Below are positions 1-42,023 of a DNA stretch of 42,023 nt, piece by piece (positions within the stretch are counted from its first letter, which is position 1; each line of letters starts with the position of its first letter). The notes beneath the pieces are model-generated. The model searched no databases, was not told the origin of the DNA, and saw only the letters and a list, made by a program, of their open reading frames with translations. Origin of the DNA: a virus; IMG/VR virus record IMGVR_UViG_3300006033_000048, positions 1 through 42,023 of that record. The stretch is one strand, 5' to 3'. Made by a program: the position numbers and the translations under genes.

Positions 1-230
1 AATGAATACACCGACGTGTTGTCCATTGCCCTCACAACTCCAGGCACAAAAAATTCAGCCGCTAACAGCAGCAGACCTACAACAACCCCGATGGGCCATA
101 GAAATAAAGCCATCAAATGCAGGGTGGCGTCTCCAGAATCTTCGAGAGGAACCCATCGGCGAACTATAAAGCTAAAGATTCCGCCAATGGCAAGATAGGA
201 AAACACGTAAAATATTTCATTCATGATCAT
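1..230 (-). CDS. Small membrane protein, cut by the left edge
   Basis: A leftward reading frame starts with ATG at 230 and runs open through 76 codons off the window edge. A purine-rich stretch (GAGGG) lies about 6 bases upstream of the start. The visible protein has a hydrophobic segment at about residues 6-22, a charged loop (RRWVPLEDSGD), then a second long hydrophobic segment at about residues 37-62 (rich in Leu, Val, Gly), so it is an integral membrane protein of at least two spans. I do not recognise the family. It lies downstream of the leftward helix-turn-helix gene and could be its operon partner. The far end cannot be judged from here. Confidence 0.55.
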   Translation of the reverse strand, partial: MIMNEIFYVFSYLAIGGIFSFIVRRWVPLEDSGDATLHLMALFLWPIGVVVGLLLLAAEFFVPGVVRAMDNTSVYS

Positions 231-336
231 TTGTTCACCCTCTTCCCATCCACGCACACAAGCCAGCAATGCGGCTTATGCCTTCCCGGCAACGCCCATG
301 CGGTCATGATGTGAAGCGACCATAGACAGAATAGCA

Positions 337-663
337 TCATTCGATCCTATCAATATTCTTGGCAGCCCAAGCATCCAAATCAGAGCGCTTGTACCGAACG
401 ATGTTCCAGCCGATTCGGCTGTACGGAGGGCCGTTGCCTTTATTGTTGTTGGCGGCTCTATTCGCCAATGTTTGCGGCGACAGAGGGCATCCTATACTTG
501 TCAAATAGAGGCTGGCTTGTTTGCGCGTCAACCATTCCGTTGATTCAGGCTCACCCAATCTAGGCACTCCGGTAACAGTGGTTATGTCTCGGGACGGTCC
601 CGCATAATCAATATAATACCACACCTTACGCCCAATCAATAGCAATTTGATTTTATTCGCCAT
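337..663 (-). CDS. Helix-turn-helix DNA-binding protein, excisionase/AlpA-like
   Basis: 108 residues. The C-terminal two thirds read WLTRKQASLYL...LSPQTLANRAANN...YSRIGWNIVRYKRSDLDAWAAKN, the layout of the MerR-like winged helix-turn-helix of excisionases and AlpA-type regulators: helix, turn, recognition helix, a small wing (IVRYKRSDL) and a final helix. About 40 N-terminal residues are not part of this domain, so a start further in is possible; no good ribosome site is seen before the ATG at 663. It is transcribed away from the virion operon whose first visible gene begins 19 bases off, so it may regulate that junction. A role in excision is inference only. Confidence 0.6.
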   Translation of the reverse strand: MANKIKLLLIGRKVWYYIDYAGPSRDITTVTGVPRLGEPESTEWLTRKQASLYLTSIGCPLSPQTLANRAANNNKGNGPPYSRIGWNIVRYKRSDLDAWAAKNIDRIE

Positions 664-681
664 TCAGGTAAAACATGAAGC

Positions 682-1158
682 ATGGGCGCATTGACCGAAG
701 CAGAAATCATGGCTTGTTTGTCGGAGAACTTCCGGCTTGCGGCTGAATATTGCGAAGACTTGGCGCGGCTGCCAAAGAAGGGGCCGACGTACATTAAACT
801 TCGCCAGAGCCTGAAGTTGTTGGAGGGGGCTTGCCGGCAAGCGGCGCATTGGCGTGAAGACGCTCGGTGGCTGAAGATCGGAATGGACATGGCCCATGTC
901 CATGAGAAAGCGGGGGGATGGCTGCGGGGATACACGGATCGTGAGGGGCGCCATATCAGCATCGCCCCTGGTCAGATGAACCCGTTGTTTAAGAAATTGG
1001 CTGAAAGCTTGCGTAGTTCTCATGCTGGCGTGGAACGGCTGAGGACCATGAAAACAAATAAAGTCGGCGCAATTCTCCCCGTCTCGGCCCGGCGTCCTGT
1101 TGTGACCAGCGGATACAAGAAGTCTCAGGGCGGAATCCTTATCCCATCGGGGGTGTGA
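682..1158 (+). CDS. Phage protein of unknown function, first gene of the visible virion operon
   Basis: 158 residues, mostly helical and basic, with no membrane segment and no motif I can name. Residues 1-60 are predicted amphipathic helices (AAEYCEDLARL, LKLLEGACRQAAHWRED); a middle part reads GGWLRGYTDREGRHISIAPGQMNPLFKKL. The stop overlaps the ATG of the next gene (TGATG at 1156-1160), so the two are probably translationally coupled. In related BPP-1-type phages this position lies between the portal gene and the Bbp19-like gene, so an accessory head or packaging role is possible. The ribosome site is weak. Confidence 0.6.
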   Translation: MGALTEAEIMACLSENFRLAAEYCEDLARLPKKGPTYIKLRQSLKLLEGACRQAAHWREDARWLKIGMDMAHVHEKAGGWLRGYTDREGRHISIAPGQMNPLFKKLAESLRSSHAGVERLRTMKTNKVGAILPVSARRPVVTSGYKKSQGGILIPSGV

Positions 1159-1529
1159 TGGAAGGGGATTTTGAAGATCGCCCGGAAGTTGACCCGGTAC
1201 AGCCAGACGCTACGAATTCAACCGGCGTCAAGCGGGCGATGAGGAAGAAAAAGAAGGCCGAGCAAGAGGCGGTTGAGTTTTGGGCCTCAGTATTTGCTTC
1301 TCCGGTCGGGCGGCGTGAAATGTGGAAGATTCTCGCTGACTGTCACACGTTTGAGCAAATGTTTGCTTGTGGACCAAACGGGTTCCCACATGAAAGCGCG
1401 ACATGGTTTCACGCGGGGGAACAGGCTTTCGGACAAAGGTTGTACCAAACGTGGCTTATGCGTGATACCCAAGCAATAGCCTTGATGCTTTTTGAAAACG
1501 ACCCTCGATTTAAGAAGGCTAGTCAATGA
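1158..1529 (+). CDS. Bbp19-like phage protein
   Basis: 123 residues from the ATG that overlaps the previous stop; a GTG three bases earlier is also possible. After a charged, disordered N-terminus with a basic run (RAMRKKKKAEQEA), the rest matches my memory of the Bbp19-like family of BPP-1-type podoviruses: FWASVFASPVGRREMW, ILADCHTFEQMFACGPNGF, WFHAGEQAFGQRLYQTWL, ENDPRFK. The family sits next to the scaffold and capsid genes and its function is not settled. The gene overlaps the next one by four bases (ATGA), consistent with a head-assembly operon. Confidence 0.65.
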   Translation: MEGDFEDRPEVDPVQPDATNSTGVKRAMRKKKKAEQEAVEFWASVFASPVGRREMWKILADCHTFEQMFACGPNGFPHESATWFHAGEQAFGQRLYQTWLMRDTQAIALMLFENDPRFKKASQ

Positions 1530-2332
1530 CTGATGAAGTCACCATTCCAGTAGAAACAGAACTGCAGGCCGAAGCCCAGGTTGAACAGCCTTCCGAGGTT
1601 GCCCCATCGTCTTTGCTGGGCGACGTTATCGCGGGAATCGGCGCCGACGACAAAGCCGAAGAAGCCCCCCAGGAAGACAAGCCGGAAGACGTTGCGCCCG
1701 AACCAGAAGCGGCGACGACTGAGGCTTCCGTTGAAGAGGAAAGCGGGGAAGAAGAGGGGGGGCCGGAAGAGGCTGAGCCCAAGGAACCCGAACCACTCGC
1801 CGCTGTTGAATACGATTACACCCTCCCCGAAACGCTGACCCTACCCGATGAACGCAAGGCGGAATTCCACGCTGCCCTTGATGCGTTCCGGGCCGATCCA
1901 TCCAAGGGTGTGCAAGGTCTGATCGACATGCACAACCGGGCCATGGAAGAACACGTAGAGCGTGCCCGTCAGGAACAGTTCAAGGTGTGGAACGAAACCA
2001 ACGACAGCTGGCGTAAGCAGGTTCTTGCTGATCCTGAAATTGGCGGGGCTGGGCATCAAACGGCGATGATGGCGATTGCCCGCATGCGTGACCGTCTGGC
2101 GTCTTCTCATAAACCGGGCACGCCTGAATACGTTTCTGATCTAGCGGCATTTGATCAGTTCTTGAATGTGACGGGGGCCGGAAACCATCCGGTTTTCCTA
2201 AAGCTCCTGCACAACTCGGCGCGGTTGTTTGATGAGCCTGCGCCGCCACCTCCCAACCCGAAGCCGCCGAAGGATATCGGCAAGCAGAACGGGAAGGGTC
2301 TTTTGTATGACCATCCCCGAAGCGTGAGGTAA
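1526..2332 (+). CDS. Acidic scaffold-like head protein carrying the LYDH tag
   Basis: 268 residues. The first about 95 are strongly acidic and Pro/Ala rich (runs of Glu such as EEESGEEEGG), a usual feature of phage scaffold proteins placed just before the capsid gene. Residues about 95-235 look globular and helical (LPDERKAEFHAALDAF, YVSDLAAFDQFLNVTG). A proline-rich linker (PAPPPPNPKPPK) leads to a C-terminal tail ending GLLYDHPRSVR. That tail is shared with several other proteins of this operon, including the Dps-like protein. Position between the Bbp19-like and capsid genes supports a scaffold role; this is inference, as no scaffold signature was searched. Confidence 0.65.
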   Translation: MTDEVTIPVETELQAEAQVEQPSEVAPSSLLGDVIAGIGADDKAEEAPQEDKPEDVAPEPEAATTEASVEEESGEEEGGPEEAEPKEPEPLAAVEYDYTLPETLTLPDERKAEFHAALDAFRADPSKGVQGLIDMHNRAMEEHVERARQEQFKVWNETNDSWRKQVLADPEIGGAGHQTAMMAIARMRDRLASSHKPGTPEYVSDLAAFDQFLNVTGAGNHPVFLKLLHNSARLFDEPAPPPPNPKPPKDIGKQNGKGLLYDHPRSVR

Positions 2333-2412
2333 AATTGAAAACCTTATGCCTTCCTCTCGGCCTCGGTTGCAAGCGACCCTGTTGCTTCAACCTCTTTTAA
2401 TGGAGCTATAAT

Positions 2413-3459
2413 ATGAGCACTGGGTCATTCCTCACTCTCTCCGATCTGACTTCCCGTACAGACAGCATGGGGAAGCAGGCGTATATCGCGGAAATGCTTT
2501 CGCAGAGCATCGTCGTCACCGACGATCTGCCGCTGATCGAATGCTCTGAAATCGGCGGTCACGAATTCGTGGTGCGAACCTCGATTCCTGCCGGTTCTTG
2601 GCGTCAGTATAACATGGGCGTCGGTTACAGCAAGTCCACCACTGGCAAGTCCCGTGTGGGCGTTGGTTCGCTGGAAGGCTATTCTCAGGTTGACCGCATG
2701 TTGGCCGAGGACTCGGGGAACATCGCTCAGTTCCGCGAAAACGAAGACGTTGCTTTTATCGAAGGCATGGGCCAGACCATGGAACAGACTATTTGGTATG
2801 GCAACACCACGCAGACGCCCGCCGAATTCATGGGCCTGTCGCCTTTCTACAATTCGGTCAACCAAGCCAGCGCGCAAAACTCGGTTAACGTGCTGGACGC
2901 GGGCGGTACGGGTTCTAGCAACGCTTCGTTGTGGCTGATCTGCTGGGGCGAACGCACCATTTGCGGCGGGTTCCCGCGTGGGTCCAAGGCCGGCCTGACT
3001 ATGGAAGACAAGGGCGATACGGTTCCTGGCTATGATAGCCTGGGCAATCGTTTCGAAGCCTATACTTCCTGGTTCCGCCATCAGATGACCGTTATCCCGC
3101 AGGACTGGCGGTTCGGCGCGCGCATCGCCAATATCGACGTGACTGCGGCTGGTCTTGCCGGTCCGAACGCCTACGATCTGGAAGCGGGCATGGCCGAGAT
3201 GGTTCTATTGCCGCCGTATTTGGGCAAGAACACCTCTGGTATCACCAAGACCGACGCCCCGAACGATCCGGCTCCCGGTATCCGCCCGGTCATGTACTGC
3301 AACCGTACCGTCCGTCACTGGATGGACGTGCAGGGCATGCGTAACCGCAACGTGCTTCTGACCATCAACGACGTTGCCGGCAAGCCGCAGGATACTTTCC
3401 GAGGCATCCCGATCAAGATTTCGGACCAGTTGCTCACCTCTGAATCCCGCGTGGTTTGA
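2413..3459 (+). CDS. Major capsid protein, BPP-1 / epsilon15 type
   Basis: 348 residues. The N-terminus (LTLSDLTSRTDSMGKQAYIAEMLSQ), the central DRMLAEDSGNIAQFRENED and MEQTIWYGNTTQTPAEFMGL, and the C-terminal MYCNRTVRHWMDVQGMR with DTFRGIPIKISDQLL are typical of the HK97-fold shells of BPP-1 (Bbp17) and epsilon15 (gp7) relatives. It needs no cleaved delta domain, in keeping with the separate acidic scaffold-like gene upstream. Codon use is strongly biased to C/G third positions compared with its neighbours, as expected for the most abundant virion protein. The ATG at 2413 follows a long untranslated spacer of 80 bases. The cement-like gene follows. Confidence 0.85.
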   Translation: MSTGSFLTLSDLTSRTDSMGKQAYIAEMLSQSIVVTDDLPLIECSEIGGHEFVVRTSIPAGSWRQYNMGVGYSKSTTGKSRVGVGSLEGYSQVDRMLAEDSGNIAQFRENEDVAFIEGMGQTMEQTIWYGNTTQTPAEFMGLSPFYNSVNQASAQNSVNVLDAGGTGSSNASLWLICWGERTICGGFPRGSKAGLTMEDKGDTVPGYDSLGNRFEAYTSWFRHQMTVIPQDWRFGARIANIDVTAAGLAGPNAYDLEAGMAEMVLLPPYLGKNTSGITKTDAPNDPAPGIRPVMYCNRTVRHWMDVQGMRNRNVLLTINDVAGKPQDTFRGIPIKISDQLLTSESRVV

Positions 3460-3485
3460 TCCACACACAGGAAAGGAATTGAATC

Positions 3486-4031
3486 ATGCGTAGTGACGCC
3501 CTTTTGGCCTTCGTCCCGATCAATGGCAACCTGTCCATGGTTGCCGGGGCTGGAGTTGACATCCCTTCGACTAATGTCATTGACCTGTTGGGGGGGGGTG
3601 TCGGAACCGCTGTAACCAACATCATCGGTCGCGCCACGCTGCCCGGTCAGATGGACGGCATGGGTGTGGGCGGCATTCGCCCGGAACTGAATGTGACGGT
3701 CGGAACCGCCTTGGCTACCAGTTCTTCGGCGACTTTGAACGTCGCTTTCGAAGCTGCTGCTGATGACGGCTCTAATCAGCCGGATACGTGGTATACGCTG
3801 GTTGAAACCGGAGAACTGACCGCCGCTCAGTGTGCCGCCGAAACGGTAATTGCCCGTCTGCCGTGGCTGCCGCCTTTCCCTGCCAACCTGCGCCCGCGCT
3901 TCTTGCGCTTGCTCTTCAAGGTTCCGGCTGGCACTACCTTCACTGCCGGGACTATTTCGTCGGCTCTGGTCACCACGGTTCGTGATGATCAGTTCAACAA
4001 GCAGGCGTCTAGCAATTACACGGTGCTGTAA
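3486..4031 (+). CDS. Bbp16-like capsid cement protein
   Basis: 181 residues. It begins MRSDALLAFVPINGNLSMV and has the beta-rich pattern of the Bbp16 cement (decoration) protein family, which clamps neighbouring capsomers on the outside of BPP-1-like heads: a glycine loop (LLGGGVGTAV), a strand pair ELNVTVGTAL...ATLNVAFEAA, then WYTLVETGELTAAQ and LRPRFLRLLFKVPAGTTFTAGTI. A good ribosome site (AGGAAAGG) lies just before the ATG. It directly follows the capsid gene, the usual order. The next reading frame's first possible ATG overlaps its stop. Confidence 0.75.
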   Translation: MRSDALLAFVPINGNLSMVAGAGVDIPSTNVIDLLGGGVGTAVTNIIGRATLPGQMDGMGVGGIRPELNVTVGTALATSSSATLNVAFEAAADDGSNQPDTWYTLVETGELTAAQCAAETVIARLPWLPPFPANLRPRFLRLLFKVPAGTTFTAGTISSALVTTVRDDQFNKQASSNYTVL

Positions 4032-4072
4032 TGGGACGCCCCCCGCGCATTCAATCGGAGACCGGTAACGAT

Positions 4073-4756
4073 ATGACTGATTTCACCGAAACTCCCGAGT
4101 TCAAGGCGGCTGTCGCGAAGGCTGTGGCTGAGGCGATGCCGTCCTTGATGGCGGCTATTTCCGAGGCCAAGGGGGGCGCTCCCGCTACCAGCGGCGATCA
4201 GTCTTTCGCTGAAGGTCTAGCTCTGGCTATCGCCAATATTAGTAATCAGGGTATTGGCAAGAAAACCATCGTCCCGCCTCAGGTGCTGAAGCAACGGGAA
4301 GAAGCCCGCGAACGCATGATGAGCCTTTTGGTAGAAGCACATGCTCGGGGAGAAGTCCCCGGCTATACCTTGACCAAGAAGGTTTATTTGAATGAGGTTC
4401 TGATTGAACCGCAGACGCTGGACCCGGCGACTAAGGCGCTGGTGGATCAGCATATCTATTGGCCGAATGTCCCGAACGAGTTTATGGTTCCTGCCGATCC
4501 TCTCGCCAAGGAAATTCATGCGGCCTTTTTGGAAAGCATTGCTGGTGGTCCCGCATCGCCGGCTCAGAAGCAATCCAACTTCTATGTTTCCGGCAAAGTG
4601 GTGGTCAAAGGGCGCGGGTCTCAGGCAAAGACAAGCGAAGCCCCGGCGATTTCCGATCCCAGCGGGTTTATTGATCCGCGCATGCCGCCTGGGAAAATCA
4701 AAGATGTTCCCGTGTTTGGCACAGTTGCCGCTCCCGTTCGGGTTGGAGTAGCGTAA
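4073..4756 (+). CDS. Phage virion-operon protein of unknown function
   Basis: I start it at the ATG at 4073 (MTDFTETPEFKAAV), which has GGAG 12 bases upstream; an ATG at 4031 overlapping the cement gene stop would add 14 low-complexity residues. From 4073 the protein has 227 residues: an N-terminal amphipathic helix (FKAAVAKAVAEAMPSLMAAI), an Ala/Gly linker, a helical charged section (KQREEARERMMSLLVEA), then a beta-type C-terminal half ending in a Pro/Gly-rich tail. I do not recognise a family. Location suggests a head or head-tail component. The stop overlaps the next ATG (TAATG). Confidence 0.65.
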   Translation: MTDFTETPEFKAAVAKAVAEAMPSLMAAISEAKGGAPATSGDQSFAEGLALAIANISNQGIGKKTIVPPQVLKQREEARERMMSLLVEAHARGEVPGYTLTKKVYLNEVLIEPQTLDPATKALVDQHIYWPNVPNEFMVPADPLAKEIHAAFLESIAGGPASPAQKQSNFYVSGKVVVKGRGSQAKTSEAPAISDPSGFIDPRMPPGKIKDVPVFGTVAAPVRVGVA

Positions 4757-5052
4757 TGGCCGATCTTTACATCAGCGAGCACAAGAACGGCGTTTCTGGC
4801 ATTGGGACATATGTTGCCCAAATGCTGCCTGAGCCGGCCGTGACGATTCAGAAAGTCGCCATCGGCGGCGCGTCGGTTCAATCCGCCGCGTTTAACGAGA
4901 AGACTTATGCCGTTCAAATTGTCGCTGATGGTGCGTGCCATGTTTTGTTTGGCTCTGACCCGACTGCGACTTCTTCATCCATGTACCTACCCGCAAACGT
5001 GCCCTACTACCGTGGGGTGGCCCCTGGCGACAAGATCGCCGTGATTTCGTAA
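4756..5052 (+). CDS. Small beta-rich phage protein, function unknown
   Basis: 98 residues starting at the ATG that overlaps the previous stop. The sequence is beta-prone with alternating small residues (AVTIQKVAIGGASVQSAAF, YAVQIVADGACHVLFG) and ends PYYRGVAPGDKIAVIS. The VLFG...PYYRGV...GDKIAVI pattern recalls small phage proteins with a single beta-sandwich, such as head decoration or tail domains, but I cannot assign it. No membrane segment, no cysteine pairs. The next gene has its own strong ribosome site. Confidence 0.6.
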   Translation: MADLYISEHKNGVSGIGTYVAQMLPEPAVTIQKVAIGGASVQSAAFNEKTYAVQIVADGACHVLFGSDPTATSSSMYLPANVPYYRGVAPGDKIAVIS

Positions 5053-5062
5053 GGAAGCGAAA

Positions 5063-5281
5063 ATGACCGCGACGAATGTACAGCTTGTCACCCTTTATGA
5101 AATGCCCGTGACCAAAAGCACGGCAGGCGGCATTTATCGCGGGGCTGGTGACCCGACCAGTGCTTTGGTGGTTCCCATGGGGTCATTGTACGTCAAGACC
5201 GACGCCAGCGCCACCACTGACCGGCTGTGGATCGCCACCGACAGCGCCGGAACTTGGGCTTATTTCACGGCTAGCGCCTAA
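5063..5281 (+). CDS. Small phage protein, function unknown
   Basis: 72 residues after a good ribosome site (AAGGAAG about 6 bases before the ATG). The sequence is Thr/Ala-rich and beta-prone: VQLVTLYEMPVTKS, GGIYRGAGDPTSALVVPMGSLYVKTD, DRLWIATDSAGTWAYF. The last part (GSLYVKTDASATTDRLWIATDSAGTW) resembles the short repeated units used in phage fibre shafts, where strand, turn and a GTW ending recur, so it may be a small fibre or head-fibre component. It is transcribed with its neighbours with an 8-base gap to the next start signal. Confidence 0.6.
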   Translation: MTATNVQLVTLYEMPVTKSTAGGIYRGAGDPTSALVVPMGSLYVKTDASATTDRLWIATDSAGTWAYFTASA

Positions 5282-5295
5282 CCAGGAGAATGGAT

Positions 5296-5781
5296 ATGAA
5301 CAAGCTTTTTGCCATCGTTGGCGCGGCCCTGTTGATGGGCACGGCGGCTTTTGCTCAGACCGCTACTCAGGTACCCACCCTGAACCCCACCTCGGATTTG
5401 ATCCCGGTCATTCCGTTGGGTCAGCCCTCGGCCCGAACCGTCTATGCGTCGCCGGCTGAAATCAACGCGACCAGTTATGCGGTCAAGCGTACGCCGACGA
5501 CTACGTCTGCCGGCGATGGCTATACCAGCACATTCGGCAATTATCAGACCAAGCTGATTTTGAGCCCGGCTCTGACCATGAGCTATGCTTATGTCACCTT
5601 CGCCCCGGCTCCCTCGGATGGCGCTACTGAGTGTGTCTTCTCCAAGTCGGCGATCACCGCCTTGTGGCTGACCGCGAACACCGGGCAGACCGTGAATGAT
5701 GCTGCCACTTCCTTGGCTGCGAATGGTTCGGTTTGCTACACGTATAGCTCGTCCAACCTGACCTGGGACCGCTCGATGTGA
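5296..5781 (+). CDS. Secreted fibre-like protein with a Sec signal peptide
   Basis: The AGGAG at 5284-5288 is 7 bases before the ATG at 5296 and only 1 base before an ATG at 5290, which decides the start. The 161-residue protein opens with a textbook signal peptide: MNK, then the hydrophobic run LFAIVGAALLMGTA and a cleavage motif AFA-Q. The mature part (VPTLNPTSDLIPVIPLGQPSARTVYASPAEI) is the kind of sequence seen at the start of phage fibre or spike proteins; the rest is beta-rich with two cysteines far apart. The large fibre at 9878 has the same AFAQ signal. An exported protein in a virion operon is unusual. The stop overlaps the next start (GTGA). Confidence 0.7.
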   Translation: MNKLFAIVGAALLMGTAAFAQTATQVPTLNPTSDLIPVIPLGQPSARTVYASPAEINATSYAVKRTPTTTSAGDGYTSTFGNYQTKLILSPALTMSYAYVTFAPAPSDGATECVFSKSAITALWLTANTGQTVNDAATSLAANGSVCYTYSSSNLTWDRSM

Positions 5782-6854
5782 TCGGCACCCCCTCGCACCG
5801 GCTTGCCGTTCTTGGCTTGGGGGTAATGCTGGCCTATTGCCCGGCGATCTTTTCCGCTCCTTCAATGCCCCGATGGTGGTTAATCGCCATCGGGGTTCCT
5901 TTATTGGGGGCGTTTCATTTGGCTAGGGGAGATTGGCGCATTCTTGGGCTGGCCTGTGCTGGTCTGGCTTATGCCTCGTTTCATGTCATTGTGTGGCCTC
6001 AAGACGGGCTCTTGCCATTCTACATGCTGTGCTTGATCGTCCTAACCGCCGTGGCGGCAAGCGCAGCAGAGAAAGGCGATATGGTTCTATCGGCCATAGG
6101 ATGGGGAGTAGCGGTCTCATCGGTTATTTGTCTGGCTGATGAATTGGGATGGGCTTTATTCACAAAAGGCGGCTCGCCCTATCCTGGGGGGCTGTTTTAT
6201 AACTCTGAAATCATGGCGGAGATTGCCGCGCCATTGTTCATATGGGCGCTGGTTTCAAAGCGCTGGTGGCTGGCGTTCTTCCTGGTCTCTCCTTTGGTTC
6301 TGTGCCATTCACGGATATCCATCATTGCCGTTGGGATTGGTATTGCGTATGCCATGACAAGAGGCCGATGGAGGGTTTTATCATGCATGGTGGTTCCGGC
6401 TGTCATCGGGATAGCATTGGTTCTGCTTTGGCCTGAAAAGCTTTCGTCCCTTGGGCATAGAGTTACTATGTGGATTGCCGCGATTTGGTCAATAACGCCT
6501 CTTGGCAATGGTTTGGGTTGGTGGGCTTCCGCGCATCCATTTCCGTTTGAAGAATTCGTTCACTCTGACGCGTTGCAGTTTCTTGTTGAGCTTGGAATCG
6601 GGGGTTTGTTTTTCCTGGCAATTCCGGTTATTATATTTATCCGAGGGATTGCAGATACCGCAAAGGGGGCTTGTTTTGCAGGGCTATGTTTCGAGGCTCT
6701 GGTTAGCTTCCCGCTCCATGTTCCTGCCACGGCGTTTCTTTTTGCTGTCGTTACGGGTCTTATTTGTCGTGATCGGGCTTTGGTTCGTGTGGAAAAGCTC
6801 GACGGCGGAATTGATCGCGGCCCGTATCTTCGATGGTCAACCACATACCGTTGA
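5778..6854 (+). CDS. Polytopic membrane protein, O-antigen polymerase/ligase-like (Wzy/WaaL superfamily)
   Basis: 358 residues starting with GTG at 5778, which overlaps the previous stop (GTGA). About ten hydrophobic segments span almost the whole length. Two loops carry superfamily features: an arginine-bearing segment LVLCHSRISIIAVGIG, and HSDALQFLVELGIGGLFFL beginning at His262, which fits the H-x(2)-L-x(3)-x-E-x-G-x-x-G pattern of the Wzy_C/O-antigen ligase domain. Such inner-membrane enzymes polymerise or ligate O-antigen units. Epsilon15, a relative by capsid type, encodes its own Wzy to change the host receptor during lysogeny, but in a conversion module; here the gene is embedded in the late virion operon. 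Substrate and linkage cannot be read from sequence. Confidence 0.7.
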   Translation: MIGTPSHRLAVLGLGVMLAYCPAIFSAPSMPRWWLIAIGVPLLGAFHLARGDWRILGLACAGLAYASFHVIVWPQDGLLPFYMLCLIVLTAVAASAAEKGDMVLSAIGWGVAVSSVICLADELGWALFTKGGSPYPGGLFYNSEIMAEIAAPLFIWALVSKRWWLAFFLVSPLVLCHSRISIIAVGIGIAYAMTRGRWRVLSCMVVPAVIGIALVLLWPEKLSSLGHRVTMWIAAIWSITPLGNGLGWWASAHPFPFEEFVHSDALQFLVELGIGGLFFLAIPVIIFIRGIADTAKGACFAGLCFEALVSFPLHVPATAFLFAVVTGLICRDRALVRVEKLDGGIDRGPYLRWSTTYR

Positions 6855-6972
6855 AGAGTGGTCACGGGCGGCGGATGAAATGGGAAAAGCGTTTCATTAT
6901 GATCGCCATATTCGGATGATACGTGGATCAATTAAAAACGAGCTAAGAGAGAAAGGGCTTATCAATGATTGA
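6718..6972 (+). CDS. Small single-span membrane protein, overlapping the polymerase-like gene
   Basis: The frame is open from 6502, but its first 72 codons only mirror the polymerase gene in another frame. The likely start is the ATG at 6718 (84 residues), inside the last 137 bases of the previous gene. The N-terminus is a membrane anchor (FFLLSLRVLFVVIGLWFVW), followed by a soluble helical tail (ARIFDGQPHTVEEWSRAADEMGKAFHYDRHIRMI). No ribosome site is visible, so it probably depends on translation of the overlapping gene. It may be a partner of the polymerase-like protein; that is inference from overlap only. Confidence 0.5.
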   Translation: MFLPRRFFLLSLRVLFVVIGLWFVWKSSTAELIAARIFDGQPHTVEEWSRAADEMGKAFHYDRHIRMIRGSIKNELREKGLIND

Positions 6973-7243
6973 TGTCGGCGATTTGGTGCATTACTGGCCT
7001 CGTCACACCGAAGCCGGTCCTTTCCCTGACGGCAAGCCGTTGGCGGCTCTCATCACTTATATTCACCAGGACGAGCGGGTAAACCTCTTTGTTTTCAGCG
7101 TCGAGGGTGACTCTCATACGGTTGTTAATGTTCCCTTCAAGGCTGATCGCGTCGTTTCCGAATGTGGCTATGCGTGCCCACGCAAGCATGCCGAGATGGA
7201 AGAGCCAGTTGCGCGGGGCCGTCGCAAGGCGAAGGACGAATAG
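6965..7243 (+). CDS. Small phage protein, function unknown
   Basis: 92 residues, overlapping the previous gene by eight bases, with a purine-rich AGAGAGAAAGG stretch before the ATG. The core is beta-prone with a small barrel-like pattern: VGDLVHYWPRH, LAALITYIHQDERVNLFVFSVEGDSHTVVNVPFK. The tail is charged and basic (RGRRKAKDE). The fold looks like the little SH3-like barrels that phages encode beside fibre genes, but no function can be assigned. Confidence 0.6.
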   Translation: MIDVGDLVHYWPRHTEAGPFPDGKPLAALITYIHQDERVNLFVFSVEGDSHTVVNVPFKADRVVSECGYACPRKHAEMEEPVARGRRKAKDE

Positions 7244-7570
7244 ATGCCTATTCTATTTAAGGATACTCAGTGTGAGGGCGGAGAGAAGTTGCAATATATC
7301 TCTGTTCTGACAAAAATAGACGGCTTCTCTGACGTGGCATATGATGATGAGCGACTTGTAGAGTGCTCTCATTATAACGAAATTATGTATCCTCCTGGGC
7401 AAATCCCAGACCATCCCGGCCGTGTATGGTATTGTGATGCTATGTCATCGGATGGGAAAATGTACATCTGGCCTACGCACAGGGAATCATTTTTTGATGG
7501 GAAGTACGAAATAGTTTCGCCTCAGCCCTCAGAGGTTGAAATTGAAAAAATCATGAAATGTCAATGGTAG
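7244..7570 (+). CDS. Small phage protein, function unknown
   Basis: 108 residues beginning right after the previous stop (TAGATG). It is acidic, with aromatic residues spread throughout (DGKMYIWPTHRESFFDGKYEIV) and a conserved-looking GRVWYCDAMSSDGKMYIW stretch; codon use is more A/T-rich than the neighbouring capsid genes. No membrane segment and no known motif. Ends KIMKCQW. The following gene has its own start signal ten bases on. Confidence 0.55.
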   Translation: MPILFKDTQCEGGEKLQYISVLTKIDGFSDVAYDDERLVECSHYNEIMYPPGQIPDHPGRVWYCDAMSSDGKMYIWPTHRESFFDGKYEIVSPQPSEVEIEKIMKCQW

Positions 7571-7579
7571 GTATAAAAA

Positions 7580-7756
7580 ATGCCGCCTGTATCTGAGAAA
7601 CAACGAAAATTAATGTATGCCGCAGCCTCTAAGAAAGGGGGTGCTGGCGGCGTTTCTCAGGAAGTGGCTAAGGAATTTGTCAAAGAAGATAAGGGCGGCA
7701 AACTTCCTATGAGGAAGAAGTCGCCTTTATACGATCATGAACGGAGTAAGAAATGA
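7580..7756 (+). CDS. 58-residue basic protein carrying the SPLYDH tag
   Basis: A short gene from ATG at 7580 to a TGA that overlaps the ATG of the Dps-like gene (ATGA at 7753-7756). The first part, SEKQRKLMYAAASKKGG, is a motif seen in many small phage and bacterial proteins, in which it is followed by a basic helix; here VSQEVAKEFVKED follows. The C-terminus is KKSPLYDHERSKK, a tag also found on the scaffold-like protein, the Dps-like protein and others in this operon. Very Lys-rich, so it may bind DNA or the acidic scaffold; this is inference. Confidence 0.75.
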   Translation: MPPVSEKQRKLMYAAASKKGGAGGVSQEVAKEFVKEDKGGKLPMRKKSPLYDHERSKK

Positions 7757-8241
7757 GCCATTGTTGCGAAATGCTCCGTCTAGCATTGGCGGAATCGTTC
7801 TTGTTTTATTTACAGGCTCATTTTTTTCATTGGAATGTCGAGGGTCCCACGTTCTCTCAGCTTCATTCCTTGTTTGGTGATATCTACGAAGACGGCGACG
7901 ACGCCATGGACGGGCTTGCGGAGCACATCAGGACGCTAGGGGAATACGCGCCCATGTCTCCCGGTGAGTTGATGGCAGGCGGCAAGATCATCGTGGACGG
8001 AAACCCGGATGCGGCGGGGATGGTGGCTAAGCTGGCTGCTGATAACGAGTTGGTGATTGCCGCATTGAAGATGGCGGAAGAGTGCGCAGAAAGCGAGAAC
8101 ATGCCGCAGATTGCCAATTACCTGCAAGACCGTATGGACAAGCACGCCAAATGGGGTTGGATGCTTAAGGCGACGACAGAACAGGGTGAAGGCAAGATGA
8201 TGATGCGCCGCAAGATTTATGACCACCCGCGTAGCATGTGA
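7753..8241 (+). CDS. Dps-like ferritin-fold protein with a C-terminal tag
   Basis: 162 residues. FYLQAHFFHWNVEGPTF, then LHSLFGDIYEDGDDAMDGLAEHIRTLG is the Dps helix A-B signature. His26, His38, Asp53 and Glu57 fall at the spacings of the E. coli Dps ferroxidase residues His51, His63, Asp78 and Glu82; the Asp67 position is Gly42 with Asp43 beside it. The later NYLQDRMDKHAKWGWML is typical of phage-borne members. Dps proteins store iron and shield DNA as dodecamers. Unlike host Dps this one ends RRKIYDHPRSM, the tag shared with structural proteins of the operon, suggesting it may be packaged or tied to virions. A leftward HNH gene overlaps its last 25 bases. Confidence 0.85.
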   Translation: MSHCCEMLRLALAESFLFYLQAHFFHWNVEGPTFSQLHSLFGDIYEDGDDAMDGLAEHIRTLGEYAPMSPGELMAGGKIIVDGNPDAAGMVAKLAADNELVIAALKMAEECAESENMPQIANYLQDRMDKHAKWGWMLKATTEQGEGKMMMRRKIYDHPRSM

Positions 8242-8969
8242 TGACTCTTATGGCCAAGAATCGCAGAACACGATCTGGAGCAACACTTCATCAAGCCTGG
8301 AGAGCTTTTTCGCCGCGTGAATTTGTTGCCGCATACTACGCAACTTGCCTCAATGTAAGCCGTGCTATGCAGACGCATGTAGGTGAAATAACACGATTTG
8401 GAGCAAAATTTCGTGGTGTGTTCGCGGCATTTTTTGACGATCTTTGGTTTCCCGCACTGAAGGCATTGCACGGTGACTCGCGTAGTTTCGGTTTTGGATA
8501 TCAGGTTGCGAAGGTTCGGATGTTCATTGGCATGGCACTCACGGCACAGAACCATAATATTTGTGCGCTCTTTTCCCAGATGCGGAGCGGTGCTGAAAGG
8601 ATAGATGTGATGAGCATGAAGCGCTTGGGAGGAACCGCATCTTTCGCAGATTCTAACCTCCGCAACTACGCTCAAACCAAAGATGGTTACATCAGAGGGG
8701 CGAGCCTTTCGGATATCCATCTTTTTGGCCGCGCCAGCGCATTGTCGGCTGCAAAATTTCATATGAGAATCTTGACCCTTTCGGCGCTCAAAAAGCTGAC
8801 CGCATTGCTCGCAGAAGGCCTGAATTATCTGCGCCTTTTTCTTCTCCTTGACCTTATGCGCACATTCGCGGGAGCACGAGTGCGTGAGATGTCGAACATG
8901 AGCTTTTGGGCGCTTAAATCTGCGCCCGCAGCCCCCACAGATCATTTCTACAGACCGACTTTCTTTCAT
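8217..8969 (-). CDS. HNH endonuclease with several zinc-binding modules, probable homing gene
   Basis: The frame is open to 9158, but its first 58 codons only mirror the gene on the other strand. Starts at 8984, 8969 or 8945 are possible; I give 8969, without a clear ribosome site. The core is an HNH motif: CERCGSSQALHAHHIYPF, then ERTNIMVLCRECHANEH, with Cys pairs binding structural zinc and HH...H-type catalytic residues. Around it are four further units of CxxC plus CSxxC type (CGGCGRRFKR, CEQCGQLFER, CLQCGKPKIV, CVVCGNKFTR), which probably read DNA. It is the only leftward gene inside a rightward operon and lies between two tagged genes, the pattern of a free-standing homing endonuclease. 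Confidence 0.8.
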   Translation of the reverse strand: MKESRSVEMICGGCGRRFKRPKAHVRHLTHSCSRECAHKVKEKKKAQIIQAFCEQCGQLFERRKGQDSHMKFCSRQCAGAAKKMDIRKARPSDVTIFGLSVVAEVRICERCGSSQALHAHHIYPFSTAPHLGKERTNIMVLCRECHANEHPNLRNLISKTETTRVTVQCLQCGKPKIVKKCREHTTKFCSKSCYFTYMRLHSTAYIEASCVVCGNKFTRRKSSPGLMKCCSRSCSAILGHKSHHMLRGWS

Positions 8970-8982
8970 CCAGAGGCAATCC

Positions 8983-9210
8983 ATGGCTGACAAAAAGAAG
9001 AAGTGGATACAGTCAGCAATTAAACCACAAAACGAAGGAAAGTTCACTGAAAAAGCCGATGCTGCCGGAAAGTCGGTACATGAATATGCCGAAGAAAAGA
9101 AAGACGCTCCGGGAAAACTAGGTAAGCAGGCGCGTTTGGCTTTGACATTTGAAGGCATGTCAAAAAAGAAAAGCCCTCTCTATGATCACGCCAGTTCTAA
9201 AAAGGATTAA
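8983..9210 (+). CDS. Basic 75-residue protein carrying the SPLYDH tag
   Basis: Starts at the ATG at 8983, back to back with the HNH gene. The first part, KKKKWIQSAIKPQNEGKF, followed by KLGKQARLALTF is a pattern I know from small phage proteins of unknown function, in which a tryptophan-containing basic helix opens the protein. The C-terminus is KKKSPLYDHASSKKD, the operon's shared tag. Very basic and Lys-rich (DNA or RNA binding is possible). The next gene starts five bases after the stop and itself begins with the same tag, so the two tags are adjacent in the DNA. Confidence 0.75.
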   Translation: MADKKKKWIQSAIKPQNEGKFTEKADAAGKSVHEYAEEKKDAPGKLGKQARLALTFEGMSKKKSPLYDHASSKKD

Positions 9211-9215
9211 CCGCA

Positions 9216-9542
9216 ATGGCAAGCCCCCTCTATGATCGGCAAACCGTCACTGACCGCAAGGATGAAGCGGCTGGTACTTCCAAGGCTGATGAAAAGGCCA
9301 AGATGGAGAAAGACGAAAAAGGCGAAGATCGCGGTTTGACGATGGCGATGCAGGGCGCAGATAAGCTTATCCAAGGCTTGAAAGCCCTTCACAAGACGCA
9401 TGAAACCGAACGCAAGGACTATCACAACAATCACCGTGAAGCATTGCGTCAAATGTCTGGTCGGCATGAAAAGCAGATCAAGGATTTGTATTCCGCTCAC
9501 ATGGGCGAAAAGCCGGAAGCCCAGATGGAAGAGGAAGCCTGA
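9216..9542 (+). CDS. Coiled-coil protein with the SPLYDR tag at its N-terminus
   Basis: 108 residues. It opens MASPLYDRQTVTDRK, the same motif that closes the preceding protein but here at the front. The rest is highly charged and helical: an acid-base region (ADEKAKMEKDEKGED) then a likely coiled coil (LIQGLKALHKTHETERKDYHNN, LRQMSGRHEKQIKDLYSAH). An acidic tail ends the protein. No enzyme motif is seen. The placement beside the staple-like gene and the shared tag suggest a head-associated protein; this is inference. Confidence 0.7.
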   Translation: MASPLYDRQTVTDRKDEAAGTSKADEKAKMEKDEKGEDRGLTMAMQGADKLIQGLKALHKTHETERKDYHNNHREALRQMSGRHEKQIKDLYSAHMGEKPEAQMEEEA

Positions 9543-9544
9543 TT

Positions 9545-9874
9545 ATGATGCCCATGGTCAGTATGGAATACGACGACGAAGACATGGAAGAGATGGAGCT
9601 TCCTCTTCCGCTGTCCGAACGTGCTCGCTACCCTTACGGTCTGAAAATCTGCCTGACAGATAAGGAAATGCGCAAGCTTGGCATTGACCCCATGGAAGCG
9701 TTTATGGGTGGAGTGGTCCACGCTCACGTATCTATGCGGATTACCAGCGTGTCCATGAACGAAACGGAGAATGGGCATTGTTCCCGGCTGGAATTCCAGA
9801 TCGAGGAAATGGCGATTCCTGAGCTTGAGGAAGAAACCCCGCGCCGTCGAAGCCCACTTTATGATAGGGACTAA
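9545..9874 (+). CDS. Small phage protein resembling capsid staple proteins, tagged SPLYDR
   Basis: 109 residues. After an acidic lead (YDDEDMEEMELPLP) comes YPYGLKICLTDKEMRKLGI, then AHVSMRITSVSMNETENGHCSRLEFQIEEM. This is a widespread phage pattern: PYGL strand, a short helix, a beta-hairpin with TSVS and a closing strand LEFQI. I recall it from proteins annotated as capsid staple, with limited certainty. The tail is PRRRSPLYDRD, again the operon tag, ending directly at the stop. Four bases separate it from the fibre gene. Confidence 0.7.
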   Translation: MMPMVSMEYDDEDMEEMELPLPLSERARYPYGLKICLTDKEMRKLGIDPMEAFMGGVVHAHVSMRITSVSMNETENGHCSRLEFQIEEMAIPELEEETPRRRSPLYDRD

Positions 9875-9877
9875 ATC

Positions 9878-12001
9878 ATGCTGAAGCGGGCAATCGTTGC
9901 ATCCATCGTTCTGTTTCCTCCCTGCGCTGCTTTTGCGCAAGCCACGGTGTTGCAGGGAGGGCCGTGGACTTCCGGCCATGTTCCGCAATATAGCACTTCT
10001 GGCGGATCGACTCCCATTGTTACTGACGGCGGAACCGCTGGCGGTGGTGTAGTGGGAACCAACCCTAGCGAGATTGGTATAACCGGGCGCGGGACAGGCA
10101 CCGCCCCGTATGTCGGCTCTGGCGGCGGTGTGCTTGGGGCTCGCTTTTGCATGAGGGATGGCCCCACATCCGGGGCGTATCATTATCTTTGCATTGACCC
10201 TAATATGACTGGTGGGTTTGGAGGGATTACCTTTGATGCTGCTGGCGGTGCTTCCCAGATTCCGTTTAAGTTCATTATCAATGGAACAACGGTAGATTTT
10301 ACCGATTTCCCGACTATTCCCGTTACCGTTCCAAACGGAGGCACTGGCCTTACTGACTTCACCGCCCACAATCTCCTTATTGGCAATGGGACAAGCGCGG
10401 CCACGCTGCTTGCGCCCGGCACAACCGGGCAGGCATTGATTAGCCAGGGCGCATCTGCGGACCCCGCTTATGGGGCCGTTGGCGTTCCTGCGGGTGGAAC
10501 CGGTTTGGGAGCCATCACTGCCCATAATTTGATGATTGGCAACGGAACGTCGGCTGTTTCCCTTCTAGCCCCCGCCGCAACGAGTGGCGTTCCCGTGGTC
10601 AGTCAAGGCTCTTCGGCTGATCCAGTTTATGGAACTGCCTCTGTTGAGGGCGGCGGAACTGGTACAACTTCGTTTACGGCAAATGGGGTTCTCTACGGCA
10701 ACGGAACGTCGGCAATTGGAGTTACGTCTACAGGAGCCAGCGGACAACCGCTGTTGAGCCAGGGTGCGGGCTCTGCGCCAGCGTATGGAACAGTTGGCAT
10801 TGCTGCGGGCGGCACAGGCCAAACAACGGCAAATGACGCATTTAACGCCCTAGTCCCATCGCAGGCCACCCATAACGGACAATTCCTGACCACTGATGGA
10901 ACCAACACGTCATGGGGTACAGTCGCTGGAACGGGAACGGTTACTAGCGTCGCAACCGGTGCTGGCTTGACCGGTGGACCTATTACAATTAGCGGGACGA
11001 TTGCTTTAGATTCTATCGCTGATAATTCTATATTAGCTAATATCAGCGGTGGTCCTGCCGCACCATCGGCTAATACTGTTTCAGACATCTTGGATTCCGC
11101 CGTATCTTCAACGCAAGGTTCTATCTTATACCGCAATGGATCGGCCTGGACATCCCTTTCTCCATCCACGAATGGCTTTGCTCTTGTTACCGGAGGTGCC
11201 GGGGCTAATCCATCATGGTCTCAGTATCTGATCAACAATCTGGCGATAGCCGGGCAAGCACAAGGTGATATCGCCTATTTTGATGGGGCAACGTGGACGC
11301 GTTTACCGGCTGGAACAAATGGTTATTATCTTCAGACTCAAGGCGCAGGGGCAAACCCAACATGGGCCGCTGTTAATACCACACCACCTGTAATACACAC
11401 ACAAACATTCACCACCAGCGGAACATTTACATTTCCTGTCGGCACTACATCGTCTACCGCCTTCAAGTTCCGGATTACTGGAGGGGGCGGTTCGGGTGGT
11501 ACCAATAGCAGCAATGTTAGCGGTGGTGGTGGCGGTGGCGCTGGTGCTACAGCGATAAAAACGTTAACTGGGGTCACGGCAGGAAACACCGTTACTGTTA
11601 CGGTTGGTGCGGCAGGAGGAAGCAGTTCAATTTCGAGTGGAACGGAAACTATAACCACCGTTACCGGGGCCAATGGTGCAAATGGGTCCAATTCGGCCGG
11701 GGCTGGTCAAGGTGGACTTGGCGGCGCTGGCGGGTCCGCCACCAATGGTGATGTTAATATTACCGGTGGGAATGGTAGCGGCGGAAGCCAGGGCATATCC
11801 GGAACGTTATTTGCAAATGGTGGTGGCGGTGGCGCAAGTTTTTACGGCGGCGGCGGCGGCGATTCCGCATATGATCAAGTCGGAAGGGATGGTCAAGCAT
11901 ATGGGTCCGGGGGAAGCGGCGGCGGTGGATCGTCGGCGTTAGGTAACAACAATGGCGGAACGGGCGCTCCTGGTATAGTCACTGTTGAATGGGTGCTATG
12001 A
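9878..12001 (+). CDS. Tail fibre/adhesin with Sec signal peptide, shaft repeats and glycine-rich tip
   Basis: 707 residues. Residues 1-22 form a signal peptide (LKRAIVASIVLFPPC, then AAFA-Q). From about residue 150 to 500 there are about six repeats of some 45-50 residues, each GGTG...AHNLLIGNGTSA...LLAPG...GQALISQGASADPAYG; the later ones are shorter (GSILYRNGSAWTSL, GDIAYFDGATWTRL). The last 200 residues are extremely glycine-rich (GGGGGGAGATAIKTLTGV, GAAGGSSS), ending in EWVL, like the glycine-rich receptor-binding tips of many phage adhesins. It should bind the host surface. A signal peptide on a fibre is odd since phage parts assemble in the cytoplasm. A small gene overlaps its end. Confidence 0.8.
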   Translation: MLKRAIVASIVLFPPCAAFAQATVLQGGPWTSGHVPQYSTSGGSTPIVTDGGTAGGGVVGTNPSEIGITGRGTGTAPYVGSGGGVLGARFCMRDGPTSGAYHYLCIDPNMTGGFGGITFDAAGGASQIPFKFIINGTTVDFTDFPTIPVTVPNGGTGLTDFTAHNLLIGNGTSAATLLAPGTTGQALISQGASADPAYGAVGVPAGGTGLGAITAHNLMIGNGTSAVSLLAPAATSGVPVVSQGSSADPVYGTASVEGGGTGTTSFTANGVLYGNGTSAIGVTSTGASGQPLLSQGAGSAPAYGTVGIAAGGTGQTTANDAFNALVPSQATHNGQFLTTDGTNTSWGTVAGTGTVTSVATGAGLTGGPITISGTIALDSIADNSILANISGGPAAPSANTVSDILDSAVSSTQGSILYRNGSAWTSLSPSTNGFALVTGGAGANPSWSQYLINNLAIAGQAQGDIAYFDGATWTRLPAGTNGYYLQTQGAGANPTWAAVNTTPPVIHTQTFTTSGTFTFPVGTTSSTAFKFRITGGGGSGGTNSSNVSGGGGGGAGATAIKTLTGVTAGNTVTVTVGAAGGSSSISSGTETITTVTGANGANGSNSAGAGQGGLGGAGGSATNGDVNITGGNGSGGSQGISGTLFANGGGGGASFYGGGGGDSAYDQVGRDGQAYGSGGSGGGGSSALGNNNGGTGAPGIVTVEWVL

Positions 12002-12489
12002 TGAAAACCAAGACGATGGTAAGAAATTCTGATGGTCTGGTGGTAAATATTATAAGCCTTCCAGATGATTGGGATGATAATCACCAATGGCCTGTTCCAG
12101 AAGGCCATAGTTTAATTAATCATTTGGGCGGATCGGTCGGAGATACATGGAATGGCTCTCAATTCATTCCTTTAATTCCTCCTGAGGACCCGCGTCCATC
12201 CCACATGGTGCCATCCGTAGAGGTATCATTCTTAAGTTCAACCTCATGCAACGGTGTATATTCGTTATCTGAAACGGCGCGGACAAATATACTTGCGATA
12301 TATACAAGAATAATGTCAAATCACGGCCTTCCAGGTGGTGGTGAAACTCTATTATACCCTGACAAAGAAGATGTTATGCATGAGTTTTCTTCAAATATTT
12401 GGGTTGCATTTGCTTTAGCTATAAGCGATTTTGTCTATGCATTGGACCAAGGGCAAAATCCGTCCGAGCCAATTGTTATTAACGCATAG
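11998..12489 (+). CDS. Fibre-associated protein, possible fibre chaperone or tip
   Basis: Starts best at the ATG at 11998, overlapping the fibre stop (ATGA); an ATG at 11989 is also open. 163 residues. Its front half (VRNSDGLVVNIISLPDDWDD, then GGSVGDTWNGSQFIPL) is the pattern of many small proteins downstream of phage fibres, in which G-x-x-W-x-G-x-x-F/Y recurs. The back half is helical (TARTNILAIYTRIMSNHG, WVAFALAISDFVYAL). Chaperones such as T4 gp38 or lambda Tfa occupy this position. Function is inferred from position only. Confidence 0.65.
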   Translation: MMKTKTMVRNSDGLVVNIISLPDDWDDNHQWPVPEGHSLINHLGGSVGDTWNGSQFIPLIPPEDPRPSHMVPSVEVSFLSSTSCNGVYSLSETARTNILAIYTRIMSNHGLPGGGETLLYPDKEDVMHEFSSNIWVAFALAISDFVYALDQGQNPSEPIVINA

Positions 12490-12499
12490 GAGAAAGCAC

Positions 12500-12565
12500 A
12501 TGGAAAAGCGCAATGTTGGTCGCGGGTCTGGCGGTAAGCGCAAGGGCGGCGGTAAAGGGAAGTGA
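12500..12565 (+). CDS. 21-residue Lys/Arg/Gly peptide
   Basis: A tiny reading frame with a perfect ribosome site: AGGAG at 12488-12492, seven bases before the ATG at 12500. Of 21 residues, five are Lys, three Arg and eight Gly; it begins MEKRNVGRGS and ends GGGKGK. Its stop overlaps the GTG of the next gene (GTGA at 12562-12565), so it may act as a leader that couples translation to the membrane protein, or be a small basic peptide in its own right. No known family. Confidence 0.55.
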   Translation: MEKRNVGRGSGGKRKGGGKGK

Positions 12566-12942
12566 TATTCTGGCTGTGCCTGATCGGCTACGCGGCCATT
12601 GAAGTAGTGTATGATCTGGCAACGGATCACACATATTTCTGGTTTGCAAACGCCGAACAGGCACAGGCGGTTTTCTTGGCAATGGCGGTGTTTACCCAAA
12701 CGCCATATTCAGCGACGAAGAAAAAGGTTGCTGGTTTATTGGTTTGCATGTGGTCGGTTTTTATATTGGCAAGCGATTGGTCGGAAGTTGTAAACGTTAG
12801 AATTTTGTCCATTTATTTCATTGTCCTTTCAGCATTTGCCGGGGTGTCAATTGCAAAGATATGGACTGTACAGAGTAAGCAGCAGACCAACCGGATTCCT
12901 GGGCCTTCTTCTCGCCATGGTCGCGGGAAGGTCGGCAGATAG
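12562..12942 (+). CDS. Four-span membrane protein, function unknown
   Basis: 126 residues from a GTG overlapping the previous stop. Four hydrophobic stretches are visible: FWLCLIGYAAIEVVYDL, AVFLAMAVFTQTPY, AGLLVCMWSVFILA and LSIYFIVLSAFAGVSIA, then a basic hydrophilic tail (SSRHGRGKVGR). Small polytopic proteins beside fibre genes are sometimes superinfection-exclusion proteins or second holins; nothing in the sequence tells which. Its end overlaps the start of the next gene by 26 bases. Confidence 0.65.
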   Translation: MIFWLCLIGYAAIEVVYDLATDHTYFWFANAEQAQAVFLAMAVFTQTPYSATKKKVAGLLVCMWSVFILASDWSEVVNVRILSIYFIVLSAFAGVSIAKIWTVQSKQQTNRIPGPSSRHGRGKVGR

Positions 12943-13156
12943 TGTCGTCATCGCTGGGGAGGGGCGCATATTCTGGTTTCATTTCAAACGTGGAAAAGGG
13001 TTTATCAGCGAGGGGATAACCCCTAATCCCTCTCGCCATGACATGAAATACATCCGTGATGCTACCAGCGATGACATAAAGTATCTTCGCAGCCTTGTCG
13101 GAAAGAAGTGGTCACTACACGAAAATTGCTTCTTAGTCACGAATAGGCTATGGTAA
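12917..13156 (+). CDS. Small phage protein, function unknown
   Basis: The frame opens at 12821 but the part before 12917 mirrors the previous gene, so I start at the ATG at 12917 (79 residues). It reads VIAGEGRIFWFHFKRGKGFI, then HDMKYIRDATSDDIKYLRSLVGKKW, a mix of a beta-hairpin and a helical pair, moderately basic. No motif known to me. It ends three bases before the first adaptor gene. A GTG start within the following 20 codons cannot be excluded. Confidence 0.5.
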   Translation: MVAGRSADSVVIAGEGRIFWFHFKRGKGFISEGITPNPSRHDMKYIRDATSDDIKYLRSLVGKKWSLHENCFLVTNRLW

Positions 13157-13159
13157 ATA

Positions 13160-13726
13160 ATGGTTACGAGCAACGACATAGCCAATCAAGCGTTACAGTT
13201 AATGGGAGGAAACCAGCCTCCCGTTACTGGTCTTGCCCCCACATTCGACAATTCGACGGCGGGGATAGCATTACAGAAGCTGTACGCTCCATGCGTTGCT
13301 ACGATTGCCAAGCAATTTGAATGGCCGTTTGTAAGAAGCACGGTCAATCTATCTTTGAGCGGCAACACGGCTCCTCCCCCATGGACGGTTGAATATGTCT
13401 ATCCGGCGTCGGCGGTTGAGGTCTGGCAATTGATTCCGGGCACAGTTCTTGATGCCAATAACCCGTTGCCTCAGAATTGGTCTATTGGCAATTCACTGGT
13501 TAACGGAACTCAAACAAAAGTAATTCAGACAACCATTGCTAATGCAAAGGCGGTAGTGAACAACAACCCATCTGAAAACACCTGGGATGTTTTGTTTCGC
13601 GAAGCCGTTGTTAGACTTCTTGCCTCCGAACTTTCCGTTGCTCTTGCTGGTAAGCCTGAAACATCCAAACTATATCTTGAATCTGGCGGAGTGTTTACCA
13701 ACCTTGCCGAGACGAGGGACGGCTGA
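13160..13726 (+). CDS. Head-tail adaptor / tail tubular A-like protein, first of three paralogues
   Basis: 188 residues. The opening NDIANQALQLMGGNQPPV, then LQKLYAPCVATIAKQFEWPF and a core VEYVYPASAVEVWQLIPG are the layout of podovirus adaptor/tail-tubular-A proteins (T7 gp11, P22 gp4 type): N-terminal helices with a tryptophan at the end of the second helix, then a beta domain with a Tyr-Pro turn. The next two genes share this plan, so there are three in a row. It ends in a helix (LFREAVVRLLASELSVAL) as the others do. The stop overlaps the next ATG (TGATG). Assignment rests on pattern only. Confidence 0.65.
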   Translation: MVTSNDIANQALQLMGGNQPPVTGLAPTFDNSTAGIALQKLYAPCVATIAKQFEWPFVRSTVNLSLSGNTAPPPWTVEYVYPASAVEVWQLIPGTVLDANNPLPQNWSIGNSLVNGTQTKVIQTTIANAKAVVNNNPSENTWDVLFREAVVRLLASELSVALAGKPETSKLYLESGGVFTNLAETRDG

Positions 13727-14841
13727 TGGTAGCCTCCGTGCAAAATCCAGCCGACATCATCAACATTGCCCTGCGCCGTATGGGGTACAAGCTGCGTGTC
13801 GGCAGCCTGCTTGACGGCTCCGAGGCTGCGTCTCAGGCTCTGGATATCTACGCTCAAACCAGGGATGAATTATTGCGGGCCGGCGAATGGGGTTTCGCCG
13901 AGCGTAATGTTTCGTTGACGGTGCTTAAGACGGCGCCCGCTGGGGGATATTTTCCACCTACATTTTGGAGCAATACCTACCCACCTATTCCATGGGGATA
14001 TGAATACGCTTATCCTGATGACTGTCTAAAAGTTCGGGCGCTCAAACCTGCGCCGTTGTTTCTTTTTGATCCAGACCCGCAGCCTAATCTTTATGCAATT
14101 GCTAATGATGATGTGGTTTCAGGTTCTGAATATTACCTAGCTTCGCTAGCATTGAATGGCGCGGGAACGAGTGGTTACGCCCCTAACGACACCATCAACT
14201 TGACAGGCGGAACGCAAACCACCCCGGCACAGTTGATGGTGACGACAACGAAGGTGGTCTCTGCGACTGTCGCGGCTGGCGGCTCCGGGGGCACTCCAGG
14301 CACGCAAACCGTAACCGGCACCACAGGGACCGGAACGAAGTTTGAGGCGTCGGTGACGGTTTCAGGGGGGGGCGCAATCACCGCTGTTCTGTCGATCACC
14401 GTTGCTGGCTCTTATACGGTTAATCCAACTGACACGACGCAGGAGCCGGTAACCGGGGCGAGCCTGACCGGGGCCAAACTGAATGTCAGTATGGGTGTTA
14501 ACGCATTCACGATTTTCAATCCCGGTGTGTTCACAGCGCAGTCAACCACTTTTACGCAGGCATCGACATCCGGCTCTGGAACAGGGGCAACCTTTCAGAC
14601 CGCAACGTATACGGCCCTGACGGAAAACCAAAGGGTGATTCTGGCTAATATTCCTGATGCCGTGTGCGTTTACACGGGGAAGGTTACTGATCCTGCGTTG
14701 ATGGATGTTGATTTCATCGAAGCCTTTGCGGCTGCCTTGGCTCGGAGATTGTCGCCTGTATTGGTTGGCGGAAATATGATTCAGGCCATGGCTCAGGACG
14801 AGGCCGTCTCTACCGCTGTCGCCGCTAGGGAGCAAGGCTAA
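13726..14841 (+). CDS. Head-tail adaptor-like protein with a large inserted beta domain, second paralogue
   Basis: 371 residues. The first 130 follow the adaptor plan: ADIINIALRRMGYKLRVGSL, then IYAQTRDELLRAGEWGFAERNVSL and YEYAYPDDCLKVRAL. The ending (VDFIEAFAAALARRLSPVLV) is the closing helix seen in the other two. Between them, residues about 140-300 are a Gly/Thr/Ser-rich beta domain (GAGTSGYAPNDTINLTGG, TGTKFEASVTVSGGGAI, FTQASTSGSGTGATFQ) that also occurs in the nozzle protein at 15720-19607. It has clearly been inserted in or copied into the adaptor fold. Overlaps both neighbours by start-stop. Confidence 0.7.
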   Translation: MVASVQNPADIINIALRRMGYKLRVGSLLDGSEAASQALDIYAQTRDELLRAGEWGFAERNVSLTVLKTAPAGGYFPPTFWSNTYPPIPWGYEYAYPDDCLKVRALKPAPLFLFDPDPQPNLYAIANDDVVSGSEYYLASLALNGAGTSGYAPNDTINLTGGTQTTPAQLMVTTTKVVSATVAAGGSGGTPGTQTVTGTTGTGTKFEASVTVSGGGAITAVLSITVAGSYTVNPTDTTQEPVTGASLTGAKLNVSMGVNAFTIFNPGVFTAQSTTFTQASTSGSGTGATFQTATYTALTENQRVILANIPDAVCVYTGKVTDPALMDVDFIEAFAAALARRLSPVLVGGNMIQAMAQDEAVSTAVAAREQG

Positions 14842-15719
14842 TGGCTGATCAATATACGCCGACTTCAATTTGCAACATGTCCCTAGATGCGGCTGGTGTT
14901 GATTTCGTTTTAGGCGACATCGCCGAAGGCACGCGTCCAGCACAGATTTGCAGGCGTCATTATTCCGATTGTTTACGCCAATTGCTGAGGACTGCCGGGT
15001 GGTCCTTTGCTCGCAAGCAATCCCCTTTGGTTCTGATCGCTGATGCCAGCGGACAAACACCTAATGTCGGCACATTGGTTCCTGGCAATCAATTTCAGTA
15101 TAGCTATGCCTATCCTACGGACTGCGCCTTTCTCCGCTATATCCCTTGGTACCCCTTCTTTTCCCCCGGCGCACCGTCTGGGAATATCACCCCACCCGAT
15201 CCCAACGCGCCGTTGCTGGACAATTTGCAAACGTCCTATATCGGGCAAAGAGTCATCCCGTCTCGATTCGTCGTCACCAGTGACCAGAATTATATCCCGG
15301 TTGGAACGGCAAATGACACCGCCGGCGTAACCCCATTGGGACGGACTGTTATTCTTTCGAACGTCCCGCAGGCGCAGGGGATTTACACTTACGAGGCTCT
15401 TTATCCCAATGCGTGGGATAGCCAGTTCCGGGCGGCTTTGGTGGCGTATATCGCCAGTGAAATTGCCCTACCCTTAGCGACCGACAAGAAGCTAGGCATT
15501 GGCCTGCGTGATCGTAACATGTTTATCGCCATGGAAAAGATAAAGAACGCTAGAGTTTCAGACGGTCGTGAGGGATGGCATTCAAGTGATATTCAGGTGG
15601 ACTGGATGCGCACACGACGCTCTGGTGGATATGGTCTTTGGAATAACTGGAACGGAATGCTTGGCGATTGGAATTGCTCCTATGACAGTATCGGCTTTGC
15701 CAATGGGAGTGCATATTAA
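14841..15719 (+). CDS. Head-tail adaptor-like protein, third paralogue
   Basis: 292 residues. Begins TSICNMSLDAAGVDFVLGDI with RRHYSDCLRQLLRTAGWSFA, the same helix-plus-tryptophan opening as the two genes before it, followed by FQYSYAYPTDCAFLRYIPW, the counterpart of the Tyr-Pro strand. Residues about 185-235 form the closing helix (WDSQFRAALVAYIASEIAL). A C-terminal extension (SSDIQVDWMRTRRSGGYGLW, LGDWNCSYDSIGFANG) rich in Trp and Gly is not in the others. T7-like phages need one adaptor of this kind, so three suggest ring specialisation or a stacked tail. Confidence 0.65.
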   Translation: MADQYTPTSICNMSLDAAGVDFVLGDIAEGTRPAQICRRHYSDCLRQLLRTAGWSFARKQSPLVLIADASGQTPNVGTLVPGNQFQYSYAYPTDCAFLRYIPWYPFFSPGAPSGNITPPDPNAPLLDNLQTSYIGQRVIPSRFVVTSDQNYIPVGTANDTAGVTPLGRTVILSNVPQAQGIYTYEALYPNAWDSQFRAALVAYIASEIALPLATDKKLGIGLRDRNMFIAMEKIKNARVSDGREGWHSSDIQVDWMRTRRSGGYGLWNNWNGMLGDWNCSYDSIGFANGSAY

Positions 15720-18700
15720 GTGTCCATAGCCAAACTAGAGCCTGCATTTTCTGTTGGTGAAGTCAGCCCAGCGCTTTACGGGCGATACGATCTTGCTCGC
15801 ATCAGCGTTGCCGCAACGACGATGCGGAACATGTTTGTTGCCTTTGATGGCGGGGCTTTTAGCCGGGCGGGAACGAAATTCGTCGGATTTTCTAAACAAA
15901 CCGGTCGCTCTTACCCCCCGCGTCTGATCCCGTTTCAATTTAATATCAACCAAGGATTGGCGCTAGAATTCGGCCATTTTTATATGAGGGTGATATCTAA
16001 CGGAGCCTTTGTAACCGAATCGCCTCTCTCCATCAGCGGCATAACCCAGGCAAACCCAGCCGTGGTTTCTTCGGGTGGATCGGGAGCTACAGCGGCGTCT
16101 CCAATCACATCCGGGGTCATGTCAACCTATGCTCCCGGTGACACCGTGACTTTGACGGGAGGGACATATCTTTCTCCCGCTATTTTGTCCGTCACCAATA
16201 CAAGGCTTGTGTCCCTTCTTCTAAACAGTGCGGGCACGGGGGTATACGCCCCTGCCGATACGATCAATCTTTCTGGCGGCACGATGACGACAACGGCTGT
16301 TGTCACGGTCGCCACCACACAGGTTACAGGGATTCCTACTGTTGCCGCAGCCGGAACCGGTGGCACTCCTGGAACCGCCACGGTTACAGGCACAACCGGT
16401 ACAGGGACGAAGTTTGAGGCGTCCGTCACCATCAGTGCTGGCGGCATGATTTCTTCCGTTGATTCCTTAACTGTGGCAGGAGATTATACCGTTAACCCGA
16501 CAACCCCCACCGCCGAACCAGTGACCGGTGGTGGTCTGAGCGGGGCTCAACTCGATATCAAGCTAGGCGTGAAGACCTTCACGATTAGCAATGCTGGGGT
16601 GTTCACTACTAACGCGCCATCGGGGAATTTCACCCAAGCTTCCACGTCTGGTTCTGGGACCGGAGCTACTTTTCAGCAAGGCATTTTTGGCCCCAACGCT
16701 TGCACAATTTCTACCCCCGGCGTTTATTCTGCCGTTCCCTCGAATCCTGTTTCTCAGGGCTCTAGCAGCGGGTCTGGATTGGGGGCAACATTTACGATGA
16801 CGTGGGCTTCCGTTGCTGCGTTTTCTGCCGATGATTGGGTTTATATTTCCGGCGTCAATGGAATGACGGAAGTAAACGGAGAGACGTATGTAATTAAAAA
16901 CCCAACACCGACGACGTTTGAGCTTTACGACGTTTATGGAAACCCAGTGGATTCCACCACATTTGGCATGTACACGTCTGGCGGCACTGTTGCTAGGATT
17001 TATACTGTTTCTGCCCCTTATGCAGAATCTGATTTGCCATATCTCAAATTTACTCAATCTAAAGACGTGATGTCTTTATGTCTTGTCAACCAGACGACGC
17101 TTACAGAATATCCAACTTATGACCTTTCTCGAATTGGAAATACAGATTGGGAATTTAACGTTGTTTCCCCATCGTCCTCAGTAGAACCTCCAACGTCAGT
17201 AAGCGGTTCGGCGTCCTCTTCAGGGTCGACGTATTATCAGTATGTTGTCACATCCATTGATCCAGATGATGGAACCGAAAGCGTTGCATCTGACCCGGCG
17301 TCAATATCCAGCGCTGTTGATATTTCCGCGACGGCTGGCGCTATTACTATTTCTTGGACGCCATCCCCTGGCGTAAATCAACAGAACGTTTACAAGGCCA
17401 CTCCTGCCTATGGGGCTAGCCCTCCTATTGGCTCGCAATTCGGGTTTGCTGGGATCGCCTTTGGCGCCCAGTTCATTGATTCCAATATTGTGGCGGATTT
17501 CTCCCAAGTTCCACCCCAGAAAAAGAACCCCTTTGCACGCGGAGCAATTTTGGGGGCAACGCCGTCAACAGTCGGTACAGGGTATTCAAGCGCCACGATT
17601 ACCATTAATACATCAACCGGTTCAGGGGCGGAATTTGAAGCCATCATAAATAACGGCGGTGTTGTTGGATATCGCTTGGTTAACGGTGATGGGGGCTCTG
17701 GATACGCAAGCACCGATACAATCACGGTTACGGGAAGCGGGACTGGGGCAACCGCTGTTTTGAATGTTGGGCCGCAAACCGGAACGTATCCGGGATGTGT
17801 ATCATACATTCAAGGTAGGCGTGTATATGGTTACACACTAAACAACCCTGATACTTATTATATGTCGCAGCCCGATGCGTTCACAAATTTTGACTCGCGT
17901 ATCCCGACAATTGCGACAGATGCTATCGTCGGCTCTCCTTGGTCGGTGGCGGTCAATGGCATTCAAGCCATGGTGCCGATGCCAGGGGGTTTGATCGTGC
18001 TGACTGGTGATGATGCATGGCAGTTGACCGGAACTGGTGGTAGCTCGTTCAACCCTCAGCCGATTGCCCCCGACACACAACAAGCCCAACCACAGGCGGC
18101 AAACGGTTGCAGCGATAAAATACCTCCAATCAAGATTGACTACGATATCATATATGTTCAGTCTTTGGGGTCTATATACAGAAACTACTCATACGAATAC
18201 ATTAATAACATTTACACTGGCGCGGATATGACATTGAACTCCGCGCATTTGTTCACGGGCCATACCATCAAGGAACATGCGTGGTGTGAACAGCCCTATA
18301 AGATGATATGGGCTGTTCGCGACGACGGCATTTTATTGAGCTTGACTTATGTCAAACCACAGCAAGTTGCTGGATGGGCTCGACATGACACGAACGGGTT
18401 GTTTCAAAGTGTTTGTTCAATCAAAGAGCCCCCGGTATCCGCCCTGTATACCGCCGTCCAAAGATATCCAAACGGCAACACTGCCTACATGATTGAACGG
18501 ATGGATGATCGCATTTGGTCTGGTCTTGACGATGCGTGGTGTGTGGATGCTGGCCTTGAGCTTCCTCAGCCGACACCCGCCGCGACGTTGCGTGTAAGCT
18601 CGGCTACTGGACTTGGGGCCATTTCAGGATATTCAAACCTTGTTGGGGGAAGTGGGTATTCTGCATCCACGACGGCAACGGTAGTTGATGATAACGGCGC

Positions 18701-19607
18701 AGGCCCAGGAACTGGGGCGGCTATCAGTCTAACGATTGTTGGCGGTGTCATAACGGCTCTGACCATTGATTCCCCAGGCACGCTATACACCTATCCAAGT
18801 CTTGTTATCTCAGACCCTGCTGGCTCCGGTGGAGGCTCCGGTGCATCGGCGAATCTGATCCTTGATAATAGTGCGACGTTCACGGCTTCGGCTGGGGTTT
18901 TCTCTTCTGGAAATGTTGGGGATGTAATCCGAGTTGGGGGTGGTATCGCGGAAATTACCGCCTACACTTCCCCAACCGTGGTTACGGCAAACATCATCAG
19001 GCCCATAACTTCAGTGCGGCCCAATAGCGGCGGGCAGGTAAATCCACAGGCCGAGGGGTCTTGGACCTTAACAACCCCTGTGTCGTCTATCGGTGGGCTA
19101 AAGTACCTTGCCGGGGCCACTGTAACCGGCGTTGCGGATGGCGTTGTCATTCCCCCTACGGTTGTTCCAGCAAGTGGAATAATTGACCTTCCGCAGCCAT
19201 CGACTAACGTTGTCGTCGGCTTGGGCTTTGGGGCGCAACTTCAGAGCGTTTATCTGGATGGCGAATCCTTCCCCACAATCCAGGGACAACGGAAAAAGAT
19301 ATCGGCGATTACTGCCCGCGTTACGGCAAGTGCAGATTTTGAAATTGGCGCCAACGAACCAGACGGAGCGGCACAATCGCCTATTCAGATAGCCCCCGAA
19401 TGGGTTGGAATGGTTCCGGCACAAACCAGCGGACGCCCCCCATATGGAAGCGATGTCAAGCCATTGTGGACAGGTGACATAAGGATTCCTGTAAGCGGCG
19501 GCTTTGACGTTAGAGGACAGGCGGCGGTGCAGCAAATGGAGCCTTTCCCCCTTTCTATCCTAGCGTTCATCCCGGAAGCATGGCAGGGAGACCCGCCGCA
19601 GAAGTAG
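15720..19607 (+). CDS. Very large tail nozzle-like protein with inserted beta domains
   Basis: 1295 residues from a GTG directly after the previous stop. Residues 1-108 (LEPAFSVGEVSPALYGRYDL, MRNMFVAFDGGAFSRAGTKF) and about 700-950 (YPGCVSYIQGRRVYGYTLNN) match the nozzle proteins of BPP-1-type phages. Inserted are: a domain at about 140-340 shared with the adaptor at 13726; a segment at about 365-440 (VYISGVNGMTEVNGETYVI) of the FCCH-like type found in phage tails; a fibronectin-III-like domain at about 485-590; and two more Gly-rich repeats at about 610-690 and 955-1040 (GGSGYSASTTATVVDD). Nozzles of relatives are about 700 residues, so some 500 residues are decoration, perhaps to bind the cell surface. 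Confidence 0.8.
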   Translation: MSIAKLEPAFSVGEVSPALYGRYDLARISVAATTMRNMFVAFDGGAFSRAGTKFVGFSKQTGRSYPPRLIPFQFNINQGLALEFGHFYMRVISNGAFVTESPLSISGITQANPAVVSSGGSGATAASPITSGVMSTYAPGDTVTLTGGTYLSPAILSVTNTRLVSLLLNSAGTGVYAPADTINLSGGTMTTTAVVTVATTQVTGIPTVAAAGTGGTPGTATVTGTTGTGTKFEASVTISAGGMISSVDSLTVAGDYTVNPTTPTAEPVTGGGLSGAQLDIKLGVKTFTISNAGVFTTNAPSGNFTQASTSGSGTGATFQQGIFGPNACTISTPGVYSAVPSNPVSQGSSSGSGLGATFTMTWASVAAFSADDWVYISGVNGMTEVNGETYVIKNPTPTTFELYDVYGNPVDSTTFGMYTSGGTVARIYTVSAPYAESDLPYLKFTQSKDVMSLCLVNQTTLTEYPTYDLSRIGNTDWEFNVVSPSSSVEPPTSVSGSASSSGSTYYQYVVTSIDPDDGTESVASDPASISSAVDISATAGAITISWTPSPGVNQQNVYKATPAYGASPPIGSQFGFAGIAFGAQFIDSNIVADFSQVPPQKKNPFARGAILGATPSTVGTGYSSATITINTSTGSGAEFEAIINNGGVVGYRLVNGDGGSGYASTDTITVTGSGTGATAVLNVGPQTGTYPGCVSYIQGRRVYGYTLNNPDTYYMSQPDAFTNFDSRIPTIATDAIVGSPWSVAVNGIQAMVPMPGGLIVLTGDDAWQLTGTGGSSFNPQPIAPDTQQAQPQAANGCSDKIPPIKIDYDIIYVQSLGSIYRNYSYEYINNIYTGADMTLNSAHLFTGHTIKEHAWCEQPYKMIWAVRDDGILLSLTYVKPQQVAGWARHDTNGLFQSVCSIKEPPVSALYTAVQRYPNGNTAYMIERMDDRIWSGLDDAWCVDAGLELPQPTPAATLRVSSATGLGAISGYSNLVGGSGYSASTTATVVDDNGAGPGTGAAISLTIVGGVITALTIDSPGTLYTYPSLVISDPAGSGGGSGASANLILDNSATFTASAGVFSSGNVGDVIRVGGGIAEITAYTSPTVVTANIIRPITSVRPNSGGQVNPQAEGSWTLTTPVSSIGGLKYLAGATVTGVADGVVIPPTVVPASGIIDLPQPSTNVVVGLGFGAQLQSVYLDGESFPTIQGQRKKISAITARVTASADFEIGANEPDGAAQSPIQIAPEWVGMVPAQTSGRPPYGSDVKPLWTGDIRIPVSGGFDVRGQAAVQQMEPFPLSILAFIPEAWQGDPPQK

Positions 19608-19642
19608 AGACGGTTTTATGTTTATCTGGTATCATTCTCTGT

Positions 19643-21109
19643 ATGATTGACTTTTCTATCATAGACGCTAAGCCGTTCCATGTGGGGAATATCCTCCGCA
19701 AGATGAGGCGTGCCCATCGGGACGCATGCACAGCGTTAGGTGGCGATCTTCACCATGAACTATCCGATCTTTACGGACAGTCTTCGATACGCAAGGCAAT
19801 TATCCAGAACGGTAATCTTGTGGCCTTGTTCGGCATGAAGAGCGCGTTTTGTGAAACCTCGGGGTTTGTGTGGCTTGTCCTTTCCGATGGACTGAGCCCT
19901 CAGTCACTGACCGTCATTAGACAGGCGAGGAAGCAACTCGATATCCTTTCCGTAGGGAAGGCAGAGTTGAAAACGACAGTCCCCGCAGCGGATCGTCTAG
20001 CGGTTCGCATGGCGTCGTTGCTGGGGTTTTCACCTATTCCTTTCCAGGCCAAGAACGGCTTGCTTTGGATGTCTCGGACTTCAACCCCACAGAACAAACC
20101 ATCGCCTCATGACGGGCCGTTCGTCATCTTTGGTCTGCCGCGTTCTCGGACAAAGTGGCTATCCTCTTTTCTGTCTCACGAAAACCATGTTTGCCATCAC
20201 GATTTAACCGCAGAGGTAAGTTCTCTCTCTGAGCTTCGCGACAAACTATCGGTTCCAGGAAACGGCACGTCGGAAACATCGTTAGCTCACGGGTGGCCGA
20301 TGCTACTGAGTTGGTTTCCTAATATGAAAATCGTTGTCATCCGTCGCGATGTGAATGACGTAATGACAAGCCTTGAAAAGTGCGGCCTAAAAATTCCTCT
20401 AGAAGAAATACAATATAGGAATGACAGGCTAGATGAGATATCTGCTCTACCAAGAGTTATGACCGTTGATTTTAATGATATCGACAAAATGTCGAGGAAG
20501 ATATTATTTCATTGTCATGGCTATCATGTTGATGATTTGTGGGTAAAATCACATGACGCTAACATTCAAATAGACATTCCGGAACGATTGCGATTGCTTG
20601 AAGATAGGCACGATACAATCGCACATATTCAAGACAGTATACTTGCAAAGTCGTGCGATGTAACGATGCATGTTGAGAGTTTTTCTGAATTTTATCGAGA
20701 CGCAAAATATCTGCTGGGAATGCATGCTAAAGAAGCTGGCCCTATGGATGGAATGCCATTTGATCCTGATATAGATATGGCTATGGCGTTATATAATTCA
20801 GGGAGCTTGATGATTTGTACCGCCAGATGTTCTGGTTTAATTGTCGGGTACATATTTTTTATCATTAGCCCAAGCCTTGAAAGCCGTGGAATTCTTCTAG
20901 GCGTTAGAAATATATGGTATGTTCATCCCGCGTGGAGGGGGAGACTTGGGCTTAAGCTCCATGATTTTGCTAGTGACAGGTTGCGAGAGAGGGGCGTTTC
21001 TGCATTAACCTTGAGAAGCGGTGTCCGTGCGGACGGCCCGCGACATTTTAAATACTATGAACGCAAGGGCGCTAAGGACATGGGGCGTCTTTATCACTTG
21101 CCGCTATAG
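19643..21109 (+). CDS. Fusion of GNAT-like, sulfotransferase-like and GNAT domains
   Basis: 488 residues from ATG at 19643 (MIDFSIIDAKPFHVG), better than an ATG at 19580 inside the nozzle gene. Residues 1-140 resemble the GNAT-like internal virion protein of T7 gp13 type. At about 164 comes GLPRSRTKWLSSFLS, close to the sulfotransferase P-loop PRSGTTWL, and at about 229 KIVVIRRDVNDVMTSLEK, the matching second PAPS-binding segment. The last 120 residues are GNAT-like: IWYVHPAWRGRLGLKLHDFA carries the acetyl-CoA loop pattern, followed by a helix and FKYYERKGAK. The canonical Gly of the P-loop is Arg. It precedes the gp14-like gene, so it may be in the virion or modify a surface glycan. Confidence 0.65.
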   Translation: MIDFSIIDAKPFHVGNILRKMRRAHRDACTALGGDLHHELSDLYGQSSIRKAIIQNGNLVALFGMKSAFCETSGFVWLVLSDGLSPQSLTVIRQARKQLDILSVGKAELKTTVPAADRLAVRMASLLGFSPIPFQAKNGLLWMSRTSTPQNKPSPHDGPFVIFGLPRSRTKWLSSFLSHENHVCHHDLTAEVSSLSELRDKLSVPGNGTSETSLAHGWPMLLSWFPNMKIVVIRRDVNDVMTSLEKCGLKIPLEEIQYRNDRLDEISALPRVMTVDFNDIDKMSRKILFHCHGYHVDDLWVKSHDANIQIDIPERLRLLEDRHDTIAHIQDSILAKSCDVTMHVESFSEFYRDAKYLLGMHAKEAGPMDGMPFDPDIDMAMALYNSGSLMICTARCSGLIVGYIFFIISPSLESRGILLGVRNIWYVHPAWRGRLGLKLHDFASDRLRERGVSALTLRSGVRADGPRHFKYYERKGAKDMGRLYHLPL

Positions 21110-21118
21110 GAGCGCTAA

Positions 21119-21682
21119 ATGGGTGTGTACGCCGCAACCGCCGCCATTGTCGTTGGAACAGTCATCAGTGCTTCCGGCCAAATGCAGGCCGGCAAAGCTG
21201 CAAAGGCTTCGGCGGAATATCAAGCCCAAGTTGCGCGGAATAACGCTATTGCTGCGGAACAAAACGCTGACTACGCTATCAAGGTTGGGCAGCAAAAGGC
21301 GGCACAAGAGAGCCAAAAGGGAGCGCAGCAAGTCGCTCGTATTAAAGCAGCGCAGGCGGCAAGTGGGTTGAACATAAACACAGGATCGGCTCTTGACGTC
21401 CAACAAAGCCAGCGAGAGATAAACGTTTTAGACGCTGAAACGGTCATGCATAACGCTCAATTGCAAGCCTATGGCTATCGCTCGCAAGCTCAGAACTTCC
21501 GCTCTCAAGCTGATCTTGCCGAGTTCGAAGGGAGGAGCGCCGCGAAATCCGCACAAACGGGAGCGTTCGGAACATTGCTCTCTGGCTTCGGTGGGGCGGC
21601 TTCCGCATGGTATAAGGGGGGTGGAGGCGGTGGATCAACTCCTAGCACAAGTGACACCTTGGCCTTTTGGGGTGATTTCTGA
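21119..21682 (+). CDS. Internal virion protein, T7 gp14-like
   Basis: 187 residues after a strong ribosome site (AGGAG). An N-terminal hydrophobic segment (YAATAAIVVGTVISASG) is followed by long Ala/Gln-rich helices: KASAEYQAQVARNNAIAAEQ, then QQVARIKAAQAASGLN and NTGSALDVQQSQREI. This arrangement, a short helix, an Ala-Gln helix and a SGxxxxxGSALD turn, is typical of internal virion protein B of podoviruses, which inserts in the outer membrane during DNA ejection. A Gly-rich tail ends the protein. The stop overlaps the next ATG (TGATG). Confidence 0.75.
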   Translation: MGVYAATAAIVVGTVISASGQMQAGKAAKASAEYQAQVARNNAIAAEQNADYAIKVGQQKAAQESQKGAQQVARIKAAQAASGLNINTGSALDVQQSQREINVLDAETVMHNAQLQAYGYRSQAQNFRSQADLAEFEGRSAAKSAQTGAFGTLLSGFGGAASAWYKGGGGGGSTPSTSDTLAFWGDF

Positions 21683-24462
21683 TGGCTAACGTTCCATACA
21701 GCCCCATATCTGATATCCAGCCTGGACAGGCACCTGATAACTACCAGCGTCTACAGTCAAGCCCGGAAGCCTTTGGGGCGAGCATGGGGCGAGCGTCGCA
21801 AGCGGTTGGGCAGGGCATCGCCGATATCGGTAAGGCCGCCCTGACGATTGATCATATTTATCAAACATCCGTTGTTAATGATGGGGCAAACAAGGTTCAG
21901 GAAAAGTTCAGGACTCTTTTACATGGTGACCCGAATGTAACCTGGCCGGATGGAGCCCCCATCCCTGGATATCTGGCGACCAACGGTCGTTCAGCCATGG
22001 ATGGGCGGAAGTCCATTCAAGATCAGATGGACGCTTACATAAAGGAAGTCGGCAGCGGCATGGATGGCCGCACCAAAGAACAGTTCATGCATACGGCGAA
22101 TCAATACCGTATGTCCGCGTTGACCCAAGTTGACCGTCATGCGCAGCAGCAATCCTTGACTTGGGCTGAAACCGTCAACAACGCCACGGCCAAAAACGCC
22201 CAATCTGATATTGCCGTCAACGCGTTTGACGATGAGAAGGTAAACAACTTCACTCATGATCTTATTTCGGCTCGGGTGAAAAATCTTGAATTGGCTGGGC
22301 TGGCTAGTGACCCTCAGATTTTGCGTGAGACGATTGACACCGCTAATCGCGATGCACTGGTTACCAGATTGAATGCGGTTGCGATCAATGATCCTATAAA
22401 AGCGAAGCAAATCCTTGATAACAATAAAGACAAGGCCGGTCCTCTATACGACGAAATGGAGGCGCGTCTTAGGGTCAGGGTGGACCAAGTTACTGGTGAG
22501 CAAGCGGCTAATTCTATTATTGCCAGCACCCCACAAGTTTCACATGAAACCATTTCTCAGCCACAAGACGTTGACCAGATAGGACAAAGGATTCTTGTTG
22601 CCGAAGGAACCGGCCCGGATGCAAGCGGCCCAGGTGGCAAGCCATCGAGTTCTGCATATAATGGGTTTTTGAAAGGAACGTGGGACGATATCAGGAACAA
22701 GAACCCATCGGCTAACCTCCCCCCCACAGCAGCAGAGGCGAACAGAGAACAACTCAACACGGCGGCTACGCTGTATGCGCAGCAGAATGCAAAGGTACTA
22801 GAAGCCAACGGTCTTGTTGCTGACCCGACTTCTCTGCGTCTTGCCCATTTCCTCGGCCCGGCTGGTGCTGTTGCTATTCTCAACGCCGATCCTGATGCGC
22901 CTGTTTCAACGGTGCTTTCTCCCGAAGCCATCGCGGCCAACCCAAAAGCATTGGGGAACAAGACGGTTAATGAAGTTGTCGCCGATGCTGCACGGGTCAT
23001 GGGTGGCGGCGCTGGAGGATCACCCATCGCCCTACGCAAGGCCGACGTGTTAGAGCGCATCATAAATGATCAATCATTGAGCCACGGCGCGAAGCAATAC
23101 GCTCTCGCGACGGCTAGAACATATTTCGAAGTTCAAAATGCACAGAATATTGAGCAAAGACGGCAACAGGAGGAGCAACGCGTAGCCTTCACCGCCGATC
23201 TCCAATTGAAAGTATCCAGAGGTTTAGCATCTTACAATGATGTTGAGGCTGCGTACCAAGATGGAAGGATATCCCCCGCTACGTGGAAAGATTTGAATAT
23301 TCAAATTGATCGCGATCAAGAGCAATCTGAAAAGATTGTTCAAGGTATCGCGACAGTTCAAGCCGCTTTCAATGGCGGCCGTCCTCTTGACCCGAAGTCT
23401 GAATCTGATAAGAAAGCGCTTGATTATCATTATGAAATGACGAGCCAATCGTGGAAAGGATTGTCTCCACAGGAAACTTTGAATCAAGCGATTTCCTATT
23501 CCGGGAAAGCCGGGATGGTTCCAACACCATTCAAACAGGTAATCCGTGGAAATCTAAGGTCTGGTTCTCCTGACTCCGTTATCGTCGCGGCGAATACGGT
23601 CAAGCAACTGCGTAACCAGAATCCACAGATATTGAATGATTTTTCCGATGATGATTTGCGTATTGCAAATCTTGTCGGAACATATACGGATATGGGGATC
23701 AAGCCGGCCGAAGCCGTCCAACGTGCTGTTGATTCCATGAAGGTTAACGAGTCGGAGAGAAAGGTGAGACAGGGCGCATATCAGCTTGAATTGGGAACGG
23801 ACGCGAAGTCTCGCGAGGCGAAGATAAAATCTTTCTTGGAAGACAAGCTTGATAATTCATGGCTTTCTGACCCAACGTTTGATTCGTTGATGCTATCGGA
23901 GTTCAATAATATCGCGCAGATGGAGTATGAGAAAACAGGGAATATTGACTCTTCCATGCAATCTGCTTTCGATATTGTTAATCGAGTATGGTTTGAAACC
24001 TCTGTCGGTGGCGATAAGAGGTACATGAAATACGCCCCTGAAAAGGTTTATGCTGTCAATGCCATGACGCCAGAGCAAAACGCCCAATGGCAAAACAGAC
24101 AGCTTTCCGAGGATATCAACCGTCAACTCTCCATGACCGCGAATCGCATGGGGCAACCAGCCCCGGCGCCTATTGATGTATCTCGCACACTTCTTGTTGT
24201 GGACCCGACGAGAACTGAACAAAGCGGACGCCCGATGTATCAAGTTCTCATAAAAAATGATGATGGCGTTTTGCAGGCTATAAATTCTCAAACCGGAATG
24301 CCGATGCTTTGGGCTCCCGATTGGGAATCGTCCATGACGAGGACGGAGATGCAGCAGCGTGAGGCTGAAAATCAGATTGGATATGCTGAAGAAATCGAGA
24401 GACTGCGCCGGCAACGAGCGTTTAAGATTGCCCATCCGAGCCCGTACAAGGGGGGCCGGTAA
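21682..24462 (+). CDS. Internal virion protein with a lysozyme-like (transglycosylase) domain
   Basis: 926 residues, mostly helical. Residues about 300-400 look like an SLT/lysozyme-type murein hydrolase: ILVAEGTGPDASG with the likely catalytic Glu308, then SAYNGFLKGTWDDI, a Tyr-x-G-x-x-Q/K-G-T-W variant, and a helix with LRLAHFLGPAGAVAIL. Similar domains in T7 gp16 open the peptidoglycan for the ejected DNA. The rest has coiled-coil potential (NIEQRRQQEEQRVAFTADLQ) and no membrane span. The gene lies between gp14-like and the large ejection protein, so it matches gp15/gp16 in position. The stop overlaps the next ATG (TAATG). Confidence 0.75.
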   Translation: MANVPYSPISDIQPGQAPDNYQRLQSSPEAFGASMGRASQAVGQGIADIGKAALTIDHIYQTSVVNDGANKVQEKFRTLLHGDPNVTWPDGAPIPGYLATNGRSAMDGRKSIQDQMDAYIKEVGSGMDGRTKEQFMHTANQYRMSALTQVDRHAQQQSLTWAETVNNATAKNAQSDIAVNAFDDEKVNNFTHDLISARVKNLELAGLASDPQILRETIDTANRDALVTRLNAVAINDPIKAKQILDNNKDKAGPLYDEMEARLRVRVDQVTGEQAANSIIASTPQVSHETISQPQDVDQIGQRILVAEGTGPDASGPGGKPSSSAYNGFLKGTWDDIRNKNPSANLPPTAAEANREQLNTAATLYAQQNAKVLEANGLVADPTSLRLAHFLGPAGAVAILNADPDAPVSTVLSPEAIAANPKALGNKTVNEVVADAARVMGGGAGGSPIALRKADVLERIINDQSLSHGAKQYALATARTYFEVQNAQNIEQRRQQEEQRVAFTADLQLKVSRGLASYNDVEAAYQDGRISPATWKDLNIQIDRDQEQSEKIVQGIATVQAAFNGGRPLDPKSESDKKALDYHYEMTSQSWKGLSPQETLNQAISYSGKAGMVPTPFKQVIRGNLRSGSPDSVIVAANTVKQLRNQNPQILNDFSDDDLRIANLVGTYTDMGIKPAEAVQRAVDSMKVNESERKVRQGAYQLELGTDAKSREAKIKSFLEDKLDNSWLSDPTFDSLMLSEFNNIAQMEYEKTGNIDSSMQSAFDIVNRVWFETSVGGDKRYMKYAPEKVYAVNAMTPEQNAQWQNRQLSEDINRQLSMTANRMGQPAPAPIDVSRTLLVVDPTRTEQSGRPMYQVLIKNDDGVLQAINSQTGMPMLWAPDWESSMTRTEMQQREAENQIGYAEEIERLRRQRAFKIAHPSPYKGGR

Positions 24463-27400
24463 TGCCTTTCTATGATCAGGATGGGGAAGGCGTTCAGTCT
24501 GCCGGTTTGGCGACGTGGGGCGTTGAGCCTGAGAAGAAACAGAAACCAGAAACTGGTGAGCTATTCGAAGCCGCCTTTATGAGGGAAAACAGCTTGGGCT
24601 CTCTTGCTGCCCGTGTGTCATCCGGCCCAAATGTTCCACCTGATCCTAGGTTTGACCCATGGCAAGATATCAAGGGTTACGAGGATTATGCGGCCTCATT
24701 CATGCGGGCTAATTCTCTAGAGGACGTTGCCGCGATCAAAGGCCGGATTGATAAGGAACGTCAACGGGCAGAATTGCTTTACTCTGGCGGCGCTATGGGG
24801 ACCGTTGCCGAACTGGTAGCGGGAATTGCTGACCCTATCAATCTTATTCCGGTTGGCGGTCAAACCGTCATGGTTGGGAAGATGGGGGCGCGGGCGCTAT
24901 CGGGCGCATTGCGCGTCGGCGCGGCTGGTCTAGCTTCCGGGATCGTCCAAGAGGCCGCGTTGCAGGCGACACAAGACACTAGGACCATGGAAGAAAGCGC
25001 CGTCAATGTCGCTGCGCAGACTTTCCTTAGCGGGTTGTTGGGTGGTGCCGTGGGGATGGTCGCGGGCCGCGACATTTCAGCCCTAGCCAAGGGAGCGATG
25101 GAGGACGGAGAAAGCATCGCTCGGGATATTGAATCAAACATTCCCAATAGCGGGGGCACACTGAGCGCGGGGTTAACGCCGCCCGGTTTCGGCACGGGCT
25201 CTGTTGGCGCGGCGCAGCTAGGAAGGACGCTTGAGCAGGAAAGTATTGCTAGGCTCGGGGGTATTGAAGAGAAGCTTGCATTTTCTGCCCCAACCCTCCG
25301 AACGCAAGTTAGCCCGGTGGTGGCAACACGCTCTCTTGCGCAGGACTTAGCGGAGCAACCGCTTATAACCAAAGGAAATCTAGAGGGGCTGCCATCCCCT
25401 ACAGCGACTGAGTCAGTTATCCGCCAGTGGCAATATCCCTTGGCTAAGGGGTTGAGCGAGATAGACAATATCTTTGTAAAATACCGGATGGGCGCAGACC
25501 GCATGCCTGTTGGAAATCTTGTGAGAATCGCGGCCACCGATCTTTTTCAGAGAAGCGAGAAGCTGGGACGTGACGAATTCCTAGAGGCCGTTGGTCGGGC
25601 CATGCGCAGGAGCGATGCTCACGAGATACCGGAAGTCGCTGAAGCCGCGAAATATCTACGGAAAACAATCTTCGATCCTTTGAAAGACCTTGCTATAGAG
25701 CGCGGTCTTTTGCCCGAAGATGTGGACCCTGGCACAGCCTCGTCATATCTTATGCGGCAATATAATTACGGAAAGATCGCCGCAGAGCGGAACAAGTTCA
25801 CCGATATCCTTACTGACTGGTATGCCGCTGAACAGACAAAGAAGGCGGATATTAAGCGTCGCGTAACTGATTTGACAACAGATTTACAAGATTTGGAGGG
25901 ACGTGCTGCAAAAGCAGAAGCCCAGATTGAAGGACGCGAATCCACCCTAGCTAAAACTGAAGTGCGCCAATCTGAGGTAAAACGTCTTAGAGAGTTCGCA
26001 TATAAACGCTCCGCCAAAATGAGCGAACCGCTTGATGTGTTGAATGAGCGCATCAAGGGTCTTCAGGAACAGATTGGCCCTCATTTGAGTCAGCTAGATG
26101 AACTGAGAAATTCTATATCCGCTGAGAAGGAAAAATTTCCAGAAATCAAAGAAGCCGATGCGCTGATTTGGAAGCTCATTGGAGCCGGTAAGAAGGTCCG
26201 CGAGAGCCAAGAGATTGTAGATACCGTCGATGCTCTGAAAGAATTCTCTGATGCATTGCAGGGGGTAAGGGGAGGATTCTCAGAAGGCGTCAGGAGCGCA
26301 ACAGGAGCGGCGAAGCAAGCGCGGATTGATTTGGGGGCTACGCATCTGGTCGCGTTAGAGAAACTTAGGGCAGACATTGGAAAGGAAATTAAGCCATTCC
26401 GCAAGGAATTAAATAAGGCACGTAAGGAATATAAGGAAATACGCAAACGTCGAATCGGTCGCGCTCAGGGCGGGGCTGTTTTTGAAAGCAAGATTATTGA
26501 GCGCGGCAATTCTTTGTCAGATCAGGCTATTGGAAAAGACGCTGCTATTGAGGCATTGCGTGAAAAGGCGACGAACTGGCGTGCCCGTGCTGATGCCCGC
26601 AGGATCGAGTTGGAAAATGCTCTGATGGAATGGCAGGGAAAATCAACCCGTGGCGTTGGAAGCGCATTGGAGCGCCGCGCAAAGCTTGAAGCGGCTCGGT
26701 CGGAGGAATCAAAAGCAAGCGGGCGACGGCTGAAAAGTGCGGACAAGGATATTATGGCGGCTGCGCGTCGTGTGCTTGCGGCAGATACGGCGATGGACGC
26801 TGACGGTCTACGAGACATTGCCCGTCAAACGGTAGACCGTATCCTCGGAACTCCGGCAGGTCGGTTACCTTATGATGTGAAATCTCCTTCACCTGGATTC
26901 ATGCGTGCTGACGACACGCCAGACCTTAAAGCCGGTGCATTAAAGCAACGTGTTCTGATGATCCCAGATGAATTGATCGAGGAATATCTCGAATCAGACG
27001 TATCTCAACTGGCGAAATCCTACGTTCACACAATGGCCCCTGACGTGATCATGGCGGAACGCGGGTGGCTGGACTTTGACGAAAAGATCAAGCCAATCCT
27101 TGAGCAATATGAAGTTCTTAGGGCCAAGACAAACGACCCTAAAGAACTGGCACGCCTCAACGACAGAATGAAAGACGATATTAGAGATATCAAGGCCATA
27201 TGGGAACGCTTGCGCGGGACTTATCGGCTACCGGAAGACCCGAACAATTTGATTACACGAGGCTTTCGAATCATGCGCGATCTAAATTATATGCGCATGC
27301 TTGGCGGTATGACCATTTCTGCATTGCCTGATACCGGCGCGGTCGTAATGCAGCATGGAATGCTTAGGCTTTTCCGTGATGGTATTGCCCCCGCCGTCAG

Positions 27401-28448
27401 GAACTGGAAGACCTATCGTCTTGCGGCTGAGGAAGTGAAGATGGCCGGTGAGGCGCTTGATATGGTCCTCGACAGCCGGGCCATGTCGCTTGCTGACGTA
27501 ATGGATGATTTCGGGCGGCATTCAAAGTTTGAGCGCGGGGTGTCCGCGTTGACCGGAAAATTCGGCGTCGTCTCTTTGATGGCCCCATGGAATGCATCGC
27601 TCAAGCAATTAGTCGGCATTATCTCACAGACGCGATCTCTCCAAGCGATTGACGCATTGATAAACGGGACCATCGACGCGGCGGAAAGAACACGCCTTGC
27701 GCAATTCGGCATCGGAGAGAATGAAGCCCGCGCCATCGGCAAGCAATTCGCGGAACATGGGGAAAAGCATGGCTCGCTGTGGTGGGCAAACACAAGCGAG
27801 TGGACTGACCGAAACGCGGTAGAAGTTTATCGCGCTGCTATGTCCAAGGAAGTGAACAAGGTCATTGTCACTCCTGGTCAGGAAAAGCCCCTATGGATGA
27901 GCACTGAAGCCGGCAAGACAATAGGCCAGTTCAAATCCTTCGCGTTCTCTTCGATGCAGCGAGTGACCCTCGCTGGTCTACAGAAACGAGACGCCAACAC
28001 CATTCAGGGGGCTGCGTTGATGACCGGCCTAGGCATGCTGGCATATTTCCTGAAAACAGACCATGACCGTCTTTCGGATGATCCAGGCGTTTGGGTGAAG
28101 GAAGGCATTGACCGGTCAGGTTTGACAGGCTGGTTGTTCGAACTAAACAACATGATCGAGAAGGCGACATGGGGTGAGGTTGGCTTGTCACGACTGACCG
28201 GGCAACCTATGTCCAGCAGATATGCTAGCCGCAACTGGCTCGGGTCTTTGCTTGGCCCCTCTGCTGATCTTGTCGGGGGAGTGCAACAGATTACCGGCGC
28301 TGCCGCCTCTGGCGAATGGAACGAAACATCTACACGCGCTATGCGGCGGATGCTGCCATTCCAGAACCTTGTCGGGTTTAAGCTTGCTGTTGATCGCGCA
28401 GAAGAGGCGATTAACAATGCCTTTGGCATTCCGATGAAGAACAAGTAG
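24462..28448 (+). CDS. Large internal virion (DNA ejection) protein, gp16-like
   Basis: 1328 residues, the size of T7 gp16 (1318). The opening MPFYDQDGEG recalls the FYD/LYD tag of other proteins here. A hydrophobic stretch at about residues 105-205 (LVAGIADPINLIPVGG, LSGLLGGAVGMVAG) could cross a membrane. The middle (about 455-720) is a long charged coiled coil with many Lys/Glu (RVTDLTTDLQDLEGRAAKA). The last 400 residues (MRRMLPFQNLVGFKLAVDR near the end) are like the C-terminal parts of phage ejection proteins. It closes the rightward virion operon and faces leftward tRNA genes 20 bases on. Confidence 0.75.
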   Translation: MPFYDQDGEGVQSAGLATWGVEPEKKQKPETGELFEAAFMRENSLGSLAARVSSGPNVPPDPRFDPWQDIKGYEDYAASFMRANSLEDVAAIKGRIDKERQRAELLYSGGAMGTVAELVAGIADPINLIPVGGQTVMVGKMGARALSGALRVGAAGLASGIVQEAALQATQDTRTMEESAVNVAAQTFLSGLLGGAVGMVAGRDISALAKGAMEDGESIARDIESNIPNSGGTLSAGLTPPGFGTGSVGAAQLGRTLEQESIARLGGIEEKLAFSAPTLRTQVSPVVATRSLAQDLAEQPLITKGNLEGLPSPTATESVIRQWQYPLAKGLSEIDNIFVKYRMGADRMPVGNLVRIAATDLFQRSEKLGRDEFLEAVGRAMRRSDAHEIPEVAEAAKYLRKTIFDPLKDLAIERGLLPEDVDPGTASSYLMRQYNYGKIAAERNKFTDILTDWYAAEQTKKADIKRRVTDLTTDLQDLEGRAAKAEAQIEGRESTLAKTEVRQSEVKRLREFAYKRSAKMSEPLDVLNERIKGLQEQIGPHLSQLDELRNSISAEKEKFPEIKEADALIWKLIGAGKKVRESQEIVDTVDALKEFSDALQGVRGGFSEGVRSATGAAKQARIDLGATHLVALEKLRADIGKEIKPFRKELNKARKEYKEIRKRRIGRAQGGAVFESKIIERGNSLSDQAIGKDAAIEALREKATNWRARADARRIELENALMEWQGKSTRGVGSALERRAKLEAARSEESKASGRRLKSADKDIMAAARRVLAADTAMDADGLRDIARQTVDRILGTPAGRLPYDVKSPSPGFMRADDTPDLKAGALKQRVLMIPDELIEEYLESDVSQLAKSYVHTMAPDVIMAERGWLDFDEKIKPILEQYEVLRAKTNDPKELARLNDRMKDDIRDIKAIWERLRGTYRLPEDPNNLITRGFRIMRDLNYMRMLGGMTISALPDTGAVVMQHGMLRLFRDGIAPAVRNWKTYRLAAEEVKMAGEALDMVLDSRAMSLADVMDDFGRHSKFERGVSALTGKFGVVSLMAPWNASLKQLVGIISQTRSLQAIDALINGTIDAAERTRLAQFGIGENEARAIGKQFAEHGEKHGSLWWANTSEWTDRNAVEVYRAAMSKEVNKVIVTPGQEKPLWMSTEAGKTIGQFKSFAFSSMQRVTLAGLQKRDANTIQGAALMTGLGMLAYFLKTDHDRLSDDPGVWVKEGIDRSGLTGWLFELNNMIEKATWGEVGLSRLTGQPMSSRYASRNWLGSLLGPSADLVGGVQQITGAAASGEWNETSTRAMRRMLPFQNLVGFKLAVDRAEEAINNAFGIPMKNK

Positions 28449-28467
28449 CAAGGCATCTATGATGGTA

Positions 28468-28541
28468 TCGGCGCGGCAGGATTCGAACCTGCACAGAATG
28501 CGTTATGAGCGCAGGACTCTACCCAATTGAGCTACGCGCCG
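28468..28541 (-). tRNA. tRNA with CAT anticodon (Met, or Ile read by a modified C)
   Basis: A leftward cloverleaf of 74 bases. The acceptor stem pairs CGGCGCG with CGCGCCG over 7 bases; the D arm is GCTC/GAGT around AATTGGGTA; the anticodon loop is CTCATAA; the T arm is GCAGG-TTCGAAT-CCTGC. The last base pair of the anticodon stem (C-T) is mismatched. The 3' CCA is not encoded. Met or Ile2 cannot be told apart from the primary sequence. It is the last of the leftward RNA genes before the converging virion operon. Confidence 0.85.
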
Positions 28542-28546
28542 TTATC

Positions 28547-28623
<77 letters not shown>

Positions 28624-28639
28624 TCATATAAAAATTATG

Positions 28640-29472
28640 GAGGGCACCGCACGGGGAGGGTCATGCGGGATCGGCTTTCCAAAGCGATCTAAAGCCCCAA
28701 GCTCAATTCACTAAACGCATTATCCAATAGGCTGGCTGGATTGTCCAGCAGTGTTGTCGATAGGCGTGCAGTAACGCCTCGTTTTATTTCACCGCAAAAG
28801 CGGCGCTGTACGGACATATTTCCGGGCGGGATTCGAACCCGCGCTCTACTAAATGGGCTAGCCACCAGTGCTTTATCGCCATTGTTGCATAAGCAACAAC
28901 CATCACCAGCCAGCCGGACCACATGCAAGACAGCTTCTCGACAACCTGATTACCACGCTCCTCGTGTGGCAGCCTAACTCTGCCCCGTCTCCGGGGAATG
29001 AATGGGCGCTAGTGACAAACCAATATCGCATCACAGATTTCTCTCCACGATATACGTTCTCGACGCCTACCTGAACAGCCAAATATCGACTTTATTCGGC
29101 GCATCGCACTAGCACCCAACCCTATCCCCTTCCGGGGAAACTTGTGCCGCCCTTCCCGGCTTGGCGCTGTACGTTGCGCGTCACGTCAACCTCTGAGCAC
29201 ACGGGCTGCTCGCTCCCGAAGGCATCCTCAGTCCCCCGCTCGTCAGCCTCCGGTCGGTTCCGGACTTACGGGGCAATTCCGTGCCGGTCTTTCCCGGCTG
29301 CCAAGCGTTCTGTGATTTCCCTATACGTTTACGGAGCGGGCTTGCGGATGCTTGGCCCCGCTGATGCTTTGGGAGAGCCAAAGTTACCGATCACAGACTT
29401 TCCGAATCACGAAGGTTACTCGCTATGTAAACTTGAGGTGCGCTCCAACCCACACTTTTTGTCGTCAACTCC
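28640..29472 (-). ncRNA. Candidate giant structured noncoding RNA (GOLLD/ROOL-like), leftward
   Basis: About 830 bases between tRNA-Pro and tRNA-Thr with no convincing reading frame. On the leftward strand they fold into many short stems: CCCCG-GAGA-CGGGG and CCCC-GGAA-GGGG with GNRA loops, CTTTGG/CCAAAG, GCCGG/CCGGC, TCCGG/CCGGA, AGGCGT/ACGCCT, GCTGGA-CAA-TCCAGC, TTGTTGC/GCAACAA. Long-range helices are 28753-28760 with 28938-28945 (8 pairs) and 29309-29316 with 29390-29397 (8 pairs). A T-arm-like hairpin lies at 28826-28842. A promoter is just upstream. Size, tRNA neighbours and phage setting fit the GOLLD or ROOL classes, but no consensus was compared, so identity is inference; a decayed tRNA cluster is the alternative. 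Confidence 0.5.
28822..28863 (-). other. tRNA-like element lacking an anticodon arm, inside the structured RNA
   Basis: On the leftward strand TAGCCCATTTAGTAGAGC, close to a tRNA D arm, is followed at once by a perfect T arm (GCGGG-TTCGAAT-CCCGC at 28826-28842). No anticodon arm is present and the flanks (CTGG against CCGG) give at most four acceptor pairs. It is either a decayed tRNA or a T-loop module of the larger RNA. Confidence 0.45.
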
Positions 29473-29478
29473 AAAAAC

Positions 29479-29506
29479 ACCATACCAGTTAATAAGATCG
29501 CGTCAA
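29479..29506 (-). promoter_or_regulatory. Leftward sigma-70-type promoter before the structured RNA
   Basis: Leftward TTGACG (29501-29506), a 16-base spacer, then TATGGT (29479-29484). The -35 matches five of six consensus bases and the -10 four of six. Transcription would begin near 29472 and read through the structured region towards tRNA-Pro and the CAT tRNA. No other strong promoter is seen before those tRNAs, so they may share it. Confidence 0.45.
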
Positions 29507-29601
29507 CCAAAAAATTAGACCCTATGCATTTTTCTTTACGCCATATATGAATCGTGCGAATATATCAGAGCAAACCGCTTATGGGATTGGTGGGACATAG
29601 C

Positions 29602-29826
29602 ATGATAACCGCAAAGCAAATCAGGATGGCCCGCATGGGCATAGGCCTAACTCAACAGCAGCTTGCCAAAGCGGCAAAGATCACAATGGCTACGTTGAAC
29701 CATGTTGAGAACGGCCACGGTTGCCGAATGACAACCATTAACAGAATTGTTGATGCCCTGTCTGCATACGGCGTTAAATTCGGTGGCAATGATTTAATGC
29801 TTTCCGTGTCCATCCCAAGGAAGTAA
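29602..29826 (+). CDS. XRE-family helix-turn-helix regulator
   Basis: 74 residues from the ATG at 29602, which follows GGTGGGA; earlier starts at 29554 (GTG) and 29581 add a tail outside the fold. The sequence MITAKQIRMARMGIGLTQQQLAKAAKITMATLNHVENG is a standard XRE/Cro-CI helix-turn-helix (scaffold helix, LTQQQLAKAAKIT as helix-turn, TLNHVENG as recognition and next turn), then a short extension ending LMLSVSIPR. It is a lone rightward gene among leftward RNA genes and abuts tRNA-Thr. It may regulate the RNA region or lysogeny. Confidence 0.75.
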   Translation: MITAKQIRMARMGIGLTQQQLAKAAKITMATLNHVENGHGCRMTTINRIVDALSAYGVKFGGNDLMLSVSIPRK

Positions 29827-29901
29827 TGGAGCCTCCATCCAGACTTGAACTGGAAATTATGGATTACAAATCCAGTGTTATGCCAATTTAACTATAGAGG
29901 C
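29827..29901 (-). tRNA. tRNA-Thr (TGT anticodon)
   Basis: A leftward cloverleaf of 75 bases including encoded CCA. Acceptor GCCTCTA pairs with TGGAGGC (one G-T); D arm GTTA/TAAC; anticodon loop TTTGTAA with anticodon TGT on a stem CTGGA/TCCAT, outer pair C-T mismatched; T arm TCCAG-TTCAAGT-CTGGA. Discriminator T is unusual for a bacterial tRNA-Thr but is followed directly by CCA. It shares the last base of the regulator gene on the other strand. Confidence 0.85.
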
Positions 29902-29926
29902 TCGTAGATCGGTTGTAAAATTATAA

Positions 29927-29954
29927 GGCGCTCTACCATCTGAGCTAATCCGGC
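29927..29954 (-). other. 5' half of a tRNA gene (acceptor strand and D arm), remnant
   Basis: On the leftward strand GCCGGAT (acceptor 5' strand) is followed by TAGCTCAGATGGTAGAGC, a perfect D arm, and then GCC. After that the sequence becomes A/T-rich and no anticodon arm, T arm or matching ATCCGGC acceptor half follows before tRNA-Thr. It is therefore a truncated tRNA. Phages often carry half tRNAs at attachment or recombination sites, but the usual attachment core is the 3' half. Confidence 0.55.
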
Positions 29955-29971
29955 ACAAGAAAACGTGCCGG
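29950..29971 (-). other. Perfect 7-base-pair hairpin after the winged-helix gene
   Basis: CCGGCAC (29950-29956) and GTGCCGG (29965-29971) pair around an 8-base loop immediately after the stop of the gene ending at 29972. No T-tract follows on the leftward strand, so a simple terminator is unlikely. One arm shares bases with the tRNA fragment, so it may have arisen from it. Confidence 0.4.
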
Positions 29972-30301
29972 CTATTCCTTCGGCGTTACCAGCACGTCGA
30001 CGGGAATGTAGTTCTCATCAAATGTTTTGTTAAGCGAAAAATTGGCGTGCTGGACTCCCGTTACGCCATCATTCGATGCATAACAAGCATTGTTGTCATA
30101 CACAAATTCCTTAATTCCCGCTGCACCCGACAGAGCCCGCATGTGCTTTATAGCCGTATTTGAGGAAATGCCCAAGGCGCGGGCGACATCATCTCCAATT
30201 ACGCCAATATGGCGATTGCTCTCGACTCGTTTCTTGATATAGGAAAACACACGCAATCGCGTGATTTGCCCTTTAATCTTAAGCCGTTGTTTCATGTTCA
30301 T
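29972..30301 (-). CDS. Winged-helix DNA-binding protein
   Basis: 109 residues. The first 70 form a basic N-terminus (MKQRLKIKGQITRLRVFSYIKKR) and a helix-turn-helix: IGVIGDDVARALGISSNTAIKHMRALSGAAGI, where DVARALGIS and NTAIKHMRAL are the two helices. A beta wing (IKEFVYDNNACY) follows. The rest (FSLNKTFDENYIPVDVLVTP) may be an effector or dimer part. It is preceded by a small membrane-peptide gene (30305-30469) ending 4 bases earlier, so the two form a leftward pair. Target unknown. Confidence 0.7.
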   Translation of the reverse strand: MNMKQRLKIKGQITRLRVFSYIKKRVESNRHIGVIGDDVARALGISSNTAIKHMRALSGAAGIKEFVYDNNACYASNDGVTGVQHANFSLNKTFDENYIPVDVLVTPKE

Positions 30302-30304
30302 CTG

Positions 30305-30469
30305 TCAATCCAATCGTTCCCAAGGGTTTTTAATCACCTCGATCTCTTTTGACATGTCCTTTGTCATAAACGGCCATACTGATACGGCGACAGCTATCGC
30401 CAGAGCAATGATGATTACCGCCGCTACAAGGGTCAATCCCCACGCGATCATGAAAATAATTTCACCCAC
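30305..30469 (-). CDS. 54-residue single-span membrane peptide
   Basis: Starts with GTG at 30469 behind a perfect ribosome site (GGAGG, six bases before it). The centre is one long hydrophobic segment (WGLTLVAAVIIIALAIAVAV), then a charged tail (MTKDMSKEIEVIKNPWERLD). Its stop precedes the winged-helix start by four bases. Short one-span peptides in this style are common in phage early or lysis-neighbour regions and can influence holin timing or membrane proteins; here no function can be assigned. Confidence 0.65.
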   Translation of the reverse strand: MGEIIFMIAWGLTLVAAVIIIALAIAVAVSVWPFMTKDMSKEIEVIKNPWERLD

Positions 30470-30558
30470 GGCACGCCTCCGTTTGCATGGTGGTTGTTAG
30501 AATTTATTGTATCCGATCATACCAAGAAATACCACCCATATAAACGGCGTATGCATAC

Positions 30559-30586
30559 TTGACCAAATATTGCGTTATGTTGTATT
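30559..30586 (+). promoter_or_regulatory. Candidate rightward promoter of the lysis cassette
   Basis: TTGACC (30559-30564), a 16-base A/T-rich spacer and TGTATT (30581-30586). Five of six -35 bases and four of six -10 bases fit the sigma-70 consensus. It lies 33 bases before the endolysin ATG at 30619. Confidence 0.4.
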
Positions 30587-30618
30587 GTTTTTCTTCCGAG
30601 AAAAAGGGAATAACTGGT

Positions 30619-31047
30619 ATGCCCATTCCTCGCGGTATTCGGATGAATAATCCGATGAATATCAAGGAATTGCCGGGAGACAAAACCAAGTGGGTTGGCG
30701 AGCGAGCCACTGACGACGATCCAATTTTTGAGGAATTCAACACGGTTGAATATGGCATCCGAGCGGGAGTAAAGATTCTGCTTGGATACCAGACGCGCTA
30801 TGGTCTCAAAACCATTCGACAAATCGTCTCCCGCTACGCCCCTCCTGAAGACGACAACAACACCCCGGCTTATATGATGCACATGGCCGATGTGTTGGGT
30901 GTCGGGGTGGACGATACTATAGACCTTACCGACGCTAACACCATGTGTGTCCTGGTTGCTGGAATTATTCTCCACGAGAACGGACAGCAGCCTTACCCGC
31001 AAAGGACCATCGCCCGTGGGGTTGATATGGGCCTTGGCTTAATCTAG
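30619..31047 (+). CDS. Endolysin / structural lytic protein (P5-like, lysozyme-type)
   Basis: 142 residues from the ATG at 30619, which has AGGGA upstream; an earlier ATG at 30559 overlaps the promoter and adds an unlikely tail. The start PRGIRMNNPMNIKELPGD is the family opening (RGIRNNNPxNI), followed by W-G-E-R-A, FEEFNTVEYGIRAGVKILLG, IRQIVSRYAPPEDDNNTPAY and a closing IILHENGQQPYPQRTIARGV. These are muralytic phage proteins that I know from virion and lysis contexts, where Glu in the HENG motif is a conserved residue. Next come holin and spanin genes, so it should be the phage endolysin. No signal peptide. Confidence 0.75.
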   Translation: MPIPRGIRMNNPMNIKELPGDKTKWVGERATDDDPIFEEFNTVEYGIRAGVKILLGYQTRYGLKTIRQIVSRYAPPEDDNNTPAYMMHMADVLGVGVDDTIDLTDANTMCVLVAGIILHENGQQPYPQRTIARGVDMGLGLI

Positions 31048-31056
31048 GAGAAAGCA

Positions 31057-31272
31057 GTGGAAAGCAAATCTATCTTCACTTCCAAAACCTTTTGGGTCAA
31101 CGTCGTTGCCTTTGGTGCTGCTGTTGCCGGTGCCTTCGGCATTGATCTTGGCCTTGATGCCGAAACGCAGACCGCGATTGTTGGCGGCGCCATGGCTGTG
31201 GCTAACATCGTTCTTCGTCTGGTCACCAAGGAATCGGTGCATGTGGTCAACCCTCCTAGCGGCAATTCTTGA
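31057..31272 (+). CDS. Holin-like two-span membrane protein
   Basis: 71 residues beginning with GTG at 31057, six bases after a perfect AGGAG. A charged N-terminus (MESKSIFTSKT) leads into two hydrophobic segments (FWVNVVAFGAAVAGAFGI and TAIVGGAMAVANIVLRL), then a short hydrophilic tail. Two spans with both ends cytoplasmic is a class II holin pattern. It is nine bases downstream of the endolysin, and its 3' end carries the start of the next gene in another frame. Confidence 0.7.
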   Translation: MESKSIFTSKTFWVNVVAFGAAVAGAFGIDLGLDAETQTAIVGGAMAVANIVLRLVTKESVHVVNPPSGNS

Positions 31273-31435
31273 TTTCATTGTTAAGGCATTGCCCGTCACT
31301 GCTGCATTTGTGGCAGGACGGGCAAGCGCCAAACCTGATGGAACTGAACATGCCCGCGAAGCTTCAAGCATTGACGAAGACGTTGCTAGTCTGTCTGACG
31401 CCGCTCTTAATCGCGAGTTGTTCGACAGGAAGTGA
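31241..31435 (+). CDS. Inner-membrane spanin-like protein (Rz-like), nested in the lysis cassette
   Basis: 64 residues starting inside the holin gene (ATG at 31241, AAGGA eight bases earlier). An N-terminal anchor (LLAAILDFIVKALPVTAAFVA) is followed by a charged periplasmic helix (HAREASSIDEDVASLSDAAL NRELFDRK in the tail). It is shorter than typical Rz proteins but overlaps the lipoprotein gene that follows by 86 bases, the classical nested Rz/Rz1 arrangement. The alternative is a second holin; the length makes the call uncertain. Confidence 0.55.
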   Translation: MWSTLLAAILDFIVKALPVTAAFVAGRASAKPDGTEHAREASSIDEDVASLSDAALNRELFDRK

Positions 31436-31544
31436 ATGCGCCTGGGTTAAGCGCATCACCATGTCTGAAGGCGATCAGGTGGCGCGTCAGACGGCAGAGC
31501 AAATCGTCGCGCATAACCGAAAGGTTAATGAGTTTTGCCGCTAA
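31350..31544 (+). CDS. Outer-membrane spanin lipoprotein (Rz1-like)
   Basis: 64 residues from ATG at 31350, inside the previous gene in another frame. The N-terminus is a lipoprotein signal (LQALTKTLLVCLTPLLIAS) with lipobox LIAS-C, so Cys near residue 24 would be lipidated. The mature part reads CAWVKRITMSEGDQVARQTAEQIVAHNRKVNEFC, the Rz1/o-spanin pattern (C-x-W-x-x-I, D-x(4)-T-A-x-Q-I-x-x-H-N, terminal C). Such proteins join outer to inner membrane in lysis of Gram-negative cells, which supports a Gram-negative host. Its end overlaps the end of the leftward HNH gene by four bases. Confidence 0.8.
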   Translation: MPAKLQALTKTLLVCLTPLLIASCSTGSECAWVKRITMSEGDQVARQTAEQIVAHNRKVNEFCR

Positions 31545-31876
31545 TCTTTTTTCCTGTGCGGTGAAATTCTCCACAGCATGGCTGCGATAGCCAGTAGATC
31601 AACCCCATATCGCGCCGCGAATGTGATCCACCCGATATTATGCCCTTCGGCATGATGGGCAGAGCACAACGGAACGACGCAATCATCTGGGGCTTTCACA
31701 CCCATTCCGGCGTTACCATCCTGTGAAACGTGATGCGACTCAATCTTTCCACCACATTCCCCACGCTTTGACAAAATGCAATCATGACCGCGTACCCACT
31801 TAAGGTGCCCTGGGCTACGCACGCGGTCACTTTCCCGTACACCCATGGGCTGGCGTTTACGTCGGCTGATAAGCAT
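31541..31876 (-). CDS. HNH nuclease of the Ref/DUF968 type
   Basis: 111 residues. WVRGHDCILSKRGECGGKIESHHVSQDGNAG, then DDCVVPLCSAHHAEGHNIGW match the family in which a short Cys-His-His core (SHHV, LCSAHH) forms a compact HNH nuclease such as phage P1 Ref or DUF968 proteins. The rest (TFAARYGVDLLAIAAMLW) is the usual C-terminal helix. Ref-like nucleases assist recombination by cutting RecA-coated DNA; the same operon also holds Erf and YqaJ. The start is at the ATG at 31876, which overlaps the stop of the next upstream gene (TAATG). It is the last gene of the leftward operon. Confidence 0.7.
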   Translation of the reverse strand: MLISRRKRQPMGVRESDRVRSPGHLKWVRGHDCILSKRGECGGKIESHHVSQDGNAGMGVKAPDDCVVPLCSAHHAEGHNIGWITFAARYGVDLLAIAAMLWRISPHRKKD

Positions 31877-32052
31877 TATTCCTCTTCCTCGTCATAAACA
31901 TTCCGGTATAAGGAAAAATCATCAGGTTCCAGTGGCGCAATTTCATCGGCAAGCTTTCGCATCGCCATTACGGCAACGCATGTATCTGTTCCGCTCTCTT
32001 CGATGATGCGCCGAATCATGTCAATAAATTCGTCTTCGCACATGCGTTTCAT
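31876..32052 (-). CDS. 58-residue acidic small protein
   Basis: Starts at the ATG at 32052, with GAGGG upstream, and ends at a TAA overlapping the next ATG. The sequence is helical and acidic (EDEFIDMIRRIIEESGT, DTCVAVMAMRKLADEI) with a DEEEE end. I do not recognise it. The six-copy intercistronic element (copy 1) lies directly upstream at 32065-32084. Confidence 0.6.
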   Translation of the reverse strand: MKRMCEDEFIDMIRRIIEESGTDTCVAVMAMRKLADEIAPLEPDDFSLYRNVYDEEEE

Positions 32053-32064
32053 GGTTCCCTCGCT

Positions 32065-32084
32065 ATTCTATTTAACGGAGGTCA
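32065..32084 (-). repeat. Intercistronic element, copy 1 of 6 (degenerate)
   Basis: On the leftward strand it reads TGACCTCCGTT, then A/T-rich DNA in place of TGATCAAATTG. It sits between the ASCH stop and the ribosome site of the gene at 31876-32052. Confidence 0.5.
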
Positions 32085-32089
32085 GGCGG

Positions 32090-32620
32090 CTACAGAAATG
32101 TCGGCAGGGGTGCCGGTTTTTCTTTGGGTTTAAATTCAGGCTCCCGCCGCAGCGGGCTTTCCGGCCACGCCGTCATCCACGGCTTCGGCGCGTCCAGATC
32201 GCCGTGCCGTGACCAGTGGAAATAGCCGAGGGCGCCAACTGCCGGGATAGGCTGGACGGCACACTGATTGGCGAGAACCAACCCGCGCGGGCCGAAGAAC
32301 CACGGGCTGGCGTGGTCTTTGACGATTTCGGTGATGGTGGCCGCGCCGATAATTGCGCCGCGCACCAAATCCTTGGGCAACGGACAATTGACGCCCAGGC
32401 GTGCCATGAAGTCGAACGCGTCCTCGTATTCGTCCCGCGTCATTCCCTTTGCCGCGTGAATCGCCACGGGCCTTGGATCGAACCCGGCCTTGCTGACCGC
32501 GAATGTAGATCGGTTCTCGATATCCTTGACGCCCGCGCAGATAGCCCAGGCCCAGGGCTGGCGGACGGACAGCGCCAAATCCGGCAAGTCGAAATCGGTG
32601 TCCCAATTGCTGTTGGTCAT
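32090..32620 (-). CDS. ASCH-domain protein
   Basis: 176 residues. DLALSVRQPWAWAICAGVKD, then IENRS, is the ASCH fold opening (LSVRQPWAxxIxxGxKxxENR); FFGPRGLVLANQ and the closing strand GALGYFHWS complete the small beta-barrel at about residues 15-140. ASCH proteins bind RNA or nucleotides; phage members are thought to act on RNA or nucleosides during takeover. The C-terminus is a Pro-Glu-Lys-rich tail. A good ribosome site (GTGAGGAATT) precedes the ATG. Copies of the intercistronic element flank the gene. Confidence 0.75.
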   Translation of the reverse strand: MTNSNWDTDFDLPDLALSVRQPWAWAICAGVKDIENRSTFAVSKAGFDPRPVAIHAAKGMTRDEYEDAFDFMARLGVNCPLPKDLVRGAIIGAATITEIVKDHASPWFFGPRGLVLANQCAVQPIPAVGALGYFHWSRHGDLDAPKPWMTAWPESPLRREPEFKPKEKPAPLPTFL

Positions 32621-32633
32621 GGATAATTCCTCA

Positions 32634-32659
32634 CAATTTGATCATTGGAACCGAGGTCA
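32634..32659 (-). repeat. Intercistronic element, copy 2 of 6
   Basis: Leftward TGACCTCGGTT, four to five bases, TGATCAAATTG, then the ribosome site of the ASCH gene. The TGA is a stop codon for the short frame just upstream (32657-32728). Confidence 0.6.
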
Positions 32660-32728
32660 TTTAGACCGGTGGCGGTGGTCTCTAGGGCTGTCGCCCGTGA
32701 GCAATGAGTCCCAAGGTGGTTCTTTCAT
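32657..32728 (-). CDS. Possible 23-residue peptide
   Basis: A short leftward frame from ATG at 32728, right behind the stop of the gene at 32737-33174, to the TGA that forms the start of repeat copy 2. It has no clear ribosome site, so it would rely on re-initiation. The peptide is hydrophilic and basic at its end. The stop placement at the repeat, as for four other genes here, is the main reason to list it; it fills what is otherwise an empty gap. Confidence 0.25.
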   Translation of the reverse strand: MKEPPWDSLLTGDSPRDHRHRSK

Positions 32729-32736
32729 GGCGAAGA

Positions 32737-33174
32737 TCAGCCGGTGGACAGGATGTGAAAGCGGCCGTCCCGGAACTCGAATGGGACGGAGCGCCACGAC
32801 CACGCGTAGATGTTGACCTCGTATGATCCGGGTCCATCACCGTCGATGATGACCTGTCGGGCGAGATCGTCAGCGCTATCGGCGATGCGGTCATCGCCGA
32901 TGACCCGGATGCAGAGGTGTCCACCCTCAGGTGGAGACGGGATGTCAGCGTCACAGGTCCACGTATCGCTGTCAGTCACTGTGATCCTGTTTCGCCCCAA
33001 ACTGACGCACCAGTCGAACTTGACCACCTCCCCCTCGGTCAGTGGCATCGGATCACACTCTTCGTCGGCCGCCGCCAGTCCGGCGCAACCAGGAGCAACC
33101 CAATCGTCCGGGCTGTCCCGGAGATCGGGGATCATCTCGTCCTGATAATCGGCAGGGAGCCATTTCTTGCTCAT
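32737..33174 (-). CDS. Phage early protein, function unknown
   Basis: 145 residues from the ATG at 33174, six bases after GGAG; a GTG at 33186 is also open. The N-terminus is helical and acidic (KKWLPADYQDEMIPDL), the rest is beta-prone: EVVKFDWCVSLGRNRITVTD, GHLCIRVIGDDRI, SYEVNIYAWSWRSVPFEFRDGRF. No motif recognised. Repeat copy 3 sits directly before it (upstream). Confidence 0.55.
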   Translation of the reverse strand: MSKKWLPADYQDEMIPDLRDSPDDWVAPGCAGLAAADEECDPMPLTEGEVVKFDWCVSLGRNRITVTDSDTWTCDADIPSPPEGGHLCIRVIGDDRIADSADDLARQVIIDGDGPGSYEVNIYAWSWRSVPFEFRDGRFHILSTG

Positions 33175-33185
33175 CGAAATCTCCA

Positions 33186-33212
33186 CAATTTAATCAACTA
33201 AACCGAGGTTTA
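33186..33212 (-). repeat. Intercistronic element, copy 3 of 6
   Basis: Leftward TAAACCTCGGTT, five bases, TGATTAAATTG and then GTGGAG, the ribosome site for the gene starting at 33174. The TAA is the stop of the gene at 33210-33410. Confidence 0.6.
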
Positions 33213-33410
33213 AGAGGTCGCGGCGGCATGGTCCTGAAGCTTGCGCACTGCCATATACAGAGCGGTGCGTAACCCCTCTTTGGTGCGGGCCAGTTCCACG
33301 ATTTCAAAATCACCCGAATCGGAAGGAAGACTGGCCTCGATAACCCATCCGCCGCCTTGCTGAGGCGAAACGCCCATGCGATGCGTTTCGATAATGTCGA
33401 GTTCGGTCAT
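33210..33410 (-). CDS. 66-residue small protein, function unknown
   Basis: Starts after a clear AGGAG seven bases upstream. The sequence MTELDIIETHRMGVS, GGGWVIEASLPSDSG and LRTALYMAVRKLQDH suggests a small alpha-beta fold: a strand pair followed by one helix. No cysteines or known motifs. Ends at a TAA inside repeat copy 3, so its 3' end is defined by the element. Confidence 0.6.
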   Translation of the reverse strand: MTELDIIETHRMGVSPQQGGGWVIEASLPSDSGDFEIVELARTKEGLRTALYMAVRKLQDHAAATS

Positions 33411-33433
33411 GTCGATATCTCCTGGTTAGGCGG

Positions 33434-33628
33434 TCAAATGCCGGCGCCGTCGTTGACGGTGATGCCGCGCCATTGCTCCAGGTGCGGCACCGCCCACGGG
33501 GACTTATTTGCTTGCAGCGCCGCACCGCCAGTCCCGAAGGCGATGGCGAGACACAGCCCGCCTTCGGCCAAGCGGATAAGCTGGGCCAGTTCACTCTCTT
33601 TCAGAGGGATGAGCCGTTCTTTGGTCAT
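33434..33628 (-). CDS. 64-residue small protein, function unknown
   Basis: The ATG at 33628 follows AAAGGAG at suitable distance; an ATG at 33643 lies inside that site and is less likely. Helical N-terminus (RLIPLKESELAQLIRLAEGG), then a hydrophobic Gly-rich stretch (LCLAIAFGTGGAAL) and a short acidic end. Not long enough to be sure of a membrane span. Unknown function. Confidence 0.55.
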   Translation of the reverse strand: MTKERLIPLKESELAQLIRLAEGGLCLAIAFGTGGAALQANKSPWAVPHLEQWRGITVNDGAGI

Positions 33629-33640
33629 GGCTGCTCCTTT

Positions 33641-33666
33641 CAATTTGATCGGTGAACGGGAGGTTA
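33641..33666 (-). repeat. Intercistronic element, copy 4 of 6
   Basis: Leftward TAACCTCCCGTT, CACC, GATCAAATTG and then AAAGGAG, the ribosome site of the gene at 33434-33628. The TAA is the stop of the gene at 33664-33843. Confidence 0.6.
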
Positions 33667-33843
33667 TTCAGTGGCTTCATTAACCAAGATTTCAGCCACG
33701 GTTTCCGCAACAGTCATGGCGTCGTCATAGCTTTCAGTGATGTCTCCAACGGCATTGTCGGACTCTTGATGTGTCCATCCTGTCCGATCCATTACGCCAA
33801 TGACGACGGCAGCCCTAAAGTCTCGATAGCTGAAATTGTCCAT
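33664..33843 (-). CDS. 59-residue acidic small protein
   Basis: ATG at 33843 after AAAGGGG. The sequence is helical and acidic: MDNFSYRDFRAAVVIGVMDR, HQESDNAVGDITESYDDAMT, VAETVAEILVNEAT. No known motif. Its stop codon forms the first bases of repeat copy 4. Too short for most automated gene calls. Confidence 0.6.
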   Translation of the reverse strand: MDNFSYRDFRAAVVIGVMDRTGWTHQESDNAVGDITESYDDAMTVAETVAEILVNEATE

Positions 33844-33865
33844 CTGTCGCCCCTTTCAAAAGGCT

Positions 33866-33892
33866 GAATTGAATCGGTAAAAACGAGGTCTA
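33866..33892 (-). repeat. Intercistronic element, copy 5 of 6
   Basis: Leftward TAGACCTCGTT, TTTACC, GATTCAATTC, followed some 15 bases later by the AAAGGGG ribosome site of the gene at 33664-33843. Here the TAG is out of frame with the upstream gene, which stops at 33907. Confidence 0.55.
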
Positions 33893-33906
33893 GGAGGCTG
33901 AAAACT

Positions 33907-34587
33907 TCAGGAAGCGCGCTCGTCCGCATAGGCGGTGCGCGCAATGGAAATCAGCAGATCGCGGAACGCGGGCGGCGTGGCATTGCGCTTCTTGGTCTTG
34001 TCCTTCCCGCCCATCATGGCGACGACGCCAATCTTGCGGGCCTTGCTCTCGCCATAGCGGGCGATCATCCAAGCAGGAACGACAGCCCTGGACTTATCGG
34101 AATTGATATCGAAGGCGCCGAAATTTACCCCAACAGCATAGAGAAACGTGGCTTTGCGGGCTGGGTGGCCATATCGCCATTGCTCGACATAGATTGACCG
34201 GCCGCTATACTCGTCAGGGGATGACCAGCCCGCGCCCGGCGTGGGCGCCGGGAGGCCGAAGCCAGGCCGCTCGGGATGGTCTGGGGAGTTCCAGGCGCCG
34301 CTATATGCCGGATGCTCGATCACACCGCCGACGCGGCGCACCGCATCAAGCGCCGCCGCAAAGCAACCGCCATCATCGCCAAATTTGAACTGGTGAGGCT
34401 TGCGAGTGGAACCGTGCCAAAACCTTCCCCACCGCTGACATTCGGGATGCGCTACAACCGGCCACGGGCCTCGATACAAGCGGGCGTCCCGGCTCTTGTC
34501 CCAAGGATCAACGCCGGCCAGACCGAAATAGGCGCCGTCTTTCTCGACGTACAAGGCCACGACGGCATCTGAAAACTTACCCTTCAT
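33907..34587 (-). CDS. Phage protein of a widespread unknown family
   Basis: 226 residues. I recognise the pattern from many phages of proteobacteria without a known function: VVALYVEKDGAYFGLAGVD, RLYRGPWPVVAHPECQRWG, DDGGCFAAALDAVRRVGGVI followed by EHPAYSGAW, and VEQWRYGHPARKATFLYAVG. The conserved His-Pro-x-Cys, the Asp-Gly-Gly-Cys-Phe and the Glu-His-Pro triplet look like an active site. VIEHPA vaguely resembles the ENP/ENV motif of cytosine methyltransferases, but I do not claim that role. The end (ISIARTAYADE) is helical. No ribosome site of note. Confidence 0.65.
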   Translation of the reverse strand: MKGKFSDAVVALYVEKDGAYFGLAGVDPWDKSRDARLYRGPWPVVAHPECQRWGRFWHGSTRKPHQFKFGDDGGCFAAALDAVRRVGGVIEHPAYSGAWNSPDHPERPGFGLPAPTPGAGWSSPDEYSGRSIYVEQWRYGHPARKATFLYAVGVNFGAFDINSDKSRAVVPAWMIARYGESKARKIGVVAMMGGKDKTKKRNATPPAFRDLLISIARTAYADERAS

Positions 34588-34606
34588 GTTGATTCAATCC
34601 GTGTGA

Positions 34607-34631
34607 GTTTTGATCATGTTGAACGAGGTCA
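34607..34631 (-). repeat. Intercistronic element, copy 6 of 6
   Basis: Leftward TGACCTCGTT, CAACA, TGATCAAAAC, located upstream of the gene at 33907-34587. The TGA is the stop of the membrane peptide at 34629-34748. Confidence 0.6.
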
Positions 34632-34748
34632 GGTGAACATCAACCACGCCACATAAGCCAAAGCAATGATGACAGCGGCCTTGACCAAACGTCCAATCCA
34701 GACGCTGGTTCCATACAGCGTCGAATAATATTCCTGTTCGTTGCTCAT
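34629..34748 (-). CDS. 39-residue membrane peptide
   Basis: ATG at 34748 with AAAGGA seven bases before it. A hydrophilic start (MSNEQEYYSTLYGTS) is followed by one hydrophobic segment (VKAAVIIALAYVAWLMF). The stop TGA is the first codon of repeat copy 6. A typical tiny single-span phage peptide; function unknown. Confidence 0.6.
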   Translation of the reverse strand: MSNEQEYYSTLYGTSVWIGRLVKAAVIIALAYVAWLMFT

Positions 34749-34784
34749 AATTCGTTCCTTTCGTGTTCAAAAGTCAAACCTATG

Positions 34785-35027
34785 TCAAACAGAGTGCGCC
34801 CTAACCTTTCCCTGCCGTGCCCTATCTTCCTCAAAAGCGGCGGCACACTCAGAACAATGCCGAGTATAAGGGAGTGACTTCAGGCGCTCCGCTTCAATCG
34901 TTTCCTCACAGTTGGAACACACGCCAGTTGACGGAGTTCCGCTATTAACCCTTCCAACAACAGCGTCGATTGCCATTTGATTGAACCTTTCGATGAAGGG
35001 CATTGCATCGTCAATTTCATCAGACAT
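34785..35027 (-). CDS. DksA/TraR-type zinc-finger protein
   Basis: 80 residues. A helical N-terminus (AMPFIERFNQMAIDAVVGR) precedes VCSNCEETIEAERLKSLPYT and RHCSECAAAFEEDRA, the C-x2-C ... C-x2-C zinc finger of DksA/TraR, with the usual I-E/P-x-x-R-L spacing between. Such short phage and plasmid proteins bind RNA polymerase in its secondary channel and shift promoter choice. Length agrees with TraR-like proteins (70-80). The start overlaps the end of the upstream gene by eight bases. Confidence 0.8.
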   Translation of the reverse strand: MSDEIDDAMPFIERFNQMAIDAVVGRVNSGTPSTGVCSNCEETIEAERLKSLPYTRHCSECAAAFEEDRARQGKVRAHSV

Positions 35028-35535
35028 TGTTACCTGAATTCTCCGCTAATGTTTCTGTGTTGACGCCGATGATTCCAGCGATGATATCCAAGACAGCTTG
35101 TTTGCTTGCCTGGAACTCCTTCTTGCCCATCGCCCTAAGCGATTGCGACTTGGCCGTATAGACGGTAACAACGCAATCGGAAACCGTGACCACGGCAAAA
35201 GTATCCATCGGCTTAATGAACGAAGCCAATCTTACCGCATCGTCCCGGCTTGGTGCAACAATTTCCCGATGATCGGCGAAACCCGCTTTGATCAATGCCC
35301 ACTTCCGTAGATGCTCCGGGCTCGGGATGCGGTCAGCTAACCGCTCTGGAAGATTAGCCCAAGCCTCGTTGATTCCTGCGAAATAGGCACGATGGCTTTT
35401 AACTGAGCGCTCTTCGATCTCGGCAAGCTGATACAATTCTCCGACCACATACCGGGCGTCGCATTCCTTCGCGTATCTCGGCAGAGGCCGGAAGCAATCA
35501 CCTTCCCAGCGGCACGGAACAGGCGCCGCCATCAT
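35020..35535 (-). CDS. Phage protein of unknown function next to the YqaJ exonuclease
   Basis: 171 residues. RWEGDCFRPLPRYAKECDAR, then VVGELYQLAEIEERS, HRAYFAGINEAWANLPERLA, PEHLRKWALIKAGFADHREI and VTVYTAKSQSLRAMGKKEF make up a family that I know from phages of alphaproteobacteria, always near recombination genes; the function is not known. Possible starts ATG at 35535 or 35532 follow AGGAG; the first overlaps the upstream stop (ATGA). Probably translationally coupled to the exonuclease gene. Confidence 0.65.
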   Translation of the reverse strand: MMAAPVPCRWEGDCFRPLPRYAKECDARYVVGELYQLAEIEERSVKSHRAYFAGINEAWANLPERLADRIPSPEHLRKWALIKAGFADHREIVAPSRDDAVRLASFIKPMDTFAVVTVSDCVVTVYTAKSQSLRAMGKKEFQASKQAVLDIIAGIIGVNTETLAENSGNNV

Positions 35536-36149
35536 GCGCTCCTAAGCATGGAAACAATTTCGTCCCGCTCTTTGATCAAGGCCCAGAGACCAGATTCAAG
35601 CCCATAGACAACGGCATTAATCGGCTCATGCCTAACAACAAGCATCGGCAAATCAGGGTGCCAGAAACACAGGTCAACCCATTTCCTTTCTGCGATCAGC
35701 ATTTGCCCCTGCGTCTGCTGGACGTAATCAGGCGGCGACGTCCCATGCTTGCGGTGGTACATCATCGCCTTGATGTGGTTTTCCGCCTTTAGGCACTTGA
35801 TTTCAACAAGACCGTCGTCACCACAAAGGGCATCGGGCGAACAGCCATAGGTCCCGGTGTCGTTGGTAACAAACCCAACCCGCGTCAATGAACGATCAGT
35901 GTAGAATGAGTAGGCGGCGAACGCCCGCTCCTCCAATTCCTTCCCGCGCTCTGTCCATGCGCTCCCTTGCCACTGATCAAGGGTCTTGCCCGCGTACAAT
36001 TCCCCCGCTAGGGTGATTGCATATCCTGACCTGGATTTGCTTTCCTCACCCTTGCTGGTGACGATGGAGGAAAACTCCGATGCCGTGGGCATTCCGGCCC
36101 GGAGTGAATGCCATTCATCGGAGCCTTGTTGTACGTCATGGATGATCAT
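35532..36149 (-). CDS. YqaJ-type recombinase exonuclease (lambda Exo-like)
   Basis: 205 residues from ATG at 36149. DVQQGSDEWHSLRAGMPTAS is the family opening (QGSxEWxxxRxGxxTAS); GTYGCSPDALCGDDGLVEIK gives the catalytic Asp and the Glu-x-Lys of the PD-(D/E)xK nuclease core at about residues 107-120; PDYVQQTQGQMLIAERKWVD completes it with the Gln-containing helix. The enzyme digests one strand of double-stranded DNA ends and hands single strands to an annealing protein, here the Erf protein 1.2 kb upstream. Together they form a phage recombination pair. Confidence 0.85.
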   Translation of the reverse strand: MIIHDVQQGSDEWHSLRAGMPTASEFSSIVTSKGEESKSRSGYAITLAGELYAGKTLDQWQGSAWTERGKELEERAFAAYSFYTDRSLTRVGFVTNDTGTYGCSPDALCGDDGLVEIKCLKAENHIKAMMYHRKHGTSPPDYVQQTQGQMLIAERKWVDLCFWHPDLPMLVVRHEPINAVVYGLESGLWALIKERDEIVSMLRSA

Positions 36150-36194
36150 TAGTCGCCCCCATTGCACTTGAGGATAGTTTCGCTGGAATTGGGT

Positions 36195-36821
36195 TCAGCC
36201 ATTTCCGCCCTCCATATGTGCGCTGATGGTGGATATGGCGGTGTGAACGCGGCGGATGTCTCCACATGAAACGACAACGGAAACAGATTTATTGTCGCTT
36301 TCATTGTGTCCGGTAGTGTAGTTGGCAAGAGGCTTCATCGCCGGCACCGCCGTTTCGGTCAGCAGGCGGCGGAGGGTGTCGCGCTCTGTCTCAAGGTCAT
36401 CAACTGTATTGTTTAGCCTTTCGTTGGCCTCCCACGCGGGACTTTCGTACTTGTCACGAGCGGCCTTCAGGGCGTCGCGTTCGGCTTCGGCCTTGAACGC
36501 ACGGAGCAATGCCGGGCCAACTTCGCCCTCCAACTCCTTGCACTTGGCCTCGGATGCTTCATAACGGCGCCTGTAAGCTTCCGAAAACTCGACCTGCTGG
36601 CGAAATGCCGCTTCCTGATCCTCTACCTTGGCGGAGAGGGAAAGAAGGGTAGAGCACAGTTTCCTCAAGTTTCCAGCAGAGGTCTCGTACATGTCGCCGG
36701 GCGAGTCACCCTCCAAAGGGAGGCTCTTTTCAACCAGTTCCAGCACATCCTCCCCCGTCACCGCCTCGATGGCGGCAAGGCGCTCGGAGTCGGCAAGGAG
36801 GTCTGGTAGGCAATTGAGCAA
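36195..36821 (-). CDS. Coiled-coil early protein, start uncertain
   Basis: 208 residues, with a rare TTG at 36821 the only start before the next upstream stop in this frame. Residues 1-45 are acidic helices (LADSERLAAIEAVTGEDVLE); 50-160 are a long coiled coil (LSAKVEDQEAAFRQQVEFSE, ERDALKAARDKYE, DLETERDTLRRLL); the end is more ordered (SVSVVVSCGDIRRVHTAIST). A 48-residue frame (36758-36904) with a good start overlaps the beginning in another frame, so the true N-terminus may come from there by frameshift or assembly error. Function unknown. Confidence 0.5.
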   Translation of the reverse strand: MLNCLPDLLADSERLAAIEAVTGEDVLELVEKSLPLEGDSPGDMYETSAGNLRKLCSTLLSLSAKVEDQEAAFRQQVEFSEAYRRRYEASEAKCKELEGEVGPALLRAFKAEAERDALKAARDKYESPAWEANERLNNTVDDLETERDTLRRLLTETAVPAMKPLANYTTGHNESDNKSVSVVVSCGDIRRVHTAISTISAHMEGGNG

Positions 36822-36904
36822 AACTGTGAAGCAAAGATTTCAGTCTTTCCTCGCTCAGCTATCCTGTGCAAATCCTTGCGCTGTACATTCGTCGTGGCGG
36901 TCAT
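36758..36904 (-). CDS. 48-residue small protein, or N-terminus of the coiled-coil gene
   Basis: ATG at 36904 overlaps the stop of the previous gene (ATGA) and has GAGGAG nine bases upstream, so translation very likely starts here. The peptide runs MTATTNVQRKDLHRIAERG, then KTEIFASQFCSIAYQ, and stops at 36758 after a Pro/Ser-rich part that mirrors the next gene in another frame. A shift of -1 near 36823 would join it to the coiled-coil protein that otherwise lacks a good start. Confidence 0.45.
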   Translation of the reverse strand: MTATTNVQRKDLHRIAERGKTEIFASQFCSIAYQTSLPTPSALPPSRR

Positions 36905-37221
36905 TTTCTGTACTCCTCGGGAAGAAGGGAGAGGATGGCGTCCTTCACCTGTCCGCAAGCGAACCGTTCGCTAACGGACGAGAGTGGCAGACCTCCTGCA
37001 TATTCCGGCGAAAGGAACTCTTGGGCTTTCTCGTCGCACACAGCGGCGCACCGCCTGATGGTGTCCGCCTCGCATTGGCTAAGGGCCGCAATAAGAGCGG
37101 GCCGAAGACAAGAGTTACTCCCGGCGAAGAATGCCTCTCGGTCACGCACATGCATGTGATCAAGATTCAGCCCGCAATATTCTGCGATATAAGTCATTTC
37201 GGCCTGTTCCCACTTGTCCAT
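36901..37221 (-). CDS. Phage protein, function unknown
   Basis: 106 residues from ATG at 37221, which overlaps the upstream stop and follows AGGGGG. MDKWEQAEMTYIAEYCGLN, HVRDREAFFAGS and CEADTIRRCAAVCDEKAQEF with SVSERFACGQVKDAILSLLP. The C-terminal block (DTIRRCAxVCDE...FxxGxVxDAIL) is a motif common in small phage proteins of unknown role, in which the same Cys and Asp-Ala-Ile-Leu recur. No zinc-finger spacing is obvious. Confidence 0.6.
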   Translation of the reverse strand: MDKWEQAEMTYIAEYCGLNLDHMHVRDREAFFAGSNSCLRPALIAALSQCEADTIRRCAAVCDEKAQEFLSPEYAGGLPLSSVSERFACGQVKDAILSLLPEEYRK

Positions 37222-37340
37222 CACATCACCCCCTTAATCAGAAGAACCAACCCACCCACCAGAAGGAACGCGATCTCAGCGCACACAACCTGCATGCACA
37301 GTTCGGTAAAGCCAACGGCTAGTTGATCACGGGTCATCAT
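37221..37340 (-). CDS. 39-residue membrane peptide
   Basis: Begins at ATG 37340 (or 37337) inside the 3' end of the Erf gene and ends in an ATGA overlap with the next gene. A short hydrophilic start (MMTRDQLAVGFTELCMQ) precedes a hydrophobic segment (IAFLLVGGLVLLI). Its location between two coupled genes makes a real product likely. Function unknown. Confidence 0.55.
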   Translation of the reverse strand: MMTRDQLAVGFTELCMQVVCAEIAFLLVGGLVLLIKGVM

Positions 37341-38112
37341 GGTTTTCCGCCTTCATCTTTGACCGCTTCTTGTCGATGGCCCTATACGCCCCCGGCAAAT
37401 CCTTGTTCAGGATATCGGCTAGACAGGAAACGCCCATCAGCCCACAGAACGCGCCCACATCGGCGTTTACTTCGGCCAACGCTTCTTGCAGTTCCTGTAG
37501 CTGGATGTCATTGATCTTCATCCCAGCGGATGAGTTATGCCCGTCGTCGTCTTGATCGGAGGTTGCCAAGCCCAGAGCCGCGAGAAGAGTATAGCGCTCA
37601 AGGTATGATACCGTGCTTCCAACGGCCTGGATTGCGTTCTTCGTCCCGCTGTTATCAGCCCCGGCTTGCAGGCTGTTTTCTTCAGAATGCCCAAGGGCAT
37701 GACGGACAACGCAGGTAACACAGATTTTACCGCCGTCAACCTGTTCCGTCACCCACCGATAGGAAAGTCCGACTTGAGACAGCAGCGGGTCAACGATTGA
37801 ACAAACGTTGTCCAAGGTAGCGTGCCAATATTGGATTGAATTGTCTTTATTCCTGCTTTCAAAGCCGACTTTCTTGTTCTTCTCGATCCTGGGCAAAGCC
37901 GCCTTGAACTCAGCCATCGCGGCGACAAACGCTTTCCGCGCCTCGTTTGCCTCCATGCGCTCTTGAAGGGCGATCAGCCGTTCAACCGTCTCGATAGGAG
38001 CGTTGTTGGCAACGGCTGTCATCACCATCCGCATAGCCGGCGACATGCTGTCGTCATGCGGGATTACGGCGGTGTCTGATGCAATTACAATATCGGTTGG
38101 GGTGCTAGACAT
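37327..38112 (-). CDS. Erf-family single-strand annealing protein
   Basis: 261 residues from ATG at 38112, GGAG nine bases before it; an earlier start at 38196 lies in the upstream gene. The core, residues about 50-190 (IALQERMEANEARKAFVAAM, IEKNKKVGFESRNKDNSIQY, YRWVTEQVDGGKICVTCVVR, AIQAVGSTVSYLERYTLLAA) is the Erf annealing domain, where VSYLERYTLxxxLGL is diagnostic. A Glu-rich C-terminal segment (QLQELQEALAEVNADV) follows. Erf pairs complementary single strands in phage recombination and circularisation, with the YqaJ exonuclease in the same operon. Confidence 0.85.
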   Translation of the reverse strand: MSSTPTDIVIASDTAVIPHDDSMSPAMRMVMTAVANNAPIETVERLIALQERMEANEARKAFVAAMAEFKAALPRIEKNKKVGFESRNKDNSIQYWHATLDNVCSIVDPLLSQVGLSYRWVTEQVDGGKICVTCVVRHALGHSEENSLQAGADNSGTKNAIQAVGSTVSYLERYTLLAALGLATSDQDDDGHNSSAGMKINDIQLQELQEALAEVNADVGAFCGLMGVSCLADILNKDLPGAYRAIDKKRSKMKAENHDDP

Positions 38113-38620
38113 TGCGGTTGGACTCCAATTGGTAGCGAACTGCGGCGGCAATTTTTTGGGCAGCGGGAAGGCTCCCCATGCGCTGATTGCACTCACGGCA
38201 CGCTAGGGCTCTGTTGCTCAGGTGATCTGGACCGCCTGCGGACAGAGGGACAATGTGTTCAGTCGTGGCGGTGTCCACGGATAGTCCGGCCCCGCAATAG
38301 ATGCAGTTCGGCCCATCACGTTCAGCCAGCGTCCGAAACTCCCTGCGAGTTTTGCTCGTGCCGCGCTTCACCTTCTCGACAGCCCGCCACTCTTTCCCGG
38401 TGCGAAAGGCCACAAAGGCCCTATCCGCACCGTTCATCCATGACGTGATATTTCCCGACGAGTTGGTGTAGACGATTCCGATACCCTCGTCGGTCAGGTA
38501 GCGAGCGGCTTCGTAAGGATTGGTCGTTCCAACCTCGGCAGACCCACGTTCAATCAGCCACGACTTGAACTGCGGCCACGCCTTCTGGAATTCCTTTGCA
38601 GTCCGGGGGAGATGTCTCAT
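38105..38620 (-). CDS. HNH endonuclease (restriction-type zinc finger)
   Basis: 171 residues from ATG at 38620, which overlaps the upstream stop and follows GGAGG. The C-terminal 75 residues hold CIYCGAGLSVDTATTEHIVP and LSNRALACRECNQRMGSLPA: Cys-x2-Cys, the Glu-His-Ile-Val-Pro HNH strand, Asn-Arg and a second Cys-x2-Cys, a complete HNH motif. The N-terminal part (EFQKAWPQFKSWLIERGSA) may bind DNA. The stop overlaps the Erf start region by eight bases. It may be a homing or a recombination nuclease. Confidence 0.75.
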   Translation of the reverse strand: MRHLPRTAKEFQKAWPQFKSWLIERGSAEVGTTNPYEAARYLTDEGIGIVYTNSSGNITSWMNGADRAFVAFRTGKEWRAVEKVKRGTSKTRREFRTLAERDGPNCIYCGAGLSVDTATTEHIVPLSAGGPDHLSNRALACRECNQRMGSLPAAQKIAAAVRYQLESNRNV

Positions 38621-39333
38621 TCCCCGTCCTCCTTCATCTGGGATGATATGTGCCGCCACGCTTGTCCCTTGTTGATGCGGTAGATGTTTCCGACCGACAC
38701 GCCGAACTCTTTGGCGAGATCGACTTTCCGCTCCCCGGCAGAGCAGCGCCGCAAAATCTCCACAACATCATTGTTCTTGAGCTTCGCTCCTACAGAGTCC
38801 TCTCCGCGCACAGCCGTGCCATGCCGGCGCTTGTCGGCTTCGTTCTCTGCGTATGTGCCCCAAGCTAGGTTTTCAAGTCTATTGTCAGACGGGTCGCCGT
38901 TTAGGTGCCTAGCGGCCATGCCATGAGGGCGACCTCCCACAAATGCGCTAAGGACAAGGGTTTGCAATGTGATGTGTCTCCGCTTCCCTCTGCGACAAAG
39001 CTGAACGCGGTAGTACGCCCCAACCTTGGTTGCCTTCATAATCGTGGGTGTCTCGAGGCGCTTATGGGCATTCCTGTTCCTCATGGTGAGCGCGCGCACG
39101 CGCCCCATGTTTGAAACCTCGTAATCCCCCTCATACCCGGCGATTGATCGCCATACTTCGTCAGCGCATTCGCTGACGACTGCAACTGACGTGACCTCCG
39201 CGCTTGCCTCATAGTTAGACTGCGCGATAAAGTTTGCTGTAGCCAATGAAATCCAATCGTCCGGGAAATCTCCCCACCCAATACCACCGCCAAGTTTGGC
39301 GGAAAACCGCACGGTGAATTGAATCTTTCTCAT
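38617..39333 (-). CDS. Homing-type endonuclease (NUMOD4, HNH, HTH) with an extra N-terminal segment
   Basis: 238 residues from ATG at 39333 (GAGG six bases before). The first 57 (MRKIQFTVRFSAKLGGGIGW, FPDDWISLATANFIAQSN) do not belong to any nuclease domain I know. Then VWRSIAGYEGDYEVSNMGRV is a NUMOD4 motif, ARHLNGDPSDNRLENLAWGT is the HNH_3 core and ILRRCSAGERKVDLAKEFGV with SVGNIYRINKGQAW is a DNA-binding helix-turn-helix. These are the parts of a homing enzyme. The front segment looks like part of another gene to which the invader was fused. It ends overlapping the second HNH gene. Confidence 0.75.
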   Translation of the reverse strand: MRKIQFTVRFSAKLGGGIGWGDFPDDWISLATANFIAQSNYEASAEVTSVAVVSECADEVWRSIAGYEGDYEVSNMGRVRALTMRNRNAHKRLETPTIMKATKVGAYYRVQLCRRGKRRHITLQTLVLSAFVGGRPHGMAARHLNGDPSDNRLENLAWGTYAENEADKRRHGTAVRGEDSVGAKLKNNDVVEILRRCSAGERKVDLAKEFGVSVGNIYRINKGQAWRHISSQMKEDGE

Positions 39334-39340
39334 TTCATCC

Positions 39341-39520
39341 TCACGGCTTCGGCGGTATGTAATTGACATGCATAACCAGACAGTCCGGGCATGCCTGATA
39401 AGTGAAGTTGGTTTGCGGAACCTGTTCCACCCTGGATTCCGTAATCGCCATGTCTGTAAGGATGGCGATAATTGCCAGAGCTAGAGCCAGGATGAAGGCT
39501 GCTATGCGAGGGTGGAGCAT
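39341..39520 (-). CDS. 59-residue membrane protein with a CxxC motif
   Basis: ATG at 39520, nine bases behind GGGAGG. A signal-anchor (FILALALAIIAILTDMAI) is followed by a soluble segment containing CPDC (NFTYQACPDCLVMHVNYIP). The pair of cysteines could bind a metal. The start lies in the linker GGAGGACTAACCC that is repeated before the next gene upstream. Function unknown. Confidence 0.65.
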   Translation of the reverse strand: MLHPRIAAFILALALAIIAILTDMAITESRVEQVPQTNFTYQACPDCLVMHVNYIPPKP

Positions 39521-39523
39521 GGG

Positions 39524-39892
39524 TTAGTCCTCCCACCGCTCACGCATGCGCTCGATGGCTTCGGCAGGAACGCCATGGACGTTGGGCCAATTGCCACGCG
39601 CCACTATCACTTGGACGGGGAACCCCATATCCACGTAAGGCTGCATTTCCCATCTACGCGTAAAGGTGTTTGCCACCACCACGTCATAGCCTTCCTTAAG
39701 AGCGTCCAGCGTCATGGACTGGCACCATTTGTGAGCGGCTGACAGCTTGGCCGGATCGAAGCGGTAGGCGCCGCGATCCATAAAGAAGGCGTCGGCCTCG
39801 TAGTGCTTGGCACGAGTGGCGACAACGATTTCACGAGCCATGGTACTTTTGCCGCTGCCAGGGAGGCCGCGAATTAGCGTGAGCTTCGGCAT
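39524..39892 (-). CDS. P-loop kinase-like protein
   Basis: 122 residues. MPKLTLIRGLPGSGKSTMAR is a perfect Walker A motif at residues 9-16 (GLPGSGKS). The following YEADAFFMDRGAYRFD contains the Asp of the substrate-facing strand, and DVVVANTFTRRWEMQPYVDM matches the Walker B / lid pattern of small phage polynucleotide- or nucleoside-kinase relatives (Pnk/zeta toxin type). Shorter than full kinases; the lid arginines are present (TRRW). Substrate unknown: nucleic acid 5' ends or a nucleotide are both possible. Ends WED, right before the linker repeat. Confidence 0.75.
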   Translation of the reverse strand: MPKLTLIRGLPGSGKSTMAREIVVATRAKHYEADAFFMDRGAYRFDPAKLSAAHKWCQSMTLDALKEGYDVVVANTFTRRWEMQPYVDMGFPVQVIVARGNWPNVHGVPAEAIERMRERWED

Positions 39893-39895
39893 GGG

Positions 39896-40045
39896 TTAGT
39901 CCTCCACTCGCCAGTTTCGATAGGCGCCGTTGTAGAAGTGCCCGGTGATCAGGATATGAGGCTCAAGCCAGTGACGGATGTATTGCCACGGAATTGCAGC
40001 GGCCAAAGCCTCATACCCGCTGGGTATGCCAATAGGCTGGTTCAT
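39896..40045 (-). CDS. 49-residue small protein, function unknown
   Basis: ATG at 40045 to TAA at 39896, then CCC ATG of the kinase. The sequence is aromatic-rich (AAIPWQYIRHWLEPHILITG, HFYNGAYRNWRVED) and ends in VED, like the WED of the neighbour, because both ends lie in the same GGAGGACTAACCC linker. No family recognised. Confidence 0.6.
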   Translation of the reverse strand: MNQPIGIPSGYEALAAAIPWQYIRHWLEPHILITGHFYNGAYRNWRVED

Positions 40046-40047
40046 GA

Positions 40048-40416
40048 TCACGACTCCATCTTAGCCAGCTTGTCGGCACACGCTGCCGCAAGCCGCTTCA
40101 TGTCAGCCCGACGCTCAAGATATTCCCAGGCGATTTGCCGACAACGACGCACGTATTCACGCGACGGGGCGGCACCATCAAACGACTTACGCCGCGCAGC
40201 ATTGCGAAGCTGATCCTTTGCCATGCTCCAATACTGACGAGCATAAATCTCAGCACCGCGCTTTTCCTCGCGCAACGCCGCCATGCTGAAACATTCCGGC
40301 TGGACCGGAACGACAAAATCATCCGGGATCGTGCCGTCATAACGGCATTCAATCTGCCGCTGGATTTCAGGCGGAAGCGCCATCAGGCGATTAAACGCAA
40401 CCTGAGAAGTAGTCAT
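40048..40416 (-). CDS. Phage protein, function unknown
   Basis: 122 residues after a perfect ribosome site (AGGAGG). Helical and basic: MALPPEIQRQIECRYDG, then FSMAALREEKRGAEIYARQY and YVRRCRQIAWEYLERRADMK. No enzyme motif seen. Ends in KLAKMES. Distribution of charges suggests a DNA- or RNA-binding helical protein; this is inference. Confidence 0.6.
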   Translation of the reverse strand: MTTSQVAFNRLMALPPEIQRQIECRYDGTIPDDFVVPVQPECFSMAALREEKRGAEIYARQYWSMAKDQLRNAARRKSFDGAAPSREYVRRCRQIAWEYLERRADMKRLAAACADKLAKMES

Positions 40417-40434
40417 GATTCCCTCCTTTTTGTG

Positions 40435-40683
40435 TCAACGTATCGTGCGCTTGATTCCGCCATGCTCATAGGCCGACGGGTTCACAGCTTTCGCGACTGA
40501 CAAACCGTCCACGTCCGCAAGGTCGCCGCTGGTGTACTCGCAGCACCAAACCCAATACGTCATGTGATCACGCCACATCTCCTTGATCGGGTCGCCGGGC
40601 CGCATCTCTTGCAGCCAATCCCAAGCATATTGGGCGGCGCGAGCAGTCTTCGGCGGCCTTGATTCGTATATCGGCGTACCCAC
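40435..40683 (-). CDS. Small Trp-rich protein, function unknown
   Basis: 82 residues starting with GTG at 40683, AAGGGG ten bases before it. Contains ARAAQYAWDWLQEMRPGDP and WRDHMTYWVWCCEYTSGDLA, seven tryptophans or aromatic pairs in a short protein, and ends HGGIKRTIR. Two adjacent cysteines. Not recognised. Confidence 0.5.
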   Translation of the reverse strand: MGTPIYESRPPKTARAAQYAWDWLQEMRPGDPIKEMWRDHMTYWVWCCEYTSGDLADVDGLSVAKAVNPSAYEHGGIKRTIR

Positions 40684-40701
40684 GATCTTTTCCCCTTGCG
40701 T

Positions 40702-40884
40702 CTACTCTGCCGAAACGACGGAGCCAATCTTAAACGTCTCTGCGCCGTCAACAAGGTCGGGTGCCGTGTAGCAGACATCTCCGGTCACAAGGTGTTGACG
40801 GATTTCCTTAACCGCCTTGTTCTGGCCAACGGGTTTGTCAAATGTCACCTTGACCTTAATGTAATGGATGCGTTGCTTAGACAT
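40702..40884 (-). CDS. 60-residue small protein, function unknown
   Basis: Begins best at ATG 40884, which follows GGGAGGG in the end of the upstream gene; an ATG at 40902 is possible. MSKQRIHYIKVKVTFDKPVG, KEIRQHLVTGDVCYT, then ETFKIGSVV: a beta-alpha-beta like unit. This type (YIKVKVxFDKPV...AxKEIR) occurs often in phage early regions, function unknown. Confidence 0.6.
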   Translation of the reverse strand: MSKQRIHYIKVKVTFDKPVGQNKAVKEIRQHLVTGDVCYTAPDLVDGAETFKIGSVVSAE

Positions 40885-40885
40885 C

Positions 40886-41062
40886 TCATTCCCTCCCATC
40901 ATCAGACACAGGGCGCATGCCCCACCCAGAGTCGATCAGTTCAACAATGGTTGAATGTCCGCTTACGTATTCAGAGAACAAAACGGACATGCACTCTTTC
41001 TGCGTTCCGGTATGCACAACCGTTTCATTGTGCACCAACTCATATAAACGCTCGGTCGTCAT
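40886..41062 (-). CDS. 58-residue protein, first gene of the leftward early operon
   Basis: ATG at 41062 six bases after GGGAGG. MTTERLYELVHNETVVHTGT, KECMSVLFSEYVSGHSTIVE, LIDSGWGMRPVSDD. A helix then a beta-hairpin pattern like small regulators of phage early regions; no motif identified. It ends one base before the next ATG. The upstream region with paired repeats is the likely early promoter region. Confidence 0.6.
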   Translation of the reverse strand: MTTERLYELVHNETVVHTGTQKECMSVLFSEYVSGHSTIVELIDSGWGMRPVSDDGRE

Positions 41063-41172
41063 AACCGCCTCCCGTTCTGTAGTGTCACGCCCTCCTTCCC
41101 TCGGGCAGCCGACGCATTCATGTTCGGGGTGGACTATGAAATAGTGTCACAGATTGGGACGCTGGGCAAGCC
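41063..41172 (-). promoter_or_regulatory. Early operon leader with paired repeats and a palindrome
   Basis: A noncoding gap between the early operon and the repressor gene, both leftward. TAGTGTCAC occurs twice in the same orientation (41080-41088 and 41142-41150), 62 bases apart. The second overlaps a palindrome CTAT-GAA-ATAG at 41134-41144. These look like protein-binding sites. I see no unambiguous -35/-10 pair, so the early operon may also be read from the repressor promoter. Confidence 0.4.
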
Positions 41173-41442
41173 CTATTTTTCATCGGCCGCTTGCTGCAAC
41201 TTCAGCACAAGCCCATGCGGCAACCCGTCAAGACGACCAAACAACAGCCAGTCGGACGTAACCCCGAGCACCCGGCAAAGCGGGTCAAAACTCTTTCGCG
41301 ATGGGTTCCGCGCTCCGCTCTCCCATTGAGAATAGGTAGTTCTACCCACCCCGACGTATAGATAAACGTCTTCCCGCTTCAAGCCCCGAGACTTCCGCGT
41401 AATGCGAAGACGATAGGCCAAATCTTGTGCGTTTTCACCCAT
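41173..41442 (-). CDS. XRE-family repressor-like protein
   Basis: 89 residues from ATG at 41442, AGAGG seven bases before; the longer frame from 41478 crosses the operator candidate. NAQDLAYRLRITRKSRGLKR with EDVYLYVGVGRTTYSQWESG is a helix-turn-helix of the XRE/CI type (helix one, turn, GVGRTTYSQWESG recognition helix), followed by NPSRKSFDPLCRVLGVTSDW LLFG, the usual ending. The protein lacks a CI-like cleavage domain, so RecA-driven autocleavage is unlikely. It lies at a divergent promoter region. Confidence 0.8.
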   Translation of the reverse strand: MGENAQDLAYRLRITRKSRGLKREDVYLYVGVGRTTYSQWESGARNPSRKSFDPLCRVLGVTSDWLLFGRLDGLPHGLVLKLQQAADEK

Positions 41443-41459
41443 GACAAACCTCTTGAAAT

Positions 41460-41474
41460 TACGGGCTAACCGTA
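41460..41474. promoter_or_regulatory. Candidate operator between the divergent genes
   Basis: TACGG (41460-41464) and CCGTA (41470-41474) form a perfect 5-base inverted repeat around GCTAA, 18 bases upstream of the repressor ATG. A small XRE repressor would fit such a site. No second copy was found nearby. Confidence 0.4.
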
Positions 41475-41505
41475 CCAATTTTCGTCACTCTGCGCAACAT
41501 TCTTG

Positions 41506-41535
41506 TTGACGCAAGATAGGCCACAATGGTTAAAT
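41506..41535 (+). promoter_or_regulatory. Rightward promoter of the repeat-containing gene
   Basis: TTGACG (41506-41511), an 18-base spacer and TTAAAT (41530-41535), 34 bases before the ATG at 41569. Five of six -35 bases fit; the -10 fits four of six. Confidence 0.4.
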
Positions 41536-41568
41536 CCGATATCAAATCTCAATGCAGGGGAATTTAAA

Positions 41569-42023
41569 ATGTGCCATCGCCATTCCTTCATTCTGACCCG
41601 CGCCGGTAAAGTTTTCGACGGCATGGGGCTGACCGACAGCCACACCACCATTCGCGCTTTGGCCGGCCTAGGCACGGAAGATTCCTCGTCCTACGCCTTC
41701 GAATGGCAGCCTCCGCCAAATTGGCCTGACTCCGATGTCCATTCCGGGCTTACCCAAGATACGGCCCCCATTCCGTCGTGGGAAATGAAGGCGCGGCATT
41801 TGAATGCCATCGAACGCCACATCCGCAATCGTTACCCGGACATGGAGGCATGGAATTCTCCTGACGTGGTTTGTGTCCCGGAAAATATCGAAACTTGGCC
41901 CGGTGAAATTCACGTTCCGCAGGGTGCCACCCTGACGCTGCCTGCGCTGACAAAGGTTTCTGGCGACGTGCGGGCCTACCAAGGTTCCACCTTGACGCTG
42001 CCTGCGCTGACAAAGGTTTCTGG
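41569..42023 (+). CDS. Repeat-containing phage protein, cut by the right edge
   Basis: 151 residues are visible from ATG at 41569, eight bases after AGGGGA, and the frame stays open to the edge. The front (MCHRHSFILTRAGKVFDGMG, LTDSHTTIRALAGLG, YAFEWQPPPNWPDSD) is a domain I know from phage and prophage proteins of unknown function; next comes ARHLNAIERHIRNRYPD. From residue about 119 begins a tandem repeat of 20 residues with the pattern G-x-T-L-T-L-P-A-L-T-K-V-S-G-D-V, of which two are seen. Members of this type can have many such repeats forming a solenoid. It is divergent from the repressor. Confidence 0.7.
   Translation, partial: MCHRHSFILTRAGKVFDGMGLTDSHTTIRALAGLGTEDSSSYAFEWQPPPNWPDSDVHSGLTQDTAPIPSWEMKARHLNAIERHIRNRYPDMEAWNSPDVVCVPENIETWPGEIHVPQGATLTLPALTKVSGDVRAYQGSTLTLPALTKVS
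41923..42023 (+). repeat. 60-base tandem repeat running off the window
   Basis: Copy one starts at 41923 and copy two at 41983 with a period of exactly 60 bases (20 codons). Only two base differences are seen in the first 41 bases of the overlap. The array is in frame with the gene and probably continues beyond the edge. Confidence 0.8.

Follow-up and report, generated by a model that had tools for sequence, protein, structure and literature searches.

A short RNA element of about 26 nt, carried between tRNA genes on the minus strand of a 42,023-nt viral stretch (IMG/VR record IMGVR_UViG_3300006033_000048, here called the window), recurs in many phages with unrelated flanks, and sequence comparison indicates that its stem covaries strongly. 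Its consensus comprises a hairpin of variable sequence, P1, then UG-RCA, a hairpin P2 of the form NNNNG GAAAGA CNNNN, and RC. The element is tentatively proposed to be a cis-acting punctuation mark of RNA, a signal for a 5' end or for processing. It is new in the sense of being uncatalogued in Rfam 15 and in the open-access literature: Rfam 15 placed no family on it in the window or in the roughly 60 loci scanned, and a search of open-access papers did not find the motif in print in a phage context.

The original prediction had taken some 830 nt of this region for a single giant RNA, a candidate of the GOLLD or ROOL type. A structured RNA beside phage tRNAs was right in kind; what other phages conserve, however, is the element of about 26 nt with its variable 5' hairpin, and not the whole length. 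When all 4227 Rfam families were run over the region with cmscan, the three tRNAs alone reached gathering thresholds, and no family of the GOLLD or ROOL kind appeared at E ≤ 10. These giant RNAs are likewise noncoding and close to phage tRNAs, but they measure 600-900 nt, whereas the recurring unit described here has about 26 nt and lacks an Rfam match at E ≤ 10. The many hairpins of the region, which had also been cited, are no evidence, because its 881 nt fold unexceptionally as a whole (z -1.44 for the minus strand, -2.71 for the plus strand; 20 shuffles). The 8-bp helix TCTGTGAT/ATCACAGA is present as described, and the only outlying 150-nt segment is 29145-28996 (z -5.27, 100 dinucleotide shuffles). 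No homologue of the full region was found by sensitive blastn against 50,697 phage records or by other searches, and no close relative of the window phage with its 1328-aa or 926-aa protein; among distant relatives (tblastn, about 38% identity), the three records inspected contained no comparable annotated RNA region.

The absence of genes from the gap (28640-29520) was borne out, since only overlapping open reading frames of at most 124 aa are found on either strand, and a coding gene was rejected for want of a credible frame. The placement on the same strand as the flanking tRNAs also held, all three being on the minus strand. The predicted promoter TTGACG-16-TATGGT exists as a sequence, but such sites are not above chance in the region (3 against 1.3 expected). 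A feature overlooked at first is a T-arm, GCGGG-TTCGAAT-CCCGC (28842-28826), which matches the tmRNA model at 17.7 bits, below gathering; a possible 5-bp acceptor (UCCGG 28918-28914 / CCGGA 28825-28821) would complete a tRNA-like remnant, at which ARAGORN called no tRNA. A tmRNA in the window was rejected, as the T-arm stands alone and no tag-like frame was found there, and a YrlA match spanning the tRNA pair was rejected as a tRNA artefact. Beside tRNA-Thr, a further tRNA-like fragment on the plus strand (ggcgctctaccatctgagctaatccggcac, 29919-29956) is probably a decayed tRNA.

Table 1. Features in and around the gap between the tRNA genes of the window
Feature	Position	Strand	Basis or description
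tRNA-Met (CAT)	28468-28541	minus	ARAGORN; Rfam 60.1 bits
tRNA-Pro (TGG), downstream of element	28547-28623	minus	ARAGORN; Rfam RF00005, 65.4 bits
tRNA-like remnant	28821-28918	minus	T-arm match to tmRNA model, and sequence
Local hairpin domain	29003-29118	minus	closed by 12-bp helix TGGGTGCTAGTG/CACTAGCGCCCA, 29118-29107/29014-29003
Partial stem-sequence repeat	29144-29164	minus	without UGRCA, without GAAAGA loop; missed by model R1
Core element	29278-29303	minus	covariance model R1, 35.4 bits, E 9.7e-9; linker UGGCA 29303-29299; stem P2 GCCGG 29298-29294/CCGGC 29287-29283; loop GAAAGA 29293-29288; 3' ACGGA
Candidate 5' helix TCTGTGAT/ATCACAGA	29309-29397	minus	helix list; 29397-29390/29316-29309
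Promoter-like TTGACG-16-TATGGT	29479-29506	minus	TG preceding second hexamer
XRE-type small regulator gene, between tRNAs	29554-29826	plus
tRNA-Thr (TGT), upstream of element	29827-29901	minus	ARAGORN; Rfam 61.2 bits

The UGRCA linker, the G-C-closed GAAAGA loop and the paired stem found in the window make its copy a member of the new family. The duplicated hairpin motif that had been predicted thus survives by half: the part at 29281-29300 is the core of the element, and the partial repeat is not a second copy. Model R1, which has 26 positions and was built from 59 copies with the window left out, was searched against the window with filters off; nothing but the core fell below E 1, the next-best place having E 1.1. 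The core is intact, matching 22 of 23 consensus letters. A helix that would compete for the linker (GCCAAGC 29356-29350 / GCTTGGC 29306-29300) is also available, which leaves the candidate 5' helix an ambiguous counterpart of P1; nothing clear lies directly 3' of the element, which is about 660 nt upstream of tRNA-Pro. A minus-strand transcript of the window, predicted at this place, would carry one copy.

Other copies came to light through blastn matches no better than E~3, three of which converge on the same 24-29 nt. One, in the Stenotrophomonas phage Pokken, lies directly before a tRNA cluster; another has a permuted tmRNA and tRNA-Phe as its neighbours in the Xanthomonas phage Rb1; and the third falls in the early leader of phage BUCT708. 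The word common to these three phages is UGRCAGCCGGGAAAGACCGGC. A pattern scan found the element in at least 120 IMG/VR contigs with unrelated flanks, and named phages that carry it include those of Escherichia, Cronobacter, Klebsiella, Acinetobacter, Pseudomonas, Pantoea, Xanthomonas and others. The exact 22-mer occurs in 100 bacterial contigs, whose titles name Pseudomonadota, Bacteroidota, Bacillota, Spirochaetota, Planctomycetota, Chloroflexota, Omnitrophota and Patescibacteria, among others; the count of at least eight host phyla comes from organism names in such titles, and some of the contigs are from metagenome bins and may be phage. The element is rare in host genomes proper (2 of 148 Bacteroidota genomes), E. 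coli genomes gave no match to a 101-nt query, and plasmids gave a single, chance-like match of 23 nt.

Copies were found by sequence patterns, and conservation within the first pattern is therefore by construction. The pattern TGACACSSNGGAAAGACNSSG fixes only one base pair, together with G/C classes, and among the matches listed 123 of 125 stems are fully Watson-Crick, of eight kinds. The cleanest test of covariation used 1.03 Mb of loci chosen by a different pattern, with 25 permuted words as control. There, GGAAAGAC occurs 58 times, flanked by a 4-bp stem in 14 cases (0.7 expected) and accompanied by UGRCA in 12 (0.2 expected); UGRCA and a paired stem come together eight times, with six different stems, against 0.00 expected. 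Both counts are fair tests of covariation. The copy in Piffle, located between two tRNAs, reads TGACA-GATCG-GAAAGA-CGATC. In an alignment of 59 copies, 16 more types of base pair were seen, and covariation scored 0.745 (0.156 when shuffled); the 100% pairing there reflects in part the selection of paired copies. The loop and its closing pair are nearly invariant, while the stem bases vary freely together and some stems include G-U pairs.

On the 5' side of this core, 36% of copies have a hairpin P1, variable in both loop and sequence, whose 3' end stands exactly 3 nt ahead of RCA; at other offsets the figure is about 10%. Some two thirds of the copies show no strong local P1. Downstream on the sense strand, T-arms are found within 140 nt of 36 of 229 copies (15.7%, against 2.0% in the control, p 7e-16), and on the opposite strand of 2 of 227. 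Terminators (4.4% against 0.6% in the control) and starts of open reading frames (20.5% against 13.7%) also follow in the sense direction. Nine of the 17 same-strand downstream tRNAs lie only 4-8 nt from the element, and the acceptor stem mostly starts 4-6 nt past P2. Many loci have a long hairpin, P3 (RCCAWCA...UGWUGGU), immediately 3' of P2; P3 ends such as CCTAACAAG...CTTGTTAG resemble an integron attC site in a few loci, but most misfit, and this candidate was dropped.

Several other RNAs were noticed at these loci. A few nucleotides past the element stand tRNA-like phage RNAs with normal acceptor and T arms and an abnormal or absent anticodon arm; some end in CCA, and many are missed by ARAGORN (loci L013, 4700-6300, L257, L279, L316 and L336). 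Three Pokkenviruses (L002, L352, L353) have a strongly conserved noncoding region of about 400 nt from the element to tRNA-Ile, one hairpin of which shows a compensatory change from C-G to U-A, and their later tRNAs are widely gapped. A second conserved module, GGTGAATGCGNAGGCTGATNCGC ... GCCGGAGATCAGCACCGGCCACC, with complementary loops CUGAU/AUCAG and no Rfam match of its own, lies 3' of hairpin P3 and occurs in at least 120 viral contigs (L355-L471, L472-L475); 438 phage records were matched by a 41-nt blastn query that included the module together with the strand before it. Frames resembling tmRNA tags follow a conserved TTTAGAAACTGACCACAAAGATAAAT (ANDDVVLMAA*, ANDDLMLMAA*, ANDEQFLAVA*, ANEEMYLAVA*, and ANDDLMMVAA* in phage P1, the last spotted by eye at L472 ~648). 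They sit in noncoding tRNA or late-leader regions of phages P1, HK633, IME11 and others (L473 1301, L475 1318, L089/L126 ~3150, L358, L368, L376, L409) and are 14-fold enriched near elements; Rfam tmRNA matches are weak, and these may possibly be unrecognised phage tmRNAs.

A different setting is offered by a Thiotrichales metagenome bin (G004, L479-L498) with 41 copies of the element. Several loci have HEARO (omega) RNA 19-54 nt upstream of the element; for several of the copies read in this bin the distance is 19-44 nt, with one HEARO match above the Rfam threshold (110 bits) and the others at 52-71. After the element, a leader supplies CUCGGAGACAUUG just before the AUG, and the distance from element to AUG is 75-86 nt for HU, KaiB, ACP and similar genes; further downstream genes encode a class-I W/Y tRNA synthetase and a response regulator. 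Several of the loci examined in the bin combine HEARO, element and leader, inserted just upstream of housekeeping start codons. With HEARO on the 5' side and varied genes on the 3' side, the element stands between one RNA and the next product. HEARO, an omega RNA of the IsrB/IscB type, is itself a separate RNA, absent near most copies and near that of the window.

Phage pairs were also found that share a flank up to the element on one side and are unrelated beyond it. Breaks at the element with the upstream flank shared were counted in 24-25 independent groups, and with the downstream flank shared in 13-15, against only 0-7 groups at control positions shifted by 250-900 nt. Counted by pairs, 38% lose their homology precisely at the element, compared with 2-15% at shifted positions. 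The Cronobacter phages ESP2949-1 and CS01 carry an insert precisely 3' of P2 that CRES7 lacks, and Piffle has one extra copy of the element. Genes for an Erf-like annealing protein (37327-38196) and a RecE/YqaJ-like exonuclease (35532-36167) lie on the minus strand of the window, and their products could promote exchange by short homology at the element.

The indifference of the element to the type of product, its placement on the sense strand and its fixed short spacing to tRNAs together make RNA punctuation the best explanation, with a confidence that falls somewhat short of probable. Acting in cis, the element would mark the boundary between an upstream RNA and an RNA product whose first base follows within a few nucleotides, and most likely would set or protect that product's 5' end. 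A presumed cut, autocatalytic or made by a nuclease, might fall at or next to the element, after which the hairpin might separate or stabilise the products; this mechanism is presumptive as a whole. Against it stand the two thirds of copies without a strong P1 and the distance of the window copy from tRNA-Pro, and antitermination would explain equally well the copies that precede terminators or lie in early leaders of phages. The broader idea of an undescribed, phage-wide RNA, self-cleaving or cleavage-directing, that would free tRNAs, tRNA-like RNAs, omega RNAs and mRNAs of phages and IscB/IsrB-type elements is doubtful. Theta (HDV-like) ribozymes of gut phages also lie beside phage tRNAs and have been proposed to form tRNA ends, but they sit at tRNA 3' ends and adopt an HDV double pseudoknot (PMC10879173). 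The element, in contrast, precedes tRNAs and has a fold of two simple hairpins, and a ribozyme of this kind was rejected, as no locus scanned gave an Rfam ribozyme match. The main rival, which is possible though not probable, is an RNA antiterminator, whose P1 and P2 would bind the elongating RNA polymerase so that terminators or untranslated stretches could be passed without a phage protein. The putRNA of HK022 acts alone on RNA polymerase, and is about 70 nt long with two long stems, both of which have conserved parts (PMC9378689). Like putL and putR, the element has two adjacent hairpins, is short and heads phage transcripts, and it may need no partner protein; put is a candidate for a similar way of working. 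Sense copies heading early operons beside cI-type repressors (mEp390, P7641, BUCT708, Microbulbifer), a copy about 800 nt before terminase, copies in tRNA arrays, the excess of intrinsic terminators downstream, the wide host range and the lack of a noticeable accompanying protein gene are all consistent with antitermination. The two RNAs nevertheless differ in sequence and size, and identity with put by sequence was rejected since the early-region stretch searched in HK022 (27000-34000) contains no GAAAGA or GGAAGA hairpin of the element's type; the unconserved sequence of P1, the copies about 80 nt before single housekeeping genes and the fixed spacing of 4-8 nt to tRNAs, which would be unexpected of an antiterminator, also speak against this reading.

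A protein might instead recognise the GAAAGA loop on its G-C-closed stem, as at a boxB-like site, and thereby control termination, decay or translation. The nut boxB of lambda, which occurs in phage leaders, has a stem of 5 bp and a GNRA-like loop rich in purines, and here too a near-invariant loop and closing pair on a freely covarying stem, as well as the GNR(NN)A-like form of the loop, recall protein-binding hairpins. The element differs from boxB in its hexaloop, in the UGRCA that apparently takes the place of boxA and in having no evident partner protein gene; since the hosts belong to at least eight phyla, a single phage protein is disfavoured, though a conserved host protein would be possible, and this reading is considered unlikely. 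The breakpoints on both sides of the element could also reflect a role in recombination, in which the hairpin would be a DNA or single-strand junction for exchange of phage RNA or gene cassettes. The exact breaks of homology, the ESP2949-1/CS01 insert, the extra copy in Piffle and the annealing protein and exonuclease of the window phage agree with this; but short-homology exchange at any conserved functional sequence yields the same mosaic, and the strict sense orientation and the G-U pairs in stems favour a function in RNA, so that a recombination site appears decidedly unlikely. It is less credible still that the whole 830 nt or so form a new large ornate RNA, unrelated to GOLLD and ROOL, with the hairpin as a part: the region is noncoding and flanked by tRNAs, has some long helices and one outlying fold (z -5.3), and resembles the large, strongly conserved noncoding tRNA gaps of Pokkenvirus, IME11, phage P1 and HK633, but its total fold is near random, it has no full-length homologue among those searched, and unrelated sequence follows the element in other copies. 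Decay of a functionless tRNA-array spacer, the hairpin being a fossil, would account for the tRNA-like remnant, the degenerate second motif and the unexceptional fold; against this the core has stayed intact, which makes such an origin hardly believable.

A hairpin that looked weak in one unplaced contig has thus led to a family of hundreds. The occurrence of one strictly conserved element, absent from Rfam 15, in unrelated phages with hosts in at least eight phyla implies that phage RNA biology includes a common, basic step as yet without a name. It has long been asked by what means the tRNAs and small RNAs of phages are excised from long transcripts or shielded from termination, and the position of the element next to tRNAs offers a handle on the question.
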